Source of the DNA: Rosistilla ulvae
GTDB lineage: Bacteria; Planctomycetota; Planctomycetia; Pirellulales; Pirellulaceae
Direction of reading: 5' to 3'
Length of the DNA stretch: 64,000 nt
Assembly: GCF_007741475.1 (NCBI RefSeq)
Contig: NZ_CP036261.1
Coordinates: 6,015,798-6,079,797, forward strand
Translations under genes and position numbers: made by a program
Shown: one piece after another, positions 1 to 64,000 of the stretch
How positions within the stretch are numbered: the stretch's first letter is position 1
How the letters are laid out: every line of letters begins with the position of its first letter
Notes under the pieces: model-generated
What the model was told of the DNA's origin: nothing
Seen by the model: only the letters and a program-made list of their open reading frames with translations
The model's database searches: none

Positions 1-1322
1 TCCGCATCGTCGGCAAAGATCATCCCCAGTCGACTGTGGTCGATTTGCGGCGTCCCGATCGGAGTGTAGTGGACTTGGAAGATCAGCTCGCTGCCAGCGG
101 GAATCTTTTTGGCCCAGCCCTTGGGGATCGGTTCAATCCGCGTGCCAGGGACATATCCCACCAAATACCCTCGCTCTGCATTGAGCCGCTTCGATCCATC
201 CTTGGGACGGGCGAAGGCCAAGATGTGATGGACCACCTCGCGATTGCCAGGCTGCAGTTCGGCATAACGCAGCCATTTGTCTTCGGTGAAACCTGGATCG
301 ACACGGAAGTATTGGTACTTGACCGCTCCATCGGCTGGAACCTCAAAAGGCTCGGGGCTGACGTTGACGATCATGTCGGGCGCTTCGGGCAGCAGCCAAC
401 CGGGAGTGTATTGGATCGGCTCGGGAAGATTGGCCAGATTGCCCGCCGGAGCGCCGGCGTCAGCCCAATCGTATAGCGTCTGTTTGTCCTCGTCGGACAT
501 CGAGCGATCGTTGGCAAACGATCCGTGCGCGGGATCGGCGTGCCATGGAGGCATACGTCCGCCGCGAACGGTTTCGGCGATCATGTCGGCCCATCCGGAG
601 ACCTCATCGTAATCGGTCAATGCAAACGGCGCGATCTCTCCCTCGCGATGGCACTCGACGCAGTGCTTCTGCAAGATCCGCGAAACCTGATTGCCAAAAG
701 TGATCTTCGCATCGCTGTCAGCTTTCTTTTGACGGCCGATGATACATCCAATCGATCGCGTTACCGGCGTCTTGATCGGACGATCGGCCAGTCGATCGTC
801 GAGCGCATTTTTCAGATCGAAGCTGCGAGGGAAATCGCGGGCGAATCCGATCCCGTATTGGTCGTCGACGCGTCCCCAATAGATGACCTTTCGCTCGCGG
901 TCCAGCAGAAAGACCTCGGGCGTCCGCTCGGCAGCCAGTCGATCGGCGATCCGATTCCCGGCGTCTTTGAGCACAGGAAACGTCAACTTGTGGTCGCGAG
1001 CAAAAGCGGCGATCTCAGCGATCGAATCCTGCGTGTTACTCATCACGGCGACAAAGCCGACGCCGCGGGAAGCGTATTCTTTTTCGAGCTCGACCAACCG
1101 CGTCGCATACAGTTTTGCCAGCGGACACTGAGTCCCAAAAAACGCGACGACCAAGAGTTGCGGTTCGGCAACGTCTTCGAGTTGCCAGCGCCGTCCGCGA
1201 AAGTCGTCGGCATCGATCTGGGACAACTGGGTCCCTAGATGGCCAGCCAACGAATCGGCAGCGGAGAGTGGAGAGGCGATTGAAGCAACGACCAATAAAG
1301 CAGCAACGAGCGAGCGAAGCAC
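1..1322 (-). CDS. Redoxin–cytochrome c–copper monooxygenase-like fusion, 3' end beyond window
   Basis: Secreted multidomain protein read from a non-ATG start, which leaves the window at its C-terminal side. The GTG at 1320-1322 is chosen because AAAAAGG lies 8 bases upstream and a good signal peptide follows (hydrophobic LVAALLVVASIASPLSAAD). GTG codons at 1331 and 1385 are in-frame alternatives. Order: signal peptide; redoxin fold with a single-cysteine motif FGTQCPLAK (no second Cys of a CxxC); haem-binding CVECH at 648-662, about residue 221; then a region with VVHHILAF that resembles copper type II ascorbate-dependent monooxygenases. This combination recurs in planctomycetes. A periplasmic redox role is likely by inference; the substrate is unknown. 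Confidence 0.75.
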   Translation of the reverse strand, partial: MLRSLVAALLVVASIASPLSAADSLAGHLGTQLSQIDADDFRGRRWQLEDVAEPQLLVVAFFGTQCPLAKLYATRLVELEKEYASRGVGFVAVMSNTQDSIAEIAAFARDHKLTFPVLKDAGNRIADRLAAERTPEVFLLDRERKVIYWGRVDDQYGIGFARDFPRSFDLKNALDDRLADRPIKTPVTRSIGCIIGRQKKADSDAKITFGNQVSRILQKHCVECHREGEIAPFALTDYDEVSGWADMIAETVRGGRMPPWHADPAHGSFANDRSMSDEDKQTLYDWADAGAPAGNLANLPEPIQYTPGWLLPEAPDMIVNVSPEPFEVPADGAVKYQYFRVDPGFTEDKWLRYAELQPGNREVVHHILAFARPKDGSKRLNAERGYLVGYVPGTRIEPIPKGWAKKIPAGSELIFQVHYTPIGTPQIDHSRLGMIFADDA

Positions 1323-1689
1323 GAGGTACACCTTTTTCCAAACGAAGATACGGAATCCGAGGCAACCGACACGCCAGCCGACCACCGACGTCTCCCCTCT
1401 CAAATGATACGCAATCCCGCCAGAGACCGCACCGTCAAGAAACGCAGGCTTAACCAGAGTTGCATGCTTCCTTGCAGGTCGCACGATTCACCGGCTACCA
1501 CCCCACAGTCTCACTGCAGCCCCCCCAAGGAACGCCACGGCACACCTACCCACCCATGCCCCTACAACAATAGCATGGATTACGCCATAGTGATGCTTTA
1601 CAATCCGAAAGGTCGAAGTCGAAAGCACTCGATTTTCTGTTCCGCAGGGCTACCTGCGTCTCCTTCCCTCTCATAAGAAAGTGGTTGAC
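1323..1689. other. Intergenic region between divergent genes
   Basis: Separates the redoxin fusion (minus) from the DUF1559 gene (plus). No ORF with coding character is present. It must hold both promoters and the 5' extension of the fusion gene if the upstream GTG at 1385 is used. I see no strong -10/-35 pair or hairpin. Confidence 0.5.
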
Positions 1690-2745
1690 ATGGAACCAAA
1701 AAAACAAGGATTCACGCTTGTTGAACTGTTGGTCGTCATTGCCATCATTGGAATATTGGTGGGCCTTCTATTGCCAGCGGTCCAGGCAGCGCGTGAAGCG
1801 GCTCGACGACTGCAGTGCAATAATCACCTGAAACAATTTGGTTTGGCGCTTCACAACTACGCCGACACGTATGGCAAGTTCCCACACGGATCGGGCGGAG
1901 GTGCTCACACCTACAATCGTCTAAACGCGATGGTTTCGATGTTGCCCTTCTTTGAGGAAACGGCCTTGGCGGACATGGTCAATTCGCAACAGACTTTTGG
2001 CGGGACGACCTATGGTGCCGGGGGATCGAGCCCTTGGGATTCGAATTACGAATTGTGGGGCTCGCAATTCCAAGTCAAAGGGATGAACTGTCCCTCGGAT
2101 TCCCCCGTCGGCGACAAACGCAACGGACGCTGGAAAGATGGCGTCGCGGCGACGTCCAGTTATTCGTTTTGCCACGGCGACCATGTGACCGACGTTCGCA
2201 ACCAAGCCACCTACAGACGCCGCGGACTGTTCGGTACACGCAGCTACGCGACATTTGCGGCGATTACAGACGGGACCAGCAACACGATGGCGATCTCCGA
2301 ACGCTGCTTCCCACGCGGCCCCCGCAGTGTTTTTGGTAACACAGTCGAGAACCTGACCGGGCTAGAAACCAATCCAGCCCTCTGCTTGGCTCAAGCCGAT
2401 CGCAACGCCCGCGAATATTTGCCGTCCGCCAATGTCGGAGGCTATCGAATTGGGGGAACGCGGGCCTATGACGGGATGCCGATCTATACCGGATTCAATG
2501 CCATCCTGCCTCCCAACAGCCCTTCCTGCTTGGTTGGCAACGTCAACACCCACGGCGTCATGTCGGCGCAGAGCTGGCATCCCGGCGGCGTCAACTGTGT
2601 CTTTGCCGACGGTTCGGTCCGGTTCATCACCGAAACGATCGATACCGGCAACCCTGGAGCTGCGGAGAAGTTCTCTGGAGCCAGCCCCTACGGCGTCTGG
2701 GGTGCACTGGCCACGATCAATGGTGGGGAAGTCGCACGGGAGTAG
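1690..2745 (+). CDS. DUF1559 domain protein with prepilin-type N-terminus
   Basis: 351-residue member of the greatly expanded planctomycete DUF1559 family. The N-terminus carries a type IV pilin cleavage/methylation motif ([10 protein letters not shown]) followed by a single hydrophobic helix and AREAARR. The C-terminus has the family's H-x9-DG motif ([12 protein letters not shown]). Such proteins are presumed to be exported and anchored like pseudopilins; the exact function is unknown. ATG at 1690 is preferred over the in-frame GTG at 1681 because it gives the usual short basic leader [10 protein letters not shown]. The next gene downstream is a small lipoprotein, a common pairing for this family. 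Confidence 0.9.
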
Positions 2746-2914
2746 CCTGCAACGCCCTCCCCATTTTTCTACTTCGCCCCTCTCTTTTTTAGCAGAGGGG
2801 GGAACGACTTGTTCCATTCATTCCCAAGCGAGCGGCGCCTGAATCGGGCGTTTCCATAACGCCCGGTCGCGCTGTCGATCGCTCGCGTTCCGATTTTAGA
2901 AAGTGATTGTGCGC

Positions 2915-3376
2915 ATGTTTCGTCATACATTTTACTGCCTCCTTGTCACACTTGGGTTGGCGACTTTCAGCGGCTGCGAGAGAGGACCGCTTGAAAACCC
3001 CAATTGGCCCCAACGCTATCCCGCTGCGGGCACGGTCAGTTATCAAGGCAAGCCGATCGAAGGGGCCGACGTGACGTTCACCAATACAACGGCAGGCTCG
3101 ACCGGTACCGGAAAAACCGACGCCGATGGTAAATTCCAATTGACGACTTATGTTGAAAACGATGGCGTCGTCGCGGGCGAGCATATCGTTGCGATCCGCC
3201 GCGTCGATGTTGTCGACAACACGCCCGCCGACGTCGATCTATCGGCCGGCGGCGAAGCGGTCCCGCCGACGATCACTTGGATCATCCCCGAGAAGTATTC
3301 GAACTCCGCGAAGTCGGGGCTGACAGCCACGATCAGCGAAACCGAGCGGAACGAGTTTACGTTCGATCTGGAATAG
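2915..3376 (+). CDS. Small lipoprotein, carboxypeptidase regulatory-like (transthyretin-like) fold
   Basis: 153 residues. A signal peptide with lipobox LATFSGC predicts lipidation at the cysteine. The mature part opens with the AAGTVSYQGKPIEGADVTF pattern of carboxypeptidase-regulatory-like beta domains and repeats the GKTDADGKFQL turn. Planctomycetes have many such short lipoproteins next to DUF1559 genes, as here (169 bp downstream). ATG at 2915 is chosen over GTG at 2903 because it places the signal peptide at the very N-terminus. The role, probably in the cell envelope, is unknown. Confidence 0.8.
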   Translation: MFRHTFYCLLVTLGLATFSGCERGPLENPNWPQRYPAAGTVSYQGKPIEGADVTFTNTTAGSTGTGKTDADGKFQLTTYVENDGVVAGEHIVAIRRVDVVDNTPADVDLSAGGEAVPPTITWIIPEKYSNSAKSGLTATISETERNEFTFDLE

Positions 3377-3456
3377 GTTCACTTCCGCGACAAGGACTCC
3401 GAAGGTCCAAGTCTAGGCAACTCTCTCACAAGCCACGGCGCGGCGGTCGCATAAAG

Positions 3457-3484
3457 CCTGGTGGCGCGAGCCCCAGGCCTGATT
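3457..3484. repeat. Short REP-like inverted repeat
   Basis: AAGCCTGG and CCCAGGCCT arms around GGCGCGAG form a small palindromic unit in the spacer after the lipoprotein gene. Its GC-rich style matches other dispersed repeats in this window. Confidence 0.4.
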
Positions 3485-3628
3485 GATTGGCAGAATGATG
3501 CCATCTCCTACTCAATGAACCTGCCTGTCCCTACACGGGCGACTCGCACCGCCGACAGATAGATCGTCTCGGGCTGCGACCATCGGGCACATCCGATGAC
3601 GATGTCAACGATGATTCAACGAACCCAC

Positions 3629-3724
3629 GACTCTGTGAACTCGGTGCCCTCTGTGGCTTCAAACGACGCGGCGAACCGGGCGGTTGGGTGCGCTCGGTCG
3701 GCTGAAGCCTTCACTCCAGCGCGG
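3629..3724. repeat. 96-bp direct repeat, copy 1
   Basis: Matches 5353-5448 in the same orientation at 93 of 96 positions. It begins GACTCTGTGAACTCGG and ends CACTCCAGCGCGG. The two copies bound a 1.6-kb island with an HNH nuclease and an addiction-module-type gene. On the minus strand it contains a CACAGAG-x-CACCGAG-x-CACAGAG pattern of the kind scattered through planctomycete genomes, so it may be a dispersed repeat rather than a transposition footprint. Confidence 0.9.
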
Positions 3725-3761
3725 CGCGTCGATGTATTAATGGGATGGCACCTTTTTAGCT

Positions 3762-3989
3762 TCAGGCCGAAAGTGGACGTCCATCGAGCCTCCGCCTGAC
3801 TTCTTCGATGGCGTCGTCGAGCGGCAGTGAAGGCCCCGCCGACGGATTCGTTAGTCGCTGCGACAGAACCTCGCCGTGCCAGGCTGGTACTTCTAGTGAA
3901 TCTTCGCCGAGCAAAGCCTGCCACAGCACTTCGAATGCCTCTCGACGCTCCTCCCGCGAAAGCCCGTCAATCAGTGTTCGTACTGTCAT
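3762..3989 (-). CDS. Putative addiction-module component (TIGR02574-like), orphan
   Basis: 75 residues resembling the short helical proteins called putative addiction module components, usually encoded just upstream of a RelE/ParE toxin. Features that fit: an N-terminal LSREERREAFEVLWQALL helix, a central PAWHGEVLSQRL segment, and a C-terminal PLDDAIEEVRRRL. The ATG at 3987-3989 has GGGAGGA about 9 bases upstream; a longer reading to 4142 would run through apparent non-coding DNA. No toxin follows: only the 96-bp repeat lies downstream, so the gene is an orphan or has lost its partner. Its upstream neighbour is the HNH nuclease gene. Confidence 0.65.
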   Translation of the reverse strand: MTVRTLIDGLSREERREAFEVLWQALLGEDSLEVPAWHGEVLSQRLTNPSAGPSLPLDDAIEEVRRRLDGRPLSA

Positions 3990-4025
3990 CTGCAAGGTCC
4001 TCCCTAGCCCAGAATAGCGTTCAGG

Positions 4026-4127
4026 CTTGGGCTTCGAGTACTTTGGGGACAAAGCACGTTTTCGAGTGCTCTCAGTGCAGTGCGACGGGTGCATCGCAAC
4101 AATGCCCATGCTTAGTTTAAGCCCAAG
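4026..4127. other. Structured spacer between HNH and addiction-module genes
   Basis: A 9-bp perfect inverted repeat, CTTGGGCTT (4026-4034) and AAGCCCAAG (4119-4127), encloses smaller hairpins: CTTTG-GGGA-CAAAG (4041-4054), a GCAC/GTGC arm (4054-4069) and a GGGTGCAT/ATGCCC arm near 4087-4107. The inner arms partly overlap, so not all can form together. It could be an RNA element in the leader of the small gene, a DNA site, or chance. Confidence 0.3.
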
Positions 4128-4146
4128 TGGTATTTCACGCATGTCG

Positions 4147-5127
4147 TTACGTGAAGATTTGAGTCATGGGGATTTTGAAGCTCTGACCAGGATGCTCTTT
4201 TGCTGCTTGCTCCATCAGATCGAAAAACCGCTCCGAACCGTCTAACGGCACAGGAAGATAAGCCCCCAAATAGCTGGTTGTCTTCTTCCGGACACGAACA
4301 ATAGCCAGCAAGAATTTTACATCGTTGACGTTGCGAGAAACAACATAGTGTTGAGCGTCGTGCGGCGGATTGAAGTTGCGCAATTCCACGACAAGTGACG
4401 CGAGCCGCGGTAATTCCAACGATGGGTCATCAATGCGGCGTCGGATCGTTTGAACAACGTCGTGGCTTGCCCATTCGTAACCAAAATATTGAAAAACAAT
4501 TAGGTATGCGGCCCTAAGGACTGCGGTCTGAAAGTTGTTTTTGGAGTACTTATAAGGCAGAGTGACATTCATTTGCTTGACTTTACCATCAGCGAATGCT
4601 TGCTGGATTTCGGCCGCCGACACAGGATTCGATGCCTTGCCGACGACAGTAAAGTTCTTTGCGTCTTCGCCCCATTCAAGGTTGGCGGCAACTTCTTTGC
4701 CTTTCACGCTAATTTTTGCGGGCAGAGTTCCGTGACCTTTGAACACGTCGGCAATGACTTGATACCGCGAAAGATGTGCGTCCAAATTGCTGCCGCCGTC
4801 GTTGTTGCAAGTTCGACATGTCAGGGTTCGCTGCGTACCGCCAACCGTGCCGGGAACCATGTGTTCCAACGAGAGGTCATCGTACGACGTTTCTCGCCAG
4901 CACAACGGGCAAATCAGCGCGTCACTGTTATTGGTCGCGAGTCCGGCAGCTTCGAGGCTTTCGCGGAGATGATAGAACTTAAACCGTTTGTCATCGCGTG
5001 TCATTTCGGGATTCCGTTCGAGTCGAAGCCAATACTTACACGCCACAAGTGTTGTTGGTTCACTTTGCCGTTTAGGTATGTTTTCCAGCTGAACGAACTT
5101 ACGAGCCGACGTATCGCTTATTCCCAA
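4147..5127 (-). CDS. HNH endonuclease domain protein
   Basis: Up to 326 residues. A zinc-ribbon HNH core lies at about residues 73-119: CPLCW, then LSLEHMVPGTVGG, then LTCRTCNNDGG, giving two Cys pairs and the catalytic His. The remaining ~200 residues are not recognised. Base composition is visibly lower in GC than the neighbours and codon use is looser, consistent with acquisition. The start is uncertain: a TTG at 5127 without a clear ribosome site, or ATG at 5002-5004. An overlapping reading frame from ATG 5204 suggests the N-terminus may be frameshifted. No RuvC motifs are present, so it is not an IscB-type nuclease. Role (defence, homing or other) unknown. Confidence 0.75.
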   Translation of the reverse strand: MGISDTSARKFVQLENIPKRQSEPTTLVACKYWLRLERNPEMTRDDKRFKFYHLRESLEAAGLATNNSDALICPLCWRETSYDDLSLEHMVPGTVGGTQRTLTCRTCNNDGGSNLDAHLSRYQVIADVFKGHGTLPAKISVKGKEVAANLEWGEDAKNFTVVGKASNPVSAAEIQQAFADGKVKQMNVTLPYKYSKNNFQTAVLRAAYLIVFQYFGYEWASHDVVQTIRRRIDDPSLELPRLASLVVELRNFNPPHDAQHYVVSRNVNDVKFLLAIVRVRKKTTSYLGAYLPVPLDGSERFFDLMEQAAKEHPGQSFKIPMTQIFT

Positions 5128-5352
5128 GTAACTATTAGTTTTACGAGTAGCCTCTCCTCATTCGCAACTCGACGCTTTCTAAGAGTAGCAAACTTTTTAG
5201 CCATATTGGGGATCGGTGTCAACTTTGGTGCCCTGCCGGACAGTGCATGACTTGAGCCGACGACTGGGCATGCTTCGGCCGCTGACTTGCCGCATTGCAA
5301 ACCGTTGTGCTGTACCCAAATGCTGTTGCTAAAGAAGTCGCGACGAAAGCGT

Positions 5353-5448
5353 GACTCTGTGAACTCGGTGCCCTCTGTGGCTTCAAACGACGCGGCGAAC
5401 CGGGCGGTTGGATGTGCGCGGTCGGCTGAAGCCTTCACTCCAGCGCGG
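5353..5448. repeat. 96-bp direct repeat, copy 2
   Basis: Second copy of the 3629-3724 repeat, same orientation, three mismatches. It ends one base before the TAA stop of lutC (minus strand, 5450-5452), so the repeat lies directly against the lactate operon on one side and the HNH island on the other. Confidence 0.9.
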
Positions 5449-5449
5449 A

Positions 5450-6071
5450 TTAGGCTGGCTCGTCGACTAGGAAGACTGTGAGCGTTCGACAGCCGTGGGC
5501 GCCTAGGACCAGCGACTGTTCAATGTCGGCGGTCTTCGATGGGCCGGCGATGAAGACGCCGAAGGGTGTTTCGGGTTGGCCGATTCGTTCGTAGGCTTGG
5601 TGCATGTTGCAGAGGATCGATTGCCGCGAGACGACCAGCGCCAAGTGCTGGGTGATGAACAGCGAAGCGCGATGTCGAATGTCGCGGTCGGTGATCCACA
5701 TCGCCCCGTTTTCGGCCACGCCAAACTCGGCGCGAGCGATTAGAAAATCGAGACTGCTCAACTCGTGCGGGTCTTCTATTTCTTGCAGGTTGACGTTGCC
5801 GGGGATCTCGTCGCCGACCAGCGAACATCGACGCGCCGCGTCGCGGTAGACCTCGTCCTGTTCCAGCTTGTTCAGCACCTCCTGCATCGAACCAACCTGC
5901 AGACACAATCCACCGACGGCTTCGACCGTTCCGGCGAACTGCGTGGCCGGATCATCGAACCCGATCGCAACTTGGCTGATCGAATCGTCGCCGAAGATCG
6001 CAGGCAATTCGACCGGCGTCACCTCGCGGCTACGCAATCGATCGAGGATCGCTTGTCGGCTGTCGCGTGCT

Positions 6072-6082
<11 letters not shown>
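5450..6082 (-). CDS. lutC: Lactate utilization protein C (LUD domain)
   Basis: 210-residue LUD-domain (YkgG/LutC) protein, third gene of a lutABC operon. With LutA and LutB it forms the iron–sulfur L-lactate oxidation complex that converts lactate to pyruvate in the cytoplasm. Recognisable parts are the AEFGVAENGAMWITD core and the C-terminal VFIAGPSKTADIEQSLVLGAHG, a glycine-rich segment conserved in the family. Its start overlaps the end of lutB by 11 bases, which indicates translational coupling. The stop codon abuts a 96-bp repeat. Confidence 0.9.
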
Positions 6083-7496
<1,414 letters not shown>

Positions 7497-7577
7497 GATG
7501 GATTCCAGGTTTTTTAAAAATTGAAGTTGGATCGGGACGCTGTCGTCGGTGGATTGGAGCGCTCGTCGCGAATCGAG

Positions 7578-8369
7578 CTACACCGCGTTGCCAGTTTTCG
7601 GTTTGATCGAATTTTTTACCGACACCGTCGGCGATCGTCCGGCGAGCACTTGCGCGACGTGCATCACCGCCAGCGGTGAACCTTGGCGACTTATCAAGCC
7701 CCACAGATGCATCAGACAGGACATGTCCGACGCGACCATCACCTCAGCTCCCGCGTCGAGATGATCCTGCACGCGGTCTTCGCCCATCGCCACCGAGACG
7801 GCTCGTTCATTAACCGCAAACGTTCCGCCGAAGCCACAACATTCGTCGACGCGTTGCAATTCGACGAAGCTCAATCCCTGAACCTGAGCCAACAACGAAC
7901 GGACTTTGTCGGGGCGCTCGATCATCTGCTCGCTGTCGCCGCCGAGTCGCAGTTCGCGCAGACCGTGACACGATTGGTGCAGTCCAACGCGGAACGGAAA
8001 CCGGTTGCCGCTGAAATCGATCGGATGGACATCGTGCAAGAATTCGCACAGCTCGAAGGTTCGCGACTGGATCGATTTCAGCCGCGGATCGTTGCCGACG
8101 AGGTCGCTGAAGTGATTGCGAACCATCGACGTGCAGCTGCCCGAGGGACAGACGATGTAATCGAAGGGATCGAACAGATCCAAGAACCTCGCCGCCAGCG
8201 GCCGCGCCGCATCGTTGCATCCGGTGTTGGCCATCGGTTGGCCACAGCAGGTTTGGGCGGCGGGGAACTCGACCTTCAAACCAGCCCCTTCGAGCAATTC
8301 CAGGGTCGCGACTGCAACATCGGGATACATTTGGTCGATGTAGCAGGGAACAAACAGGCCGACTCTCAT
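7578..8369 (-). CDS. lutA: Lactate utilization protein A (CCG-domain Fe-S protein)
   Basis: 263 residues with two cysteine-rich CCG domains: TCCGQPMANTGC near residue 40 and SCHG...ECCGFGGTF near residues 140-190. These ligate an iron–sulfur cluster in LutA/GlpC/heterodisulfide-reductase-type subunits. First gene of lutABC, transcribed leftward. ATG at 8369 gives the canonical MRVGLFVPCYIDQ start; an in-frame ATG four codons earlier (8381) is possible, and the longer open frame to 8519 lacks family similarity. Confidence 0.92.
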   Translation of the reverse strand: MRVGLFVPCYIDQMYPDVAVATLELLEGAGLKVEFPAAQTCCGQPMANTGCNDAARPLAARFLDLFDPFDYIVCPSGSCTSMVRNHFSDLVGNDPRLKSIQSRTFELCEFLHDVHPIDFSGNRFPFRVGLHQSCHGLRELRLGGDSEQMIERPDKVRSLLAQVQGLSFVELQRVDECCGFGGTFAVNERAVSVAMGEDRVQDHLDAGAEVMVASDMSCLMHLWGLISRQGSPLAVMHVAQVLAGRSPTVSVKNSIKPKTGNAV

Positions 8370-8691
8370 GGAGTTTTCCATCACAGCGATTGAACGAAAA
8401 GGGCGATACGTCTGGTCGAAGTATACTTGCCAGTGCAAGCTTGTAGCACCCGTGGAAGCAATCCAGGGGGGCATACCGCAACTTCTCCGTTCCGTCGGGA
8501 TCGGATCGGAGACCGCCAATCGCCCCGCTGCTGAAAGGTCGATGTTTTGCTAAAACGGGCAACTTGGCGGGTGGTGGAACTATCGCTCGGCGGCAGATTT
8601 GCCGAAACGCAAAATCGCCGTCGGCTCGGGGCTGCCCCCGTTCGTCTTCAACCGTTTTCGTTTTACGTCTTATATAGGTAGGTAGCTTGCG
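8370..8691. other. Divergent promoter region lutA / ppnP
   Basis: 322 bp with no credible ORF. It must hold the leftward lutABC promoter and the rightward ppnP promoter. The AT-rich TCTTATATAGG at about 8668-8678 is a plausible -10 area for ppnP. No operator palindrome stands out. Confidence 0.4.
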
Positions 8692-8985
8692 ATGAAGGTA
8701 AATGAATATTTTGACGGGAACGTCACGTCGATCGCTTTTGAAAACAGCGAAGGTCGCGCGACCGCGGGCGTGATGGCGGCGGGAAAATACGAGTTCGGCA
8801 CTTCCGAGAACGAATGGATGAAAGTTGTCTCGGGCGAATTGCAAGTCAAACTGCCCGGTGCCGAAAGCTACAAGTCGTTCCCGGCGGGAAGCGATTTCCG
8901 CGTCGCAGCAAACGTCAAGTTCCAGTTGATCGTCCCCGAACCAACAGTCTACCTCTGCTTCTACGGCGAATCGGCGGCAGAATAG
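8692..8985 (+). CDS. ppnP: Pyrimidine/purine nucleoside phosphorylase
   Basis: 97-residue single cupin-fold protein of the YaiE/PpnP family (formerly DUF1255), which splits a range of nucleosides with phosphate into base and (deoxy)ribose-1-phosphate. Full-length match in family features: N-terminal [15 protein letters not shown], the [25 protein letters not shown] central strand region, and the C-terminal [18 protein letters not shown]. Single gene, divergent from lutABC and convergent with the following lipoprotein gene. Confidence 0.93.
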
Positions 8986-9031
8986 CTCCGCAGCGGCCGC
9001 TGGCTGCGGGCGATAGAAAACGCTTCCGCTG

Positions 9032-10168
9032 CTAGCGATTCTCTTCTTGCGGCGACGCTTCGTCGCCGCGCGGCGTCCAGAGTTCGGCGCGAGAGCGATG
9101 CCGTGTGAGATCGATCGTCCATTCGGCGGTGATCAGATCGCCAGATTCTGTTTCGACGCGGCAGTAGACGTCGACGGTATCGCCCAAGGGATACTTCACA
9201 TCCCATTTGATCGGCAGGTGCACGCCATCGGTGGCAGCTGTCGTACGCCAGGCCTCGCGGACCTTTTCCAAATCGAAGTCCCAGCGACCGAGTCGAGCCT
9301 GAGAACCGCTGCGTTTGGGATCCATGATCGCCACCTGCAGCGGAGCGTCGACTTTCAGCTCGCGCCCCTCGGCATCCAAGCCTTTGACGACCAAGTAGAC
9401 TCCCGTCTGTTCGCCATCGGCGCTGAAATCGTGACCGCGCGAGTAGACCGGATCGATCACCAACGAGGCAAGCTCTCGAGGCGTCTCGTCGACAGGACTC
9501 TCCGCCACAGCCAATTCGACCTGCGATCCTGGTTCCAAAGCTTCGGTCAACGACGCGGGCAGGATCACCTGACCGGGGCGCGGCGGCGCGGGGTTGCTGG
9601 CATCGCCCGGAGGCAAAATCTTCCCCGGATCGACCTCTGGTGGAATCAGCATCGAATCGGACGGTGGCCTGAGATCGCCCGGAATAATATCGGGCAATTG
9701 GATGTCGGGGACGTTGTCGTTGCCGGGCAACTGCATTTTCGGCGGCGTCACGTTGGGCTCGCCCAAGTCGACGCGCGGCGTCTTGATCGGACCAAGCGAA
9801 TCTTGGGCGTCGTCGGCCCGATTTTTCGACGCTGCGTCGTCGCGGTCGCCAGCTCGGTCGGCGTCAACTGCGTCGCGGGTCGTGCGATCCGATGGCTTGG
9901 GCCGACGAATCAAACTCTTCGGCGGCGTCGGCTTCGAACGCGCTTCGGCTCGCTTGGCACGCTGCAACTTTTCTCGCAGGACTTTGTTTTCGTAATCGAT
10001 CTGGTACAGCTGGTCCTCGAGAAAACGGACCTCGGCCGCCAGCTTATCGACGTAAACGTCGTTGTGAGCGGCGCTGCGACATCCACCGAGAAACAGCAGC
10101 AACGCCACGCAACATGCCATCGGCACGCTGGTCGTTGAGAGTCGCAAGGAGATGGAAATCGGTTTCAT
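9032..10168 (-). CDS. Planctomycete lipoprotein with coiled coil and proline-rich linker
   Basis: 378 residues, no known family recognised. A signal peptide with lipobox FLGGC predicts a lipoprotein (cleavage near residue 30). A coiled-coil segment at about 40-75 (KLAAEVRFLEDQLYQIDYENKVLREKL) is followed by a basic/acidic low-complexity stretch, a Pro-rich linker at about 125-215, and a C-terminal globular, probably beta-rich domain (ELASLVIDPVYSRGHD; WDFDLEKVREAWR). It probably spans from membrane to a periplasmic partner. Divergent from the ABC-F gene. Confidence 0.6.
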   Translation of the reverse strand: MKPISISLRLSTTSVPMACCVALLLFLGGCRSAAHNDVYVDKLAAEVRFLEDQLYQIDYENKVLREKLQRAKRAEARSKPTPPKSLIRRPKPSDRTTRDAVDADRAGDRDDAASKNRADDAQDSLGPIKTPRVDLGEPNVTPPKMQLPGNDNVPDIQLPDIIPGDLRPPSDSMLIPPEVDPGKILPPGDASNPAPPRPGQVILPASLTEALEPGSQVELAVAESPVDETPRELASLVIDPVYSRGHDFSADGEQTGVYLVVKGLDAEGRELKVDAPLQVAIMDPKRSGSQARLGRWDFDLEKVREAWRTTAATDGVHLPIKWDVKYPLGDTVDVYCRVETESGDLITAEWTIDLTRHRSRAELWTPRGDEASPQEENR

Positions 10169-10406
10169 CGGCGGGCGTTTGCTAGCTGTTGGCGCAGAGA
10201 TTTACTCAGCAATAGATTGTCGATTACCAGAGAAGCGTCATCACGGTCAAGCCAACCCTGGGAAAGTTGACAAATTCGTTCAAGTTCAGCGGCCGATCTG
10301 CCGCCGCGGCACAGGGGGCAGGAGGGCGGGTCGGCGAAAAACGTTCCATCGGCTAATCTTGAGGGCGTCACGTCGACGCAAACGTCCGTTATTCACTAGG
10401 TTCTTC

Positions 10407-12215
10407 ATGGCTCTTATTTCACTGCAAAACATCACCATCGGATTTCGCGGCCCCAGTCTGCTGGACGACGTCAATTGCCAGATCGAAGCCGGCGGGCGGA
10501 TCGGCCTGCTAGGACGCAACGGCGCGGGGAAGTCGACGCTGCTGAAGATGCTCCGCGGCGGAGTCCTCCCCGACCACGGATCGATCATCCTTTCGCCGGG
10601 CACGCGGGTCGCTTACCTGCAGCAAGATGTCCCCTCGGGAACCAGCGAAACGGTTGCCGAAGTGACCGCCAAGGGGCTCGGCGAGGAGTTCCATCTACAG
10701 GAGAACGCGTGGGAGGCGGAGCATCTGGTCGAACAGACTCTGTCGCGGATGGAGTTGGACGGGGAGTCGTTGTTCGAAACGCTGTCGTCGGGCATGAAGC
10801 GCCGCGTCCTGTTGGCTCAAGCTATCGTTTCGAAGCCTCAGTTGCTGCTGTTGGACGAACCGACAAACCATTTGGACATCGAAGCAATCGGTTGGTTGGA
10901 AGGCTTTCTCGCCAAATGGCCCGGGACGCTGATCTTCGTAACGCACGATCGGATGTTCTTGCGGAAAGTGGCGACGCGGATCCTGGAGATCGACCGCGGC
11001 CAGCTTTTCGATTGGTCGTGCGATTACGACACCTTCCTGCGGCGTAAAGAAGAGGCCTTGGCGGCGCAAGAGAAACAGGACGCGCTGTTCGACAAAAAAC
11101 TGGCTCAAGAGGAAGTCTGGATTCGCCAGGGAATCAAGGCCCGGCGGACCCGGAACGAAGGCCGCGTGAGAGCCTTGGAAAAGCTGCGCGAAACGCGATC
11201 GCAGCGCCGTGGCGCGACCGGCACCGTACAGATGCAGGTGCAAGCGGCCGAGCGGAGCGGCAACCTGGTGACCGAAGTCAAAGATGTAAGCTTCGAATAT
11301 CCCGATCGCCCGATCTTGAAGAACTTCTCGACAAGCATCATGCGTGGCGACAAGATCGGGATCATCGGCCCCAACGGCGTCGGCAAGACGACGATGCTGA
11401 AGATCCTGCTGGGACAACTGGAACCGCAATCGGGAACCGTTCGCACGGGAACCAATCTACAGATCGCCTACTTCGACCAACTGCGGGATCAATTGGACGA
11501 AGAGGAAACGATCCAGGAGAACGTCGGTCTGGGGCACACGCAGATCGTGATCAACGGTCGCGAGAAACATATCATCGGCTACCTGCAGGACTTTTTGTTC
11601 AGCCCCGAACGGGCCCGCACCCAGGTGAAATTCCTGTCCGGCGGCGAACGCAATCGCGTCCTGCTGGCGCGGCTGTTCGCCAACCCGGCCAACGTGATCG
11701 TGTTGGATGAACCGACAAACGATCTCGATGCAGAGACGCTGGAGATGCTCGAAGACAAGTTGGTCGGTTACGACGGCACGCTGCTGTTGGTCAGCCACGA
11801 CCGGGCGTTCTTGAACAATGTCGTCACCAGCACGATCGTTTACGAACCCGATGGCGTGAAGGAATACGTCGGCGGATACGACGATTGGCTGGCTCAACGC
11901 GGTCCGCTGCCAACGGCGACGACCGAGAGCAGTTCAGCTGGCGGCAGCAAATCGAAATCGAAGGGGAAGGCGAAAGCCGATCCCGAACCGGCCAAGAAGC
12001 GGCTGAGCTACAAGCAACAGCGCGAACTCGACGGCCTGCCAGCAAAGATCGAGACCTTGGAAGGTCAAATCGCCGAGGTCCATCAGACGATCGCCGACCC
12101 CAGCTTTTATCAGGGGCCGGGAGAGCGGATCGCCCAGGAGCAACGGAAGCTGAAAGACTTGGAACAGAAGCTGGCCGACACCTACGCGCGGTGGGAAGAG
12201 CTGGAGGGGACTTGA
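10407..12215 (+). CDS. ABC-F family ATPase, Uup-like
   Basis: 602 residues with two ABC ATPase domains and no membrane segment. Walker A motifs GRNGAGKST and GPNGVGKTT, signatures LSSGMKRR (slightly degenerate) and LSGGERNR, and Walker B LLLDEPTNHLD and IVLDEPTNDLD. The linker is followed by a Lys-rich stretch and a C-terminal coiled coil (QQRELDGLPAKIETLEGQI) like the Uup C-terminal domain. Uup proteins act on ribosomes and influence branched DNA stability. ATG at 10407 is chosen because the domain begins immediately (MALISLQNITIGF); the open frame further upstream is not family-like. Confidence 0.9.
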   Translation: MALISLQNITIGFRGPSLLDDVNCQIEAGGRIGLLGRNGAGKSTLLKMLRGGVLPDHGSIILSPGTRVAYLQQDVPSGTSETVAEVTAKGLGEEFHLQENAWEAEHLVEQTLSRMELDGESLFETLSSGMKRRVLLAQAIVSKPQLLLLDEPTNHLDIEAIGWLEGFLAKWPGTLIFVTHDRMFLRKVATRILEIDRGQLFDWSCDYDTFLRRKEEALAAQEKQDALFDKKLAQEEVWIRQGIKARRTRNEGRVRALEKLRETRSQRRGATGTVQMQVQAAERSGNLVTEVKDVSFEYPDRPILKNFSTSIMRGDKIGIIGPNGVGKTTMLKILLGQLEPQSGTVRTGTNLQIAYFDQLRDQLDEEETIQENVGLGHTQIVINGREKHIIGYLQDFLFSPERARTQVKFLSGGERNRVLLARLFANPANVIVLDEPTNDLDAETLEMLEDKLVGYDGTLLLVSHDRAFLNNVVTSTIVYEPDGVKEYVGGYDDWLAQRGPLPTATTESSSAGGSKSKSKGKAKADPEPAKKRLSYKQQRELDGLPAKIETLEGQIAEVHQTIADPSFYQGPGERIAQEQRKLKDLEQKLADTYARWEELEGT

Positions 12216-12290
12216 TCGCGGCGGGCGTCCGCAATAGCGGAGGGCAAGTCACGGTTTCAAACCGGCGTGTCAGAGGCATTGGCAACCCGA

Positions 12291-12329
12291 CGCGTCAGCG
12301 AGGGATTCACTCGGCGTCTCGCTGACGCG
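12291..12329. repeat. Inverted repeat, dispersed planctomycete type
   Basis: Perfect 12-bp arms CGCGTCAGCGAG (12291-12302) and CTCGCTGACGCG (12318-12329) with a 15-base loop, in the spacer after the ABC-F gene. No T-run follows, so it is not a standard terminator. The sequence style matches short repeats scattered in Pirellulales intergenic DNA. Confidence 0.65.
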
Positions 12330-12447
12330 CCGGATTACCGCTAATCCCCCGACTCAGACCGCGATTTGCCGCGTGCAAAAGCGACAAACCGCGTGAGCCC
12401 AAACGCAGAATCCAGTACACTGGAACTGGTCTCTTTTCACTGCCCGC

Positions 12448-13194
12448 ATGGCGTCCGCGATGTTCCAGCCCGCACGAGCTCAAGGCGAATCAAGCAATCC
12501 ATTGGTCGTCGTTCACGACGAACCTCAGCCATGCCCTTATATCGCCGGCCGCGAAGCGCGGATGCCGCTGCAGTGGCCGATGGGAACGATGACGCCCGAG
12601 ATGTTGGACCGCTGCTTGGCCGAAGGGTATCGCCGCAGCGGGCCGTTTTTGTATCGCACCCAATGCGAGCGATGTCAGGCTTGCGAATCGACGCGGGTCG
12701 ACATGCAAGACTTCCGCTGGTCGCAATCGTTTCGGCGGATCTTGAACCGCGGGAATCGCGATCTGCGGGTTCGCGTCGCCATCCCCACCGTCGATCCAGC
12801 CCGCGTCGCACTCTTCAACCAACATCGCAGCACCCGCCAGTTGAGCTTGTCCGAACGCGAACTCGAAACGCAAGAATACGCCGGTTTCCTGGTCGAAACG
12901 ATCTGCGATACGCAGGAAATCAGCTTCTGGAAAGAGGATCAATTGGTCGCCATCGCGACCACCGATTTCGGCCGCGACAGCCTGTCATTGGTCTACTGCT
13001 TCTTCGATCCGCAGTTCAGCCGCTACAGCCCGGGAACCTATTCGATCTTGAAGAACTTTGAACTGGCGATGGAATCGAATCGTCGCTGGGTTTACCTGGG
13101 GATGTATGTCGCCAGCAATCCCCACCTGAACTACAAAGCCCGCTTCACGCCACAGCAGCGGCGGCGTGAGGGGGAGTGGGTAACATTCAAATAA
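12448..13194 (+). CDS. bpt: Aminoacyl-tRNA–protein transferase (Ate/Bpt family)
   Basis: 248 residues covering both halves of the arginyl/leucyl-tRNA–protein transferase family, which adds an amino acid to protein N-termini as an N-degron for ClpS/ClpAP. The N-terminal half has CPYIAGREARM and GYRRSGPFLYRTQCERCQAC with the conserved cysteines. The C-terminal GNAT-like half has SLVYCFFDPQFSRYSPGTYS, WVYLGMYV and LNYKARFTPQ. Bacterial members are mainly leucyltransferases (Bpt), which I favour. ATG at 12448; 12460 is an alternative. Confidence 0.88.
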   Translation: MASAMFQPARAQGESSNPLVVVHDEPQPCPYIAGREARMPLQWPMGTMTPEMLDRCLAEGYRRSGPFLYRTQCERCQACESTRVDMQDFRWSQSFRRILNRGNRDLRVRVAIPTVDPARVALFNQHRSTRQLSLSERELETQEYAGFLVETICDTQEISFWKEDQLVAIATTDFGRDSLSLVYCFFDPQFSRYSPGTYSILKNFELAMESNRRWVYLGMYVASNPHLNYKARFTPQQRRREGEWVTFK

Positions 13195-13363
13195 CTTCCG
13201 ACAATTGCTTGCTATTGGCAAGATTCTTACGCACAGTGTGTCGTAGTTCACCGAAATGATTCGGCAAACCGACGATGTTCTAATCTATCGATCGGCATTG
13301 ATTGCGATCGCAGCGAATCGATCATCGCAAAAAACACATCGAAAGAATCGAGGAGTTTTGACT

Positions 13364-13855
13364 ATGCGCAAGCCGCAAATGGGGCGTTGGCTCCCAGGGG
13401 TCGTGATTTGTTTGGGCGTTATGTTGTGGCAAAGCCAAGCGATGGCTGAGATCCGCTGGATCCAATCGGTCGGCCAAGCACAACAGAAATGGAACAACGC
13501 CGGTAAACCGCTGTTGGTCTATGTGACCTCCGAGGCCTGCATCTTCTGTCAAAAACTAGATCACGCAACTTGGATGGACCCCGCGGTAGGCAACTTGGTA
13601 AACCAGCAATTCGTGAAACTGAAGGTCGATGGCCAACGCAATCAGGCAATCGCCCAGCAGTTGAGCGTGAAGGCTTTCCCCGCGGTGATCGTGCTGTCGG
13701 CCGACGGTCGCGTGCTCGGCCGCCGCGATGGTTTTGTCGGACCGACAGCGATGTCGGCATTCCTGCAGACGGTCACGCAATCGAAGGCCCGATCGGAAGA
13801 TTATTTACCGCTCGCCACCGCTCGCAGTCACGGTGGCGACGATTTCGCAAATTGA
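13364..13855 (+). CDS. Periplasmic thioredoxin-fold protein
   Basis: 163 residues. A signal peptide (LPGVVICLGVMLWQSQAMAE) is followed by a thioredoxin fold with active site EACIFCQKLD (CxxC) near residue 49, then the cis-Pro segment KAFPAVIVL. This resembles the C-terminal DsbD/DUF255-like thioredoxins that reduce or isomerise disulfides outside the cytoplasm. ATG at 13364 is preceded by GAGGAG; the longer open frame from 13256 is not needed. The next gene starts 19 bp downstream, so the two are probably co-transcribed. Confidence 0.82.
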   Translation: MRKPQMGRWLPGVVICLGVMLWQSQAMAEIRWIQSVGQAQQKWNNAGKPLLVYVTSEACIFCQKLDHATWMDPAVGNLVNQQFVKLKVDGQRNQAIAQQLSVKAFPAVIVLSADGRVLGRRDGFVGPTAMSAFLQTVTQSKARSEDYLPLATARSHGGDDFAN

Positions 13856-13874
13856 ATGCGCAGGAAACGTGGCC

Positions 13875-14318
13875 ATGAACCGACCGCAAACCCCTTCGGA
13901 CGATTGGCAGCCTTGCCAACCGGGCACGCTGCAACGCTTGGCCGACCAACAGCGCCGAACGCGGCGGGTTGGAACCGTCAAGCGAATCGCTCTGCCAGCC
14001 GCAGCGGTCATGCTGCTGATTTTCGCGGGGATTAGTGCGATGCGGCCGAGGGAACCGCAGCGGTTGCCGCACGGCGGGCTCAGCTGTGCCGAGGTAGCTC
14101 AACAACTTCACGCCTTCGCCGCGAACCAAGTCGACGCGGCGATGGCCCAGAAGATCAGCGATCACATGCTCGATTGCCCTCGCTGCCGCCACAAATTGCA
14201 GGAACTGCAAACGGGGACCGCCGCGCGAACGCCCGCTGGCAACAGGCTTTCCCCCACTCGGCAGGCCCCCATGGGCGAAAGCCCTCGCGACCTGCTGGCG
14301 CTGGCGGACCGTAGATAA
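13875..14318 (+). CDS. Single-pass membrane protein with zinc-finger-like HxxxCxxC motif
   Basis: 147 residues, unidentified. A basic N-terminal segment (RRTRRVGTVKR) precedes one transmembrane helix (ALPAAAVMLLIFAGISAM, about 40-57). The downstream part has LSCAEVAQQLHAF and ISDHMLDCPRCRHKL, an H-x3-C-x2-C arrangement like the zf-HC2 motif of anti-sigma factors. In anti-sigma factors that motif normally lies before the membrane helix; here it lies after it and the positive-inside rule would put it outside. Probably co-transcribed with the thioredoxin gene, so the cysteines may be a redox target rather than a zinc site. Confidence 0.6.
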   Translation: MNRPQTPSDDWQPCQPGTLQRLADQQRRTRRVGTVKRIALPAAAVMLLIFAGISAMRPREPQRLPHGGLSCAEVAQQLHAFAANQVDAAMAQKISDHMLDCPRCRHKLQELQTGTAARTPAGNRLSPTRQAPMGESPRDLLALADRR

Positions 14319-14360
14319 TCATCAAACACGATTTGCTGGGTCGGCATTCGAGCACCAGCG

Positions 14361-14454
14361 GCCGCATCCCCGCCGCATCCCCGCCGCATCCCCGCCGCAT
14401 CCCCGCCGCATCCCCGCCGCATCCCCGCCGCATCCCCGCCGCATCCCCGCCGCA
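14361..14454. repeat. 11-bp tandem repeat (minisatellite)
   Basis: Eight perfect head-to-tail copies of GCCGCATCCCC from 14361 to 14448 plus a partial ninth. Lies just after the zinc-finger-like membrane protein gene. The lack of divergence between copies suggests recent or ongoing slippage. Confidence 0.95.
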
Positions 14455-14794
14455 CCGGTCGCGGCAACCGCTGCGCCGATCTCCTGCGTCAGCCAGAGTT
14501 GCTTGCGTCCCTCTAATATGTCCCTCGCGACAGATGCTTCGAAGCGGTGTCGCCCAGACAAAGCCCCTCACTTCACCAGCCTTATCCAAGCAGCCTGGCG
14601 TTCCAGAGCATCCACCAAGGGGGGCGTCACATCTTCCCTAGACCCCAATAGTGTTCATCCCCTGTTCAATTTTTCATAAAATCTAATCAGAATTTTTACG
14701 TGTCTAATATCGAATTCGTTGGAATTCGCTAAATCTTAAACCAGCCTGAATTTACGTTGATCGATGGGAGCTCAATCGTCCCGTTGGTCGCGGT

Positions 14795-14813
14795 TTGCTA
14801 TCGCTGATAGCAA
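14795..14813. other. Perfect 8-bp hairpin
   Basis: TTGCTATC-GCT-GATAGCAA. A T-rich stretch (CTGCTTTTT) follows after some bases, so it could be a weak terminator for the upstream genes or a regulatory palindrome for nrdJ. Confidence 0.45.
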
Positions 14814-14850
14814 TGCAGTTTCCTGCTTTTTCCGCACTTCAGGTTGTTCG

Positions 14851-14878
14851 TTGACATCGATGGGCCGAACGGTAGGAT
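14851..14878 (+). promoter_or_regulatory. Candidate sigma-70-type promoter for nrdJ
   Basis: TTGACA at 14851-14856 and TAGGAT at 14873-14878 with a 16-base spacer. It would give an nrdJ transcript with a leader of about 255 bases containing the hairpin at 14895 and the junction element at 15059. Based on consensus likeness only. Confidence 0.35.
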
Positions 14879-14894
14879 AAGTGGAGATCAACAT

Positions 14895-14924
14895 GTAGTG
14901 CCCGTCGCAACCGGCGAGCACTAC
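14895..14924 (+). other. Leader hairpin upstream of nrdJ
   Basis: GTAGTGC (14895-14901) pairs with GCACTAC (14918-14924); inside, TCGC pairs with GCGA across AACCG after a CCG bulge. Perfect outer stem of 7 bp. It falls within the putative nrdJ leader transcript or, if transcription starts later, is an operator-like palindrome. Confidence 0.45.
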
Positions 14925-15058
14925 GGGTAGTACCCGGCGATTGCTAGCGATTCTTGTGTTTTTCTAACGGCTGACGTGGATATGAGATCATAACGCAGCC
15001 AACAACACGCTCGCAGACCGGTAATTGATCGACAGCTTTACGACTATTTCTAGATTAC

Positions 15059-15112
15059 GGACTCACCCCTGACGCTGGGAAGCGTGTATCGCAAGATGCT
15101 AGGAGTGAGTCC
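15059..15112 (+). ncRNA. Candidate cis-regulatory RNA, three-way junction upstream of nrdJ
   Basis: P1 pairs GGACTCACCCCT (15059-15070) with AGGAGTGAGTCC (15101-15112), 11 of 12 positions. P2 is ACGCT-GGGA-AGCGT (15072-15085). P3 is GTATC-GCAA-GATGC (15086-15099), including one G-U pair. P2 and P3 abut without unpaired bases and both are capped by GNRA tetraloops; only one base separates each from P1. It ends 30 bases before the nrdJ ATG and just before the GAGGGAG ribosome site. It shows no cobalamin-riboswitch hallmarks that I can see. An nrdJ-associated RNA motif has, to my recollection, been proposed from comparative genomics; I cannot test identity. Confidence 0.6.
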
Positions 15113-15142
15113 CACGGATGAAAACGAGGGAGTTTCTGACCT

Positions 15143-18100
15143 ATGGCAATTGCGCCCACCTGTCCAACCAATGCCACGCAACATGGCATCGATCACGCCC
15201 GCGCTAAGTTTTCCTCCGCTGGACGCAGTAGCGTCGTGGGGTTGAAAATCGATTCGGAGTTCTGCCCAACCGATGTCGACAGTCCGTTCGACACCAGCGA
15301 ATGGGTGCTCCGTAGCGCGGCGATCAAAGATGAAACGGGCACTGCGCTGTTCGAACAACACGACTGCGAAGTTCCCGCTAAATGGAGCCAACTGGCGACC
15401 AACGTCGTCGTCAGCAAGTATTTTTATGGCGACCCGAAGAAGGCCGAACGCGAAACCAGCGTTCGCCAATTGATCCACCGCGTCACCCGCACGATCTCCG
15501 ACTGGGGATTGGCCGATGGCTACTTCGACACCGCCGAAGATGGTGAAAATTTCTATCGCGATCTGACCTGGTTGTGCCTGCACCAACACGGTGCTTTCAA
15601 CAGCCCGGTTTGGTTTAACGTCGGTCTGTACGACCAATACGGCGTGACCGGCGCGAAGTGCAACTGGCACTACGACAAGACACAAGGCCGCGTCGACCAA
15701 CCCGAGAACCCCTACGAATTTCCTCAGGGCTCGGCATGCTTCATCCAGAAGGTTGAAGACAACATGGAAGACATCATGCGTCTGGCGACAAGCGAGGCGA
15801 TGTTGTTCAAGTTTGGCAGCGGCACCGGCACCGACCTATCGAGCATCCGCAGCGAGCGAGAGAACCTGTCGGGCGGCGGCAACCCATCGGGCCCGCTGTC
15901 GTTCATGCGTGTCTACGATCAGATCGCGGCGGTTGTTAAGAGCGGTGGCAAGACGCGTCGCGCCGCGAAGATGCAGTCCTTAAAGGTATGGCATCCCGAT
16001 ATCTTGGAATTCATCGAGTGCAAGTGGAGCGAAGAGCGGAAGGCTCACGCGCTGATCCAACAAGGTTACGACAGCAACTTCAACGGCGAAGCCTATTCGT
16101 CGGTGATGTTCCAAAACGCGAACCTTTCGGTCCGCGTGACCGATGATTACATGAAAGCGGTTCGCGACGGCAAGCGTTGGCAAACGCAGTGGATCAGCGA
16201 AAAAGCGACCGGCACGCCGCCGGAATACGACGCTCGCGAACTGTTGAACAAGATGGCCGAATGCGCATGGCACTGCGGCGATCCTGGCGTTCAATACGAC
16301 ACCACGATCAACACCTGGCACACCTGCCCCAACAGCGGCCGGATCAACGCCAGCAACCCTTGTTCGGAATACATGTTCCTGGACGACACGGCTTGCAACC
16401 TGGCGTCGATCAACCTGATGAAGTTCCGCCGCGCCGACGGCAGCTTCGACGTCGATCGCTTCCACGCCGCCTGCCGCGTCTTCTTCATCGCTCAAGAGAT
16501 CCTTGTCGATCACGCCAGCTATCCAACCGCCGACATCGCGCTGAACAGCCACAACTATCGCCCGTTGGGTCTGGGATATTCGAACCTCGGTTCGTTGGTA
16601 ATGACCAGCGGCCTGCCTTACGATTCCGACGGAGCTCGCGGATTGTGCGGCAGCCTGACCGCACTAATGCACGGATCGGCTAACCTGACAAGCGCCGAGA
16701 TGGCGGGTGTTGTCGGACCGTTTGAAGGCTTTGCCAACAATCGCGAACCGATGCTGAACGTCATGGGGATGCACCGCGATGCCGTCGAAGATATTAACGA
16801 CGAAGGGCCTGAATACCTCAAGGATGCAGCTCGCAACCTGTGGGACAAGGTCATCGAACTGGGCAACCGCTACGGATTCCGCAACGCTCAAGCGACCGTG
16901 CTGGCACCAACCGGAACGATCAGTTTCTTGATGGACTGCGACACCACGGGCGTCGAGCCAGATATCGCGCTTGTCAAATACAAGCAACTGGCTGGCGGCG
17001 GGATGCTGAAGATCGTCAACCGCGGCGTCGAAGGAGCTTTGGAATCGCTCGGTTACGACACGACGCAAGCCAAAGAAATCGTCGCCTACATCGACGAACA
17101 CGACACGATCGAAGGTGCCCCGCATCTTTCCGACGAGCATCTGCCCGTCTTCGATTGTGCGTTTACGCCCGCCGGTGGAACGCGCAGTATCGCTTGGCAA
17201 GCCCACGTGACGATGATGGCTGCGGCTCAACCGTTCCTGTCGGGTGCGATCAGCAAGACGGTCAACATGCCGACCGATTCGACTCCTCAAGATATCGCCG
17301 ACGCGTACTTCTGGGGCTGGGAACTGGGACTTAAAGCGATCGCGATCTATCGCGATGGTTCGAAGCAGAGCCAGCCGCTGAACACCAAGAGCGGTGAGAA
17401 GACCGCGGCGGATGCGGAAGTCAAGGTTGTCGAGAAGGTAGTCTATCGCCCACGCCGCGAACGCTTGGAAGATACCCGCCACAGCTTGACCCACAAGTTC
17501 AACATCGCGGGACACGAAGGCTATATCAACGTCGGCCTATACCCCGACGGTCGCCCTGGCGAAGTCTTCATCACGATGGCGAAAGAGGGATCGACGATCG
17601 GCGGTCTGATGGACAGCTTCGGCACCTCGACTTCGATCGCGCTGCAATACGGCGTTCCGATCGAGGTCTTGGTCAACAAGTTCACTCACACCCGCTTCGA
17701 ACCGATGGGGCATACCAGCAACCCTGACATTCGAATCGCCAAGAGTATCGTCGATTACATCTTCCGTTGGATGGGAATCACCTTCCTGGCCGGATATCGT
17801 GAAGCGACAGTACCGGGTGCGGCGGAGAAGAGCGACAGTGGAGCTTCGATCGAAACGAAGTCGCCCACCAGCGAAGCTGCTTCGAAAGAATCCGGCAACG
17901 GCGAAGAGATGAAGCTCGGCGGCAACGGACCAACGACCGAAACCCACGACACCGCGGCGAAATTCACCGTTGGGAACCTGCCCACCGTGAACATCGACGC
18001 CCTGGAACGGGCTGGTGTTTCGATGCAGATCTCGGCAGACGGGACGGGGGAAAACGGCAAGCCTGGTTCGCGAAGCGATCAATTCGCTCGCTTCCAAAGC

Positions 18101-18196
18101 GATGCACCGGCCTGCGATAACTGCGGCAGCATCACCGTTCGCAACGGTAACTGTTACCTGTGCCACAACTGTGGTGCCAGCATGGGCTGCAGCTAA
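15143..18196 (+). CDS. nrdJ: Adenosylcobalamin-dependent ribonucleotide reductase, class II
   Basis: 1017 residues; reduces ribonucleotides to deoxyribonucleotides using a B12-derived radical. Visible catalytic features: Cys199 in QGSACF and Cys418 in DTACNL as the redox pair, the NPCSE motif (N405, C407 radical Cys, E409), ASINL, and the nucleotide-binding APTGTISFLMDCDTTGVEPD. A variable linker of about 100 residues near 890-990 leads to a C-terminal zinc-ribbon CDNCG...CYLCHNCG ending in CS, presumably the tail that re-reduces the active site. GAGGGAG lies upstream of ATG. A strong terminator follows. A structured RNA candidate lies directly upstream. Confidence 0.96.
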   Translation: MAIAPTCPTNATQHGIDHARAKFSSAGRSSVVGLKIDSEFCPTDVDSPFDTSEWVLRSAAIKDETGTALFEQHDCEVPAKWSQLATNVVVSKYFYGDPKKAERETSVRQLIHRVTRTISDWGLADGYFDTAEDGENFYRDLTWLCLHQHGAFNSPVWFNVGLYDQYGVTGAKCNWHYDKTQGRVDQPENPYEFPQGSACFIQKVEDNMEDIMRLATSEAMLFKFGSGTGTDLSSIRSERENLSGGGNPSGPLSFMRVYDQIAAVVKSGGKTRRAAKMQSLKVWHPDILEFIECKWSEERKAHALIQQGYDSNFNGEAYSSVMFQNANLSVRVTDDYMKAVRDGKRWQTQWISEKATGTPPEYDARELLNKMAECAWHCGDPGVQYDTTINTWHTCPNSGRINASNPCSEYMFLDDTACNLASINLMKFRRADGSFDVDRFHAACRVFFIAQEILVDHASYPTADIALNSHNYRPLGLGYSNLGSLVMTSGLPYDSDGARGLCGSLTALMHGSANLTSAEMAGVVGPFEGFANNREPMLNVMGMHRDAVEDINDEGPEYLKDAARNLWDKVIELGNRYGFRNAQATVLAPTGTISFLMDCDTTGVEPDIALVKYKQLAGGGMLKIVNRGVEGALESLGYDTTQAKEIVAYIDEHDTIEGAPHLSDEHLPVFDCAFTPAGGTRSIAWQAHVTMMAAAQPFLSGAISKTVNMPTDSTPQDIADAYFWGWELGLKAIAIYRDGSKQSQPLNTKSGEKTAADAEVKVVEKVVYRPRRERLEDTRHSLTHKFNIAGHEGYINVGLYPDGRPGEVFITMAKEGSTIGGLMDSFGTSTSIALQYGVPIEVLVNKFTHTRFEPMGHTSNPDIRIAKSIVDYIFRWMGITFLAGYREATVPGAAEKSDSGASIETKSPTSEAASKESGNGEEMKLGGNGPTTETHDTAAKFTVGNLPTVNIDALERAGVSMQISADGTGENGKPGSRSDQFARFQSDAPACDNCGSITVRNGNCYLCHNCGASMGCS

Positions 18197-18275
18197 CGCT
18201 TCGGCGGCTCCCTGCCTGAAAGAAGAAACACCCTGCGTGGGCTTCGCCGCTCACGCAAGGTGCTGATAATGAAAC

Positions 18276-18302
18276 GGCCACCCTCGCGGTGGCCTTTTTT
18301 TT
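18276..18302 (+). terminator. Rho-independent terminator of nrdJ
   Basis: GGCCACC-CTCGC-GGTGGCC stem-loop (18276-18294) followed by eight T. It separates nrdJ from folA. Confidence 0.93.
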
Positions 18303-18338
18303 GACCACCGCTTGCCCCTTTTGCTCGAGACCGATCGC

Positions 18339-18818
18339 GTGTCATTGACTGCTGTTGTTGCTGCCACTCCCACCGGGACGATCGGTCTGGATAACGATAT
18401 GCCGTGGCAACTGAGTCACGATCTGCGGCGTTTCAAGCGTTTGACGATGGGCAGCATTCTGATCATGGGGCGGAAGACGTTTGATTCGATCGGACGCCCG
18501 CTGCCCGGGCGAACGACGTTTGTCTTGACCCGCGACCAGTCGTGGTCGCATCCCGGCGTCGAAGCTTTCACCGATCCCGACGCGATGCTTGCGGCGGCTG
18601 GCGATCGCTCGGCCTACGTTGTCGGCGGTGCTCAAATCTACACGGCGATGATGCCGGCCTGCGACCATCTGTACCTGACGCGCGTCTGGAGCCAGGTCGT
18701 CGGAGACACGAATATCGAGATCGATCTTCACGATTGGCGATGCCGTTTTGTGGAACGCATCCCCGCCGGTTCGCGCGACAGCATTCCCAGCGAATTCAGC
18801 GTCTGGGACCGAGCCTAA
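18339..18818 (+). CDS. folA: Dihydrofolate reductase
   Basis: 159 residues, standard length. It catalyses NADPH reduction of dihydrofolate to tetrahydrofolate. Motifs: ATPTGTIGLDNDMPWQLSHDLRRFK (Met20-loop region with conserved Asp-Met-Pro-Trp and acidic active-site partner), MGRKTFDSIGRPLPGRTTFVLTR and YVVGGAQIYTAMMPACDHLYLTRV. The GTG at 18339 is preferred because it aligns with the short family N-terminus (VSLTAVVAA); TTG at 18312 is an alternative. Sits just after the nrdJ terminator, so the two dNTP-supply genes are adjacent but separately terminated. Confidence 0.94.
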   Translation: MSLTAVVAATPTGTIGLDNDMPWQLSHDLRRFKRLTMGSILIMGRKTFDSIGRPLPGRTTFVLTRDQSWSHPGVEAFTDPDAMLAAAGDRSAYVVGGAQIYTAMMPACDHLYLTRVWSQVVGDTNIEIDLHDWRCRFVERIPAGSRDSIPSEFSVWDRA

Positions 18819-19213
18819 TTCGAAGGCCGACAGGGCCTCGCCATTGAGATCGGCATCCGCAACGCTGCTTGCTTTCATTGCCTTGGTGCACCCATTCTAG
18901 GCACGATACGTGGGCCCCGGCGATCGACCGATGGCCACGGCCAGTAGACTCTGCGCGCCTCTTCCGCGCCGTATCCGACTTGCGATCGATTTGTAAGACA
19001 AGGTGTTGATCCATCGAATTGCAAGTCGATGCGAACCGATCGAGGCACCGGAGCGGGGCGGGTTCGCATCGGCGGCCACTTCACAGCCCCGTGCGAAGCG
19101 GAAAATTCATTTCTTAACCTCCATGAATTGCGTGATTGGTACACTTCGTGCTCCTAAGGTGTGCTTAACTATTTTCACTTCATTCGCGCTTGAACACGGC
19201 GGGCTTTTTCAAA
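18819..19213. other. Intergenic region before a conserved unknown gene
   Basis: 395 bp, no credible ORF. It holds an 11-bp perfect inverted repeat, CGATGCGAACC (19027-19037) and GGTTCGCATCG (19061-19071), and an AT-rich stretch near 19160-19190 where a promoter for the next gene is likely. Confidence 0.5.
19027..19071. repeat. 11-bp inverted repeat, possible operator
   Basis: CGATGCGAACC and GGTTCGCATCG separated by 23 bases, about 140 bp before the next start codon. It could form a hairpin or bind a dimeric regulator; no T-run follows. Confidence 0.4.
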
Positions 19214-20638
19214 ATGCATTTGTCACCACGAATTCCCACATCCGAACCAATCGACACGCACCAAAAGGCGCTGCAGGTTAATCTCGATCCACGACGCTAC
19301 GGCACGTTTGCAGAGATCGGTGCCGGCCAAGAAGTGGTACGGTGGTTCTTTCGTGTCGGAGGCGGTGCGGGGACGATCGCCAAGAGCATGTCGGCTTATG
19401 ACATGAAAGTCAGCGACGCGATTTACGGTCGAGCCAGCCGATACGTCTGCCGCGAGCGTTTGCAGGCGATGCTCGATTACGAACACAAACTGAACCTCGA
19501 CCGCTTGAAGGATGTTCGCGGCGACACGACTGCATTTTTTGCATTCGCCGACACCGTTTCGGCGCGAAACTTCCAAGGGACCAACGACTGCCACGGTTGG
19601 ATCGGAGTCAAATTCCAGGCGCATCCGCGCGATGACGACAGCCAGATCATCATCCACGTGCGGATGTTGGACAACGAAGCGGCGCTGCAACAAGAAGCGT
19701 TGGGCATCGTCGGCGTGAATCTTGTTCACGGCGCGTTCGCTCTCAATCATGAACCCGAACTTTTAGTCGATTCGCTGCTGGACGGACTTTCGACGTCGCG
19801 GATCGAGATCGACATGATCGAGTTTTCGGGGATCGCGTTTCGCCACGTCGACAATCGGTTGATGAGTCTGAAACTGGTCGAACTGGGACTCACCGGCGCC
19901 GCCATGTTCGCCGCCAACGGCGACGTTTTGCAGCCATCGGAATTCTTTCACCGCAAACCGATCCTGGTCGAACGCGGCAGCTTCCGTCCCGTCTGCAATG
20001 TCAACTTGGACATGCTGCACTGCGCCCACGAAAAGTTCACGCAACTGCCAAGCGTCCAAGGAAAAGAAGTTGCCCAGGTGATGGAGATCACGATGCGGAA
20101 CTTAAAAGCCGAAGGGGAGATCGATCTCCGCGACTTCCTGGCTCGCGCCGACGTGATGTCCGCCTGCGGCATGACCGTGCTGATCTCCGACTACTTTCAG
20201 TACTATCGCCTGGCGTCGTACCTGTCGCGATACACCAAAGAGAGCATCGCGATCACGATGGGAGCGGCCAGCCTGTTGGATCTATTCGACGAGAAATATT
20301 ACGCCGGACTGGAAGGCGGAATCCTCGAATCGTTTGGCCGATTGTTCAAGAACGATCTGAAAATCTATTGCTATCCGCTGCGCGACCAGACGACGGGCGA
20401 GATGACGACGTGTGAGAATCTGGAGATCAAACCCGAACTGCAGAAACTGTACGGCTACCTGAAAGACCGCGGCGGGATCAACGACTTGGACAACTTCAAT
20501 TCCGACTGCCTGAACATCTTCTCGCGCGACGTGCTGTGCAAGATCAAGCAGGGAGACATGAGTTGGGAATCGATGGTTCCCCCACCCGTCGCCGACGTCA
20601 TCAAATCTCGCAGTTATTTCGAATACCAGGCGACATGA
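19214..20638 (+). CDS. Conserved protein of unknown function (474 aa)
   Basis: 474 residues, soluble, no signal peptide or membrane helix. It is well formed and GC-typical, with distinctive segments such as NLDPRRYGTFAEIGAGQEVVRW near the N-terminus, MSAYDMKVSDAIYG, RYVCRERLQAML and a C-terminal acidic region. I recognise it as a broadly conserved family but cannot name a reaction; it may have misleading database names. ATG at 19214 is chosen over TTG at 19190. The K+ channel gene starts 40 bp after its stop, so the two may form an operon. Confidence 0.7.
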   Translation: MHLSPRIPTSEPIDTHQKALQVNLDPRRYGTFAEIGAGQEVVRWFFRVGGGAGTIAKSMSAYDMKVSDAIYGRASRYVCRERLQAMLDYEHKLNLDRLKDVRGDTTAFFAFADTVSARNFQGTNDCHGWIGVKFQAHPRDDDSQIIIHVRMLDNEAALQQEALGIVGVNLVHGAFALNHEPELLVDSLLDGLSTSRIEIDMIEFSGIAFRHVDNRLMSLKLVELGLTGAAMFAANGDVLQPSEFFHRKPILVERGSFRPVCNVNLDMLHCAHEKFTQLPSVQGKEVAQVMEITMRNLKAEGEIDLRDFLARADVMSACGMTVLISDYFQYYRLASYLSRYTKESIAITMGAASLLDLFDEKYYAGLEGGILESFGRLFKNDLKIYCYPLRDQTTGEMTTCENLEIKPELQKLYGYLKDRGGINDLDNFNSDCLNIFSRDVLCKIKQGDMSWESMVPPPVADVIKSRSYFEYQAT

Positions 20639-20678
20639 GCAGTCGTCGACCGAAGCTTCGCCCGCGGAAACGCTGGCT

Positions 20679-21746
20679 ATGAGCGACAGCACTTCGATGC
20701 GGAAGATGCTGGTCGGGTTGACGTTCCTGTCGATCACTTGCGTCGCGGCGGTACTTGGTTTCATCGCGGCGGGATGGTCGGTCGTCGATTCGATCTACAT
20801 GGTCGTGATCACAATTTTTGGTGTTGGATACGGCGAAGTCCACCCGATCGACAGCACCGGGATGAAAGTCTTTACGGCTTTCATCATCATCGCCGGTTGT
20901 TCGTCGGGGATCTATGTCGTCGGCGGATTTGTACAAATGGTTGCCGAGGGCGAATTCTATCGAGCGTTGGGAGCAAGGCGGATGAGCAAAGGGATCGAAC
21001 AAACATCCAACCATGTGATCATCTGCGGCTTTGGGCGAGTCGGACGCAATTTGGCCGAGGAGCTCAGATCGCTCGACCAACCGTTCGTCTGCATCGATGA
21101 AAAGCCCGACCGTATCGTGCAAGCCGAGGAGTTGGGCTATCTCGTAGTGACCGGCAACGCAGGCGAAGAGGAGACGTTGATCAAGGCTGGCATCCATCGT
21201 GCCGCGTACCTGGCCACGGTCTTGCCCGAGGATGCCGCCAATGTCTTCATCACGCTGACGGCTCGAGAGCTGACGCAAGAATTGCAGATCATTGCCCGTG
21301 GCGAATCAGAATCGACTCAGCGGAAGCTTGTCCGCAGCGGGGCCAACCATGTGGTGATGCCCGAAGCGATTGGCGCCGCACGGATAGCTAACATGATCTC
21401 ATGCCCGACCGCCGATTCACTGATCTCCGACGCGAGCCAAAGGAATCGCTTGAACAACGACCTGAAGGCGCTAGGGCTTGCGATTCGCGAGGTCCGCGTC
21501 GAGGGGGCTTCGGCGGTCGCCGGTGGCAAGATCGCTGATCTGAATCTTCACGATGGGATGACCCTGATCGTGGCGATCCTATCAACCGATGGTCGGATCC
21601 GCCGCAACCCCGATACGAACGAACCGATACTCCCGGGCGACATCCTGTATGTCATGTCGAGCCAAGAGAAGACGCTGGCCGTGATTCGTCAAGTCCAGGC
21701 GCAACGCGCCGAACTCACCTATCGTGGCTCGCGCGTTCAATCCTAA
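20679..21746 (+). CDS. Two-TM potassium channel with RCK domain
   Basis: 355 residues. TM1 at about 9-31, a pore loop with filter GVGYGE (residues 48-53, close to the K+ signature GYG), TM2 at about 64-85, then a TrkA-N/RCK nucleotide-binding Rossmann domain (IICGFGRVGRNLAEEL, about 112-230) and a TrkA-C domain (about 260-345). Overall design is like MthK: a ligand-gated K+ channel of the inner membrane. It follows the conserved unknown gene by 40 bp. Confidence 0.9.
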   Translation: MSDSTSMRKMLVGLTFLSITCVAAVLGFIAAGWSVVDSIYMVVITIFGVGYGEVHPIDSTGMKVFTAFIIIAGCSSGIYVVGGFVQMVAEGEFYRALGARRMSKGIEQTSNHVIICGFGRVGRNLAEELRSLDQPFVCIDEKPDRIVQAEELGYLVVTGNAGEEETLIKAGIHRAAYLATVLPEDAANVFITLTARELTQELQIIARGESESTQRKLVRSGANHVVMPEAIGAARIANMISCPTADSLISDASQRNRLNNDLKALGLAIREVRVEGASAVAGGKIADLNLHDGMTLIVAILSTDGRIRRNPDTNEPILPGDILYVMSSQEKTLAVIRQVQAQRAELTYRGSRVQS

Positions 21747-21798
21747 GCTGCTGGCCAAGCTACGTTAGCGGCGAGCCGCGCGGGTGTCGACCCAACGT

Positions 21799-22575
21799 TC
21801 AAGGCTTAACAGCTCGGGTGGCAATGAAGGTATCGAGGAAGCTCGATAGCGGGTCGTCGTCGCTTTCACCAAAACGATCTTCGTAAAAGCCCGTTAACAT
21901 GAATCCGGCATTCAACTGACCACCAATCTGATCCTCAAGGGTATGCCCAAATTCGAGCGGATTCCCTAGCTCGATCTCCTTGCGGATGTGCGGTTCATTG
22001 CGATGGTCCAGATCGGAATACGGAAGCGAATACCGGACCTCCAAATTGCCATTCAATTTGCGTTCATCATCGAAGATGTACCTTACGGCATTGGTGAATC
22101 CAGCCAGCAACACTCCACCGGGCCGCAACACGCGAAAGCACTCCCGCCACACGGGCAGCACATTTGGAATGAAGCCGTTCGAACAGGGATGAAAGATCAA
22201 GTCGAACGATTCATCGGAGAAGCGAGAGAGGTCAGCCATATCGCCTTCTTCGAAGCTCATATCGAGGTCATCACGCTGGGCAACAAAACGATCTTGATCG
22301 AGTTGCCGCGGTGAATTATCGAACACCGTTACCCGGGCCCCCGCCGCCGCGAGCACCGGAGCCTGCCGACCGCCGGCCGAAGCAAGGCACAGCGTCTGCG
22401 TGCCATGAAGCGGCGGGAACCACGCCATCGGAACAGGCTTTGTCGGCGTCAAAACGATGCGAATCTCACCGGCACGCGCGGCGTCGATGACTTCCGAACC
22501 GGCTGGCTGCGTCCAACGATCCGCCTGTTCGACTTTCCGGTTCCACGCATCTCGGTTGTACGATCGAACGTCCAT
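21799..22575 (-). CDS. Class I SAM-dependent methyltransferase
   Basis: 258 residues. Rossmann-type methyltransferase: motif I region TLCLASAGGRQAPVLAAAGARVTVFDNS, acidic post-I residues, EEGDMADL and SFDLIFHPCSNGFIPN, then WRECFRVLRPGGVLLAGF. The SAM-binding glycine motif is LASAGGRQ rather than DxGxGxG. Substrate not predictable. ATG at 22575 is used; the first in-frame codon at 22587 is TTG. A terminator lies between it and rplQ, so it has its own promoter. Confidence 0.85.
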   Translation of the reverse strand: MDVRSYNRDAWNRKVEQADRWTQPAGSEVIDAARAGEIRIVLTPTKPVPMAWFPPLHGTQTLCLASAGGRQAPVLAAAGARVTVFDNSPRQLDQDRFVAQRDDLDMSFEEGDMADLSRFSDESFDLIFHPCSNGFIPNVLPVWRECFRVLRPGGVLLAGFTNAVRYIFDDERKLNGNLEVRYSLPYSDLDHRNEPHIRKEIELGNPLEFGHTLEDQIGGQLNAGFMLTGFYEDRFGESDDDPLSSFLDTFIATRAVKP

Positions 22576-22632
22576 CCTGTTCTCCAATGTTCACAATCCC
22601 GATCAATGATCTCTTTCCGCTTCAATCGGCGC

Positions 22633-22668
22633 ACAAAAAAAGAACAGGCCGCAACAGCCTGTTCTTTT
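22633..22668 (-). terminator. Rho-independent terminator after rplQ
   Basis: Read leftward: AAAAGAACAGGC stem, loop TGTTGCG, GCCTGTTCTTTT, ending in a seven-T run. It closes the rpsM-rpsK-rpoA-rplQ cluster. Confidence 0.88.
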
Positions 22669-22733
22669 CGTTGTTTTACTTTCCCCAACGCAGACCTTTC
22701 GATCCGCGTGATGGGGAAGAGACTCGCGATCGT

Positions 22734-23357
22734 TTACTCTTTCGCTGCGGTCTCTTCTTCGGTTGCGACTTCATCGTCAGCTGCCGAATCGCTGTCGTCG
22801 TCGAACGATGGTCGTTCTGCCTTCAGGCTCACGCGGTCGTTAACGCCAACAAATTCGAGGATCGCTCGGGTACCGGCATCGCCTAGACGCGGAGTCGCCA
22901 AACGCATGATACGAGTGTATCCGCCTGGACGATCGCGGAAGCGGTCTGCCATTTCGTCGAATACGATCCGCATCGCTTGCTTGTCGCCGAGCAATTGCAA
23001 AACACGACGTCGAGCGGCAATGGCTGGAGCACGAGCGTCGCTCCACTTCCGCCAGTTTTCGCTCTTACGCCAAGTCTTCCAAGCTTCGGATCCGCGTTCG
23101 GCGTCGGTCGCGTACTTCTGCGACTCTTCCTCAGCTGCCAACGATCGTTTAGCGATCGTGATGCAGCGTTCCACTAGCGGGCGAATTTCCTTGGCCTTTT
23201 CCAAAGTAGTGACAACGCGGCCTTTAACCTTTGGCGCGTTATCATCAAACTCTGCATCTCGTTCGGTGAGGAACAAGCTGCTAGCCAGGTTCTTGTACAT
23301 TGCCTTGCGGTGGCTCGGACTGCGGCCGAGAACACGCCCTTTTCGTCGATGTCGCAT
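22734..23357 (-). CDS. rplQ: Large subunit ribosomal protein L17, extended
   Basis: 207 residues against about 120-130 in most bacteria. Core is clear: MRHRRKGRVLGRSPSHRKAM at the N-terminus and RPGGYTRIMRL with AILEFVGV at the C-terminus. The extra length comes from a short insertion after SSLFLTERD, a longer charged/Trp-rich insertion at about 75-113 (SEAWKTWRKSENWRKW), and an acidic tail. Last gene of the alpha-operon remnant, 93 bp after rpoA, followed by a terminator. Confidence 0.95.
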   Translation of the reverse strand: MRHRRKGRVLGRSPSHRKAMYKNLASSLFLTERDAEFDDNAPKVKGRVVTTLEKAKEIRPLVERCITIAKRSLAAEEESQKYATDAERGSEAWKTWRKSENWRKWSDARAPAIAARRRVLQLLGDKQAMRIVFDEMADRFRDRPGGYTRIMRLATPRLGDAGTRAILEFVGVNDRVSLKAERPSFDDDSDSAADDEVATEEETAAKE

Positions 23358-23450
23358 GATTGAACTGCTTGGATGAGACAGGCGCTAGGCCCGTCGATAA
23401 ACAAAATGTGTTAGTGCTGGATTACAACGCGATGCTGATATCAGCAACGA

Positions 23451-24440
23451 TTACATCAACCCGCCAGTTGGAACCCGCATCCCCAGATGCAATCCCAACG
23501 CATTGAGCTTGTCGCGAACTTCGTTCAATGTAGTATCGCCAAAGTTGCGGACTTCGATCAGTTGATCTTCGGTGCGAACGACCAAATCGCGAACTGTGCG
23601 GATCTGTTCGGATTCCAAGCAGTTGCCTGCACGGACCGAAAGACGCAGGTCGCTGATCGGCATGTTCAGCTTGGCTTCCAATTGAGCTTCGGCCGAATTC
23701 GCTCCGCCGCGAGCGACGGTGTGGATTCCTGGTCCCAATTCGGTGTATTGAACGAATGGGTTAAGGTGCTTTCGCATGATCTTGGCCGATTCGGTCAGCG
23801 CCAATTCGGGGCCAACGGTTCCGTCGGTCCAGATTTCCATGATCAAACGATCGTAGTTGGTCTTTTGACCAACGCGAGTCTCTTCGACTTCGTAACGAAC
23901 GCGAGTCACGGGGCTGAAAACGGCGTCGATCGGAATGATGCCGATCTCGTGTTCGCCGGTGCTGTGTTCGGTCGACGGTACATAGCCGCGGCCGTTCTCA
24001 ACAACCATTTCCATCATGAATGGCACGTCTTCGGTCAAGGTGGCCAAGACGTGGTTGTTGTTGATGATTTCGACATCTTGGTCGGTTTGCACATCGTTTC
24101 CGGTGACATCGCCAGCGGTGTTGCGCTGTACGGTGATCACGCGAGTCGATTCGCTGTGGTTGCGAACGATCAAGCTCTTCACGTTCAGAACGATCTCGGT
24201 GACGTCTTCCATCACGCCGGCGATCGAGCTGAACTCGTGCTGTGCCCCATGCACTTTGATCTGAGTGACGGCGCTACCTTCGAGGCTCGACAGCAGCACG
24301 CGACGCAGGCTGTTGCCAACGCTGTTGCCAAATCCACGCTCGAACGGTTCGGCCACAAATTTGCCGTAGGTGGGAGACAATGTTTCACGATCGACTTCGA
24401 CCGTGCTGGGCAATTCCATTCCACGCCAACGAATGTGCAT
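23451..24440 (-). CDS. rpoA: RNA polymerase alpha subunit
   Basis: 329 residues, normal length. N-terminal assembly domain with [26 protein letters not shown] and a C-terminal alpha-CTD with helix-hairpin-helix repeats ([42 protein letters not shown]). Sits between rpsK and rplQ as in most bacteria, but rpsD, usually directly upstream, is absent here. Confidence 0.98.
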
Positions 24441-24540
24441 GGCTGATGTTCCTTGTTACGGAAAACTAATTTTAGTGGGAGGCTTCACTGGGCCATCGGC
24501 TCAGTGCTAGCAATACGGTGACCTAGCGAACCAGCAGATG

Positions 24541-24924
24541 CTAGACGCGTCGCTTCTTGCGAGGTCGGCAACCGTTGTGTGGAATCGGTGTCACGTCTTC
24601 GATCAACTTGACCTTCAAACCAGCCGATTGCAGCGAAGTGATCGCGTTTTCACGGCCACTGCCCGGGCCTTTGACGCGGACTTCGACTTCGCGAACGCCA
24701 AACTTCTGTGCCTTCTCAGCACATTGTTGAGCTGCCATTTGACCGGCGAAAGGAGTGCTCTTGCGACTGCCCTTGAAGCCACACGTGCCAGCGCTGGCCC
24801 AGCACAAGGTTTCACCCTTAGGATCTGTGATCGTGACCGTCGTGTTGTTGAAGGTCGCGTGGATGTGGGCAACGCCCGAAACCACGTTGCGTCGTTGCTT
24901 TTTCTTGGTTTTAACTTTTGACAC
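24541..24924 (-). CDS. rpsK: Small subunit ribosomal protein S11
   Basis: 127 residues, standard. Features: [47 protein letters not shown], and the C-terminal [14 protein letters not shown] typical of S11. It lies 189 bp after rpsM, an unusually wide gap filled by a hairpin repeat. Confidence 0.98.
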
Positions 24925-25037
24925 GTTTTTTAATCTTCTCAGTCTGGTTTGCTGGGCTTCCCTGGCACTTTATTGCACTAGCGAAGGGCATACCCCATGT
25001 GGTGAAAAGGACAACTTGGAATTCGGAGCGTTTTGGC

Positions 25038-25107
25038 GGGAGCAGGCGTGTTGCCTGCTCAACACAGGCCAGGGCGGGAGCAAAGCCCCCACCACTGCGG
25101 ATCGCAG
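25038..25107. repeat. Hairpin-rich repeat between rpsM and rpsK
   Basis: GAGCAGGC-GTGTT-GCCTGCTC (25040-25060) followed by GGCGGGAGCAAAGCCCCC. The composition matches dispersed Pirellulales intergenic repeats. Being inside a ribosomal protein transcript, it could attenuate or process the mRNA. Confidence 0.6.
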
Positions 25108-25113
25108 AGCGGA

Positions 25114-25497
25114 TTACCGCAAGTCCTTAACGCCCTTCTTACCGGCAACAGTCTTCTTGGGACCCTTGCGTGTTCGTGCGTTGGTCTTGGTGCGTTGACC
25201 GCGAACGGGCAACCCCAAGCGGTGCCGAATACCGCGATAGGACTTCACTTCACGCAATCGGCTGATATTCGAACTCAGCTGACGCCGCAAAGGACCTTCG
25301 ACGGTGTATTCGCTTTCCAAGAAAGCGGCCAATTTACTGACTTCTTCTTCGGTCAACTCGAACGCTTTGCGCTTCGGATCGATCTGCAGACGCTCACATG
25401 CTTCACGTGCGGTATGCAATCCGACGCCATAAAGGTATGTCAACGAATATAGAGTTTGTTTGTCGTTAGGGACATCAACGCCCAAAATACGGGGCAT
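25114..25497 (-). CDS. rpsM: Small subunit ribosomal protein S13
   Basis: 127 residues. MPRILGVDVPNDKQTLYSLTYLYGVG N-terminus, helix–turn region and SYRGIRHRLGLPVRGQRTKTNARTRKG C-terminus are diagnostic of S13. A CAGGAGAA ribosome site precedes the ATG. First gene of the local cluster; neither rpmJ nor infA is recognisable upstream, where the repeat block starts. Confidence 0.98.
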   Translation of the reverse strand: MPRILGVDVPNDKQTLYSLTYLYGVGLHTAREACERLQIDPKRKAFELTEEEVSKLAAFLESEYTVEGPLRRQLSSNISRLREVKSYRGIRHRLGLPVRGQRTKTNARTRKGPKKTVAGKKGVKDLR

Positions 25498-26257
25498 AAC
25501 GGCATTCTCCTGTCACAATCGCCGTGCTATCAATGCAGACGTTCGCCCACAGCGAACCATCGAGCTGGCTAAGAACCACGAAATATAGCGTCTGGCCCCC
25601 AAATTGCTCAATGGGTTAAACGCTCGATTTTCCACAAAGAATTATATATCGACCGGTAGAAACCGCGAGACAGCGAAAAATCAGAGCAATTATTAAGAAA
25701 GCACCGGCAACGGCCAGCGCATTAGAACTTTTTGGGGTGTCGCTAGCGTACCACAATTTCCCCAACGATGAAACGCAACCTAGCCACAGGACCAGGACGC
25801 CGGGCTGGGTTTGGAAAATTGCCGACCCTTCAGCCCAGCCGCGAGGAATTGGTGCCTGGCAACCCCAGGCCGTTGGCCTGGACTTTGCAGATGGTTGAGC
25901 CTTTGCTCCTGGTGCGAATGGACGCAGGGACACGATACGGACACGGGGGACGGGCACGTTCCAACAAAACGGCGCCAGGCACATTCCCGGAAGACCAAAC
26001 GCGGACCGAAGGTCCAGCAATTTGCATAGCCCAGTCCGCAGGGCTGGGTATCAGCCGACCTCATCACCACGTTTCCTTCGGGGCAAGGGGCAACGCCCCG
26101 GCAAGGGTAGGGCAATTCGCGGGGCCTTCAGCCCAGCCGTCTCAACATTTTTGATGCCGAAAACCCAGGCCGATGGCCTGGGCTAGGCAAATGGTCGTGC
26201 CTTCGGCCCTGACTCGGACGGAACTGGGACTGGCAGATTCCAACAGCGGGCTGTCGT
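25498..26257. repeat. Non-coding block of dispersed palindromic repeats
   Basis: 760 bp without a credible gene; apparent ORFs in several frames follow the repeats. Related units occur near 25823-25930 and 26125-26230 on the plus strand and near 25995-26060 in inverted orientation. Each has a CCCAGGCC-x-GGCCTGGG palindrome, then GCAAATGGT or a close variant, then CCTTCGGCCC. The upper end also holds the leftward rpsM promoter. Confidence 0.75.
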
Positions 26258-27781
26258 CTACTGGCGTTGCAGGATCGCGATCGACCGATCGGCGTTGGCG
26301 GGGCCCGACTTGGCGAACAGGCGACGTAGGCACGATAGCGCCGGCTCGGGGCCGTTGACCAATTCCTGGCGGATCGAGTCGGTTAACGCTTGCTGCGTCA
26401 GCCGCCCCGATTCGGGCGAACCGTTGCTGGCGATCGCCCCTTGGCTGACCAAGACCAATGCCTCACCGGGCAGCAGTCGCATCGTGTGAACCAACGGTCG
26501 GACATCGGGGTCACAGCCGAGCAGTTCGGTCGGTGAGGCGAGCATTCGGTAACCATATTGGTTGACGATCAGTCCCTGACATTTGCCAGCCGAAGAAAAC
26601 TGCCCTTCCCCCGTCTCCGGATCGACGGTCGCATACAGCAGGCTTGTCGATTGGTCACCAGTCGATGTTTGCCACAGCGTGTCGTTGACTCGGCTGAGCA
26701 CCTGATTCGTCTTGTGCCGGTATCCGGTGTGCGATTGCCAAGCCGAACGGGCGGTCGCGGCGGTTAACGCCGATTCGATGCCGCTGGTTCCCACCGAAGC
26801 GATGGCGATGGCGATCTTGCCGTCGGGCAAAATATCCCAGGCGAACCAATCGCCCCCGACCGCTTCGGCCGCTTCGTTCCAACCGGCCACATCCCAATCT
26901 TTGTCCAAGGGAACCGCAGGAGGCAATTGCCGGTTCTGCCAAGCGCTGGCGGAGCGCATTTCTTCGCGCAAATCAGTCTGTGCCGCTACCGCCGCCCCAA
27001 TGACTTCGCGTTCCAACTCCGCCGCGATCCGGCCGGCAGCGAGAGTTGCCGAGGCCTGTTGCGCTGGGGTGATGTCGCGAGGCTGATCGTCCCACAGCCA
27101 CAGCGTTCCCAACGGCAGATCGCCGCCGCGAATCGCTACGACGATTGCAGCCCCCCGATCCTCGGGACTCTCCCAGTGCGGCATCCGCGGGATATCTTCG
27201 ATCGTAACAACCGGCGAGACCAACGCCTCGAGATCGCCCAACGCGCCACGCAGCGCCCGCGGCGGTTGAGCCAACCGCGACTTGGGCAGCCCAAAGCAGG
27301 AACGCAGTTTCAAATGACTGGTATCGGCATCCAACAAATAGAGGCCCGCGGCGTCACAACCGGTGGCGGCACTCGCCTCTTTCAAAACAGCTTCCAAACG
27401 ATCGGCGATATGCCCGGCCGCGGGGACACAACCGGCGTTGGCATCTTCAACGGCGTGGGTCGCTTCCTGGTTCCTTAGCAAACCTTCGAATTCACGCAAA
27501 CGGTCGGCGATTCGCGACGCGGCCTGTGCAAGCGTTTCCGCTGCACTTTTTGAAACCGCCGGCTGCGCGTCGGCAGAATCAACATCCATCATCGCCTCGG
27601 TGCAGGCGGGCAACAACATCGGCCGGTGCGCCGCGGTGCCAGTGGAACGTTCGATTCGCCAACCCGTCGCATCAACATAAGCTTGCCAAAAAGCGGACAT
27701 CTCGTCGCTTGCAGCAAACTTCCGTGGGGAGGTGTTGTCGTCTGCGTGAATTCGAAGGTAGTCAGGTATTTGCAAGGTCAC
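26258..27781 (-). CDS. GAF domain protein with degenerate SpoIIE/PP2C-like domain
   Basis: 507 residues. N-terminal region, a GAF-like sensor at about 115-265 (GCDAAGLYLLDADTSHLKL), and a C-terminal SpoIIE-type phosphatase-like domain at about 290-505. VGGDWFAW keeps the first metal-binding Asp, but the usual GDVxGHG is SVGTSG, AGH is AGK, and TDG is SQG, so key metal ligands are missing. It is therefore probably not an active phosphatase, or is an unusual one. The GTG at 27781 is the first start; ATG at 27700 is an alternative. No partner anti-sigma genes lie next to it. Confidence 0.75.
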   Translation of the reverse strand: MTLQIPDYLRIHADDNTSPRKFAASDEMSAFWQAYVDATGWRIERSTGTAAHRPMLLPACTEAMMDVDSADAQPAVSKSAAETLAQAASRIADRLREFEGLLRNQEATHAVEDANAGCVPAAGHIADRLEAVLKEASAATGCDAAGLYLLDADTSHLKLRSCFGLPKSRLAQPPRALRGALGDLEALVSPVVTIEDIPRMPHWESPEDRGAAIVVAIRGGDLPLGTLWLWDDQPRDITPAQQASATLAAGRIAAELEREVIGAAVAAQTDLREEMRSASAWQNRQLPPAVPLDKDWDVAGWNEAAEAVGGDWFAWDILPDGKIAIAIASVGTSGIESALTAATARSAWQSHTGYRHKTNQVLSRVNDTLWQTSTGDQSTSLLYATVDPETGEGQFSSAGKCQGLIVNQYGYRMLASPTELLGCDPDVRPLVHTMRLLPGEALVLVSQGAIASNGSPESGRLTQQALTDSIRQELVNGPEPALSCLRRLFAKSGPANADRSIAILQRQ

Positions 27782-28178
27782 GTCGTCGATCCAGGCTCAG
27801 GTGACGCCGCTCTGTCATCATTGACGGCGGCTTGACATTGGGCACCAGCGAGTCCTTGCCGGAAGCTATCCCTCACGCGACTCTGAAGCGATCGCACCGC
27901 AAACAGCAGTGCATTGGATCGATCCGGTCGCATGAAGACTTAACAGTTTTGATTCCCTTCATGGGTCACACTGCTAGCATCGGCAGACCGGAGAAGCTTT
28001 CGTGACCGCAGAAGTCGACGCAGCCGATAAAGTTCACGAACTCGATCGCGCCGCCGTCACAAGCGACACGACCGGACCACCGCGGATGCGGCCATCCCCA
28101 CATCCGCTTCAACCTGTCCCGACGGGCGTCGCGAACGCCCCGAGAAAAATGCCCTGCGAGATCACCTCGACCGCGAGA
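27782..28178. other. Intergenic region, nothing recognised
   Basis: 397 bp between the GAF/SpoIIE-like gene and the end of the LOG gene, both on the minus strand. It should contain the promoter of the former. No ORF longer than a few codons looks real and no hairpin stands out. Confidence 0.5.
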
Positions 28179-29180
28179 TCACTCGTCTTCGTTGATAAAG
28201 TCGATCAGCATTCGCAATCGCCCCATCGCGCGGCGATTGAACAGAAAGACCAACCGCGGCAATTCGGCGATCTCCGCTTCGGAGTGTTCCTCGGGCAGCG
28301 CAGCCATCTGCTCGAAACCGCCTTTGACGACGATATCGGAGAACCGATCGTTGACCGCCGCCAGCTTCGCCGCTCCCAACGGTCGCTGCAACCGCAGCAC
28401 CAGCTTGCCGTTGACATACCGCATGCTGTGATAGACACGATAGAAGCGATCGAGTTCGGCGACCGCTTCGTCGACCGATTCGGTGATCTTGTACAACCGC
28501 AGATCCTCGGGCGAAATCATCCCGCCGTTGAGCAGTTGCGAATCGACGAACTTGCCAAACTCCTTCCAATACGTTCCACCGGGCGCATCCAACAGCACGA
28601 CTGGAATCATTGGGTGCTTCCCCGTTTGCAGCAGGGTCATCACTTCCGCGGTTTCGTCGAGCGTACCAAAGCCGCCGGGCAGGCTGACCACCGCGTGACA
28701 CTCTTTCACAAACATCAACTTGCGAGTGAAAAAGTACTTCATCGTGACCAGCTTGCGATCGCCTTCGATCACCGGGTTGGCACCCTGTTCGAAGGGCAAC
28801 ATGATGTTCAGCCCCATCGAATGCTCGCGTCCCGCGCCGCGGTGCCCCGCCTCCATGATCCCGCTACCCGCACCGGTCACGACCATCCAGTCCTCGGCCG
28901 CCATCCGCCGACCAAACTCCTCGGCCGCTTTAAACGTTGGATGCGACGGAGCGGTCCGAGCCGACCCGAAGACGGTCACTTTGCGATGTCGCCGGTAGGG
29001 GCGAAAAACACTGAACGCATATCGCAATTCGATCAACGTGCGGCTGAGGATCTTCAGATCGCCGCGAGCGGTCCGGTCGCGGACCAGCCGATCGATCGTC
29101 TTCCGCATCACTTCGATCAAGTCGGGGCTGCGCAACCGTGTCTCTTTGTTGCTTCCCGAATCGTCCGGTTTCTCGGTCAT
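28179..29180 (-). CDS. LOG family protein (nucleotide phosphoribohydrolase)
   Basis: 333 residues. Rossmann-fold LOG/lysine decarboxylase-like family with the signature VVSLPGGFGTLDE and the upstream VTVFGSARTAPSHP and VVTGAGSGIMEAG segments. Family members remove the base from nucleotide 5'-monophosphates (cytokinin activation in plants, nucleotide salvage in bacteria). Longer than the ~190-residue plant type, with helical extensions at both ends. ATG at 29180 is chosen; the longer open frame to 29492 overlaps the divergent gene and is not family-like. Confidence 0.85.
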   Translation of the reverse strand: MTEKPDDSGSNKETRLRSPDLIEVMRKTIDRLVRDRTARGDLKILSRTLIELRYAFSVFRPYRRHRKVTVFGSARTAPSHPTFKAAEEFGRRMAAEDWMVVTGAGSGIMEAGHRGAGREHSMGLNIMLPFEQGANPVIEGDRKLVTMKYFFTRKLMFVKECHAVVSLPGGFGTLDETAEVMTLLQTGKHPMIPVVLLDAPGGTYWKEFGKFVDSQLLNGGMISPEDLRLYKITESVDEAVAELDRFYRVYHSMRYVNGKLVLRLQRPLGAAKLAAVNDRFSDIVVKGGFEQMAALPEEHSEAEIAELPRLVFLFNRRAMGRLRMLIDFINEDE

Positions 29181-29284
29181 TCTCGTTCTCTTCAGGGGCG
29201 TGTAGCAGGATATCAAGCCATGCGGGTTGACAATACAATGCAACCAGTCATTCACATCCCCGTTATAGTCAAAGGTTTGAAGCA

Positions 29285-29917
29285 TTGGATATCGCAGTTT
29301 TAGGTACGGGCAACGTCGGTGCAACCCTGGGCCGCCGTCTGGCCGGACTCGGTCACAACATCGTCTTTGGCTCGCGACTGCCACAAAGTGAGCGTGTGCA
29401 ACAGTTGATCGAAGAGAATCCACATGCCCATGCAGCCGAAACGATCGCCGAAGCGGCGCGGCAATGCGACACGATCCTGTTCGCCGCACCATGGACCGCC
29501 GCCCGCGAAACGCTGACCAACGCAGGCGATTTGACCGGCAAGACCTTGATCGATTGCACCAACCCGCTAAACGAAACCTTCGACGGGATCACGCTCGGCC
29601 ACACCGAATCGGCAGCCGAAAAGATCGCGCACTGGGCCGCCGGAGCACACGTCGTCAAAGCCTTCAACACCGCCAGCTTGGCGACGATGGAAAACCCCGA
29701 TTTCGATGGCCAACGCGCCACGATGTTCTACTGTGGCGACGACATCACAGCCAAAGCGACCGCAGGAACGCTGATCGACGAGCTTGGTTTTGAGGCGATC
29801 GATGCGGGCGACCTGCAATCGGCACGCTACTTGGAACCGATGGCGATGCTCTACATCCAACTCGCCATCCATCAGAAGATGGGCAGCCAGTTCGCCCTGA
29901 AAATGCTCCGTCGCTAA
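29285..29917 (+). CDS. NADPH-dependent F420 reductase-like oxidoreductase
   Basis: 210 residues. N-terminal dinucleotide-binding motif AVLGTGNVGATLGRRLAGLGH and VFGSR (NADP-specific loop), then CDTILFAAPW, TLIDCTNP and VVKAFNTASLATMENP, typical of the F420-dependent NADP reductase-like group found in many bacteria that lack F420. Substrate unknown. The start is a TTG at 29285, since the motif begins at residue 3. Divergent from the LOG gene, with 104 bp between. Confidence 0.85.
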   Translation: MDIAVLGTGNVGATLGRRLAGLGHNIVFGSRLPQSERVQQLIEENPHAHAAETIAEAARQCDTILFAAPWTAARETLTNAGDLTGKTLIDCTNPLNETFDGITLGHTESAAEKIAHWAAGAHVVKAFNTASLATMENPDFDGQRATMFYCGDDITAKATAGTLIDELGFEAIDAGDLQSARYLEPMAMLYIQLAIHQKMGSQFALKMLRR

Positions 29918-29996
29918 ACCGCGGCGCCGCCAACCGCGAGGCCGCCGCACCGTCCACAACCGAACCTTCCCTGGGCACCGCATAAAGGACGAACCG

Positions 29997-31010
29997 ATGA
30001 CATTGACGACACGATCGCTACTTTCAAGCCTGCTTGCGGCCTGGTGTTTACTGGCATCCCCAATCGCCGCCGCCGACCTGCAAGTGAAGGAGACCGACGC
30101 GGCGATCGAGATCGCCAGCGACGGCAAGTCGGTGTTGGTCTATAACAAGCAATCGCCGCCGGTCCCCGACGGAATCGATCCGATCTATCACCGCAGCGGA
30201 TTCCTGCATCCTGTCGCTTCGCCGGCCGGAAACGTCGTCACCGCAGCGTTTCCAGCGGACCATCCGCACCAACAGGGAATCTTCAGCGCGTGGGTGAGGA
30301 CCAACTACGACGGACGCGAGATCGACTTCTGGAATCTTGCCGGAGGCGTCGGACGCGTGTCGCATGAACGCGTCGTCAAGACGTTTACCGAAAATGAATC
30401 GGCAGGGTTCGAGGTCGACCTGATTCACCATACGGTCGCCGAACCGAAGGTCGATATACTGCGTGAGCGTTGGCGAATCACGGTCCAACCGACCGACGGA
30501 TCCTACCGCTGCTTCGATCTACAAACGACTCAGCAAGCACTGACCGACAAGCCGTTGACAGTTAAAAAGTATCATTACGGCGGCGTTGCGACGCGCGGCC
30601 CCGCTCGCTGGAGCCTGCCGTCGGGAAAGAAAGCTGCGGCAAAAACGAGCGACGCCGATAACGAAAAGCCGAGCGAACCGATCAGCGAGATCGTCGACGA
30701 GCACGGCCACGACCGGATCGCCGGGAACCATCATCCGACGCGATGGGTGACGCTGTCGGGAACCGAAGAGGGCGAGGTGGTCTGCATCACGATGCTTGGA
30801 CACGCCGATAACTTCCGAGCCCCGCAACCGGCGCGACTCCATCCCAGCATGCCCTACTTCTGCTTTGCACCTTGCGTGACGGGGGAGTTTCAGATCACCA
30901 AAGACCAGCCCTACGAAGCGAGCTTTCGATTCCTGGTCACCGATGGAAAGCCCGATCCGGCGTGGATTGAACAGCAATGGCAAGCATGGTGCGGCGACAA
31001 AGCCGAATAG
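29997..31010 (+). CDS. Secreted PmoA-family protein (DUF6807)
   Basis: 337 residues. Signal peptide LLSSLLAAWCLLASPIAAAD, then a beta-sandwich protein with GFLHPVASPAGNVVTAAFPADHPHQQGIF, a conserved His-rich patch, and repeated acidic/His motifs (NHHPTRWVTLSG; PYFCFAPC). The family is abundant in planctomycetes and often beside sugar dehydrogenases; the name PmoA-like is historical and no methane oxidation is implied. A short low-complexity Lys/Ala insertion sits near 210-225. Convergent with an aldo/keto reductase gene. Confidence 0.8.
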   Translation: MTLTTRSLLSSLLAAWCLLASPIAAADLQVKETDAAIEIASDGKSVLVYNKQSPPVPDGIDPIYHRSGFLHPVASPAGNVVTAAFPADHPHQQGIFSAWVRTNYDGREIDFWNLAGGVGRVSHERVVKTFTENESAGFEVDLIHHTVAEPKVDILRERWRITVQPTDGSYRCFDLQTTQQALTDKPLTVKKYHYGGVATRGPARWSLPSGKKAAAKTSDADNEKPSEPISEIVDEHGHDRIAGNHHPTRWVTLSGTEEGEVVCITMLGHADNFRAPQPARLHPSMPYFCFAPCVTGEFQITKDQPYEASFRFLVTDGKPDPAWIEQQWQAWCGDKAE

Positions 31011-31050
31011 TTCGCAAGAGCAACGAGGTCGATCGCCGCTCGTGCGGCCG

Positions 31051-32091
31051 CTATCCCAAGAACGGGAACGACGGATCGATCACGTGCATCTCCTTTAGAT
31101 GCGACCAGAAGCTTGGTGGCGCCGCGCCGTCGACCGCCGCTACGGTTCGTGCGATGTTGTGCGGACTGGAACTGCTGATCGCGACAGCTTGGATTCCTGG
31201 GACGCTGCGAGCAAACTCCAGGCAGGCGGCTGCCGGCGCGACGTCGAACCGCTGACACGCGGTTTGAAAACGCTGCCGCCAATCGAGCAGCTCGCGATCT
31301 TCGGCCGATTCGCCGGTGACGACACGGTAGTCGTAGAACTTGCCGCCGAGCGCGAAGCCGGCGTTAAAGACCGCGGCGTTTAAGATCCCGACTCCGGCTT
31401 CATCCAACTGTTCGATAAACGCCAGCAACTCCGGCGGATGTTTCATGATCGTCAGCGAGTTGGCCAGCATCACCCAGTCGAGATCGACGCGATCGCAGAC
31501 GTCGCGGATCGAAGTCCAATCCTTGGCTCCCACGCCAACGCCCAAGACCTTCCCGTCGCTGCGCAGCTCACCTAGCGCACGATAGGCTTCTTCGATGTCG
31601 TGCCAACGCTGCTTGCGATCGGCGGGATCAGTCGCCGCAGCGAGATACTCATCGGGATCGTGGACCGAAACCAGACCGGCTTGGTAATCACCAAGCAGTT
31701 CGTTCCCTTGGTGATAGCAGCGGAGGATCCCTTCGTAACTGATCTCCTGCCGCGCGTCGTGCGTCAGCCCAAACCAAGCACCCGGTTCAAACGTAGGCTC
31801 ATCGCCAACCAGCGGCTGGCGAGTCCAAGCAAGCTTGTTGCTGATCACCACGTCGGCGGGATCGATGTTCAGCCGCGACAGCTCGCGACCGATGATCTCC
31901 AACGACATCCCAGCGCCGTACTTGCCGGCGGAGTCGATAAAGACAGGGGCTTCGACGCGGCGAAACCACTCAGCAACGACCTGCTGCTTCGCCTCGTCGG
32001 GGACCTCGGCAAACAGGTTCCCCAAGCTGGTCGAACCGAATACGACCGGCGGAATTCGTAAACCGGTTTTGCCAAACAGCTGTCGTTGCAT
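31051..32091 (-). CDS. Aldo/keto reductase
   Basis: 346 residues, TIM-barrel NADPH-dependent oxidoreductase. N-terminal KTGLRIPPVVFGSTSLG; catalytic set visible as Asp-Ser-Ala-x-Lys-Tyr (IDSAGKYGAG), Lys in ISNKLAW and His in SVHDPDEY. Resembles the sugar (L-fucose/D-threo-aldose) dehydrogenase branch. Transcribed toward the PmoA-like gene, suggesting a shared role in sugar metabolism, which is inference only. It is 21 bp after sdhB on the same strand and could be co-transcribed with sdhCAB. Confidence 0.85.
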   Translation of the reverse strand: MQRQLFGKTGLRIPPVVFGSTSLGNLFAEVPDEAKQQVVAEWFRRVEAPVFIDSAGKYGAGMSLEIIGRELSRLNIDPADVVISNKLAWTRQPLVGDEPTFEPGAWFGLTHDARQEISYEGILRCYHQGNELLGDYQAGLVSVHDPDEYLAAATDPADRKQRWHDIEEAYRALGELRSDGKVLGVGVGAKDWTSIRDVCDRVDLDWVMLANSLTIMKHPPELLAFIEQLDEAGVGILNAAVFNAGFALGGKFYDYRVVTGESAEDRELLDWRQRFQTACQRFDVAPAAACLEFARSVPGIQAVAISSSSPHNIARTVAAVDGAAPPSFWSHLKEMHVIDPSFPFLG

Positions 32092-32112
32092 CGAGCTTTA
32101 CCGATTCAGAAA

Positions 32113-32958
32113 TTACCGGTCGAAGAACTGCTTGATCGCGTGAACCGTCGCTGCGCGACCGGCGCGAGCGATCGAGGTCGTCAACGGAATCTCTTTCGGG
32201 CAGACCGCGACGCAGTTCTGAGCGTTACCGCAAACCTGGATTCCACCTGGCTCGGTCAGCGCTTCCATCCGTTCATCGGCCATCATCTTGCCGACCGGAT
32301 GATCGTTGAACAGCATCACTTGGCTGATCGCATTGGCACCGATAAACGCGTTGTCGTATTCGGCGTTGCAGCGGGCTTGGTAATCTTCTTCCGACTCGCC
32401 AGTGATCCGATCGACTTCGATCTTCTTGTACTGAGGGCAAGCGTCCAAGCAGCAACCACAGCTCATACACTGGCTCAACGGATAAGCCTGCTCTTGCTGT
32501 TCGCGACTCTGCCGTTCGCCCGGTCCCATGTCGTAATACCCATCGACGGGCACCCAGGCTTTGATCTTCTTCAGCCCACGGAACAGACGTGATCGATCGA
32601 CCAACAGATCGCGAAGCACGGGGAACTTGGTCATCGGAGCCAGTTCGATGTGCGACGGTTGGTCAGCCAACAACTTGTCGACCAACGCCGAACAACTCTG
32701 TCGCACGCGGCCGTTGATGACCATCGTGCACGATCCGCACACCTCTTCCAAGCAGCCGCAATCCCAAGCGACGGGAGCAACGTCTTTGCCTTCGACGGTC
32801 TTCGCCTGGGCGGCGACCTTCTGCAGCACGCTGATCACGTTCATCTCGCGCTCGTACTGGATACGATGACGTTCCCAGTAAGGCTTTTTACCGGGTCCCT
32901 CTTGGCGCAAGATCCGGACATCGATCGTATCGGGCATAGATTTTTCAGGTGCAATCAT
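32113..32958 (-). CDS. sdhB: Succinate dehydrogenase iron–sulfur subunit
   Basis: 281 residues. 2Fe-2S cluster ligands in WDCGCLEEVCGSCTMVINGR...C, then CMSCGCCLDACP (4Fe-4S) and C-x-NAQNCVAVCP (3Fe-4S). Subunit of complex II, passing electrons from SdhA to the membrane quinone site. Third gene of sdhC-sdhA-sdhB, read leftward. A downstream ATG (MPDTID) is an alternative start. Confidence 0.95.
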   Translation of the reverse strand: MIAPEKSMPDTIDVRILRQEGPGKKPYWERHRIQYEREMNVISVLQKVAAQAKTVEGKDVAPVAWDCGCLEEVCGSCTMVINGRVRQSCSALVDKLLADQPSHIELAPMTKFPVLRDLLVDRSRLFRGLKKIKAWVPVDGYYDMGPGERQSREQQEQAYPLSQCMSCGCCLDACPQYKKIEVDRITGESEEDYQARCNAEYDNAFIGANAISQVMLFNDHPVGKMMADERMEALTEPGGIQVCGNAQNCVAVCPKEIPLTTSIARAGRAATVHAIKQFFDR

Positions 32959-32997
32959 TGGTATGAAACCGGTAGGCGTGGATCGATTTGATTGTTG

Positions 32998-34971
32998 TTA
33001 GTTGGCTGCGTCTTGAGAGGCTGTCGCGGCGGCGGCTTTCGCCTTGGCAGCCCGTTCGTTCCAGACCTCGCTGATCACTTCAGCACCCTTGAGGCCATAC
33101 AGCCGCGGACGCGGAGGAATCAGCGACGTGTCGACATCTTCGTATGCGATCGACACATCGTTCCCTTCCCAAGTGGCAACGGAACTCTTCAAGAATTTCT
33201 TGTTGTTCTCTTCGAAGCGATCGCACCACGCTTCGGCTTCGCGGCGACGATCGGCATCGTTGTCGCTTGTCAATTCGGGCATCGAGAAGGCTGGCTTGAA
33301 GTGAGCACCGCGGCACTCATCCCGCTGCAACGCACCCTTCAACAACGCCTTGGCCAACGGGAACATGTCCTGAACCGCTTTGGCAAAGATCACGTTTTGG
33401 TTGGTCCAGGTGCCGGTATCCGACAGCGAAACCTTCTGCACGCGTTGATGCAGATCGTCGACCGTCTTGATCGCTTCTTCGAGCTGTTCGTTCTTGCGAA
33501 CCACGGTCGCCGCGCGAGTCAACACGTCGCCCAGTTCTTGATGGATCAAGTAAGGGTTTTCGCCGCCGGCACTCTGGTTCAACAGAGCATCGTGACGTTC
33601 CTGTTGCTTGCGGACCGCAGCTTCCACATCGCTGGTCGTTGCTTCGCTGCGACCTTGGATGAAGTTGGCGATGCCAGGACCGCTGAAGAGGCCCGTGAAG
33701 ATGCAACTGAGCAGCGAGTTGGCACCCAAACGGTTCGCACCGTGGTAGTGGTAATCGCATTCGCCCATCGCGTACAAACCGTTGATGGTCGTCATCTGGT
33801 TGCGAGGGTTGCCCGCTTCCATGCCGCCGTCGGCCGAACGGACGTAATCGGCCCACAAGCCGCCCATGCTGTAGTGAACCGCAGGGAAGATCTTCATCGG
33901 TTCGTCGCGTGGATCGACGCCTTGGAACTTCTCGTAGATCTCCAAGATGCCGCCTAGCTTGCGGTCCAGTTCGGATCGCTCGATATGAGTCAGATCCAAG
34001 TAGACGCACATCCGCCCCGCTTCGACGCTCAATCCGTCGTTGACGCAGACGTCGAAGATCTCGCGGGTCGCGATATCGCGTGGCACCAAGTTGCCGTATT
34101 CGGGATAGCGTTCTTCCAAGAAGTAGTAGCGTTCGTTCTCGGGGATCTGACGAGGCGAGCGAGGATCTTGCGGCTTCTTCGGAACCCACACGCGTCCACC
34201 TTCGCCACGCGCCGATTCGCTCATCAGTCGCAACTTGTCGGCGCCTGGAATCGCGGTCGGGTGAACCTGAATGAACTCCGCGTTGCCGTACTTGGCACCG
34301 GCTTGGAAACAGCGACTGGCCGCACTGCCGTTGCAGAAGACGCTCATCGTGCTGCGGCCGTACAACAAACCGCAACCACCACTAGCGACGACAACTGCCG
34401 ACGCGGGGAAGCCGCGAATTTCCATCGAGACCATGTCTTGAGCGACGACGCCACGGCATTCGCCATTGCTGTCTTGGATCGGCCCCAAGAAGTCCCAGAA
34501 TTCGAACTTGCGAACCAGTCCTTCGCTCTCACGGCGACGCACTTGTTCGTCCAACGCATACAGCAACTGTTGGCCGGTGGTTGCGCCCGAGAAGGCCGTT
34601 CGCTTGTAAAGCGTTCCGCCGAAGCGGCGGCGGTCGATAAAGCCTTCGCCGGTGCGATTGAACGGAACGCCCAAGCGATCCATCAACTCGATCACCTTTG
34701 GCGCCCACAACGTCATCTCTTTGACAGGCGGTTGGTGCTGCAGGAAGTCACCACCGTAGACGGTATCGTCGAAGTGCTTCCATTCGCTGTCGCCCAACTG
34801 ACGCGTCTGGTCGTTACAAGCGTTGATGCCACCCTGGGCACACACGCTGTGCGAACGCTTGACCGGCGTCAGACTGATCAGATCGACCGGAATGCCCAGC
34901 TCTGCCAGCTTCATCGTGGCAGACAGACCGGCCAGGCCACCGCCGATAACTACGACCCGTTGCTGGGACAT
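32998..34971 (-). CDS. sdhA: Succinate dehydrogenase flavoprotein subunit
   Basis: 657 residues. FAD-binding VVVIGGGLAGLSATMKLAE at the N-terminus, the HSVCAQGGINAC flavin-linkage His region, catalytic segment with VHPTAIPGADKL and SARGEGGRVW, the PAVHYSMGGLW loop and GANRLGANSLLSC. Oxidises succinate to fumarate. ATG at 34971 fits the family N-terminus; the TTG at 34983 is less likely. The type matches the B. subtilis-like enzyme with a single five-helix cytochrome subunit. Confidence 0.96.
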   Translation of the reverse strand: MSQQRVVVIGGGLAGLSATMKLAELGIPVDLISLTPVKRSHSVCAQGGINACNDQTRQLGDSEWKHFDDTVYGGDFLQHQPPVKEMTLWAPKVIELMDRLGVPFNRTGEGFIDRRRFGGTLYKRTAFSGATTGQQLLYALDEQVRRRESEGLVRKFEFWDFLGPIQDSNGECRGVVAQDMVSMEIRGFPASAVVVASGGCGLLYGRSTMSVFCNGSAASRCFQAGAKYGNAEFIQVHPTAIPGADKLRLMSESARGEGGRVWVPKKPQDPRSPRQIPENERYYFLEERYPEYGNLVPRDIATREIFDVCVNDGLSVEAGRMCVYLDLTHIERSELDRKLGGILEIYEKFQGVDPRDEPMKIFPAVHYSMGGLWADYVRSADGGMEAGNPRNQMTTINGLYAMGECDYHYHGANRLGANSLLSCIFTGLFSGPGIANFIQGRSEATTSDVEAAVRKQQERHDALLNQSAGGENPYLIHQELGDVLTRAATVVRKNEQLEEAIKTVDDLHQRVQKVSLSDTGTWTNQNVIFAKAVQDMFPLAKALLKGALQRDECRGAHFKPAFSMPELTSDNDADRRREAEAWCDRFEENNKKFLKSSVATWEGNDVSIAYEDVDTSLIPPRPRLYGLKGAEVISEVWNERAAKAKAAAATASQDAAN

Positions 34972-35040
34972 TGATGACTCCAAATGATATAAATCGGTGT
35001 GTGTTTGATGATTCGTTAGGTAGGATGCAACGCGGCGAGA

Positions 35041-35934
35041 CTACTCTGCCGCGGAGGTCTCGGACTCGGCAGTCTTTTCGTCACCAGCGGCGGCTTCGTC
35101 AGCCGTGCTCGCGTCGGCGTCGGTTTCCGCTTCCTCGGACTCAACCGCTTCGGGAGCCGAGCGTTTGTGCGGGTCGTCGAAGACGGCGCCCGATTCCAAG
35201 CCAGCTTCGTACATCCGATCCTCGACGATCCGAGCTTCCTCAGGATCGACAGTCAACGCGCCAACCCAAGCGGTGATCGAGATGATGCCGACCAACAGGC
35301 CGATCCCGCCACACAACATCGATGCACGTTTCTGAGCTGCAGGCGAAACCCACAATCCCCAGGTGATCCCGGCGGTCCACAGACCGTTAGCAAAGTGGTA
35401 GACGCACGAAAGGACACCGACCAGGTAAAAGGCGGGCCAGAAAACGCCGTCCATCGCGTGAGCCAAGCTGGATGCCGCGTTGTAAGGCTTGAACTGAGCC
35501 ATCCCCAGAGGTGTGGCGATGTAGTCCAACCAAGGACCGAAGTGGAACCAACCATGCAGATGGAAGACGTGCATCGTGATGTAGATGAACGCGATGTAGC
35601 CGGTGATGCGCTGGAACCGGTAGCGGCGATTCGCAGTGTATTTGTAGCGATCGGTGTTCGATTCGCCGGTCATTGCGATCCAAATGCCAATGAAGGCGTG
35701 GAACAACAGCGGCAAAAAGATGAAGCCCCATTCGACGACAGGCAGCGCCGGCCCCAGACTGTGGATCTGATTCACCATCCGCTGGAAGGCCCCAGGCCCC
35801 GCCATCAGGCTAGCATTGGTTGTCAGGTGAACGCACATGTAGAGCCCGATCGGCACGACACCCAACAAAGAATGGATGCGGCGAATGGCAAATTCGTGCT
35901 TCAGAAAAAATGAAGGTTCAGTTTGCGTTGACAC
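35041..35934 (-). CDS. sdhC: Succinate dehydrogenase cytochrome b558 subunit
   Basis: 297 residues. Five predicted membrane helices with conserved His residues in HSLLGVVPIGLYMCVH, LLFHAFIG, ITMHVFHLHGWFHF and VYHFANGLW, suited to two b haems. An acidic, Ala/Glu-rich C-terminal tail of about 65 residues is extra compared with typical members. GTG start at 35934 with a G-rich ribosome site upstream. First gene of sdhCAB. Confidence 0.92.
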   Translation of the reverse strand: MSTQTEPSFFLKHEFAIRRIHSLLGVVPIGLYMCVHLTTNASLMAGPGAFQRMVNQIHSLGPALPVVEWGFIFLPLLFHAFIGIWIAMTGESNTDRYKYTANRRYRFQRITGYIAFIYITMHVFHLHGWFHFGPWLDYIATPLGMAQFKPYNAASSLAHAMDGVFWPAFYLVGVLSCVYHFANGLWTAGITWGLWVSPAAQKRASMLCGGIGLLVGIISITAWVGALTVDPEEARIVEDRMYEAGLESGAVFDDPHKRSAPEAVESEEAETDADASTADEAAAGDEKTAESETSAAE

Positions 35935-36338
35935 AGAACATACCTACCCCTCGTCTGAGGGTGCTGATGGTGAGGTAAAGTCTCGGTGGGTCTAACCGAA
36001 AAGTCGCGGTGATGCGTAACTTTTGCGTTAGTTTAAGGTTGCTACGGCGGGCCGCAAGCATAGTTGAGCGATTCCGACCTGGATCGAAAGCCCTATTTTC
36101 GCATATTCTCGGTTTGCAGGAAACCACAAGATTGTGGCTGCGACGAATTGGCAAACTGTGTAAGTTACCAAAGGCACGGTAGCAATTTATCAGTCATAAT
36201 AACCAAGACGACTCGAGTTGCGAGCGCTTCGTCCTCCTTGGCCTCGAATTTGCTCGACACCTTGGATGCCATCGCGCCACCTGACAAATTGGCAGAATCA
36301 TTTCCGCTGCATGTGGCAATATGCCCTAGAGGCCTCTG
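35935..36338. other. Divergent promoter region sdhC / response regulator
   Basis: 404 bp without a gene. It holds a small palindrome CCACAA-GA-TTGTGG at about 36123-36136 and AT-rich stretches at 36170-36200 and 36020-36050 that may be promoters for the two divergent genes. Confidence 0.45.
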
Positions 36339-36755
36339 ATGAAGCTGACGAAGCCCAACCTATTGATCACCGACGACGATCGCGCGTTTCGAGAGACGCT
36401 GCGAAGCGTGTTGGATCGGTTCGACTTTGAGATGTATCTGGCCGAAGATGGCGAAGAGGCACTGGAGATCATCAGCCGGCACCAGGTCCATCTAGCGCTC
36501 TTCGACGTCCACATGCCCCGCTTGAGTGGTCTCGAAGCCCTCACGCGAATGCGCGCCTCGGGGCTCTCTCTCCCCTGCATTCTGATGTCGGCTGCTCTGG
36601 ACGAAGCGATCTGCGACGCAGCCAGCAAGCTGGAAGATGTCTCGGTGATCCCCAAACCGCTGAAAATCCGTGAGATCTCCAGCGTCGTCACCCACCTGCT
36701 CGCCAAACGCTACGGCTGGCAAGCCGAATCGCCCGCCGTCGATCGCCCCGAATGA
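36339..36755 (+). CDS. Stand-alone response regulator receiver protein
   Basis: 138 residues, a single receiver domain. Acidic pocket TDDDRAF (residues 11-13), phospho-acceptor Asp in LALFDVHMPRLSG (about residue 56), switch Ser/Ala in LMSAA and Lys in IPKPLKI. No output domain follows, so it signals by protein contacts, CheY/Spo0F-like. No histidine kinase is encoded nearby. Confidence 0.9.
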   Translation: MKLTKPNLLITDDDRAFRETLRSVLDRFDFEMYLAEDGEEALEIISRHQVHLALFDVHMPRLSGLEALTRMRASGLSLPCILMSAALDEAICDAASKLEDVSVIPKPLKIREISSVVTHLLAKRYGWQAESPAVDRPE

Positions 36756-37043
36756 CGTCACTCTGACGACAGCGATATCAAATCGACGACATTCTGTCGT
36801 CCTGGCCAGCTCTTCGTTTCGCTGCCTGCCATCGATCGCAACCTATTGTTGCACAGCGACTTAGCAACACCCGAGCGATCTCTTCCCGCGGTTTGGCACA
36901 CTGCATGCGATATCGATAGACCAGGTCGCTTTGATGGCGACCCGCTGTCGCCAAGCACAGGCACCGCAACGATTGCGGCGACAGCCAATCGATCGACGAC
37001 CCTGGGAGCTAGAACGGCTCCCCCCCTCCCAAGGAACACGAAG

Positions 37044-37763
37044 ATGCGTTACCTAACTGCAACCCTCGCTATCGCCCTGCTGTCCACCGCCACCACCACC
37101 GCACGAGCCGACCACCGGTTGGAAGCGATCGCCCACGATTACCACGAATCGGTCCATATCCTGGCCGATTACATCGCTCACGATCGCCACAGTTCGCATT
37201 ATCTGAGCCGCTATGTCAGCCGACTGGACGACGTTTCGCACGACTTCTATGAAGCCCTCGTTCACGATCCGTATCGCTCGCGAACCCGCGGCCTGTTCGA
37301 CGACGTGCGTTCGCTGCACTACCGCGTTCGCAGCCTGCTGGGTCACGGCTGCCGAGCGTTGCCCGGCGCTGCCGCAGTCTGGCACGACGCCGATCGCCTG
37401 TATTCGCGACTGTCGCACGCCTTCTCCGACAACCATCATGGTCACCACCACCACCCCCACCGGGTCGGACGCGTGATCCTGCCGCCAACAACGGTCCCCT
37501 ACCCTCAAAAACGGGTGGAGATCCGCGTGGAAGTGCCACGTAGCCAAGGTAAGCCCAACAACCGCGACCGATTTGATTCGCGAGGCCCCTCCAACAACCG
37601 CGACCGATTCGATGCGGACCAATCTCGCTACAACCTGGACCGCCAACGAATCGAACGTAAAGAAAGCAATCCCCGCAAACTGAACCAACGCCCCTCAACC
37701 TCGCTCCGTTCGGATGTCACCAACGAAGCGGTTAGCCGCCTGCTGACGTCGCTGTCCAACTGA
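37044..37763 (+). CDS. Secreted histidine-rich protein of unknown function
   Basis: 239 residues. Signal peptide (LTATLAIALLSTATTTARAD), then a helical His-rich domain (HDYHESVHILADYIAHDRHSS pattern), a cluster HHGHHHHPH at about 135-143, and a basic Asn/Arg-rich tail with the repeat NNRDRFD occurring twice. Histidine clusters suggest metal binding; no family is recognised. ATG at 37044, preceded by AAGGAA. A bidirectional terminator follows. Confidence 0.65.
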   Translation: MRYLTATLAIALLSTATTTARADHRLEAIAHDYHESVHILADYIAHDRHSSHYLSRYVSRLDDVSHDFYEALVHDPYRSRTRGLFDDVRSLHYRVRSLLGHGCRALPGAAAVWHDADRLYSRLSHAFSDNHHGHHHHPHRVGRVILPPTTVPYPQKRVEIRVEVPRSQGKPNNRDRFDSRGPSNNRDRFDADQSRYNLDRQRIERKESNPRKLNQRPSTSLRSDVTNEAVSRLLTSLSN

Positions 37764-37790
37764 ACCGCGACGGACGCCTCAACACCCAAT

Positions 37791-37829
37791 AAAAAAACCG
37801 CGAGTCGGATTCGACCCGCGGTTTTTTAT
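37791..37829. terminator. Bidirectional Rho-independent terminator
   Basis: CCGCG-A-GTCG-GATT-CGAC-C-CGCGG stem flanked by a seven-A run on the left and a six-T run on the right, between the convergent His-rich protein and peroxiredoxin genes. Confidence 0.92.
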
Positions 37830-37866
37830 TGGATTGGCTGAACGAAAGGCTTTCGTTCCGCCGGCG

Positions 37867-38460
37867 TTACGCCGAGTATTCCGCTCCGAAGAACTCTTTG
37901 CTCGCGTCGACATCTGGCTTGATGGTGCGAGCGCCTTCGGTCCAGTTCGCTGGGCAAACTTCGCCGTTAGCTTCGAAGTATTGCAGTGCTTTGCACATTC
38001 GCAACGCTTCGTCAACGCTACGTCCCAGTGGCAGATCGTTGACGACTTGGTGACGGACAACGCCGTCCTTGTCGATCAAGAACAGACCACGCAAAGCGAT
38101 GCCGCCGTCCAACAAGACGTCGTAATCGCGAGCGATCTGCTTGTTCAGATCGGCAACCAATGGGTATTGGATGTCGCCCAAACCGCCTTGAGCGCGGGGG
38201 GTGTTACGCCACGCCAAGTGCGAGAAGTGGCTGTCGACCGAAACGCCCAACAGTTGCACGTTGAGAGCTTCGAATTCTTTGGCCGCTTCGCTCATCGCGA
38301 TAATTTCAGTCGGGCAGACAAAGGTGAAGTCCAATGGGTAGAAGAAAAGCACGACATATTTGCCGCGATAATCGGTCAGGCTGATCGATTTGAACGATCC
38401 GTCGGCCATCACGGCCTGCGCGGTGAAATTTGGCGCTTCGTGGGTTACGAGCTGTGTCAT
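37867..38460 (-). CDS. 2-Cys peroxiredoxin (AhpC/Prx1 type)
   Basis: 197 residues. Peroxidatic Cys in [11 protein letters not shown] (about residue 48) and resolving Cys in NGEVCPANW (about residue 169). The GGLG motif ([10 protein letters not shown]) is present. It reduces hydrogen and alkyl peroxides. ATG at 38460 matches the family start; the longer frame to 38610 is upstream sequence. Terminated by the hairpin at 37791. No AhpF or thioredoxin reductase lies beside it. Confidence 0.94.
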
Positions 38461-38887
38461 ATTCGGTCGGTCTCCAGATTGGGATGCCCATGAATTGTCA
38501 AAGCACCGCCTGCTGCGGGGCCCGTCGCGACGACACCTTGTGTAGCCAGGGATGACATAAATGCCCTCGTGAGAGGACGCAATGGTGTCAATCCAAGCCA
38601 CAAATGGCATCGAGCCGCGAGCGGCATTGTAGGTCCGATGGCAAGTATCCGAAACTAGGCCATCGCATCAAATCGCCCCCCCCACCCGGCCGGTTTTCGC
38701 GGAAAGCGTTCTGTGGGAATGACCGCCGGTTTGTGCTAATCTAGTGAGACCGTGAGTGGCTTCGATGAGGACACTCCGACGCTTCCTCGGCACCGCCCGC
38801 TCCTGGGCCTCCCCCAACCGAGCGTCCGAAGTACGGCAACATCCCCCTATGCCCCACCTGTCAATATAAATGGAGATCCCGAATCCC
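38461..38887. other. Divergent promoter region peroxiredoxin / SGNH–MsrB fusion
   Basis: 427 bp without a credible gene. On the minus strand a TTGACA occurs about 40 bases before the peroxiredoxin ATG. On the plus strand GTGCTAATCTAG near 38733-38744 is a possible -10 region. No clear oxidative-stress operator is recognised. Confidence 0.4.
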
Positions 38888-40624
38888 ATGAGAGCTTTGA
38901 TCCGTTGCATGTTCCCCGTGAACTGCCTGTTTGTATTTGCATTGCTTTCGGTCGCGGGTTCGAACAGCAGCGCCCAGCCGGCGGCGACAGCTGAATTTGC
39001 GATCCCGGCGACCGATGAGGGACTGCCCGGCGACGGACCGCTGCGACGCGCAGACTGGTTTAAGAAGCTGTGGGAATCCCGCCGCAGCCTGTGGGCGACT
39101 CAGGTTCAACAGGATCAAGGCGCCGTCGTCTTCTTGGGCGATTCGATCACTCAGGGCTGGGGCTCAAAGCTGAACGAATATTTCGCCGGAATGAAAGTTG
39201 CCAACCGCGGCATCAGCGGCGACACGACTCGCGGCGTTCTGATCCGTCTGGAGGAAGATGTGCTGTCGCTCAATCCGGCGGCGGTGGTGATCCTGATCGG
39301 GACAAACGATCTCGAAGATCAAGCGGCCCCCGAGGTGATCGCCAGCAATCTGGAACTGATCATCGCGGCGTTGAAGCAGCACAATCCGAAGATGCCGATC
39401 GTGCTGTGCGAAACCTTCCCGAGCTCGGCTACCAAGTCGCGGCCAGCCGACAAGATCAGCAAGGTAAACGACCTCTACAAGGCGGCCGTCAAAGGGGACA
39501 AACAAATCACAGTCGTCGACACCTGGACATTGTTCGCCGACGAAAACGGGGACGCTCCCAAATCGGAATTCCCCGATCTGCTGCATCCCAATTCCAAGGG
39601 ATACCAGAAATGGGCCGACGCGATCCGGCCGATCTTCGCAACGCTGGGCTTCCTGGAAACGGAAGCGGACGACTTCAAGGTCGAACCCGGATTTGTCAGC
39701 TTGTTCAACGGCAAAGACCTCTCGGGCTGGGGATATCGCCAGCGGAAAACACTCAAGCCGTTGGCTAGCTTCGAAGGCCCCGCCAGCACGGACGGACGTT
39801 ACGTTGCGATCAACGGACGCTTGGTCGTGACGACACCCGCCGAAGGCCGCAAGGGACAACAACTGTGGACCACCCAAGAGTTCGGCAACAACTTCACGTT
39901 GAAGCTGCAATTCCGAGCGACGCCCAACGCCGATTCGGGCGTCTTCATTCGGGGGCCACAATTGCAATGCCGCGATTATCCGCTGGCCGGTCCTTATAAG
40001 AACCTGAAAAACTACAAGCCACAACAATGGAACGATCTTGTCGTGACGGTTCGCGGCAACGTGGCCCACTGCACCTGTAATGGCGAAGTCCTCGAAGCCG
40101 AAATGAAGGTTCCCGACTCGGGGCCGATCGGGCTCGAGGGAGACCGCGGTCAGATGGAATATCGTCGCATCCGAATCAGCGATCCCAAAGCCAACCAATT
40201 CAAAGGAGCCACGTTGATGAGCTTTAACAAACTGACCCCCGAAGAAGAATATGTGATCGTTCGCAAGGGGACCGAGCGTCCAGGGACCGGGGCGCTGTTA
40301 AACAACAAGAAGAAAGGGACCTACATCTGCCGTCGCTGCAACGCTGCGTTGTACAAGAGCGACAGCAAGTTCGAGAGTCACTGTGGCTGGCCTAGCTTCG
40401 ACGATGAAATCGAAGGGGCTGTCCGTCGCAGCGTCGATGCCGACGGACGCCGCACCGAGATCCTCTGCAAGAACTGCGACGGCCACTTGGGACACGTCTT
40501 CTTAGGCGAAGGCTTTACCAAGAAGAACACACGACACTGCGTCAATTCGCTGTCGATGGCGTTTGTCGAAGAGGATGAAGAACTGCCGCCAGTGGTCAAG
40601 CCACCGGCCGACGCCAAGCCCTAG
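38888..40624 (+). CDS. Secreted SGNH hydrolase–DUF1080–methionine sulfoxide reductase B fusion
   Basis: 578 residues, three enzymes-like domains in one exported chain. Signal peptide ends near SNSSAQ. SGNH/GDSL hydrolase at about 65-245: [12 protein letters not shown] (Ser), LIGTND, and [12 protein letters not shown] (Asp/His). DUF1080/3-keto-disaccharide hydrolase-like lectin fold at about 260-435: [11 protein letters not shown] and [17 protein letters not shown]. MsrB at about 445-565: zinc CxxC pairs (CRRCN, CKNCD), CGWPSF, GHLGHVF and catalytic Cys in [12 protein letters not shown] at 38888 gives the cleanest signal peptide; ATG at 38870 is in frame. Confidence 0.88.
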
Positions 40625-40682
40625 TCTCGATCGTTGCCACGATATCGCTGCCGTCTGTCGCCCTTGGGGCCGGACGCAGCGA

Positions 40683-40772
40683 TCAGGCGTCACCGACGAG
40701 AATCTGGCCGATGAGGACCCAAATACCGGTGAAAACAATGCCAAGGCATGCATGAAAGAAGTCGGGTGTCAT
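40683..40772 (-). CDS. Possible 29-residue single-helix membrane protein
   Basis: A complete ORF from ATG 40772 to TGA 40683. The product opens MTPDFFHACLGIVFTG and continues as one hydrophobic helix ending in a polar GDA. An AGGATC lies about 11 bases upstream. The sequence has the look of a real one-helix peptide rather than random translation, but codon evidence in 29 codons is weak. It sits alone in a 361-bp spacer. Confidence 0.4.
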   Translation of the reverse strand: MTPDFFHACLGIVFTGIWVLIGQILVGDA

Positions 40773-40985
40773 GATTGTGGGGATCCTAATGCGTAGCGCG
40801 GACAGTTCGATTGCCAGCTCGGCTAAAATCCATAGCCTGTCCAAATTGAGATCCCTCTCATGGCATCAGTGACCTAGATCGGAACTCCACCGAAAAACCT
40901 TCACCCTTTTTTTGACTGCCGGCACGGTTTACGCAATCGGCCCCGTTTACCAACCACCCCGCGACGCGGATCCCAACAGAAATAT

Positions 40986-42233
40986 ATGCCCTCCAGCCAC
41001 GACCTCCCCGCGTCCGCGGATCCCAATCCGCAGGTCATCCCGTGGCTTTCTTCCCCCGAGGCGCTCGAAGCAATCGACCGCGCCGAGGCAGCCGGGCAAG
41101 CGACCGTCGCCCGGACCGCAGCGCTGCGAAGAAAGATCGGCCCCGACCGCGCCGCAGCAGTTCTCTCCGCAGCAGCAGCGCGAGGCAAGGCGATCGACAA
41201 ATGGGGCACCGGGCCATGGCTGGTCACCGATCGCGGGATCCAACAAGCGACCGATCGGGCGATCGCCAGCTACAAGTCGCGGCGCGTTCCCGCCGGGTTG
41301 GAGATCTTCGACTGGTGCTGTGGCGTCGGCGGCGAAGCGATGCAATTGAGCGACCGCGGCCCGCTGACGGCGATCGACCGCGATCCCAAGATCGCTGAAA
41401 TGGCAAGACACAATCTGGGCGTGCATCGCGAGCAGCAAGCGGCCAGCGAAGTCGCTGGCTGGGAGTTTCGGTCGACGGTGATCTGCGACGACGTCTTTGC
41501 TCACCATCCACCAGCCGCTGCCTGGTTGAACCTCGATCCCGATCGCCGCAGTGAATCCAACACTGCCGGGACCAGCCGAGCAACGCATTGCGATTACCTG
41601 CAGCCGCCGCTGAGCGATTGGTTGCCGGTCGCAAAACAAGTCGCCGGCGCGTCGATCAAACTGGCTCCAGCGACCCAGTTGCCCGAGGAGTGCCACGAGC
41701 TGGGAGAGCGCGAATGGATCAGCCATCGCGGCAGCTGTCGCCAGCAAGTGCTGTGGCTCGGTGAGGCGAGTCCGCCTGGAACGATCCGAGCGACCGTTGT
41801 CACCGGAGACGATTCGGCGACTAGTTTCGCTGTCGATCAGCTGCAGCAGTGCGAGGAAACCGACACCTGCGAAGCGTTTGCCTTCGACCTCGATCCGGCG
41901 GTTCGCGCGGCGGGATTGAGCGAATCGTATGCGGCGGCCAAAGGCTTGCGGGCGCTCGGTGGACCGGCTGGCTTTTTCACCGCCCAACAAAACGCTATCG
42001 ACGCGTTGGCTCAACCGTTCGAAGTCCTCTGGCACGGCGTTGCCGATATGAAAAAGCTCCGCCAAGCCGTCGCTGCGCTCGACGGTTGCGTGAGCGAAGT
42101 GAAAATCCGCGGGCTCGATTGGAAGCCGCCGACGATCATCAAGAAGCTGGGTCGGCGAGAGGGGAGAAAACTGACGCTGCTGGCCAGCCGAATCGGTTCG
42201 TATTGCGGAGCGATTCTGGCGGTCCGGCCATAA
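40986..42233 (+). CDS. SAM-dependent methyltransferase with THUMP-like domain
   Basis: 415 residues. An N-terminal helical region, then a class I methyltransferase with IFDWCCGVGGEAMQL (motif I), DRDPKIAEMARHNLGV, and AAWLNLDPDRR (the family's motif IV in place of DPPY). The C-terminal part (about 320-410) resembles the THUMP-like domain found in this family. An RNA or tRNA substrate is likely from the domain but unproven. Monocistronic; convergent with the Cys-rich protein gene. Confidence 0.82.
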   Translation: MPSSHDLPASADPNPQVIPWLSSPEALEAIDRAEAAGQATVARTAALRRKIGPDRAAAVLSAAAARGKAIDKWGTGPWLVTDRGIQQATDRAIASYKSRRVPAGLEIFDWCCGVGGEAMQLSDRGPLTAIDRDPKIAEMARHNLGVHREQQAASEVAGWEFRSTVICDDVFAHHPPAAAWLNLDPDRRSESNTAGTSRATHCDYLQPPLSDWLPVAKQVAGASIKLAPATQLPEECHELGEREWISHRGSCRQQVLWLGEASPPGTIRATVVTGDDSATSFAVDQLQQCEETDTCEAFAFDLDPAVRAAGLSESYAAAKGLRALGGPAGFFTAQQNAIDALAQPFEVLWHGVADMKKLRQAVAALDGCVSEVKIRGLDWKPPTIIKKLGRREGRKLTLLASRIGSYCGAILAVRP

Positions 42234-42261
42234 AAAAACGCGGCCCGTTTTGGGACCGCGT
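42232..42261 (-). terminator. Rho-independent terminator for the Cys-rich protein gene
   Basis: Read leftward: ACGCGG-T-CCC loop AAAAC GGG-CCGCGT followed by a seven-T run. It overlaps the stop codon of the convergent methyltransferase gene. Confidence 0.85.
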
Positions 42262-42320
42262 GTCTGCAAATCAGGGCGTCGTCGCGGAACGATCGACGCC
42301 AATGGCAACGTCAGCTGGCG

Positions 42321-42782
42321 TTACTTCTTGACGACTTCGAAGCCGGTCTTGAACGCTTTTTCACCGAACAGCATTTCCAGCTGAGCGTCTCCTTCGGCTG
42401 CCGCTGCTTTGCCTTTGCAGCCGCCACAGCAGAACGCAACTTTGTGGTTGTCGACGGTGACCGATTGATCGGAGTTCGCATCGCGGCCAGCGAATGGGCA
42501 ATGGACCTGTTTGGCCTGGCCGGTGACGAACAACTGCAAGTTCGCTTTGGCTGCGTATTTCTTTTGATCGGCGACAAATCGCTTCATGCAGCCAGGGCAG
42601 CAGAAGTAGACCTTCGCATCCTTGTACTGCGTCGATGCGGCGGCATCGACGACGGTGAATTCGGTCCCGGCAACGGGGCACTTGCACTTCTTGGTCGCAA
42701 GCGTGTCGTCAGCCGCGCTGGCAAAGCTGGTGAGTGTGGCAACAGCCAACAGAACGCAAATGACAGGATTGGAAGAGCGCAT
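42321..42782 (-). CDS. Exported cysteine-rich YHS/TRASH-like protein
   Basis: 153 residues. Signal peptide (VICVLLAVATLTSFASAAD), then two similar modules, each with a CP-x-AG motif and a CC-x-GC motif: CKCPVAGTEF with YFCCPGCMKRF, and CPFAGRDAN with FCCGGCKGKA. These resemble YHS/TRASH metal-binding units of copper or heavy-metal handling proteins. Function is probably metal binding or sensing in the periplasm. ATG at 42782 is chosen because it begins the signal peptide. Confidence 0.75.
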   Translation of the reverse strand: MRSSNPVICVLLAVATLTSFASAADDTLATKKCKCPVAGTEFTVVDAAASTQYKDAKVYFCCPGCMKRFVADQKKYAAKANLQLFVTGQAKQVHCPFAGRDANSDQSVTVDNHKVAFCCGGCKGKAAAAEGDAQLEMLFGEKAFKTGFEVVKK

Positions 42783-42902
42783 GAATTTCCTCTTAGTGCG
42801 TGGAACGGAAGGATGGGAATCCGGAATCGAAAAATCGCGGCTCCCAACAGGGATGGTAACCAAGCCCGACGAAGATCGCAAACCTTACCCAAGCCGACTG
42901 AA

Positions 42903-43763
42903 TTAAAACGTCTCGGGATATATCACGATTTCGACACGGCGGTTGGCGGCGCGGCCGACGGCGGTTGTATTGTCGCCACGGGGGTAATTGGATCCTTGCG
43001 CGAGCGTGAACAATTGCTGCGGTGGCAGATTGTTACGTCGCGTTAGATGCTCGAAGACCGCTGAAGCTTGGGCGGCGGAGAGTTGATGGTTGCTGCCATA
43101 CATTCCGCCGTACAACTGCTGGTCGTCGGTGTAACCTTCGATGCCAATCTTTTGGCGGGGAAAGTTCTGCTGAATTGCGGCTGCAATGGGATCGAGCATC
43201 GCGGCGGCGTTGCCGGCGATCTGAGCTGAATTGCGTTGGAACAATTGGTCCGAAGGAATGCGAATCCGGATCGCTTCGTTTTCGAACGAGACAGGCAACC
43301 CGCCCAGGCTCAATTGGCTGGCCGCTTGGCGGAGATTGGTGTTGGGCGTGATCGTCGCGCCGCCACGGAAGCGGCTGGAAGCCTGCAGGCCCTGGAACTG
43401 CTGTTGAGCATCGGCGGCGGCGAGGTGCGCCTCCTGCATCCGACCGGTGACTTCGGCCAACTGAGTCCGCATCAGATTGACTTCGTCTTTGTAGACCTGC
43501 GACTGCTGTTCGGCTTGGGCGAGTTGTGTATGCAGTTGGCGGTTGTTATCGTCCAAGTGCCGGACGCGGCGTTCGAGATCGGCCAACTGGGCTTGCGCCG
43601 CTTGCAGCGAATTCGGATCGGCGGCCATCGCAACTCCAGGCTGCCCGCCGGGCCATGCCGCGCCGGGGTTGCTGGCTAAGCGAGGGTTCTGCGTACAGCC
43701 AGCCAAACCTGCTGTAAGACAACAGACCCAAAGCAAGGCGATCGTTTGATTGGTTGTACGCAT
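42903..43763 (-). CDS. OmpA-family peptidoglycan-binding lipoprotein with coiled coil
   Basis: 286 residues. Lipobox LTAGLAGC; coiled-coil region at about 50-125 (LADLERRVRHLDDNNRQLHTQL); C-terminal OmpA-like domain at about 150-285 with IGIEGYTDDQ, LSAAQASAVFEHL and GRAANRRVEIVIYP. It would tether the outer membrane to peptidoglycan. Probably has its own promoter; the Cys-rich gene follows after about 120 bp. Confidence 0.87.
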   Translation of the reverse strand: MRTTNQTIALLWVCCLTAGLAGCTQNPRLASNPGAAWPGGQPGVAMAADPNSLQAAQAQLADLERRVRHLDDNNRQLHTQLAQAEQQSQVYKDEVNLMRTQLAEVTGRMQEAHLAAADAQQQFQGLQASSRFRGGATITPNTNLRQAASQLSLGGLPVSFENEAIRIRIPSDQLFQRNSAQIAGNAAAMLDPIAAAIQQNFPRQKIGIEGYTDDQQLYGGMYGSNHQLSAAQASAVFEHLTRRNNLPPQQLFTLAQGSNYPRGDNTTAVGRAANRRVEIVIYPETF

Positions 43764-44019
43764 GCCGGTTGATGTTGAAGTGACCTTCGCAGAAACATCC
43801 TTGGGGCCAAGCGTAGCAAGGCTGGCAAAACCACAGCAAGAGCATTAATGGCGGGCGGCGGAGATCGCACCGCCAACAAACGCTAGCGCGGGTCGCGTTG
43901 CAATGTTAAGTGTCCGGCCCGTTCGCAGCGGGAATCAAAAATATATGCACCTCCGAGCTGGCGTAGCGGTAGACTGCGCCCCCTCACACAAGGCTCCCCC
44001 AGGACAGACATCTGACATC

Positions 44020-44619
44020 ATGATTGTGATTGGAATCATCGGCCCGCCTGCGGGCGGAAAATCCACCATTGCGGGGACCCTTGCGGAACAGGGGGCAGCA
44101 TGGATCAATGCCGACCGCTTGGCTCACGCTGCGCTGCGGATGGGTCGGGTAAAGAATAAGCTTCGCGAACACTTTGGCGATTCTATTTTTAATGCCGCCG
44201 GCGCGGTCCAGCGATCCGCATTGGCAGCGAAAGTTTTTGGGGATGACCCTACCAGTAGACGGCAGTTAGAATATATTGAAGGCGTGCTACATCCGGTCGT
44301 TGGGCAGTTGGCGACCCGGAAATTGCAACGTCTAGCTGCTCAACAGCAGTCCGTGGTCGTAATCGATGCACCGCTGTTGATCGAAGCGAATTGGCATTTC
44401 CAATGCGATGAAATTTGGTATGTCGATTCTCCGTGGGAATTGCGGATCCAATGGATTGCTAAGCGATCTTGGACGCCTGAACAACTTCGCCAACGCGAAG
44501 CGCGTCAGCTATCGCTAGCGGAGAAACGAAGGTACGCAACGCGGATCCTCGATAACTCCCAGGGGCCTCCTCACACCAGGCGGCAGATACTTGCTCTCTG
44601 GAGTCAGCTAACCAATTAA
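44020..44619 (+). CDS. coaE: Dephospho-CoA kinase
   Basis: 199 residues, normal length. P-loop GPPAGGKST at the N-terminus, NADRLAH, and VVVIDAPLLIEANW with the conserved acidic and Leu-Leu segment, then a C-terminal Arg-rich region. Last step of coenzyme A synthesis. ATG at 44020 puts the P-loop near residue 8, as in the family; the frame further upstream is non-coding. Upstream of rho. Confidence 0.92.
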   Translation: MIVIGIIGPPAGGKSTIAGTLAEQGAAWINADRLAHAALRMGRVKNKLREHFGDSIFNAAGAVQRSALAAKVFGDDPTSRRQLEYIEGVLHPVVGQLATRKLQRLAAQQQSVVVIDAPLLIEANWHFQCDEIWYVDSPWELRIQWIAKRSWTPEQLRQREARQLSLAEKRRYATRILDNSQGPPHTRRQILALWSQLTN

Positions 44620-44833
44620 CAACAAAATCCACCGCAGCGATGGCTGACTGTCCGCGTTATTGCTTTGCCGTGTAAGATAGTGACAGCAAAGCTCTTATCC
44701 CAAATGCGTTTGTCGATGCAGGATGCATCCTCACACAACCCAACAATCCTGCCGACAACGATTACCCATCTCCTTCCTGATCGCCCGCTTGCTCGCAAGC
44801 TAGGTTAGCTCTCCTATTCGATTGACCCTAATC

Positions 44834-46333
44834 ATGGAACCTCGCAAACCCAATCGCCAAAATTCGTCTCGCCCACTGCAACGCGGCCGCAATCAGAGCT
44901 TTGGTGGTGGTGGTGCGCGACCACGTCATCCCGACGCCGAGGTCGATCAACGCATCCGAGAACTCGACGCCGAGCGCGACCCGCTGTCGCTGCCCGAAGA
45001 GATCGTCGTCGAAGCAACCCGCGCCGGCGGTTCGGTCGGCGTGCCGCAACAACGCAGCGACAACGCACCGATGAACCTGGCGCAGCTGCAGCTGCTGTCG
45101 CGAGAGGAACTTGTCGCTTTGGCGGAGGCCGAAGGGGTGACCGACATCGAAAAGTGCAGCCGTTTGGATCTCAGCTTCAGCGTGCTCAAGCGCCGCATGG
45201 CCAATAACGGTTTGATGTACGGGGAAGGGACGCTGGAGATTCTGCCCGACGGATTTGGGTTCTTGCGCAGCCCCGACGCTCACTATATCTCCTGCCCGGA
45301 CGACATCTACGTCTCCCCAAGCCAGATCCGCCGTTTTGGTTTGCAGACCGGCAGCTCGGTCGCCGGACAGATTCGGCCTCCGAAGGAGAACGAACGCTAT
45401 TTCGCCCTGCTCCGCGTCGAAGCGATCAACCGCCGCGATCCGATGGACCGCCAGCGGAACATTCGCTTTGAAGACCTGACTCCACTGCATCCCAATTCCC
45501 GGATCATCATGGAGACCGATGCCCATGAGATGTCCTCGCGGGTCATCGATCTGTTGGCGCCAATCGGATTTGGCCAACGCGGTTTGATCGTCAGTCCGCC
45601 GCGAGCCGGTAAGACCGTCTTGATGCAAAAGATGGCCCGTTCGGTTCTGGAAAACTATCCCGACGCCTACGTGATCGTACTCCTTGTCGACGAGCGGCCC
45701 GAAGAGGTCACCGACATGGAGCGGGAGGTCAAAGGCCCGCATTGCGAAGTGATCAGCAGCACGTTCGACGAACCACCAGCGCGACACATCCAAGTCGCTC
45801 AGATGGTGATCGAGAAGGCTAAGCGAATGGTCGAATACGGCATCGACGTCGTGATCTTCCTCGATTCGATCACACGCCTGGGCCGCGCTTACAATTCCGA
45901 GGGTGGCGGCACCGGCAAACTCCTTTCCGGCGGTTTGGACGCCGGCGCGTTGCAGAAACCCAAAGCCTTCTTCGGATCGGCTCGCAAACTGGAAGAGGGT
46001 GGATCGCTGACGATCCTCGCAACCGCACTTGTCGACACCGGCAGCCGCATGGACGACGTGATCTTTGAAGAATTCAAAGGGACCGGCAACATGGAAATCG
46101 TGCTGGATCGCAATCTGGTCGATCGACGGATCTGGCCTTCGATCGACCCAGGCCGCAGCGGCACGCGACGCGAGGAGATGTTGATGGATGACGAAGAGCA
46201 TCGTCGGATCAGCATCTTGCGGCGCGTGATGGCGGAATTGAATCCGCCCGAAGCGATGGACATGCTGATCAAACAACTCAAGAAGACCCAAAACAACGCT
46301 GAGTTTTTGCTCAGCCTCAAGGAAGTCGATTGA
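44834..46333 (+). CDS. rho: Transcription termination factor Rho
   Basis: 499 residues. A basic, Gly-rich N-terminal extension of about 90 residues, then the RNA-binding cold-shock-like domain ([27 protein letters not shown]), Walker [10 protein letters not shown]-loop and Walker [17 protein letters not shown], and the C-terminal [21 protein letters not shown]. Hexameric RNA helicase that ends transcription. ATG at 44834 chosen over TTG at 44822. ribH starts 3 bp after its stop. Confidence 0.97.
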
Positions 46334-46335
46334 TC

Positions 46336-46839
46336 ATGAAGACAGAGATTAACGGAACTCAAGGCCCTCTGCCCGAAGGCAAGGTCGCCATCGTGGTATC
46401 GCGGTACAACGAATCGATCACCGGTCAATTGCTGCAAGGAGCCCGCGAGACGCTGCAGGCAGCCGGGCTCGCCGAAGAAGACATCCAAGTGATCTGGGTC
46501 TCGGGAGCGTGGGAACTGCCGCTGCCGACCTCTTACGCCGCGCGTCGCAAAGAAACGCTGGCGGTGATCACTCTGGGGGCGGTGATCAAAGGGGAAACAA
46601 CGCACGACGAACACATCAACCGCAGCGTCTGCAACGCATTGATGGACATCGGCCTAGCGACGGGCAAACCGGTCCTGTTAGGGCTGCTGACCTGTAACAC
46701 CGTCGATCAAGCGATCCAACGCGCCGGTGGCAACATGGGGAACAAGGGATCCGAATGTGCCGAAGCGGCGCTCGAAATGATCCGCGTCGTCGACCAGATG
46801 CAAGACCAAGGGACTCCCAAAGTCGGCTTCCATCGTTAG
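46336..46839 (+). CDS. ribH: 6,7-dimethyl-8-ribityllumazine synthase
   Basis: 167 residues. Riboflavin pathway enzyme forming the lumazine precursor of riboflavin. Motifs: VAIVVSRYNESIT, VSGAWELPLPTSYAA, LGAVIKGETTHDEHI with the catalytic His, and GLLTCNTVDQAIQRAG. Starts 2 bases after the rho stop, so it is probably translated from the rho transcript. Confidence 0.96.
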   Translation: MKTEINGTQGPLPEGKVAIVVSRYNESITGQLLQGARETLQAAGLAEEDIQVIWVSGAWELPLPTSYAARRKETLAVITLGAVIKGETTHDEHINRSVCNALMDIGLATGKPVLLGLLTCNTVDQAIQRAGGNMGNKGSECAEAALEMIRVVDQMQDQGTPKVGFHR

Positions 46840-46889
46840 ACCGTTTGGTTTCCTGCTTCAGAGTGCCGGTTCCCGGGGCGTCGTGCCGT

Positions 46890-49229
46890 CTAGCGCAACA
46901 GCGTCCAGAAGCGTGGATCCAGGCGACCGATGATCCATCGCGGCAATCCGCTGACCTGGCGGATGCGGCGTTTGGTTCGTCGCTGCACTTCCAAACAGGT
47001 TTGTCGGGCTAGTCGACTGCCGTGGCCGTAGCGTTGTCGAAGATGAAACTCGGTCAGCTTGGCAAACTCCGGATAGATTGACGTCACCCGTGCGGCAAAC
47101 TCCGTTTGCGTTTCGCCATACTCTCGCTGCACTCCCGTTTCAGCCAACTGCAAGATCGTCGCCCGCTGGGTGACGCGGATCAGTTCCTGATCGGCGGCGA
47201 AGCGAGGCGACAGCAGGATCCAAGCCTTGGCGGCATACAACAACACGATCGCAGCTAACAACGCCCAGGGCAGATGGACCATCCGCAACGGAAAGCCACG
47301 CGGCGGCTGGACCGCTTCTTGGACCTGCTTCTTACGCTGGTCCTTCTTCCTCGCCTTGTCGGCCAGGAATTGGCTGACCGTTTTATCTGGTTCTGGGGGT
47401 ACCTGCGTCGATTCGTCGATCTTCTCGGGCATCGCATCGATGATCACCCAACCCGCGGCCTCCAGATAAATCTCCGCCCAGGCGTGCGCATCGGTCGATT
47501 GAATCAAGATCGCCGACGACTTGCCACTGCGTTCGGTGGGGACCATGTACCCGGTGCCGATCCGAGCCGGAATGCCCAGCGAACGCATCAGGTAGACACT
47601 CGCGTGGGCGATGTGAACGCAATAGCCATGGCGAGCGCCAAACAGAAACTGTTCAGCCGGATTGTTGTGTGGGTCTTCGAATTTCGGGTCTTCCGAATAC
47701 GTCGTGTTCTTCTCCAGCCAACGTTGGATCGACAACGCCTTGATCATGGGGGAGTTTTCCAGATCGTCTTCCAAGTCGGCGGTCGTCTGCTTTTCAACGA
47801 TCTCGTCGGCCAACGCTTTGTAGCGGGGATCGTCGGGAGCTTTGGTGTAGTGAGCCCACACGGGATCGTCCCAGTCGGAGTCGCCGGGAGCGCAATAAAA
47901 CAAGTTCGCGTATAAGTCGAAGACCTCCTCGTCGACAACCGGATCGATCAACACGCAACTTGTCGCGCGATAGGACTGCCGAAAGTACTGCGGGTCGGGA
48001 TTCGGAAGCGGGGCAAACGAAATCATGCTCGGCAACCCAAACGGCCGCGGTTGCTCGGCGACCAGATTGACAACCGTCGGGACGATCCGGTGCATGTCTT
48101 CGGGCAGCGGAATCCCGCCGATGAAAACCTCCTCGTTGGAAAAGCTGCTGGGAATATCGGTGTCGAACCGATCGTCGGCCGCCACCACCAATCGCTTGCC
48201 GTTGAAGAGACTGACGGACGTCTGACGAAAATACCAGATCTTCTCGTAGGGCTGAATGTCTTCTTCCAGCAAGACCAAGGCGATCGGTTGCGGAGTCTTC
48301 TGCTGGGAAGAGGCCGAGGGAAGCGGATCGTCATCGACCGATGATCCTCGCGACGCGGAAGAGGCTCCGCCACCCTGGGAACCCGAACCGCCGGAACTTG
48401 CCCCGCCAGCCGCTCTCGATCCACCGCCCCCTTCAGCTCCCGAGTCGCCGGATTCGTTCGCCTCTCCACCGCCATCGGATGATCCGATGGCACGCAAGCC
48501 GCCTGGAGGCTCGATGAACTCGGGCGTTGGGTTTCGCAAGAATCGACCGCCGATCCACAGCAGCAGAACGAACAGTGCCAACAGTGTCAGCACCGACGTC
48601 GCGGCATGCCGCCCCGTCGTCCGTCGCATGTTGGCGATCAGCCCAGTCGTCAACGCGGCGAGTCCAAGCAAGGCGAACAGCGTCGGAAGCTCGTAGCCCT
48701 GGATCCCGGCCCAGTCGGCGAGGAAACGCGGGTTCCCCCAGTGATAGTTTCGGTGAGCGGCGAACCGCAGACAGATCGCCGCGATCATGACCACTGGGTC
48801 GAGCATCGAAAACGCGCGGCTGCTCCGGCTGATCGATCGAACCAACAGCACGACGCCGATCGCCAACATCGCCAGCGTCATCCCTTGTATCGCGATCAAC
48901 GTCGCCGGAATGCCAATCAGAGACGGCACCAACCACCAACGCCCCAGCAGTGCCGGCCCCACCAACCCGACCACGATCAACGCCATGCCGATCGACGCCG
49001 GCACGACATTCCGCAGCGATTGGCCAACGTGCCAGCGGTACAGCCAGACTCCCGCGACGGTACCGATCCCAGCGGCGAGCACCGCGGCGGGACTGGCGAC
49101 TGCGGAACTGAGCAGCATCGCCGACAAGCCGTACCCGACGGTCAGCAGGATCGCCTGCATGCGAGTTTCAGGCTGCCGTGCTTCGACGCCAGCGGCAACT
49201 TGGTTCGGCGGGGCGCTTGCGTGACTCAT
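46890..49229 (-). CDS. Membrane transglutaminase-like protein (TgpA family)
   Basis: 779 residues. About six to eight N-terminal membrane helices (30-220), a Gly/Ser-rich low-complexity linker (about 250-310), a large periplasmic part with a transglutaminase-like cysteine-protease core (GYCVHIAHASVYLMRSLGIPAR with catalytic Cys; DAHAWAEIY with His; IIDAMP with Asp), and one more membrane helix near 640. Its ATG overlaps the stop of the DUF58 gene in an ATGA, showing coupling. With DUF58 and the divergent moxR this is the standard MoxR/DUF58/transglutaminase set, whose substrate is unknown. Confidence 0.9.
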   Translation of the reverse strand: MSHASAPPNQVAAGVEARQPETRMQAILLTVGYGLSAMLLSSAVASPAAVLAAGIGTVAGVWLYRWHVGQSLRNVVPASIGMALIVVGLVGPALLGRWWLVPSLIGIPATLIAIQGMTLAMLAIGVVLLVRSISRSSRAFSMLDPVVMIAAICLRFAAHRNYHWGNPRFLADWAGIQGYELPTLFALLGLAALTTGLIANMRRTTGRHAATSVLTLLALFVLLLWIGGRFLRNPTPEFIEPPGGLRAIGSSDGGGEANESGDSGAEGGGGSRAAGGASSGGSGSQGGGASSASRGSSVDDDPLPSASSQQKTPQPIALVLLEEDIQPYEKIWYFRQTSVSLFNGKRLVVAADDRFDTDIPSSFSNEEVFIGGIPLPEDMHRIVPTVVNLVAEQPRPFGLPSMISFAPLPNPDPQYFRQSYRATSCVLIDPVVDEEVFDLYANLFYCAPGDSDWDDPVWAHYTKAPDDPRYKALADEIVEKQTTADLEDDLENSPMIKALSIQRWLEKNTTYSEDPKFEDPHNNPAEQFLFGARHGYCVHIAHASVYLMRSLGIPARIGTGYMVPTERSGKSSAILIQSTDAHAWAEIYLEAAGWVIIDAMPEKIDESTQVPPEPDKTVSQFLADKARKKDQRKKQVQEAVQPPRGFPLRMVHLPWALLAAIVLLYAAKAWILLSPRFAADQELIRVTQRATILQLAETGVQREYGETQTEFAARVTSIYPEFAKLTEFHLRQRYGHGSRLARQTCLEVQRRTKRRIRQVSGLPRWIIGRLDPRFWTLLR

Positions 49230-50491
49230 GCGACCTCTCCTCGATATCCGGCGGTCGACCACGCGTGCCCCGAGCGTCGATGGATGATCCGTGTCGAGAT
49301 CCCAGCGGCCGACAACCGGTCGACCACGGCCTGCACTTGCTGCAATTGAATCATGTCGCCCGGATCGCGATGAAACGCCCACGAGGGAAAGAAGCGATGG
49401 CGTCGCGGCGGCGCCGGTTCATCGACGCCGATGATCGCATCGATCTGCAACTGCGACGCAGTCTGGCCGGCGACGACCCGATCGATCCAAGCTCCCGGTT
49501 GGCTCGGAACAAACGCGACGCAATGTTTGATCACATGGTCTTGGATCGTCGATCCGATCCCCGCGACGATCCCACCACCGCTCTGCCGCGCGTCGGCCGA
49601 CAGAATGATCTGCTCGATCGCTTCGGCTGAACTATCGGTTGCCGCCGCCGATCCATCGGCTTGGAACAAGATCTCTTCGCCCGCCTGCTTCAATTCGGTC
49701 ACGATCGTTCGGGCGACGCCAGCCGATGCCTGGTCGCCAGGCCCCGCAACAAAACACGCGATGGTTTGCGACATGCTGGCGATCGAATTCTCCGGTTGCC
49801 GGACCAACAATTGCCGCGTCCGCGCATAGTGTTTCCAAAGCACCAATTTCAACGGATCCCCCGGCCGATAATGTCGCATTTCAACCAGGTCGCCATGCGG
49901 TTTGCCATTGGGATGAACCAAGTCATCGCCCTGTTGGTCGCGACGAACCTGCGCGATGCTGCATCCGGCGGCAGGCATCGGTTCGACGCGGACGGCTTGC
50001 GCAAAGGTTCTGCAAAACTTCACGCTGCTCAATCCAAACACGTCGCCGACTTCGAACTGCCGCACGATCTCGCTGCGCTGCATCCGTTGGCTGGCACGGA
50101 TGGTTTCGTGACAACCGTCGCGACCGCGCGACAAATCGACCTGCACGCCGTCGCAATTCAGCCAACGAATATTAACGACGACACAAGGAATCGACGCGAG
50201 CAACGGCAGCGTCAATCCGGTCTCGCACTGGACCGACTCCATCGCGTCGATCCGATCGGGAACCGGCAGATTACGAAATCGCAACCACAGCCCGGTCGCC
50301 AATACAGCTAACGCCATCACCGCGATCACAAACAACCCGCCCACACAAGCCGCCAACAGCAAACGATCATGCTCTTGCAGCGCCAGATACCGCAGCGCGA
50401 CTCCGGCCACGACAATCGAGACTGCACCGCGCGCGGTCAGTGGGATCCAGTCGAAGCACGCCCGAAGAGAGCGTTTCACCGTATTGAACAT
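49226..50491 (-). CDS. DUF58 domain protein
   Basis: 421 residues. Two membrane helices near the N-terminus (about 20-70), a beta-rich middle, and the DUF58 signature RHYRPGDPLKLVLWKHYARTRQLLVRQPE at about 205-235, followed by a von Willebrand-like region. DUF58 proteins are partners of MoxR AAA ATPases. It overlaps the transglutaminase gene by ATGA. Divergent from moxR, with 271 bp between. Confidence 0.9.
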   Translation of the reverse strand: MFNTVKRSLRACFDWIPLTARGAVSIVVAGVALRYLALQEHDRLLLAACVGGLFVIAVMALAVLATGLWLRFRNLPVPDRIDAMESVQCETGLTLPLLASIPCVVVNIRWLNCDGVQVDLSRGRDGCHETIRASQRMQRSEIVRQFEVGDVFGLSSVKFCRTFAQAVRVEPMPAAGCSIAQVRRDQQGDDLVHPNGKPHGDLVEMRHYRPGDPLKLVLWKHYARTRQLLVRQPENSIASMSQTIACFVAGPGDQASAGVARTIVTELKQAGEEILFQADGSAAATDSSAEAIEQIILSADARQSGGGIVAGIGSTIQDHVIKHCVAFVPSQPGAWIDRVVAGQTASQLQIDAIIGVDEPAPPRRHRFFPSWAFHRDPGDMIQLQQVQAVVDRLSAAGISTRIIHRRSGHAWSTAGYRGEVA

Positions 50492-50762
50492 ACGTATCCT
50501 CGCAGCGGACTTGGAGATAAATGGCGTTGGATCGACCGCATGGTGAACCGCGGCGGACCCAATATTTTTAGAACGATTCGATTAAGATACCGAAATAATG
50601 GTCGACTGCAGGGATGCTTTCACTACTTCCTTCAGCTATTTTTTAGATTCCTGCAATGACTACACCGCCTTGTCTCGCTTGCCTTCCCTGCGGTTCCGAG
50701 GCATCGCAATAGCAGTCGGCGAGTAGCAACCAGTCATCCAGTTCCAACGCGAGCCAGGCACA

Positions 50763-51779
50763 GTGCAAACGGTTACGACCCTTTCGGATGTCTCCCAAGT
50801 TTATCGATCGCTCAAGGCATCCTGCGAAGCGGAGGTGCAAGGGCGTTCCGATGTGATCGATCTGATTCTGATCGCATTGTTCGCCGACGGACACGTGCTG
50901 CTGGAAGACCATCCCGGATCGGGAAAGACGACGCTGGCCAAAGCGCTTGGCAATTGCATCCATCGTCCTTCCGATGCCGATCCACGCTTCGCGGCGTTCC
51001 GCCGGATTCAATTCACCCCCGACCTGCTGCCATCGGATGTGACCGGCACGACGGTCTTCGATCCCAATCAAAATCAACTGACCTATCACCCCGGCCCCGT
51101 TTTTGCCAACGTCGTCTTGGCCGATGAAATCAACCGCACCAGCCCCAAGGTACAGTCGTCGATGCTGGAAGCGATGGCTGAAAAACAGGTGACGGTCGAC
51201 AACGTGACGCATCCGTTGGAAGAGACGTTCCTGGTGATCGCGACGCAAAATCCACTGGACCAAGCTGGCACCTATCCGCTTCCCAAAGCCCAGCTCGATC
51301 GCTTCTTATTCAAGGTTCGGATGACGTTCCTGTCGCGGGAGCACGAATTGGAAGTGCTGGCGATGAAGTACCCGCAGTGTCGCTTCGATTCGTTTGTTGC
51401 GGCGGAATTGATCGATGCGCCGATGCGAGAGATCCGTCCCGAAACGATCGCCCAGGCGCGGCAGGTGATCCAACGGGAGGTCAAAATCGATCGCTCGATC
51501 ACCGAAGCGTTGGTCGAGATCGCCGGGCGTTTGCGCGACGAACCACGAGTCGCGCAAGGGATCTCGACTCGCGCTCTGGTCGTCACGATCCCGGCACTCC
51601 AGGCGCGGGCGATGATGCAAGGGCGCGACTTCGTTTCCCCCGACGACATCAAATCGCTCGCGTTTCCGATCTTCAGCCATCGCTTGGAACTGCAACCGGG
51701 CATCTCCAGCGGCGACCTGGTTGTCGAACAGGTGATGTTGCCGGTGATCGAATCGTTATGCCGCAAGTCGATCCGATGA
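50763..51779 (+). CDS. MoxR-family AAA ATPase
   Basis: 338 residues. Walker A EDHPGSGKTTLAKAL, LLPSDVTGTTVFDP, Walker B NVVLADEINRTSPKVQSSMLEAMAE, sensor 1 FLVIATQNPLDQAGTYPLPKAQLDRFLF and a C-terminal lid domain. Chaperone-like ATPase proposed to act with DUF58 and transglutaminase proteins. GTG start at 50763, directly before MQTVTTL. The next gene overlaps it by ATGA. Confidence 0.94.
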   Translation: MQTVTTLSDVSQVYRSLKASCEAEVQGRSDVIDLILIALFADGHVLLEDHPGSGKTTLAKALGNCIHRPSDADPRFAAFRRIQFTPDLLPSDVTGTTVFDPNQNQLTYHPGPVFANVVLADEINRTSPKVQSSMLEAMAEKQVTVDNVTHPLEETFLVIATQNPLDQAGTYPLPKAQLDRFLFKVRMTFLSREHELEVLAMKYPQCRFDSFVAAELIDAPMREIRPETIAQARQVIQREVKIDRSITEALVEIAGRLRDEPRVAQGISTRALVVTIPALQARAMMQGRDFVSPDDIKSLAFPIFSHRLELQPGISSGDLVVEQVMLPVIESLCRKSIR

Positions 51780-53944
51780 ACTGCACCCACAAGACCATCA
51801 CGACGTTCGCGCCGCGTCTGATTTTGGACGGGGTGCTTCTTTTGATCGCATGTTTCGTTGTCGGTTGCGACAGCGAAACCGACATCTATCCGCCCGCCCC
51901 CTTTGAACACGTCGGAGAAGGATTCCCGGAGATCATTGCGCTGACTAGCGAACCGTTGGTGGACGACCAACCGGCATTCGACGAGTACTGGGAGCGAAGG
52001 TCTGCGGTTTTCGAAAAGGCACGAGACGAGACGATCCTGGCGGGGGCACCAGAAATCGAAAAGGATCTCTTCGACGCAGCGCACGATGAGAACTTCGCGT
52101 TGGCTCGTAAGCTGGCCGATCAGGTTCTACAAGAGAATCCCGATTCGCTTGTCGGTCTGTACGCGATGGCTCACGTGGAAGCCTACGCCGAAAACGACTT
52201 CGCCTACGCGCTCAATTCGATCCGCCGAGCGCGAGCTCAAGCCGAGGCGATGGGGCGACGCAACCCACGCGATCCAATCGGGCAGGAGTGGTACATCTGG
52301 ATTCTCGCGACCGAGTGGCACATCCTGTTTTCGTTGGACCGGTCCGAAGAAGTCATCGCGGCGGCGGAGCGGATCGAACAAATCTATGCGCCGGTCCCTT
52401 GGATGAAAGACTTTTCGTTGATCAAGCTGGAACGCTTCGACGAGGCCCGCGCGGAGATCGCCAAGTATCGAGGATTGGGGACGTTCGACCTCGATGCCGA
52501 CAATTCCGTGATGGTCATCGAAGACAAACTGAAGCGACGCGAGTCGAGCCTGGAGGCGGCGCGAGCGATGTGCCAACGGTTCCCCGAACGCCGCGTGCTG
52601 CAATACAACCTAGGTTTGGCCGCCATCTCCAACGCCAGTTTTGCTGAAGCGGAGCAAGCGTTTTTGGCCGCGGCCGCGGCGACCGATGACTCAGCCAGCA
52701 CGACACCCTACGTTCCTTTGGCGGCATTGCTGGTTCAACAGGGACGTTTTCCCGAAGCGCTCGACGCACTCAAGCAAGCCCAGATCGATCGCGGCCAGCG
52801 CGAGCCCTATACGCTTCATAACGACGAGGCGAATACCAACTTGGCGATCGCGTCGGTCCTGCTCGCGTACAACGAAGCGGACCTGGCGTTGCGGTTCGCG
52901 CGTCGCGCCACCGAATCGCCCGATCGCGCCGGTTCGACCTCCATCAACGAACGGGAGCTACGGATTTCGGACGGCTTGGTCCTCTGGACGATCCAAAAAT
53001 ATGCACGCGAGGAATTGCAGGAGCAGTTGTCGATCGGCGCTGTGCCGTCGGGCGCCGCACTCGCTCAGCTAGCCAGCTTGCAAACCGCGCTGTGGCAGAC
53101 AAAGCAGAAGTTTACAAGCGAACTGATCCACTCGCTGACCGTCGATCTGGTCCGTCCGCACCGGGCGGGCGGTATCGGTATCGAATCGCAGATCCTGTCG
53201 TGGCACCAATTCATGCTGTTGGATCTGATTCCGCTGGGCGTTTTGGAAGTCGCCCTCTCCGCCGCCGAAAAGGGAGAGACACCGGATTGGGTATCGCCCT
53301 ATCAGCAAGCGATCCGAGCGGGCATCCGGATGCGGAAGCACGACGACGCCGAGGCGCTGCGACTGGCAACCGCTGCGCTCGAAAAATTACCGCCGCGCGC
53401 CGAAAAGGTCTTCCGTGGCTTCGTCGCTGCGATCGCGGGACAAGCCGCATGGCGGCTGGATCAACCCGACGAAGCGATCGGACACTGGAGCACCGCGATG
53501 CGCGACTTCCCGCAAGCGTTCCGATTGTTAGATATCCAGATCCCGATTCGGCTGAGCCACCAGGGTTCCGACCTGGAACAAAAAGTCGTCGCGACGTTGG
53601 CGTCATCGAGTCGCTTTTTTGAAGACCCTCGCGGTTGCGAAATCATTGTTCGCCCGTTTCAGGATCAACAGTTGTTGATCGAAATGTTTCGCAACGACCG
53701 CTCGAGGCATTTGGAAATATTGGTTCCGATCAGCAGCGAAGAAGGATTCGTCGAAACGACGGTCGAGCTGTTTCATCAGCGGTTCTTCCAGCCGCTTGTC
53801 GAATTAACACAGGCCGATCTGGGCTCGCTGGACGGATCGCCTGTCGCAGCTCGGATGCGAAGAGAAGTCGATCAACTGCTCTCCGACTTCATCCAGGCGG
53901 AACAACCGAGCAGCGATTCGGAGCCGCAAAGCGACCCGATGTGA
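51776..53944 (+). CDS. Large TPR-type lipoprotein
   Basis: 722 residues. Signal peptide with lipobox LIACFVVGC, then alpha-helical repeats typical of tetratricopeptide domains throughout (for example DENFALARKLADQVLQENPDSLVGLYAMA; ALLVQQGRFPEALDALKQA; AIAGQAAWRLDQPDEAIGHWSTAM). Its ATG overlaps the moxR stop (ATGA at 51776-51779), so it is translationally coupled to moxR and likely a periplasm-facing partner of the MoxR system. The longer open frame upstream lies inside moxR and is discounted. Confidence 0.85.
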   Translation: MNCTHKTITTFAPRLILDGVLLLIACFVVGCDSETDIYPPAPFEHVGEGFPEIIALTSEPLVDDQPAFDEYWERRSAVFEKARDETILAGAPEIEKDLFDAAHDENFALARKLADQVLQENPDSLVGLYAMAHVEAYAENDFAYALNSIRRARAQAEAMGRRNPRDPIGQEWYIWILATEWHILFSLDRSEEVIAAAERIEQIYAPVPWMKDFSLIKLERFDEARAEIAKYRGLGTFDLDADNSVMVIEDKLKRRESSLEAARAMCQRFPERRVLQYNLGLAAISNASFAEAEQAFLAAAAATDDSASTTPYVPLAALLVQQGRFPEALDALKQAQIDRGQREPYTLHNDEANTNLAIASVLLAYNEADLALRFARRATESPDRAGSTSINERELRISDGLVLWTIQKYAREELQEQLSIGAVPSGAALAQLASLQTALWQTKQKFTSELIHSLTVDLVRPHRAGGIGIESQILSWHQFMLLDLIPLGVLEVALSAAEKGETPDWVSPYQQAIRAGIRMRKHDDAEALRLATAALEKLPPRAEKVFRGFVAAIAGQAAWRLDQPDEAIGHWSTAMRDFPQAFRLLDIQIPIRLSHQGSDLEQKVVATLASSSRFFEDPRGCEIIVRPFQDQQLLIEMFRNDRSRHLEILVPISSEEGFVETTVELFHQRFFQPLVELTQADLGSLDGSPVAARMRREVDQLLSDFIQAEQPSSDSEPQSDPM

Positions 53945-54153
53945 TCTTATCGGATGCCGCGTCTTCGCTGGCATACAGAAGCAGGATCGCAGCGCTGGCC
54001 GTTTGCAGAATGAACTAGTGACGGCTCAGCGATCCAAATGTGACACCACAGCGGAGAGCGCGATCGAGACGCGCTTCCTCCGCGAGATCCCACGACGCGG
54101 TGGCTTCATCGATTACGAAGCCATCACGTCCGGTCGAAATTAACCTCGGTGGG
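53945..54153. other. Convergent spacer, nothing recognised
   Basis: 209 bp between the TPR lipoprotein and DUF1552 genes. No clear terminator hairpin with a T-run. Confidence 0.4.
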
Positions 54154-55503
54154 TTACGACGTCGTCAATTGATCGAGACGTCCGGTGCTGTCGCCGATCG
54201 ATTCGACGGGAGCTCCGACGATATCGAGCATCGACATGAACAGATTTGCCATCGGCGTCTCTTCGCCCAGTTCGATATGGCGATTCGTCTTGATGCGACC
54301 GCGGGCACCGCCGGCAATCACGATCGGCAAATCTTCGTGGCGGTGACGATTTCCATCGCTCAATCCGCTGCCGTACAGGACCATCGAATGGTCCAACAGC
54401 GTTCCGCCCGCCTCTTGAACCGAGTCGAGTTTTTGCAGGAAGTAGGCCAATCGTTCGGCCAAGTGAGCGTCGATCTTCTGCAGGTTGGCAACCTTTCCTT
54501 CGTGGTTGCTGTGATGGCTGATCTGATGATGGCCATCGTTAACGCCGATGTCGGGATAGCTGCGGTTGCCGCCGGCATTGTCCAACATGAACGTCGCCAC
54601 GCGCGTCGCATCGGTCTGGAACGCGACGACCATCAGGTCGGACATCAGGTCGGCGTGCTCGACAAATTGCTTCGGCCGCCCGTGCGGTAGTTCCAGTTCG
54701 GGAACGCCCTTGCGGTCTTCCGCTTCGGTCATTTCGATCCGGCGCTCCAACTCGCGAACTCCGGTAAAGTACTCGTCGATCTTGCGGCGGTCGGTCGTCC
54801 CCAGCTTCTTGTCCAGCTTGCGGGCATCCTGAGCAACGACGTCCAAGATACTTTTGCGATAGAAGTCTCGCTCTCGCGTTGCTGCGTTGTCGCCGGTTCC
54901 AAACAGTCGCTCGAAAGCCAACCGCGGCACGGTCTCCTTGGCAGAAGGTTGATGCTCGCTGCGCCAGCTGACGTTGGACGAATAGGCACAACTGTAACCG
55001 GAGTCACAACTGCCGGCGTTGCGGCTGCCCAGAACACCCAGCTCGATCGAAGCCAAGCGTGTCTCTTGACCAATCTGTTGTGCCGCCAATTGATCGACCG
55101 AGACGCCAACCTTGATATCGGTCGATGTCTTCACAGGGCGAGCGGCTGTCAGGAAGGTAGAACCGGCGCGAGCGTGATCCCCAGCACCGTCCTTCTTCGC
55201 GCGACCATTGTCCAACGCCAAACCCGAGACCATCGTCAGCTTGTGCTTCAGCGGCTGCAGCGCCTGCAACGATTCCCCGAGTACCAACTCCGGTCCCTTG
55301 GCAGGCTGCCATTTCGGAACGATCACACCGTTGGGAAAGAAGACGCAGGCCATTCGAGTCGGTAGCGTTTTCGACGATGGAGCGGCCATCACCGAACGGG
55401 CCATCGGCGTCATCGCTTCAAGCAGCGGCAACCCCATCGCGACTCCCAAGCCACGCAACATGATCCGTCGATTGATTTGTTGATTATGTACCATCGTTTT
55501 CAT
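54154..55503 (-). CDS. DUF1552 family protein (Tat-exported)
   Basis: 449 residues. N-terminal NRRIMLRGLGVAMGLPLLEAM has the twin-Arg pattern of Tat signals. The body carries the family segments FFPNGVIVPKW, GDHARAGSTFLTAARP, RSYPDIGVNDGHHQISHH and SMVLYGSGLSDGNRHRHEDLPIVIAGG. Almost always paired with DUF1592-type cytochromes in planctomycetes, as here; the 20-base overlap with the upstream gene shows coupling. Function unknown, probably an oxidative or carbohydrate-related periplasmic process. Confidence 0.92.
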   Translation of the reverse strand: MKTMVHNQQINRRIMLRGLGVAMGLPLLEAMTPMARSVMAAPSSKTLPTRMACVFFPNGVIVPKWQPAKGPELVLGESLQALQPLKHKLTMVSGLALDNGRAKKDGAGDHARAGSTFLTAARPVKTSTDIKVGVSVDQLAAQQIGQETRLASIELGVLGSRNAGSCDSGYSCAYSSNVSWRSEHQPSAKETVPRLAFERLFGTGDNAATRERDFYRKSILDVVAQDARKLDKKLGTTDRRKIDEYFTGVRELERRIEMTEAEDRKGVPELELPHGRPKQFVEHADLMSDLMVVAFQTDATRVATFMLDNAGGNRSYPDIGVNDGHHQISHHSNHEGKVANLQKIDAHLAERLAYFLQKLDSVQEAGGTLLDHSMVLYGSGLSDGNRHRHEDLPIVIAGGARGRIKTNRHIELGEETPMANLFMSMLDIVGAPVESIGDSTGRLDQLTTS

Positions 55504-58033
55504 CCTCGAGAACAGGGGCCGTTTGGTATCGGAAAGGTCTACTCAACACGATCGCCGTTGCGATGTCCCGGAATTTCCAGCCATCCGCTTCGGTCGCCGC
55601 GACGATATCTTCCACCACACACTCATCCTGCCGCGTCAATTCGCGGCCCAGTGCGTAGGTCATCAATCGCCGGGTGAGTTCGGTTACAAACATCGTGCCG
55701 CGAGTCTCTCGCAGCATCGCAATCATCTGCTGTGCATCGTCGAACGATTCTCCGCTAGGGAGCGTTCCGGAGGCGTCGATCGGATGTTTTCCATCGCGAT
55801 CTCGCCACTGCCCGGTGACATCAAAATGTTCGAAGCTGAATCCGATCTGATCCATCACGCGGTGGCACGAGGCGCACATCGCATTGTCGCGATGGATCGC
55901 CAATTGCTCGCGGAGCGGAGCGTCGGGATTCGATTCGTTGGTCGCCTCTAGTTCGGGGACGCCCGCGGGTGGATCCGGCGGCGGGGTACCAAGGATGTTC
56001 TCCATCACCCACTTACCCCGCTTTACCGGCGAGGTGCGAGTGGGATTGCTGGTTAGCATCAGGATGCTGGCTTGAGTCAGGATCCCCTTGCGACCGGTTC
56101 CCTTCAGCGAGACGCGGCGGAACTCATCCCCCTCAACGCCTTCGATGCCGTAGTGATCGGCCAAGCGTTGGTTCAGGAACGTGTCTTGCGAATCTAGCAG
56201 GCTCAGCACGCTGCCATCGCCTCGCATGCAATCCGTAAACGTCAGACGCGTTTCCTGGATCATCGCCTCGCGCAGCTTTTCGTCGAATTTGGGGAACTGC
56301 TTTGGATCGGGGGCCAAACCGCTGAGGTTTCGCAAGCCGAGCCATTGGTCGGCGAAGTTCTCCACCAACGCTTCCCCCTTGGGCTCTGCGAGCATCCGGT
56401 TGACTTCGCTTCGCAGCACCGCTTCGTCGGTCAATTTTCCCTGCTTGGCAAGATCGCGGAGCCGATTGTCGGGCATCGAAGCCCAGAACATATAGGACAA
56501 CCGACTGGCCAATTGATACGGATCCAATGCGACCAGCTCGCCCGGCTTCGCACCTTCGCTTGGCAATTCGCTGCGGAACAGGAAGCGAGGCGAAAGGAGC
56601 GACGCGGTGATCGCGACCTGCATGCCCCGTTCGAAGGTCTCTTCGCGTTGGACAGCGACATCGACCAGCGCCGCATAACGGGCGACGGTTTCGTCGTCGA
56701 CGGGCGAACGGAACGCCAGCGGCAGATACTCTTTCAGATTCTCTTTGGCTGCATCGAGTGTCGAACGTTTGTTTCGTTGGGGGCGATGGCGAAGCAGTTG
56801 CCAGTGCGTTCCCGAGAGTCGCTCTTTGGGAATCCCGTAAGGACCTTCGAAGTACATCCCCCGCATCCGGAACTTCGGCAGCTTGTCGTCGTCCTTCTTC
56901 TCGTCGTCCTTCTTCTCGTCGTCCTTCTTCTCGTCGTCCTTCTTCTCGTCGCCCTTCTTCTCGTCGCCCTTCTTCTCGTCGCCCTTCTTCTCGTCACCCT
57001 TCTTCTCGTCGCCCTTCTTCTCGTCGCCCTTCTTCTCGTCGCCCTTCTTCTCGTCGCCCTTCTTCTCGTCGCTCTTCTTTTCGTCGCTCTTGACGGCGCG
57101 AATGTCGATCGTGTGCTTCCCCTTGGTCAGCTTCACTTTGAGCGTTTGGCGATGGACGCCACCGGTGCTATCGCGGAATTTGAAGGTCGTCTTGCCGAGC
57201 GATGTCTCGCCATCGAGGAAGGCTTCGAGCGTGACCGTCGAATCTTTTTCAACCGCAGCGGCTTCGACGATCAATCCATAATCGCCGTCGTAGGGCGATT
57301 CGAACTCGCCATGAATCTCGCCATCGCCATCGATCGTATGGATTTCAAAGTTGTTCGTCGTGTAGTTGCCTTTGATCTGGACCTTGTCGGATTGCCAGCG
57401 GGCGTCGATCTTGGTCAGAGTCCTCGGATCGGTCACAGCGACGGCAGCGACCGTCTCCGCCGCTTCGACATATTTCTCCAACAGCATCGGCGGCAGGGTC
57501 AGCACGTCGCCGTTGTTGTCGAAGCCAGCACCCACCTCGTCCGATGGAAACGCGTCGGCGGGACGGATCGTCACGCCAAACAGATCGCGGATCGTGTTGT
57601 TGTATTCGTTTCGATTCAGCCGCCGAACGGTCACCTTCCCCGGCTTGGCATCGAGATCGCAATCGTCGCCATAAAGCGTCCCCTCGATCAGCGCCAGCAA
57701 AGTCTTTCGCTCTTCGTCGGTGGGCTGGTCGACATCCCCCGGAGGCATCGATCCAAATTCGACCTGCTTGATCGTCTCTTTCCACATGCTCTCCGCAGCG
57801 ATCAAACTCTCGGCAGCCGCGAAGCCCTCCAGATTGACTTCCGCCTCCTGCGTGTCGTTGCTGTGGCAGTCGAAACAGTACTTCTCCAGCAACGGAACCG
57901 CTTGGGCGGGCCAGAGGTCATCGCCGCGGAGCGCAGCGGTGGCCATACCATGAAGGAGCAAAATGCCAAGCAGAAAACGGAACTGTGGGATGCGCACGGT
58001 GCAAGCGGGGGGAAGGGTAGGCGGGATATGCAC
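55484..58033 (-). CDS. DUF1592 family haem protein (DUF1587/1592/1588/1585) with DEKK repeats
   Basis: 849 residues. Signal peptide, then a c-type haem motif CFDCH near residue 53 (planctomycete cytochrome C domain), DUF1587 (VTVRRLNRNEYNNTIRDLFGV), a carbohydrate-binding-like insert at about 210-310, a low-complexity array of 13 DEKK pentapeptides (about 316-380), then DUF1592, DUF1588 (GILTQASILMLTSNPTRTSPVKRGKWV) and DUF1585 at the C-terminus with another CASCH haem-type motif. Start is GTG at 58033. Works with the overlapping DUF1552 gene. Confidence 0.92.
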   Translation of the reverse strand: MHIPPTLPPACTVRIPQFRFLLGILLLHGMATAALRGDDLWPAQAVPLLEKYCFDCHSNDTQEAEVNLEGFAAAESLIAAESMWKETIKQVEFGSMPPGDVDQPTDEERKTLLALIEGTLYGDDCDLDAKPGKVTVRRLNRNEYNNTIRDLFGVTIRPADAFPSDEVGAGFDNNGDVLTLPPMLLEKYVEAAETVAAVAVTDPRTLTKIDARWQSDKVQIKGNYTTNNFEIHTIDGDGEIHGEFESPYDGDYGLIVEAAAVEKDSTVTLEAFLDGETSLGKTTFKFRDSTGGVHRQTLKVKLTKGKHTIDIRAVKSDEKKSDEKKGDEKKGDEKKGDEKKGDEKKGDEKKGDEKKGDEKKGDEKKDDEKKDDEKKDDEKKDDDKLPKFRMRGMYFEGPYGIPKERLSGTHWQLLRHRPQRNKRSTLDAAKENLKEYLPLAFRSPVDDETVARYAALVDVAVQREETFERGMQVAITASLLSPRFLFRSELPSEGAKPGELVALDPYQLASRLSYMFWASMPDNRLRDLAKQGKLTDEAVLRSEVNRMLAEPKGEALVENFADQWLGLRNLSGLAPDPKQFPKFDEKLREAMIQETRLTFTDCMRGDGSVLSLLDSQDTFLNQRLADHYGIEGVEGDEFRRVSLKGTGRKGILTQASILMLTSNPTRTSPVKRGKWVMENILGTPPPDPPAGVPELEATNESNPDAPLREQLAIHRDNAMCASCHRVMDQIGFSFEHFDVTGQWRDRDGKHPIDASGTLPSGESFDDAQQMIAMLRETRGTMFVTELTRRLMTYALGRELTRQDECVVEDIVAATEADGWKFRDIATAIVLSRPFRYQTAPVLEDENDGT
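56893..57087. repeat. 15-bp coding repeat, 13 units
   Basis: CTTCTTCTCGTCG-type units encode 13 copies of X-DEKK on the minus strand (three D, eight G, two S in gene-reverse order). Lies inside the DUF1592 gene between the carbohydrate-binding-like insert and the DUF1592 domain. Confidence 0.97.
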
Positions 58034-58245
58034 CTGCAGGGAGCAGGCACACTAAATGGGTGGGCTAGCAGTCTAGTCTCTTATTGTACCCGAGCGACTG
58101 GCGAATTCCAATCCGAAATTTGTCGGCCGAACTTCGCAGGGGTTGGGATTTGCGGCCGAAGGGGGTTGCGGTAACCTATCTAGCAGGCGAACTCGGATTG
58201 CCGAAAATTGCAGTTGGCGCAGAAGCGGTACAGGAGACAGATGGT

Positions 58246-59154
58246 ATGCCGGTAGTCATTCATGATCAGGGTGAACGCCCTCTAGTCGTTCATTCGGAAC
58301 TTCGCGGCCCCATTCGCCAGTTGAGTTTTTTGCGACGATCGTTGTTGTTTGCCGAGCTATCAATGCTCAGCTACAACGACGAGCGCGAGGCGCGGCAAGC
58401 CGCCAACGCTATCGGTTTTTCGATCGTCAAGTTTTTTGACAACGATGGGTCTCAAGCCTACCAATTTGCCAACGATTACGACTGCGTCATCGCTTCGCGG
58501 GGAACCGAACCACACGAATGGAACGACATCCAGGCCGATGCCAACGCCGCGACGGTCTTGGCCGAGACTGCCGGCCGCGTCCACCGAGGCTTTAAAAAAG
58601 AGGTCGATGACCTGTGGCCGATGCTTGAAACGGTGCTCAAGTCGAACGATCGCCCCCTGTGGTTCTGTGGGCATTCGCTGGGGGGGGCCATGGCGACGAT
58701 CTGTGCAGGTCGCTGCTTCCTCTCCTACATCGCTAGTAATCCCGAAGAACTCTATACCTTCGGCAGCCCGCGCGTGGGGGACCGCCGGTACGTGAACTAC
58801 GTCAAACTAACGCATTACCGCTGGGTCAATAACAATGATATCGTCACCCGCGTCCCTCCGACGTGGTTGGGGTATCGCCACCGGGGAAACGAGATCTATC
58901 TCGATTACCAAGGTCGCATCCGCAAGCTTGAAGGTTGGTGGCGAACCCAAGATCGTCTGCATGGTTTCCTGCGAGGCCTGCGAAAATTTAACATCGACCA
59001 TTTCAGCGACCACAGCATCCACCGCTACATCGAAGCGATCTTGCACGCGATGTACGAAGAGGAGGGGATCAGCGAGCCACCCGAACCGGCAAAGCTCTCT
59101 CCACCAACCCCTCACCTAGCCGAAGGGCAATCGAACAGGGCGACGCAGCAGTAG
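58246..59154 (+). CDS. Class 3 lipase family protein
   Basis: 302 residues, alpha/beta hydrolase. Nucleophile motif LWFCGHSLGGAMA (Ser), oxyanion region ASRGTEPHEWNDI, Asp in VNNNDIVTRVPP and a C-terminal His in FSDHSIHRYI. ATG at 58246 is chosen because CAGGAGACAG precedes it at proper spacing; the longer open frame from 58084 has no matching N-terminus. No signal peptide, so probably cytoplasmic. Divergent from the DUF1592 gene. Confidence 0.85.
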   Translation: MPVVIHDQGERPLVVHSELRGPIRQLSFLRRSLLFAELSMLSYNDEREARQAANAIGFSIVKFFDNDGSQAYQFANDYDCVIASRGTEPHEWNDIQADANAATVLAETAGRVHRGFKKEVDDLWPMLETVLKSNDRPLWFCGHSLGGAMATICAGRCFLSYIASNPEELYTFGSPRVGDRRYVNYVKLTHYRWVNNNDIVTRVPPTWLGYRHRGNEIYLDYQGRIRKLEGWWRTQDRLHGFLRGLRKFNIDHFSDHSIHRYIEAILHAMYEEEGISEPPEPAKLSPPTPHLAEGQSNRATQQ

Positions 59155-59416
59155 CCAGCCCCTGTGGTGCAACGATTCTTCGATTCCTCCCGACCAATGC
59201 CTGCAAATTTAAAGCGGGCAATCTAGGTCGCGCCGCGCGAACAGCCAAGTGTTGCCGACGATCGCGATGATTCCAACCGTTCGGCTTGTGGCGGCCGATA
59301 ACGTGGACTGACGCAAGTCGATCGAGTCACCGCAAGCGTTCTTTTCGCGTCGTGGTGGCGATGGCTTGCGATACACGCTCCACAACTCTGTTGGCAATCC
59401 ATCGGGACAAAATCGA

Positions 59417-62080
59417 ATGCGTCCATTGCGAGATCTACTGCTTGGCAAGTCGAAAAAATCAAAGCCAAACAAAAAGCGAGTCCGTCGTGGACTACGACTC
59501 GAATCGCTGGAAGGTCGCCAATTGATGGCTGCCGATTTCGGCGGTATCACCGGCACCGTCTACAACGACCAGACCAACGATGGATTGACCGCCGACGATG
59601 TCGCGCCCCCCACCGTCACATTGCACTTGTTTCGCGATGGCGGCAACGGCACATTCGATTCGGCCGCCGGCGTGGCCGGTGGCGACGATGTGTTAGTGGC
59701 AACGCAAACGACCGATGCCAATGGCGAATATGCCTTCAATCGTCTGGTCGAAGGCGACTATTTCGTCGAACAGATTTTACCCGCTGGTTTGATCGCTCAG
59801 CCGGGCTCGGACGTTTCCGCAATGACATCGATCAATACGGCGGAAGCATCGGGCGTCGACGCGGGCGTGCAGGTCGACGACTTTTCTGAAGGCAGCCAAA
59901 GCTTGCAAGCCGACGCGGTAACAACCAGCGTGGAAAGCTTCTTTTCATCGCCCGCCGGCAGCCAATCGATCCTTGGACGCGAACGCGACCTGATGTTGAA
60001 CTACACGTCGGGACTGCGAGTGAACTTGGATGTCGACACCACCACTGGCGTCCTAACCTACAGTTCCGCTTCGGGTGCGGTCGGTGGCTACACGGTCGAT
60101 TACGACGGCATCGATGGCTCTGCAACTCTCGACGCAACCGGGCTCGGTGGAGTCGATCTGACAAACAACGGCAGCGCCGATCAATTGATGTTGATGATGG
60201 GAGCCGATATCGCTGGAGTCCCAATCACCATCACGGTCTTTACCGACGCAGGAAACTATTCCACGTTTTCGACGATGGTTCCGGTCACCGCCGGTGGCAT
60301 CGCATCGGATGAACTGCTGATTCCGATGACCGATTTCGATGCCAATCAGACCGGAACGGGAGCCGATTTCAACAACGTCGGTGCTATCCGCGTCGAGATC
60401 AGCGGAGCGGCGGCCTTCGACAGCCAGGTCTCCGTTGTGGGAACCCTTGGCCAAACCAACAAGACTGTCAACTTTGCCTTGTTCGATCCAATCACCCTCG
60501 GCAATCAGGTCTGGGAGGATCTGAACAACAACGGCCTCTTCGACTCGACCACCGAATCGGGCATCGAAAATGTTGCCGTGAATCTCTACGAAGATACCGA
60601 TGGGAATGGCCAATTCACCGCGGGGACCGATACTTTCATCGATTCGACAACCACCGACGCTTCGGGAATCTATACGTTCACCAACTTGTTGCCGGGCGAC
60701 TACATCGTCCAGCTCCCCGAATCGAACTTCGACACCGGTGGAGTGCTGAACAATTTTGTCTCCAGCACAGGCGTCGCCGATCCGAACAACGACATCGACA
60801 ACGACGACAATGGTGTGATGCTGGCCGGGCAGGGAATTGTATCGGCCGCGATCACGCTGTTGGCCAATTCCGAACCGACCAACGACGGCGATACCAACAG
60901 CGACACCAACCTGTCGCTCGACTTCGGGGTCGTCTCGACACTCGACATTCAGGTCGTCAAATCGCTCAGCACCACAACGCCAACGGCCATTGCCGGCGAT
61001 CAATTGACCTACGTTTTAACGATCCTCAACAACGGCCCGATCGACGGTACCGGCGTGACCGTCACCGACACCTTGCCGGCGTCGCTATCGATCGTCAGCA
61101 TGACTTCGAGCCAAGGATCGGTCACGTCCAACGGCAATGCCCTCACCGCCGACTTGGGAAATTTGGCCAGCGGAGCGACGGCGACGATCACGGTCGTGAC
61201 CACGTTGGCTGCCTCGGCGGCCGGAACGGTTTCCAACACCGCCAACGTGACATCGAACGAGACCGATTCGGATCCCACCAACAACCAATCGACGGTCGTG
61301 AATACCATCACGCAGGAGACCGACCTGTCGATCACCAAGACCGACGTCGGCGACCCGACATCGCCCGGTAACACGATCGATTACAATTTGACGGTCACCA
61401 ACAACGGGCCCTCCAACGCAACCGGCGTCGTCGTGACCGACAACCTGCCGACCGGCGTAACCTTCGTCAGCGGTACCGGATCGCAGGGAACCGTCACGAA
61501 CAACAACGGTGTGATCACGGCAAACGTGGGGAATCTCGCGTCGGGCAGCACCGCCACGGTAACGATTCGCGTCAGCGTGGCATCGGGCACGACCGGAACG
61601 ATCTCCAACCAGGCGACCGTGACGGGCAACGAACCCGATCCGGTCACCACCAACAACAGTTCGTCGACCACCACGACGGTTCAACTGGCCAGCCTCAGTG
61701 GCTTCACCTATCTCGATGCCGACAACGACGGGGTTTTCGACGCTGGCGAAACGCCGCTCGAAGGAACCACGGTTCAATTGATCGGCACCGATCTGTTGGG
61801 AGCCGCGGTCAGCCTGACAACGGTCACCGATGCCACCGGCGCCTACACGTTCGACAACTTGAATCCAGGTACCTACCGCGTCGTCGAAACCCAACCTGCG
61901 GGCACCCGCGACGGCATCGATACCGCCGGCACCGGTGCGGACAACAACGGCACCGCGGGCAACGACACGATCGACGGAATCGTCTTGGGAACCGGCGACG
62001 CCGCGGTAAACTTCAACTTTGGCGAACAGCTGGAAATGTCCAAACGCCGCTTCCTCGCCTCGTTCGTCAACGGGCAATAG
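59417..62080 (+). CDS. Surface protein with SdrD B-like and DUF11 repeats
   Basis: 887 residues. Basic N-terminus followed by LRLESLEGRQLMAAD, the export-type motif common on planctomycete extracellular proteins. Three SdrD B-like modules (about 45-130, 365-480, 765-865; for example NGEYAFNRLVEGDYFVEQ and GAYTFDNLNPGTYRVVE) surround two DUF11 repeats (about 510-755, with DTLPASLSIVSMTSSQGSV and DNLPTGVTFVSGTGSQGTV). The C-terminus ends EMSKRRFLASFVNGQ, a Lys-Arg-x-Phe-Leu-Ala-Ser ending I associate with this group. ATG at 59417 replaces a far less likely TTG at 59366. Possible wall or matrix protein. Confidence 0.85.
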   Translation: MRPLRDLLLGKSKKSKPNKKRVRRGLRLESLEGRQLMAADFGGITGTVYNDQTNDGLTADDVAPPTVTLHLFRDGGNGTFDSAAGVAGGDDVLVATQTTDANGEYAFNRLVEGDYFVEQILPAGLIAQPGSDVSAMTSINTAEASGVDAGVQVDDFSEGSQSLQADAVTTSVESFFSSPAGSQSILGRERDLMLNYTSGLRVNLDVDTTTGVLTYSSASGAVGGYTVDYDGIDGSATLDATGLGGVDLTNNGSADQLMLMMGADIAGVPITITVFTDAGNYSTFSTMVPVTAGGIASDELLIPMTDFDANQTGTGADFNNVGAIRVEISGAAAFDSQVSVVGTLGQTNKTVNFALFDPITLGNQVWEDLNNNGLFDSTTESGIENVAVNLYEDTDGNGQFTAGTDTFIDSTTTDASGIYTFTNLLPGDYIVQLPESNFDTGGVLNNFVSSTGVADPNNDIDNDDNGVMLAGQGIVSAAITLLANSEPTNDGDTNSDTNLSLDFGVVSTLDIQVVKSLSTTTPTAIAGDQLTYVLTILNNGPIDGTGVTVTDTLPASLSIVSMTSSQGSVTSNGNALTADLGNLASGATATITVVTTLAASAAGTVSNTANVTSNETDSDPTNNQSTVVNTITQETDLSITKTDVGDPTSPGNTIDYNLTVTNNGPSNATGVVVTDNLPTGVTFVSGTGSQGTVTNNNGVITANVGNLASGSTATVTIRVSVASGTTGTISNQATVTGNEPDPVTTNNSSSTTTTVQLASLSGFTYLDADNDGVFDAGETPLEGTTVQLIGTDLLGAAVSLTTVTDATGAYTFDNLNPGTYRVVETQPAGTRDGIDTAGTGADNNGTAGNDTIDGIVLGTGDAAVNFNFGEQLEMSKRRFLASFVNGQ

Positions 62081-62105
62081 TCGGTTCGGAAGCGACCGGA
62101 TTCAG

Positions 62106-63137
62106 CTAACGTGGGGATCGAACGAGCAACTCGACCCCACTGCCGGGAACGGAACTGAAGATGACGCGTCCGTTTTCGATCCGGACGCCGTCGGCGGCGT
62201 CTTCGGCCAGCAGCGTCGCTCCGTCGAGATCGGCATAATCCAACAACGGCAGCAGCTGAGCGGCGGCCGAGATCCCGACTGTCGATTCGATCATACAGCC
62301 GACCATCGTCTTCATCCCGAGCTGGCGGGCTTGTCGCAACATTCGACTGCCAGGTGTCAGCCCGCCGCACTTGCACAGCTTGATGTTGATGCCATGAAAC
62401 AATCCTTGGCACTTCTGAACATCCTCCTCCGTTCGACAGCTCTCGTCGGCAATGATCGGCAGCCGGCTGTGCTCGAAGACCTCCAACTGTGCGGCCCGCG
62501 GCGCTTCGGCTGGTAACGGTTGCTCGATAAACTCAACTCCCAATTCCGCCAGCGCCAGAGAATTTGCGATCGTCTGTTCGGGCGTCCACGCGCAATTTGC
62601 ATCGACGCGAATCACCGCTTCGGTCTCCCGACGCAAAGCGCGAACGATCTCCAGATCATGTGGTGTGCCAAGCTTAATCTTGTAGATCGGCCAGTCCGGT
62701 TGGTCACGATATTTCCGCACCATCTGATCGATCGAATCGATTCCCAACGTATAGCTGGAATAAATTTCGGCGGGCTCTGACAATCCCAACGTTTCCGTCG
62801 TCCGAACGCCATTCAGCTTGCCGTAGAGATCGTAGGCAGCGGCATCGACCGCCGAGAGCGCAAACGTGTCGTCGGGAATCACAACTTGGCAACGCCCAAA
62901 CAGATCGCTCGGATGGACCGCGTCGCAACCGGCCAGCAGACCCTCGATCCGCTGCAGCGACGCCTCCAATGACTCATACGTATGCCCGTAATATTCATTG
63001 CAGGTGACCTCGCCGTAACCGGTGACCTCTCCGCGCGATAGGGCAACGATCAAAGACTGTTGATGACGCATTGTCCCGCGAGCGATCGTAAACGGATCCT
63101 TTAAGGGGAGTTCGATCCTGTGCGATTGCAGTTTCAC
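62106..63137 (-). CDS. dgcA: Enolase-superfamily epimerase, DgcA-like / dipeptide epimerase
   Basis: 343 residues, muconate-lactonizing subgroup of the enolase superfamily. Catalytic KxK in YKIKLG, metal ligands Asp in VDANCAW, Glu in IEQPL and Asp in ADESC, second Lys in INIKLCKCGG. Usually annotated as L-Ala-D/L-Glu epimerase. Because it is coupled to a DUF1611 gene (GTGA overlap at 63134-63137), it more likely acts as DgcA, converting N-acetyl-D-glutamate to N-acetyl-L-glutamate. Start codon is GTG at 63137. Confidence 0.85.
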   Translation of the reverse strand: MKLQSHRIELPLKDPFTIARGTMRHQQSLIVALSRGEVTGYGEVTCNEYYGHTYESLEASLQRIEGLLAGCDAVHPSDLFGRCQVVIPDDTFALSAVDAAAYDLYGKLNGVRTTETLGLSEPAEIYSSYTLGIDSIDQMVRKYRDQPDWPIYKIKLGTPHDLEIVRALRRETEAVIRVDANCAWTPEQTIANSLALAELGVEFIEQPLPAEAPRAAQLEVFEHSRLPIIADESCRTEEDVQKCQGLFHGINIKLCKCGGLTPGSRMLRQARQLGMKTMVGCMIESTVGISAAAQLLPLLDYADLDGATLLAEDAADGVRIENGRVIFSSVPGSGVELLVRSPR

Positions 63138-64000
63138 GCTCCGCTCCTTTCTTGTAGTCGCAAAACAGCATCGACCAGCAGGCCAGGGCCGTCGCGGTAG
63201 ACGTCGCAGACCGGCAAGCCCAATTGCTCCTGGACCTCGCGTTTCTCGATCTCCGCCTGCTCTGCCGTCAGATTCCGCCCGTTCATTGCAACGCCGATCA
63301 CCTGCGCCGGCGAACGTGCGGAGGCTAACGCTTCGTATAATTCGCGATAGTGTTGCAGCGATTTCAATGCAACATGAGGCATCCCTTTGACATGCGGTCG
63401 GCCCGCTTCATAACAAAGAATCAGACCCTGCGGGGCGCATCCGTGCAGCAGGCCGAGAGTGACCGCGGAGAAGGCAGGATGCGTAATGCTTCCCTGTCCT
63501 TCGATCAAAAGGATGTCGTGTTCTTCGTTCTGTTGGACCAGGTTTTCGACGGCACCGTTGACAAAATCGGAGACGACACAATCGACCGGTACGCCATTGC
63601 CGACGACCATGATCCCGGTCTGACCGGTTGCGAGGAACTTTGCATTCCGCTGACGCTCCTTCAGCCCGCGTTCCAGTTCCAGCATCGTCACCATCTTGCC
63701 GACGCTGCAGTCGTGCCCGACGGCGTGGATTCGCAGGCATCCGTCGCGAAACGAGATCCCGCTGGCGGTCTTGCGATGCAGGTTCCGACGAACATCGATC
63801 AACCGGCTGCCGCTCTGCTGCGCCGCCTGCCAGAGGTCGTCGTCCTCTACCAAAAATTCATGCAGCCCCGAGATCACATCCAGACCGCGATCCACTCCTT
63901 CGCCGATCGTCGTCCGCAGCGACTGTGGCATCGCTCCTCCGGCGGGAGAAATCCCGATGAACATCGCGTCGGGCGATTCGACGTCGGCGATCGATGCGAC
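63134..64000 (-). CDS. dgcN: DUF1611 / DgcN-like D-glutamate N-acetyltransferase, 5' part beyond window
   Basis: At least 289 residues visible; the frame is still open at the window's right edge, so the N-terminus is missing. C-terminal P-loop-like domain with VGHDCSVGKMVTMLELERGL and IEGQGSITHPAFSAVTLGLLHG, and a PSQ/AGRPHVKGMPHVALK segment typical of DUF1611. Characterised relatives (DgcN) acetylate D-glutamate; the adjacent DgcA epimerises the product, giving D-amino-acid use, for instance from peptidoglycan. Assignment rests on family and gene order. Confidence 0.82.
   Translation of the reverse strand, partial: VASIADVESPDAMFIGISPAGGAMPQSLRTTIGEGVDRGLDVISGLHEFLVEDDDLWQAAQQSGSRLIDVRRNLHRKTASGISFRDGCLRIHAVGHDCSVGKMVTMLELERGLKERQRNAKFLATGQTGIMVVGNGVPVDCVVSDFVNGAVENLVQQNEEHDILLIEGQGSITHPAFSAVTLGLLHGCAPQGLILCYEAGRPHVKGMPHVALKSLQHYRELYEALASARSPAQVIGVAMNGRNLTAEQAEIEKREVQEQLGLPVCDVYRDGPGLLVDAVLRLQERSGA

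Follow-up and report, generated by a model that had tools for sequence, protein, structure and literature searches.

Genes and promoter at the nrdJ locus

The window analysed here is a stretch of 64,000 nt from the genome of Rosistilla ulvae. On its forward strand it carries nrdJ, identified beforehand from the letters alone and confirmed as such by NCBIfam model NF005122 ("vitamin B12-dependent ribonucleotide reductase"; 1410 bits, cut-off 859) and by matches of its product to PF08471 and PF02867. A chromosomal dihydrofolate reductase gene (18312–18818; PF00186, 154 bits) follows directly 3′ of nrdJ on the same strand, making these two nucleotide-precursor genes neighbours. In window coordinates, the region consists of the following features:

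14851–14878, + strand: probable nrdJ promoter, −35 TTGACA, 16-nt spacer, −10 TAGGAT (14873–14878); 10 of 12 consensus letters, kept in the genus
14886–14901, + strand: NrdR-like box 1 (GATCAACATGTAGTGC); 10 of 16 letters of the consensus
14918–14933, + strand: NrdR-like box 2 (GCACTACGGGTAGTAC), 32 nt from box 1; core ACTAn4TAGT
15059–15066, + strand: outer stem P1, 5′ strand, pairing with 15105–15112; predicted fold, 5 of 5 helix-1 pairs changing on both sides in 37 distinct leaders
15067/15104, + strand: mismatch between P1 and P2; predicted fold
15068–15071, + strand: inner stem P2, 5′ strand, pairing with 15100–15103; predicted fold, two-sided changes in 5 of 5 pairs in 13 leaders from outside the genus
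15072–15085, + strand: hairpin P3 with loop GGGA (15077–15080); predicted fold, covariation, loop GGA in relatives
15086–15099, + strand: hairpin P4, GUAUC-GCAA-GAUGC, with loop GCAA (15091–15094); predicted fold, 3 of 3 genomes of the genus
15100–15112, + strand: 3′ strands of P2 (15100–15103) and P1 (15105–15112); predicted fold and covariation
15113–15121, + strand: linker motif CACGGAUGA with GGA at 15116–15118, putative CsrA site; CANGGAYGA in 39 of 39 aligned leaders
15126–15132, + strand: Shine-Dalgarno region GAGGGAG with GGA at 15129–15131, second putative CsrA site; GGAGT 3′ of the linker in 39 of 39
15143–18196, + strand: nrdJ, vitamin B12-dependent (class II) ribonucleotide reductase, 1017 amino acids; NCBIfam and Pfam

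The promoter is conserved in all three genomes of the window's genus, and a TTGAC(A/T/G)-16-TAnnnT promoter occupies the same position in 39 of 39 aligned nrdJ leaders (counted without a shuffle control), with exactly TTGACA as the −35 element in 35 of them. The box core ACTAn4TAGT lies 3′ of this promoter in all 39 leaders, 118–237 nt upstream of the stem. Against the NrdR-box consensus, only some of the rows score at least 10 of 16 letters in both boxes; the window does so in box 1 alone. The genome has an nrdR gene at one locus (PF22811, 70.3 bits). Judged by its sequence, the upstream region looks like an NrdR-controlled promoter at which NrdR would bind. It shares with the promoters of NrdR regulons the paired ACTAn4TAGT-type boxes 32 nt apart, just 3′ of a sigma-70 promoter, and the presence of nrdR; it differs in that NrdR acts on transcription, whereas the RNA element described below is separate. 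NrdR boxes respond to dATP/ATP.

The predicted transcript start lies near 14885; the leader would then measure about 258 nt, and the element would stand at its 3′ end. Transcription from a weaker promoter-like site, seen at 15029–15056, would start inside P1. As the main promoter this site was set aside, since 14851–14878 is conserved in 39 of 39 leaders, and as the only start it is argued against because the P1 pairs covary. A transcript beginning downstream of 15059, which the original prediction had named as incompatible with a role for the element, looks unlikely because all 39 related leaders have a promoter well upstream, but the weaker site of the window would give a start inside P1.

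Two further observations concern this region. Some 400 nt before the predicted nrdJ promoter, at 14361–14454, the 11-mer GCCGCATCCCC forms a perfect tandem repeat of 8.5 units. Halfway along the leader, the three genomes of the genus agree in every letter of GACGTGGATATGAGATCATA (14973–14992), despite variable flanks.

A compact structured element next to the ribosome site

The 54 nt from 15059 to 15112 fold with a minimum free energy (MFE) of −28.3 kcal/mol (ensemble frequency 0.76, z −5.3), and none of 200 shuffles did as well. The fold proposed beforehand, a 12-position stem with one mismatch enclosing two 5-bp hairpins with GGGA and GCAA loops, is thus borne out, as is the interval of 30 nt between the element and the start codon at 15143. 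The P3 loop has an alternative form, the hexaloop UGGGAA, if its closing U-A pair opens.

The conserved unit runs past 15112 into CACGGAUGA (15113–15121) and then the Shine-Dalgarno sequence. In the window, the latter is predicted to sit in a hexaloop hairpin, AAAC-GAGGGA-GUUU; the tails of the two congeners are not predicted to fold identically. The genome (7.48 Mb) holds one full match to the element, the nine others being fragments of 14–18 nt with E-values of 1.35 or worse, and this single full copy rules out a mobile or dispersed repeat. Searches with the Rfam 15 covariance models at gathering score gave no match in the window and none in six related loci, which rules out a known RNA family; three Rfam hits appeared in 14900–15200 when E-values up to 10 were allowed, none of them a riboswitch.

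Conservation and covariation

All three analysed genomes of the window's genus contain the element, and from the element through to the ATG they share 96% column identity, vs 88% for the whole leader from about 14845. Differences within the element comprise one compensatory change in P2 (U-A to A-U), two pairing-preserving changes in P4 (U-G to C-G and U-A to U-G) and two changes that break outer P1 pairs.

We fetched 80 nrdJ loci from relatives and aligned 13 leaders from outside the window's genus. Two-sided changes were present in 5 of 5 P2 pairs, P3 was invariant, 98.3% of cells paired, and the covariation score was 0.409 compared with at most 0.113 for slid controls. The first covariance model was built from these 13 leaders, none of them from the window's genus. 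The search covered 59 sources: the window, L089, L090 and 56 nrdJ loci drawn from the 80 named ones. In it, this genus-free model found the window element with 28.1 bits and an E-value of 2.8e-4; the two congeners scored 28.8 and 22.2 bits.

Applied to 199 genomes of the family with E-values up to 0.1, the genus-free model yielded 40 matches in 39 genomes. Thirty-seven of these lie just 5′ of nrdJ, in 37 genomes and 10 of 68 genera, including L159, whose nrdJ aligns from residue 387 onwards and was given an extrapolated start. The three matches away from nrdJ are the weakest of the 40 (E-values 0.059–0.074). The genus member G002 was missed under a stricter filter; its element was found by DNA comparison.

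For the larger alignment of 39 matches (37 distinct), we omitted L146 and L150, which belong to the same species group as L074/L149, and the non-nrdJ matches L160–L162. Aligning homologous leaders had been suggested as the check on the element, and compensatory changes were indeed found: 15 of 16 pairs show two-sided changes among the 37 distinct leaders, and 90.0% of 531 cells pair. The covariation score was 0.564, whereas shuffled controls averaged 0.193 and slid controls reached 0.098 at most; it comes from a model-fitted alignment that leans towards structure. As originally predicted, a structured RNA lies immediately 5′ of nrdJ; it is conserved in part of the Pirellulaceae, with 37 of 40 model matches at nrdJ. 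As an RNA family it is new, having no entry in Rfam 15, and an alignment for it is ready.

Outside the family, a second model made from all 39 rows turned up no convincing match at nrdJ when 246 genomes of the order and 246 of the phylum were searched under strict filters. Non-family matches in the order (L215–L217) and the phylum (L218, L219) are without nrdJ by tblastn, and a phylum-wide feature is therefore out.

Family-wide core and genus-specific form

The family-wide core consists of P1, an internal loop, a 5′-side stack of P2 and P3, and an unpaired 3′ bulge. P4, and hence the three-way junction, was found only in the window's genus, where it replaces the bulge of the relatives. The original prediction had seen the essence of the element in a three-way junction with two GNRA caps. 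This did not hold: in relatives a single stem carries a cap and a 3′ bulge, and GGA, not a GNRA tetraloop, is what the loop preserves.

By MFE folding, a GGA lies in the hairpin loop of 29 of 37 distinct leaders and is the commonest trinucleotide in those loops. It is absent in three leaders (L152, L155 and L156), and in five (L132, L135, L138, L140 and L158) the computed fold chose another pairing and did not place it. The loop letters vary (GAGGAUU, GAGGACC, UAGGAAU, AAGGAAA, ACGGAAA, UGGGAA), and with them the GGA contexts (AAGGA, UAGGA, GAGGA, ACGGA, UGGGA).

Directly 3′ of P1, all 39 aligned leaders have the linker CANGGAYGA. GGAGT, containing the Shine-Dalgarno GGA, follows 8–14 nt later in 39 of 39, and any Shine-Dalgarno sequence tends to contain GGA. 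An upstream reading frame from the AUG within GGAUGA was ruled out, as relatives have GGACGA. We also rejected a pairing of the linker GGAY with GUCU beside the Shine-Dalgarno sequence, suggested by RNAalifold: 52 of 52 cells pair, with zero two-sided changes and shuffles doing equally well.

GGA sites outlast the stem

A motif-independent set was assembled from nrdJ leaders of genomes lacking a model match, picked by genus. Twenty-five genomes were queried; G196 and G125 gave no nrdJ match, and the start of L238 was unreadable. In the genus g36, the linker is kept in 11 of 11 readable leaders, each with at least two ANGGA, at weak model scores of 15.6–24.4 bits. The g45 leader is remodelled and has two CAAGGATG sites in 5 of 5 leaders. 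None of seven other genera lacking a model match has the linker, one being unreadable. Where the stem has changed (g36, g45), the GGA motifs are retained. The sequence sites thus outlive the stem, as a GGA-reading protein would lead one to expect. When ANGGA is counted by group and compared with shuffles, the result is partly circular, two groups having been picked by the GGAYGA anchor.

A remodelled nrdJ leader was also noted in a sister group (L009, L012, L014, L015, L226, L228, L231, L233 and L234), in which, read by eye, two CAAGGATG sites lie in a GAAAGA...TCTTTC stem immediately before the Shine-Dalgarno sequence.

The leader as a candidate CsrA target

A paper on CsrA (PMC7652899) gives RUACARGGAUGU as the SELEX consensus, with GGA in hairpin loops, and describes a dimer that bridges two sites over 10–63 nt. 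In the Escherichia coli glgC leader, it places one CsrA site over the Shine-Dalgarno sequence and another in the loop of a hairpin shortly before it. The GGA spacings of the window lie within the bridging range: 10 nt from linker to Shine-Dalgarno, 35 nt from loop to linker and 48 nt from loop to Shine-Dalgarno. Across leaders, the linker lies 8–14 nt from the Shine-Dalgarno sequence, and in 6 of 39 the distance is 8–9 nt, under the reported 10. The linker CANGGAYGA (39 of 39) and the double CAAGGATG of g45 both resemble sites of the RUACARGGAUGU/ANGGA type. The three GGA motifs of the leader are unable to pair with one another, and their contexts vary.

From these features, we propose the nrdJ leader element as a candidate CsrA docking platform, a reading to which we give about even weight and in which CsrA binding is deduced from the motifs. 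The stem would present one GGA in its hairpin loop, a single-stranded ANGGAYG would lie between stem and ribosome site, and the Shine-Dalgarno sequence itself would offer a third GGA. A CsrA dimer could be captured at one of the upstream GGA motifs and then bridge to that of the Shine-Dalgarno sequence. Bridged CsrA would block ribosomes and lower NrdJ synthesis until titrated away, as at E. coli glgC; repression is thus the sign of the effect that we infer. Transcription would be set separately, by the upstream promoter overlapping the NrdR boxes, so that, in our reading, NrdR would control the transcription and CsrA the translation of nrdJ. If this is true, the global regulator CsrA governs translation of an essential DNA-synthesis enzyme in planctomycetes, atop transcription control by NrdR. 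Our literature search, with mostly open-access coverage, found no publication on this leader element, on a ribonucleotide reductase or nrdJ under the control of CsrA, or on CsrA targets in planctomycetes.

With E. coli glgC as described in PMC7652899, the nrdJ leader shares a spacing in the bridging range between two GGA motifs, one in a nearby upstream hairpin loop and the other over the Shine-Dalgarno sequence. As a putative CsrA target, the nrdJ leader differs in gene and phylum, in its extra near-consensus linker site and long covarying outer stem, and in that the loop context is often GAGGA, not ANGGA.

There are four copies of csrA in the genome. One of them encodes a protein that aligns to solved CsrA structures at 7e-14 and retains R44. 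Although csrA is a prerequisite for this reading, co-occurrence with it fails to discriminate as a test, the gene being present in 199 of 199 family genomes. Two of the copies (G000:C1:1744169-1744309, L093, and 2492451-2492591, L094) have long C-terminal extensions, with open frames of 137 and 149 amino acids vs 77 and 101 for the other two.

We compared motif counts with 362 sampled leaders of this genome, whose starts were called by script. At least three ANGGA occur in only two of them, nrdJ included; with five or more GGA, 17 reach the count of nrdJ, so the total is not extreme. In 16 leaders with the element, total GGA is mildly high (2.69 vs 2.08 expected). CANGGAYG occurs in nine of the 362, mostly close to the called start in the leaders other than nrdJ, and from this motif alone there was no sign of a wider regulon among these leaders. 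The family pattern CANGGAYGAN{2,20}GGAGTYT, which occurs in 141 of 199 genomes and mostly elsewhere among the matches listed, was not used as evidence.

Several features fit CsrA less well. The loops range from GGGA to 11 nt; few are the preferred ANGGAN hexaloop and most are not, the loop of the window being one that could open to a hexaloop. Several loop stems have 5–6 bp, where the SELEX hairpins mostly had four or fewer. The long covarying stem exceeds what CsrA needs, and the linker GGAY can pair with GUCU beside the Shine-Dalgarno sequence, without covariation.

Alternative explanations

A long covarying outer stem in a compact structure adjoining the ribosome site of a metabolic gene could also belong to an undescribed riboswitch, gating the nearby Shine-Dalgarno sequence upon binding dNTPs, a form of cobalamin or another signal. 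A cobalamin riboswitch lies upstream of class II ribonucleotide reductase genes in Streptomyces and is likewise a structured leader of a B12-dependent enzyme gene; the nrdJ leader differs from it in having no Rfam match at gathering score in the window and no riboswitch match up to E 10 in 14900–15200. This agrees with the earlier view that the element does not look like a cobalamin riboswitch, and the class would have to be new. Sensing of dNTPs or cobalamin, which had also been suggested, found no support, nothing pointing to such a pocket; we regard the element as more like a CsrA site than a small-molecule sensor because three GGA motifs fit a CsrA-type protein better. Outside the helices, the 39 leaders keep only CA-N-GGA-Y-GA and the Shine-Dalgarno sequence, with no larger core. 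The three-way junction is genus-specific, the linker persists at weak model matches (15.6–24.4 bits), and the consensus fold has no covarying alternative pairing of the Shine-Dalgarno sequence. On balance, a riboswitch appears unlikely.

We hold an equally low opinion of a ribosome standby site or enhancer, in which the stem would keep the 3′ leader open and GGAYGA/AGGA would make accessory anti-Shine-Dalgarno contacts that raise initiation. The GGA motifs do resemble Shine-Dalgarno sequences, and the linker lies 8–14 nt upstream of the true one and persists without the stem. A standby site, however, has no need of a loop GGA held by covarying arms, and the linker keeps CA-N-GGA-Y-GA exactly, with no drift among Shine-Dalgarno-like words.

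A further reading, which we also think unlikely, takes the stem to be more than a holder for CsrA and the stem-loop with its invariant CANGGAYGA to be a new metabolite- or protein-sensing class of leader for B12-dependent ribonucleotide reductases; a dNTP or cobalamin switch competing with CsrA for the Shine-Dalgarno region may be an example. If this were true, DNA-precursor supply would be read twice, by NrdR at the promoter and again on the mRNA.

Slightly less probable is recognition of the element by another protein, or a role as a 5′ structure that stabilises the mRNA and sets its lifetime. Any RNA-binding protein that prefers GGA would give the same pattern, and stems alone can slow decay; set against this, among bacterial proteins that read GGA in hairpin loops CsrA is the best known (PMC7652899), and it is present. 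An inverted repeat without RNA function, formed at the DNA level or by chance, is very improbable and already nearly refuted: the single copy per genome and the promoter-like site at 15029–15056 starting inside the first stem would suit it, but covariation in 37 distinct leaders is far above slid controls and 37 of 40 matches lie at nrdJ.

Other planctomycete nrdJ leaders (L060, L063, L066, L068, L070 and L083) are without the element; what they share is a palindrome resembling TGTACnnnnGTACA and, 3′ of it, a word resembling GGATGCCC about 40–60 nt ahead of the start.
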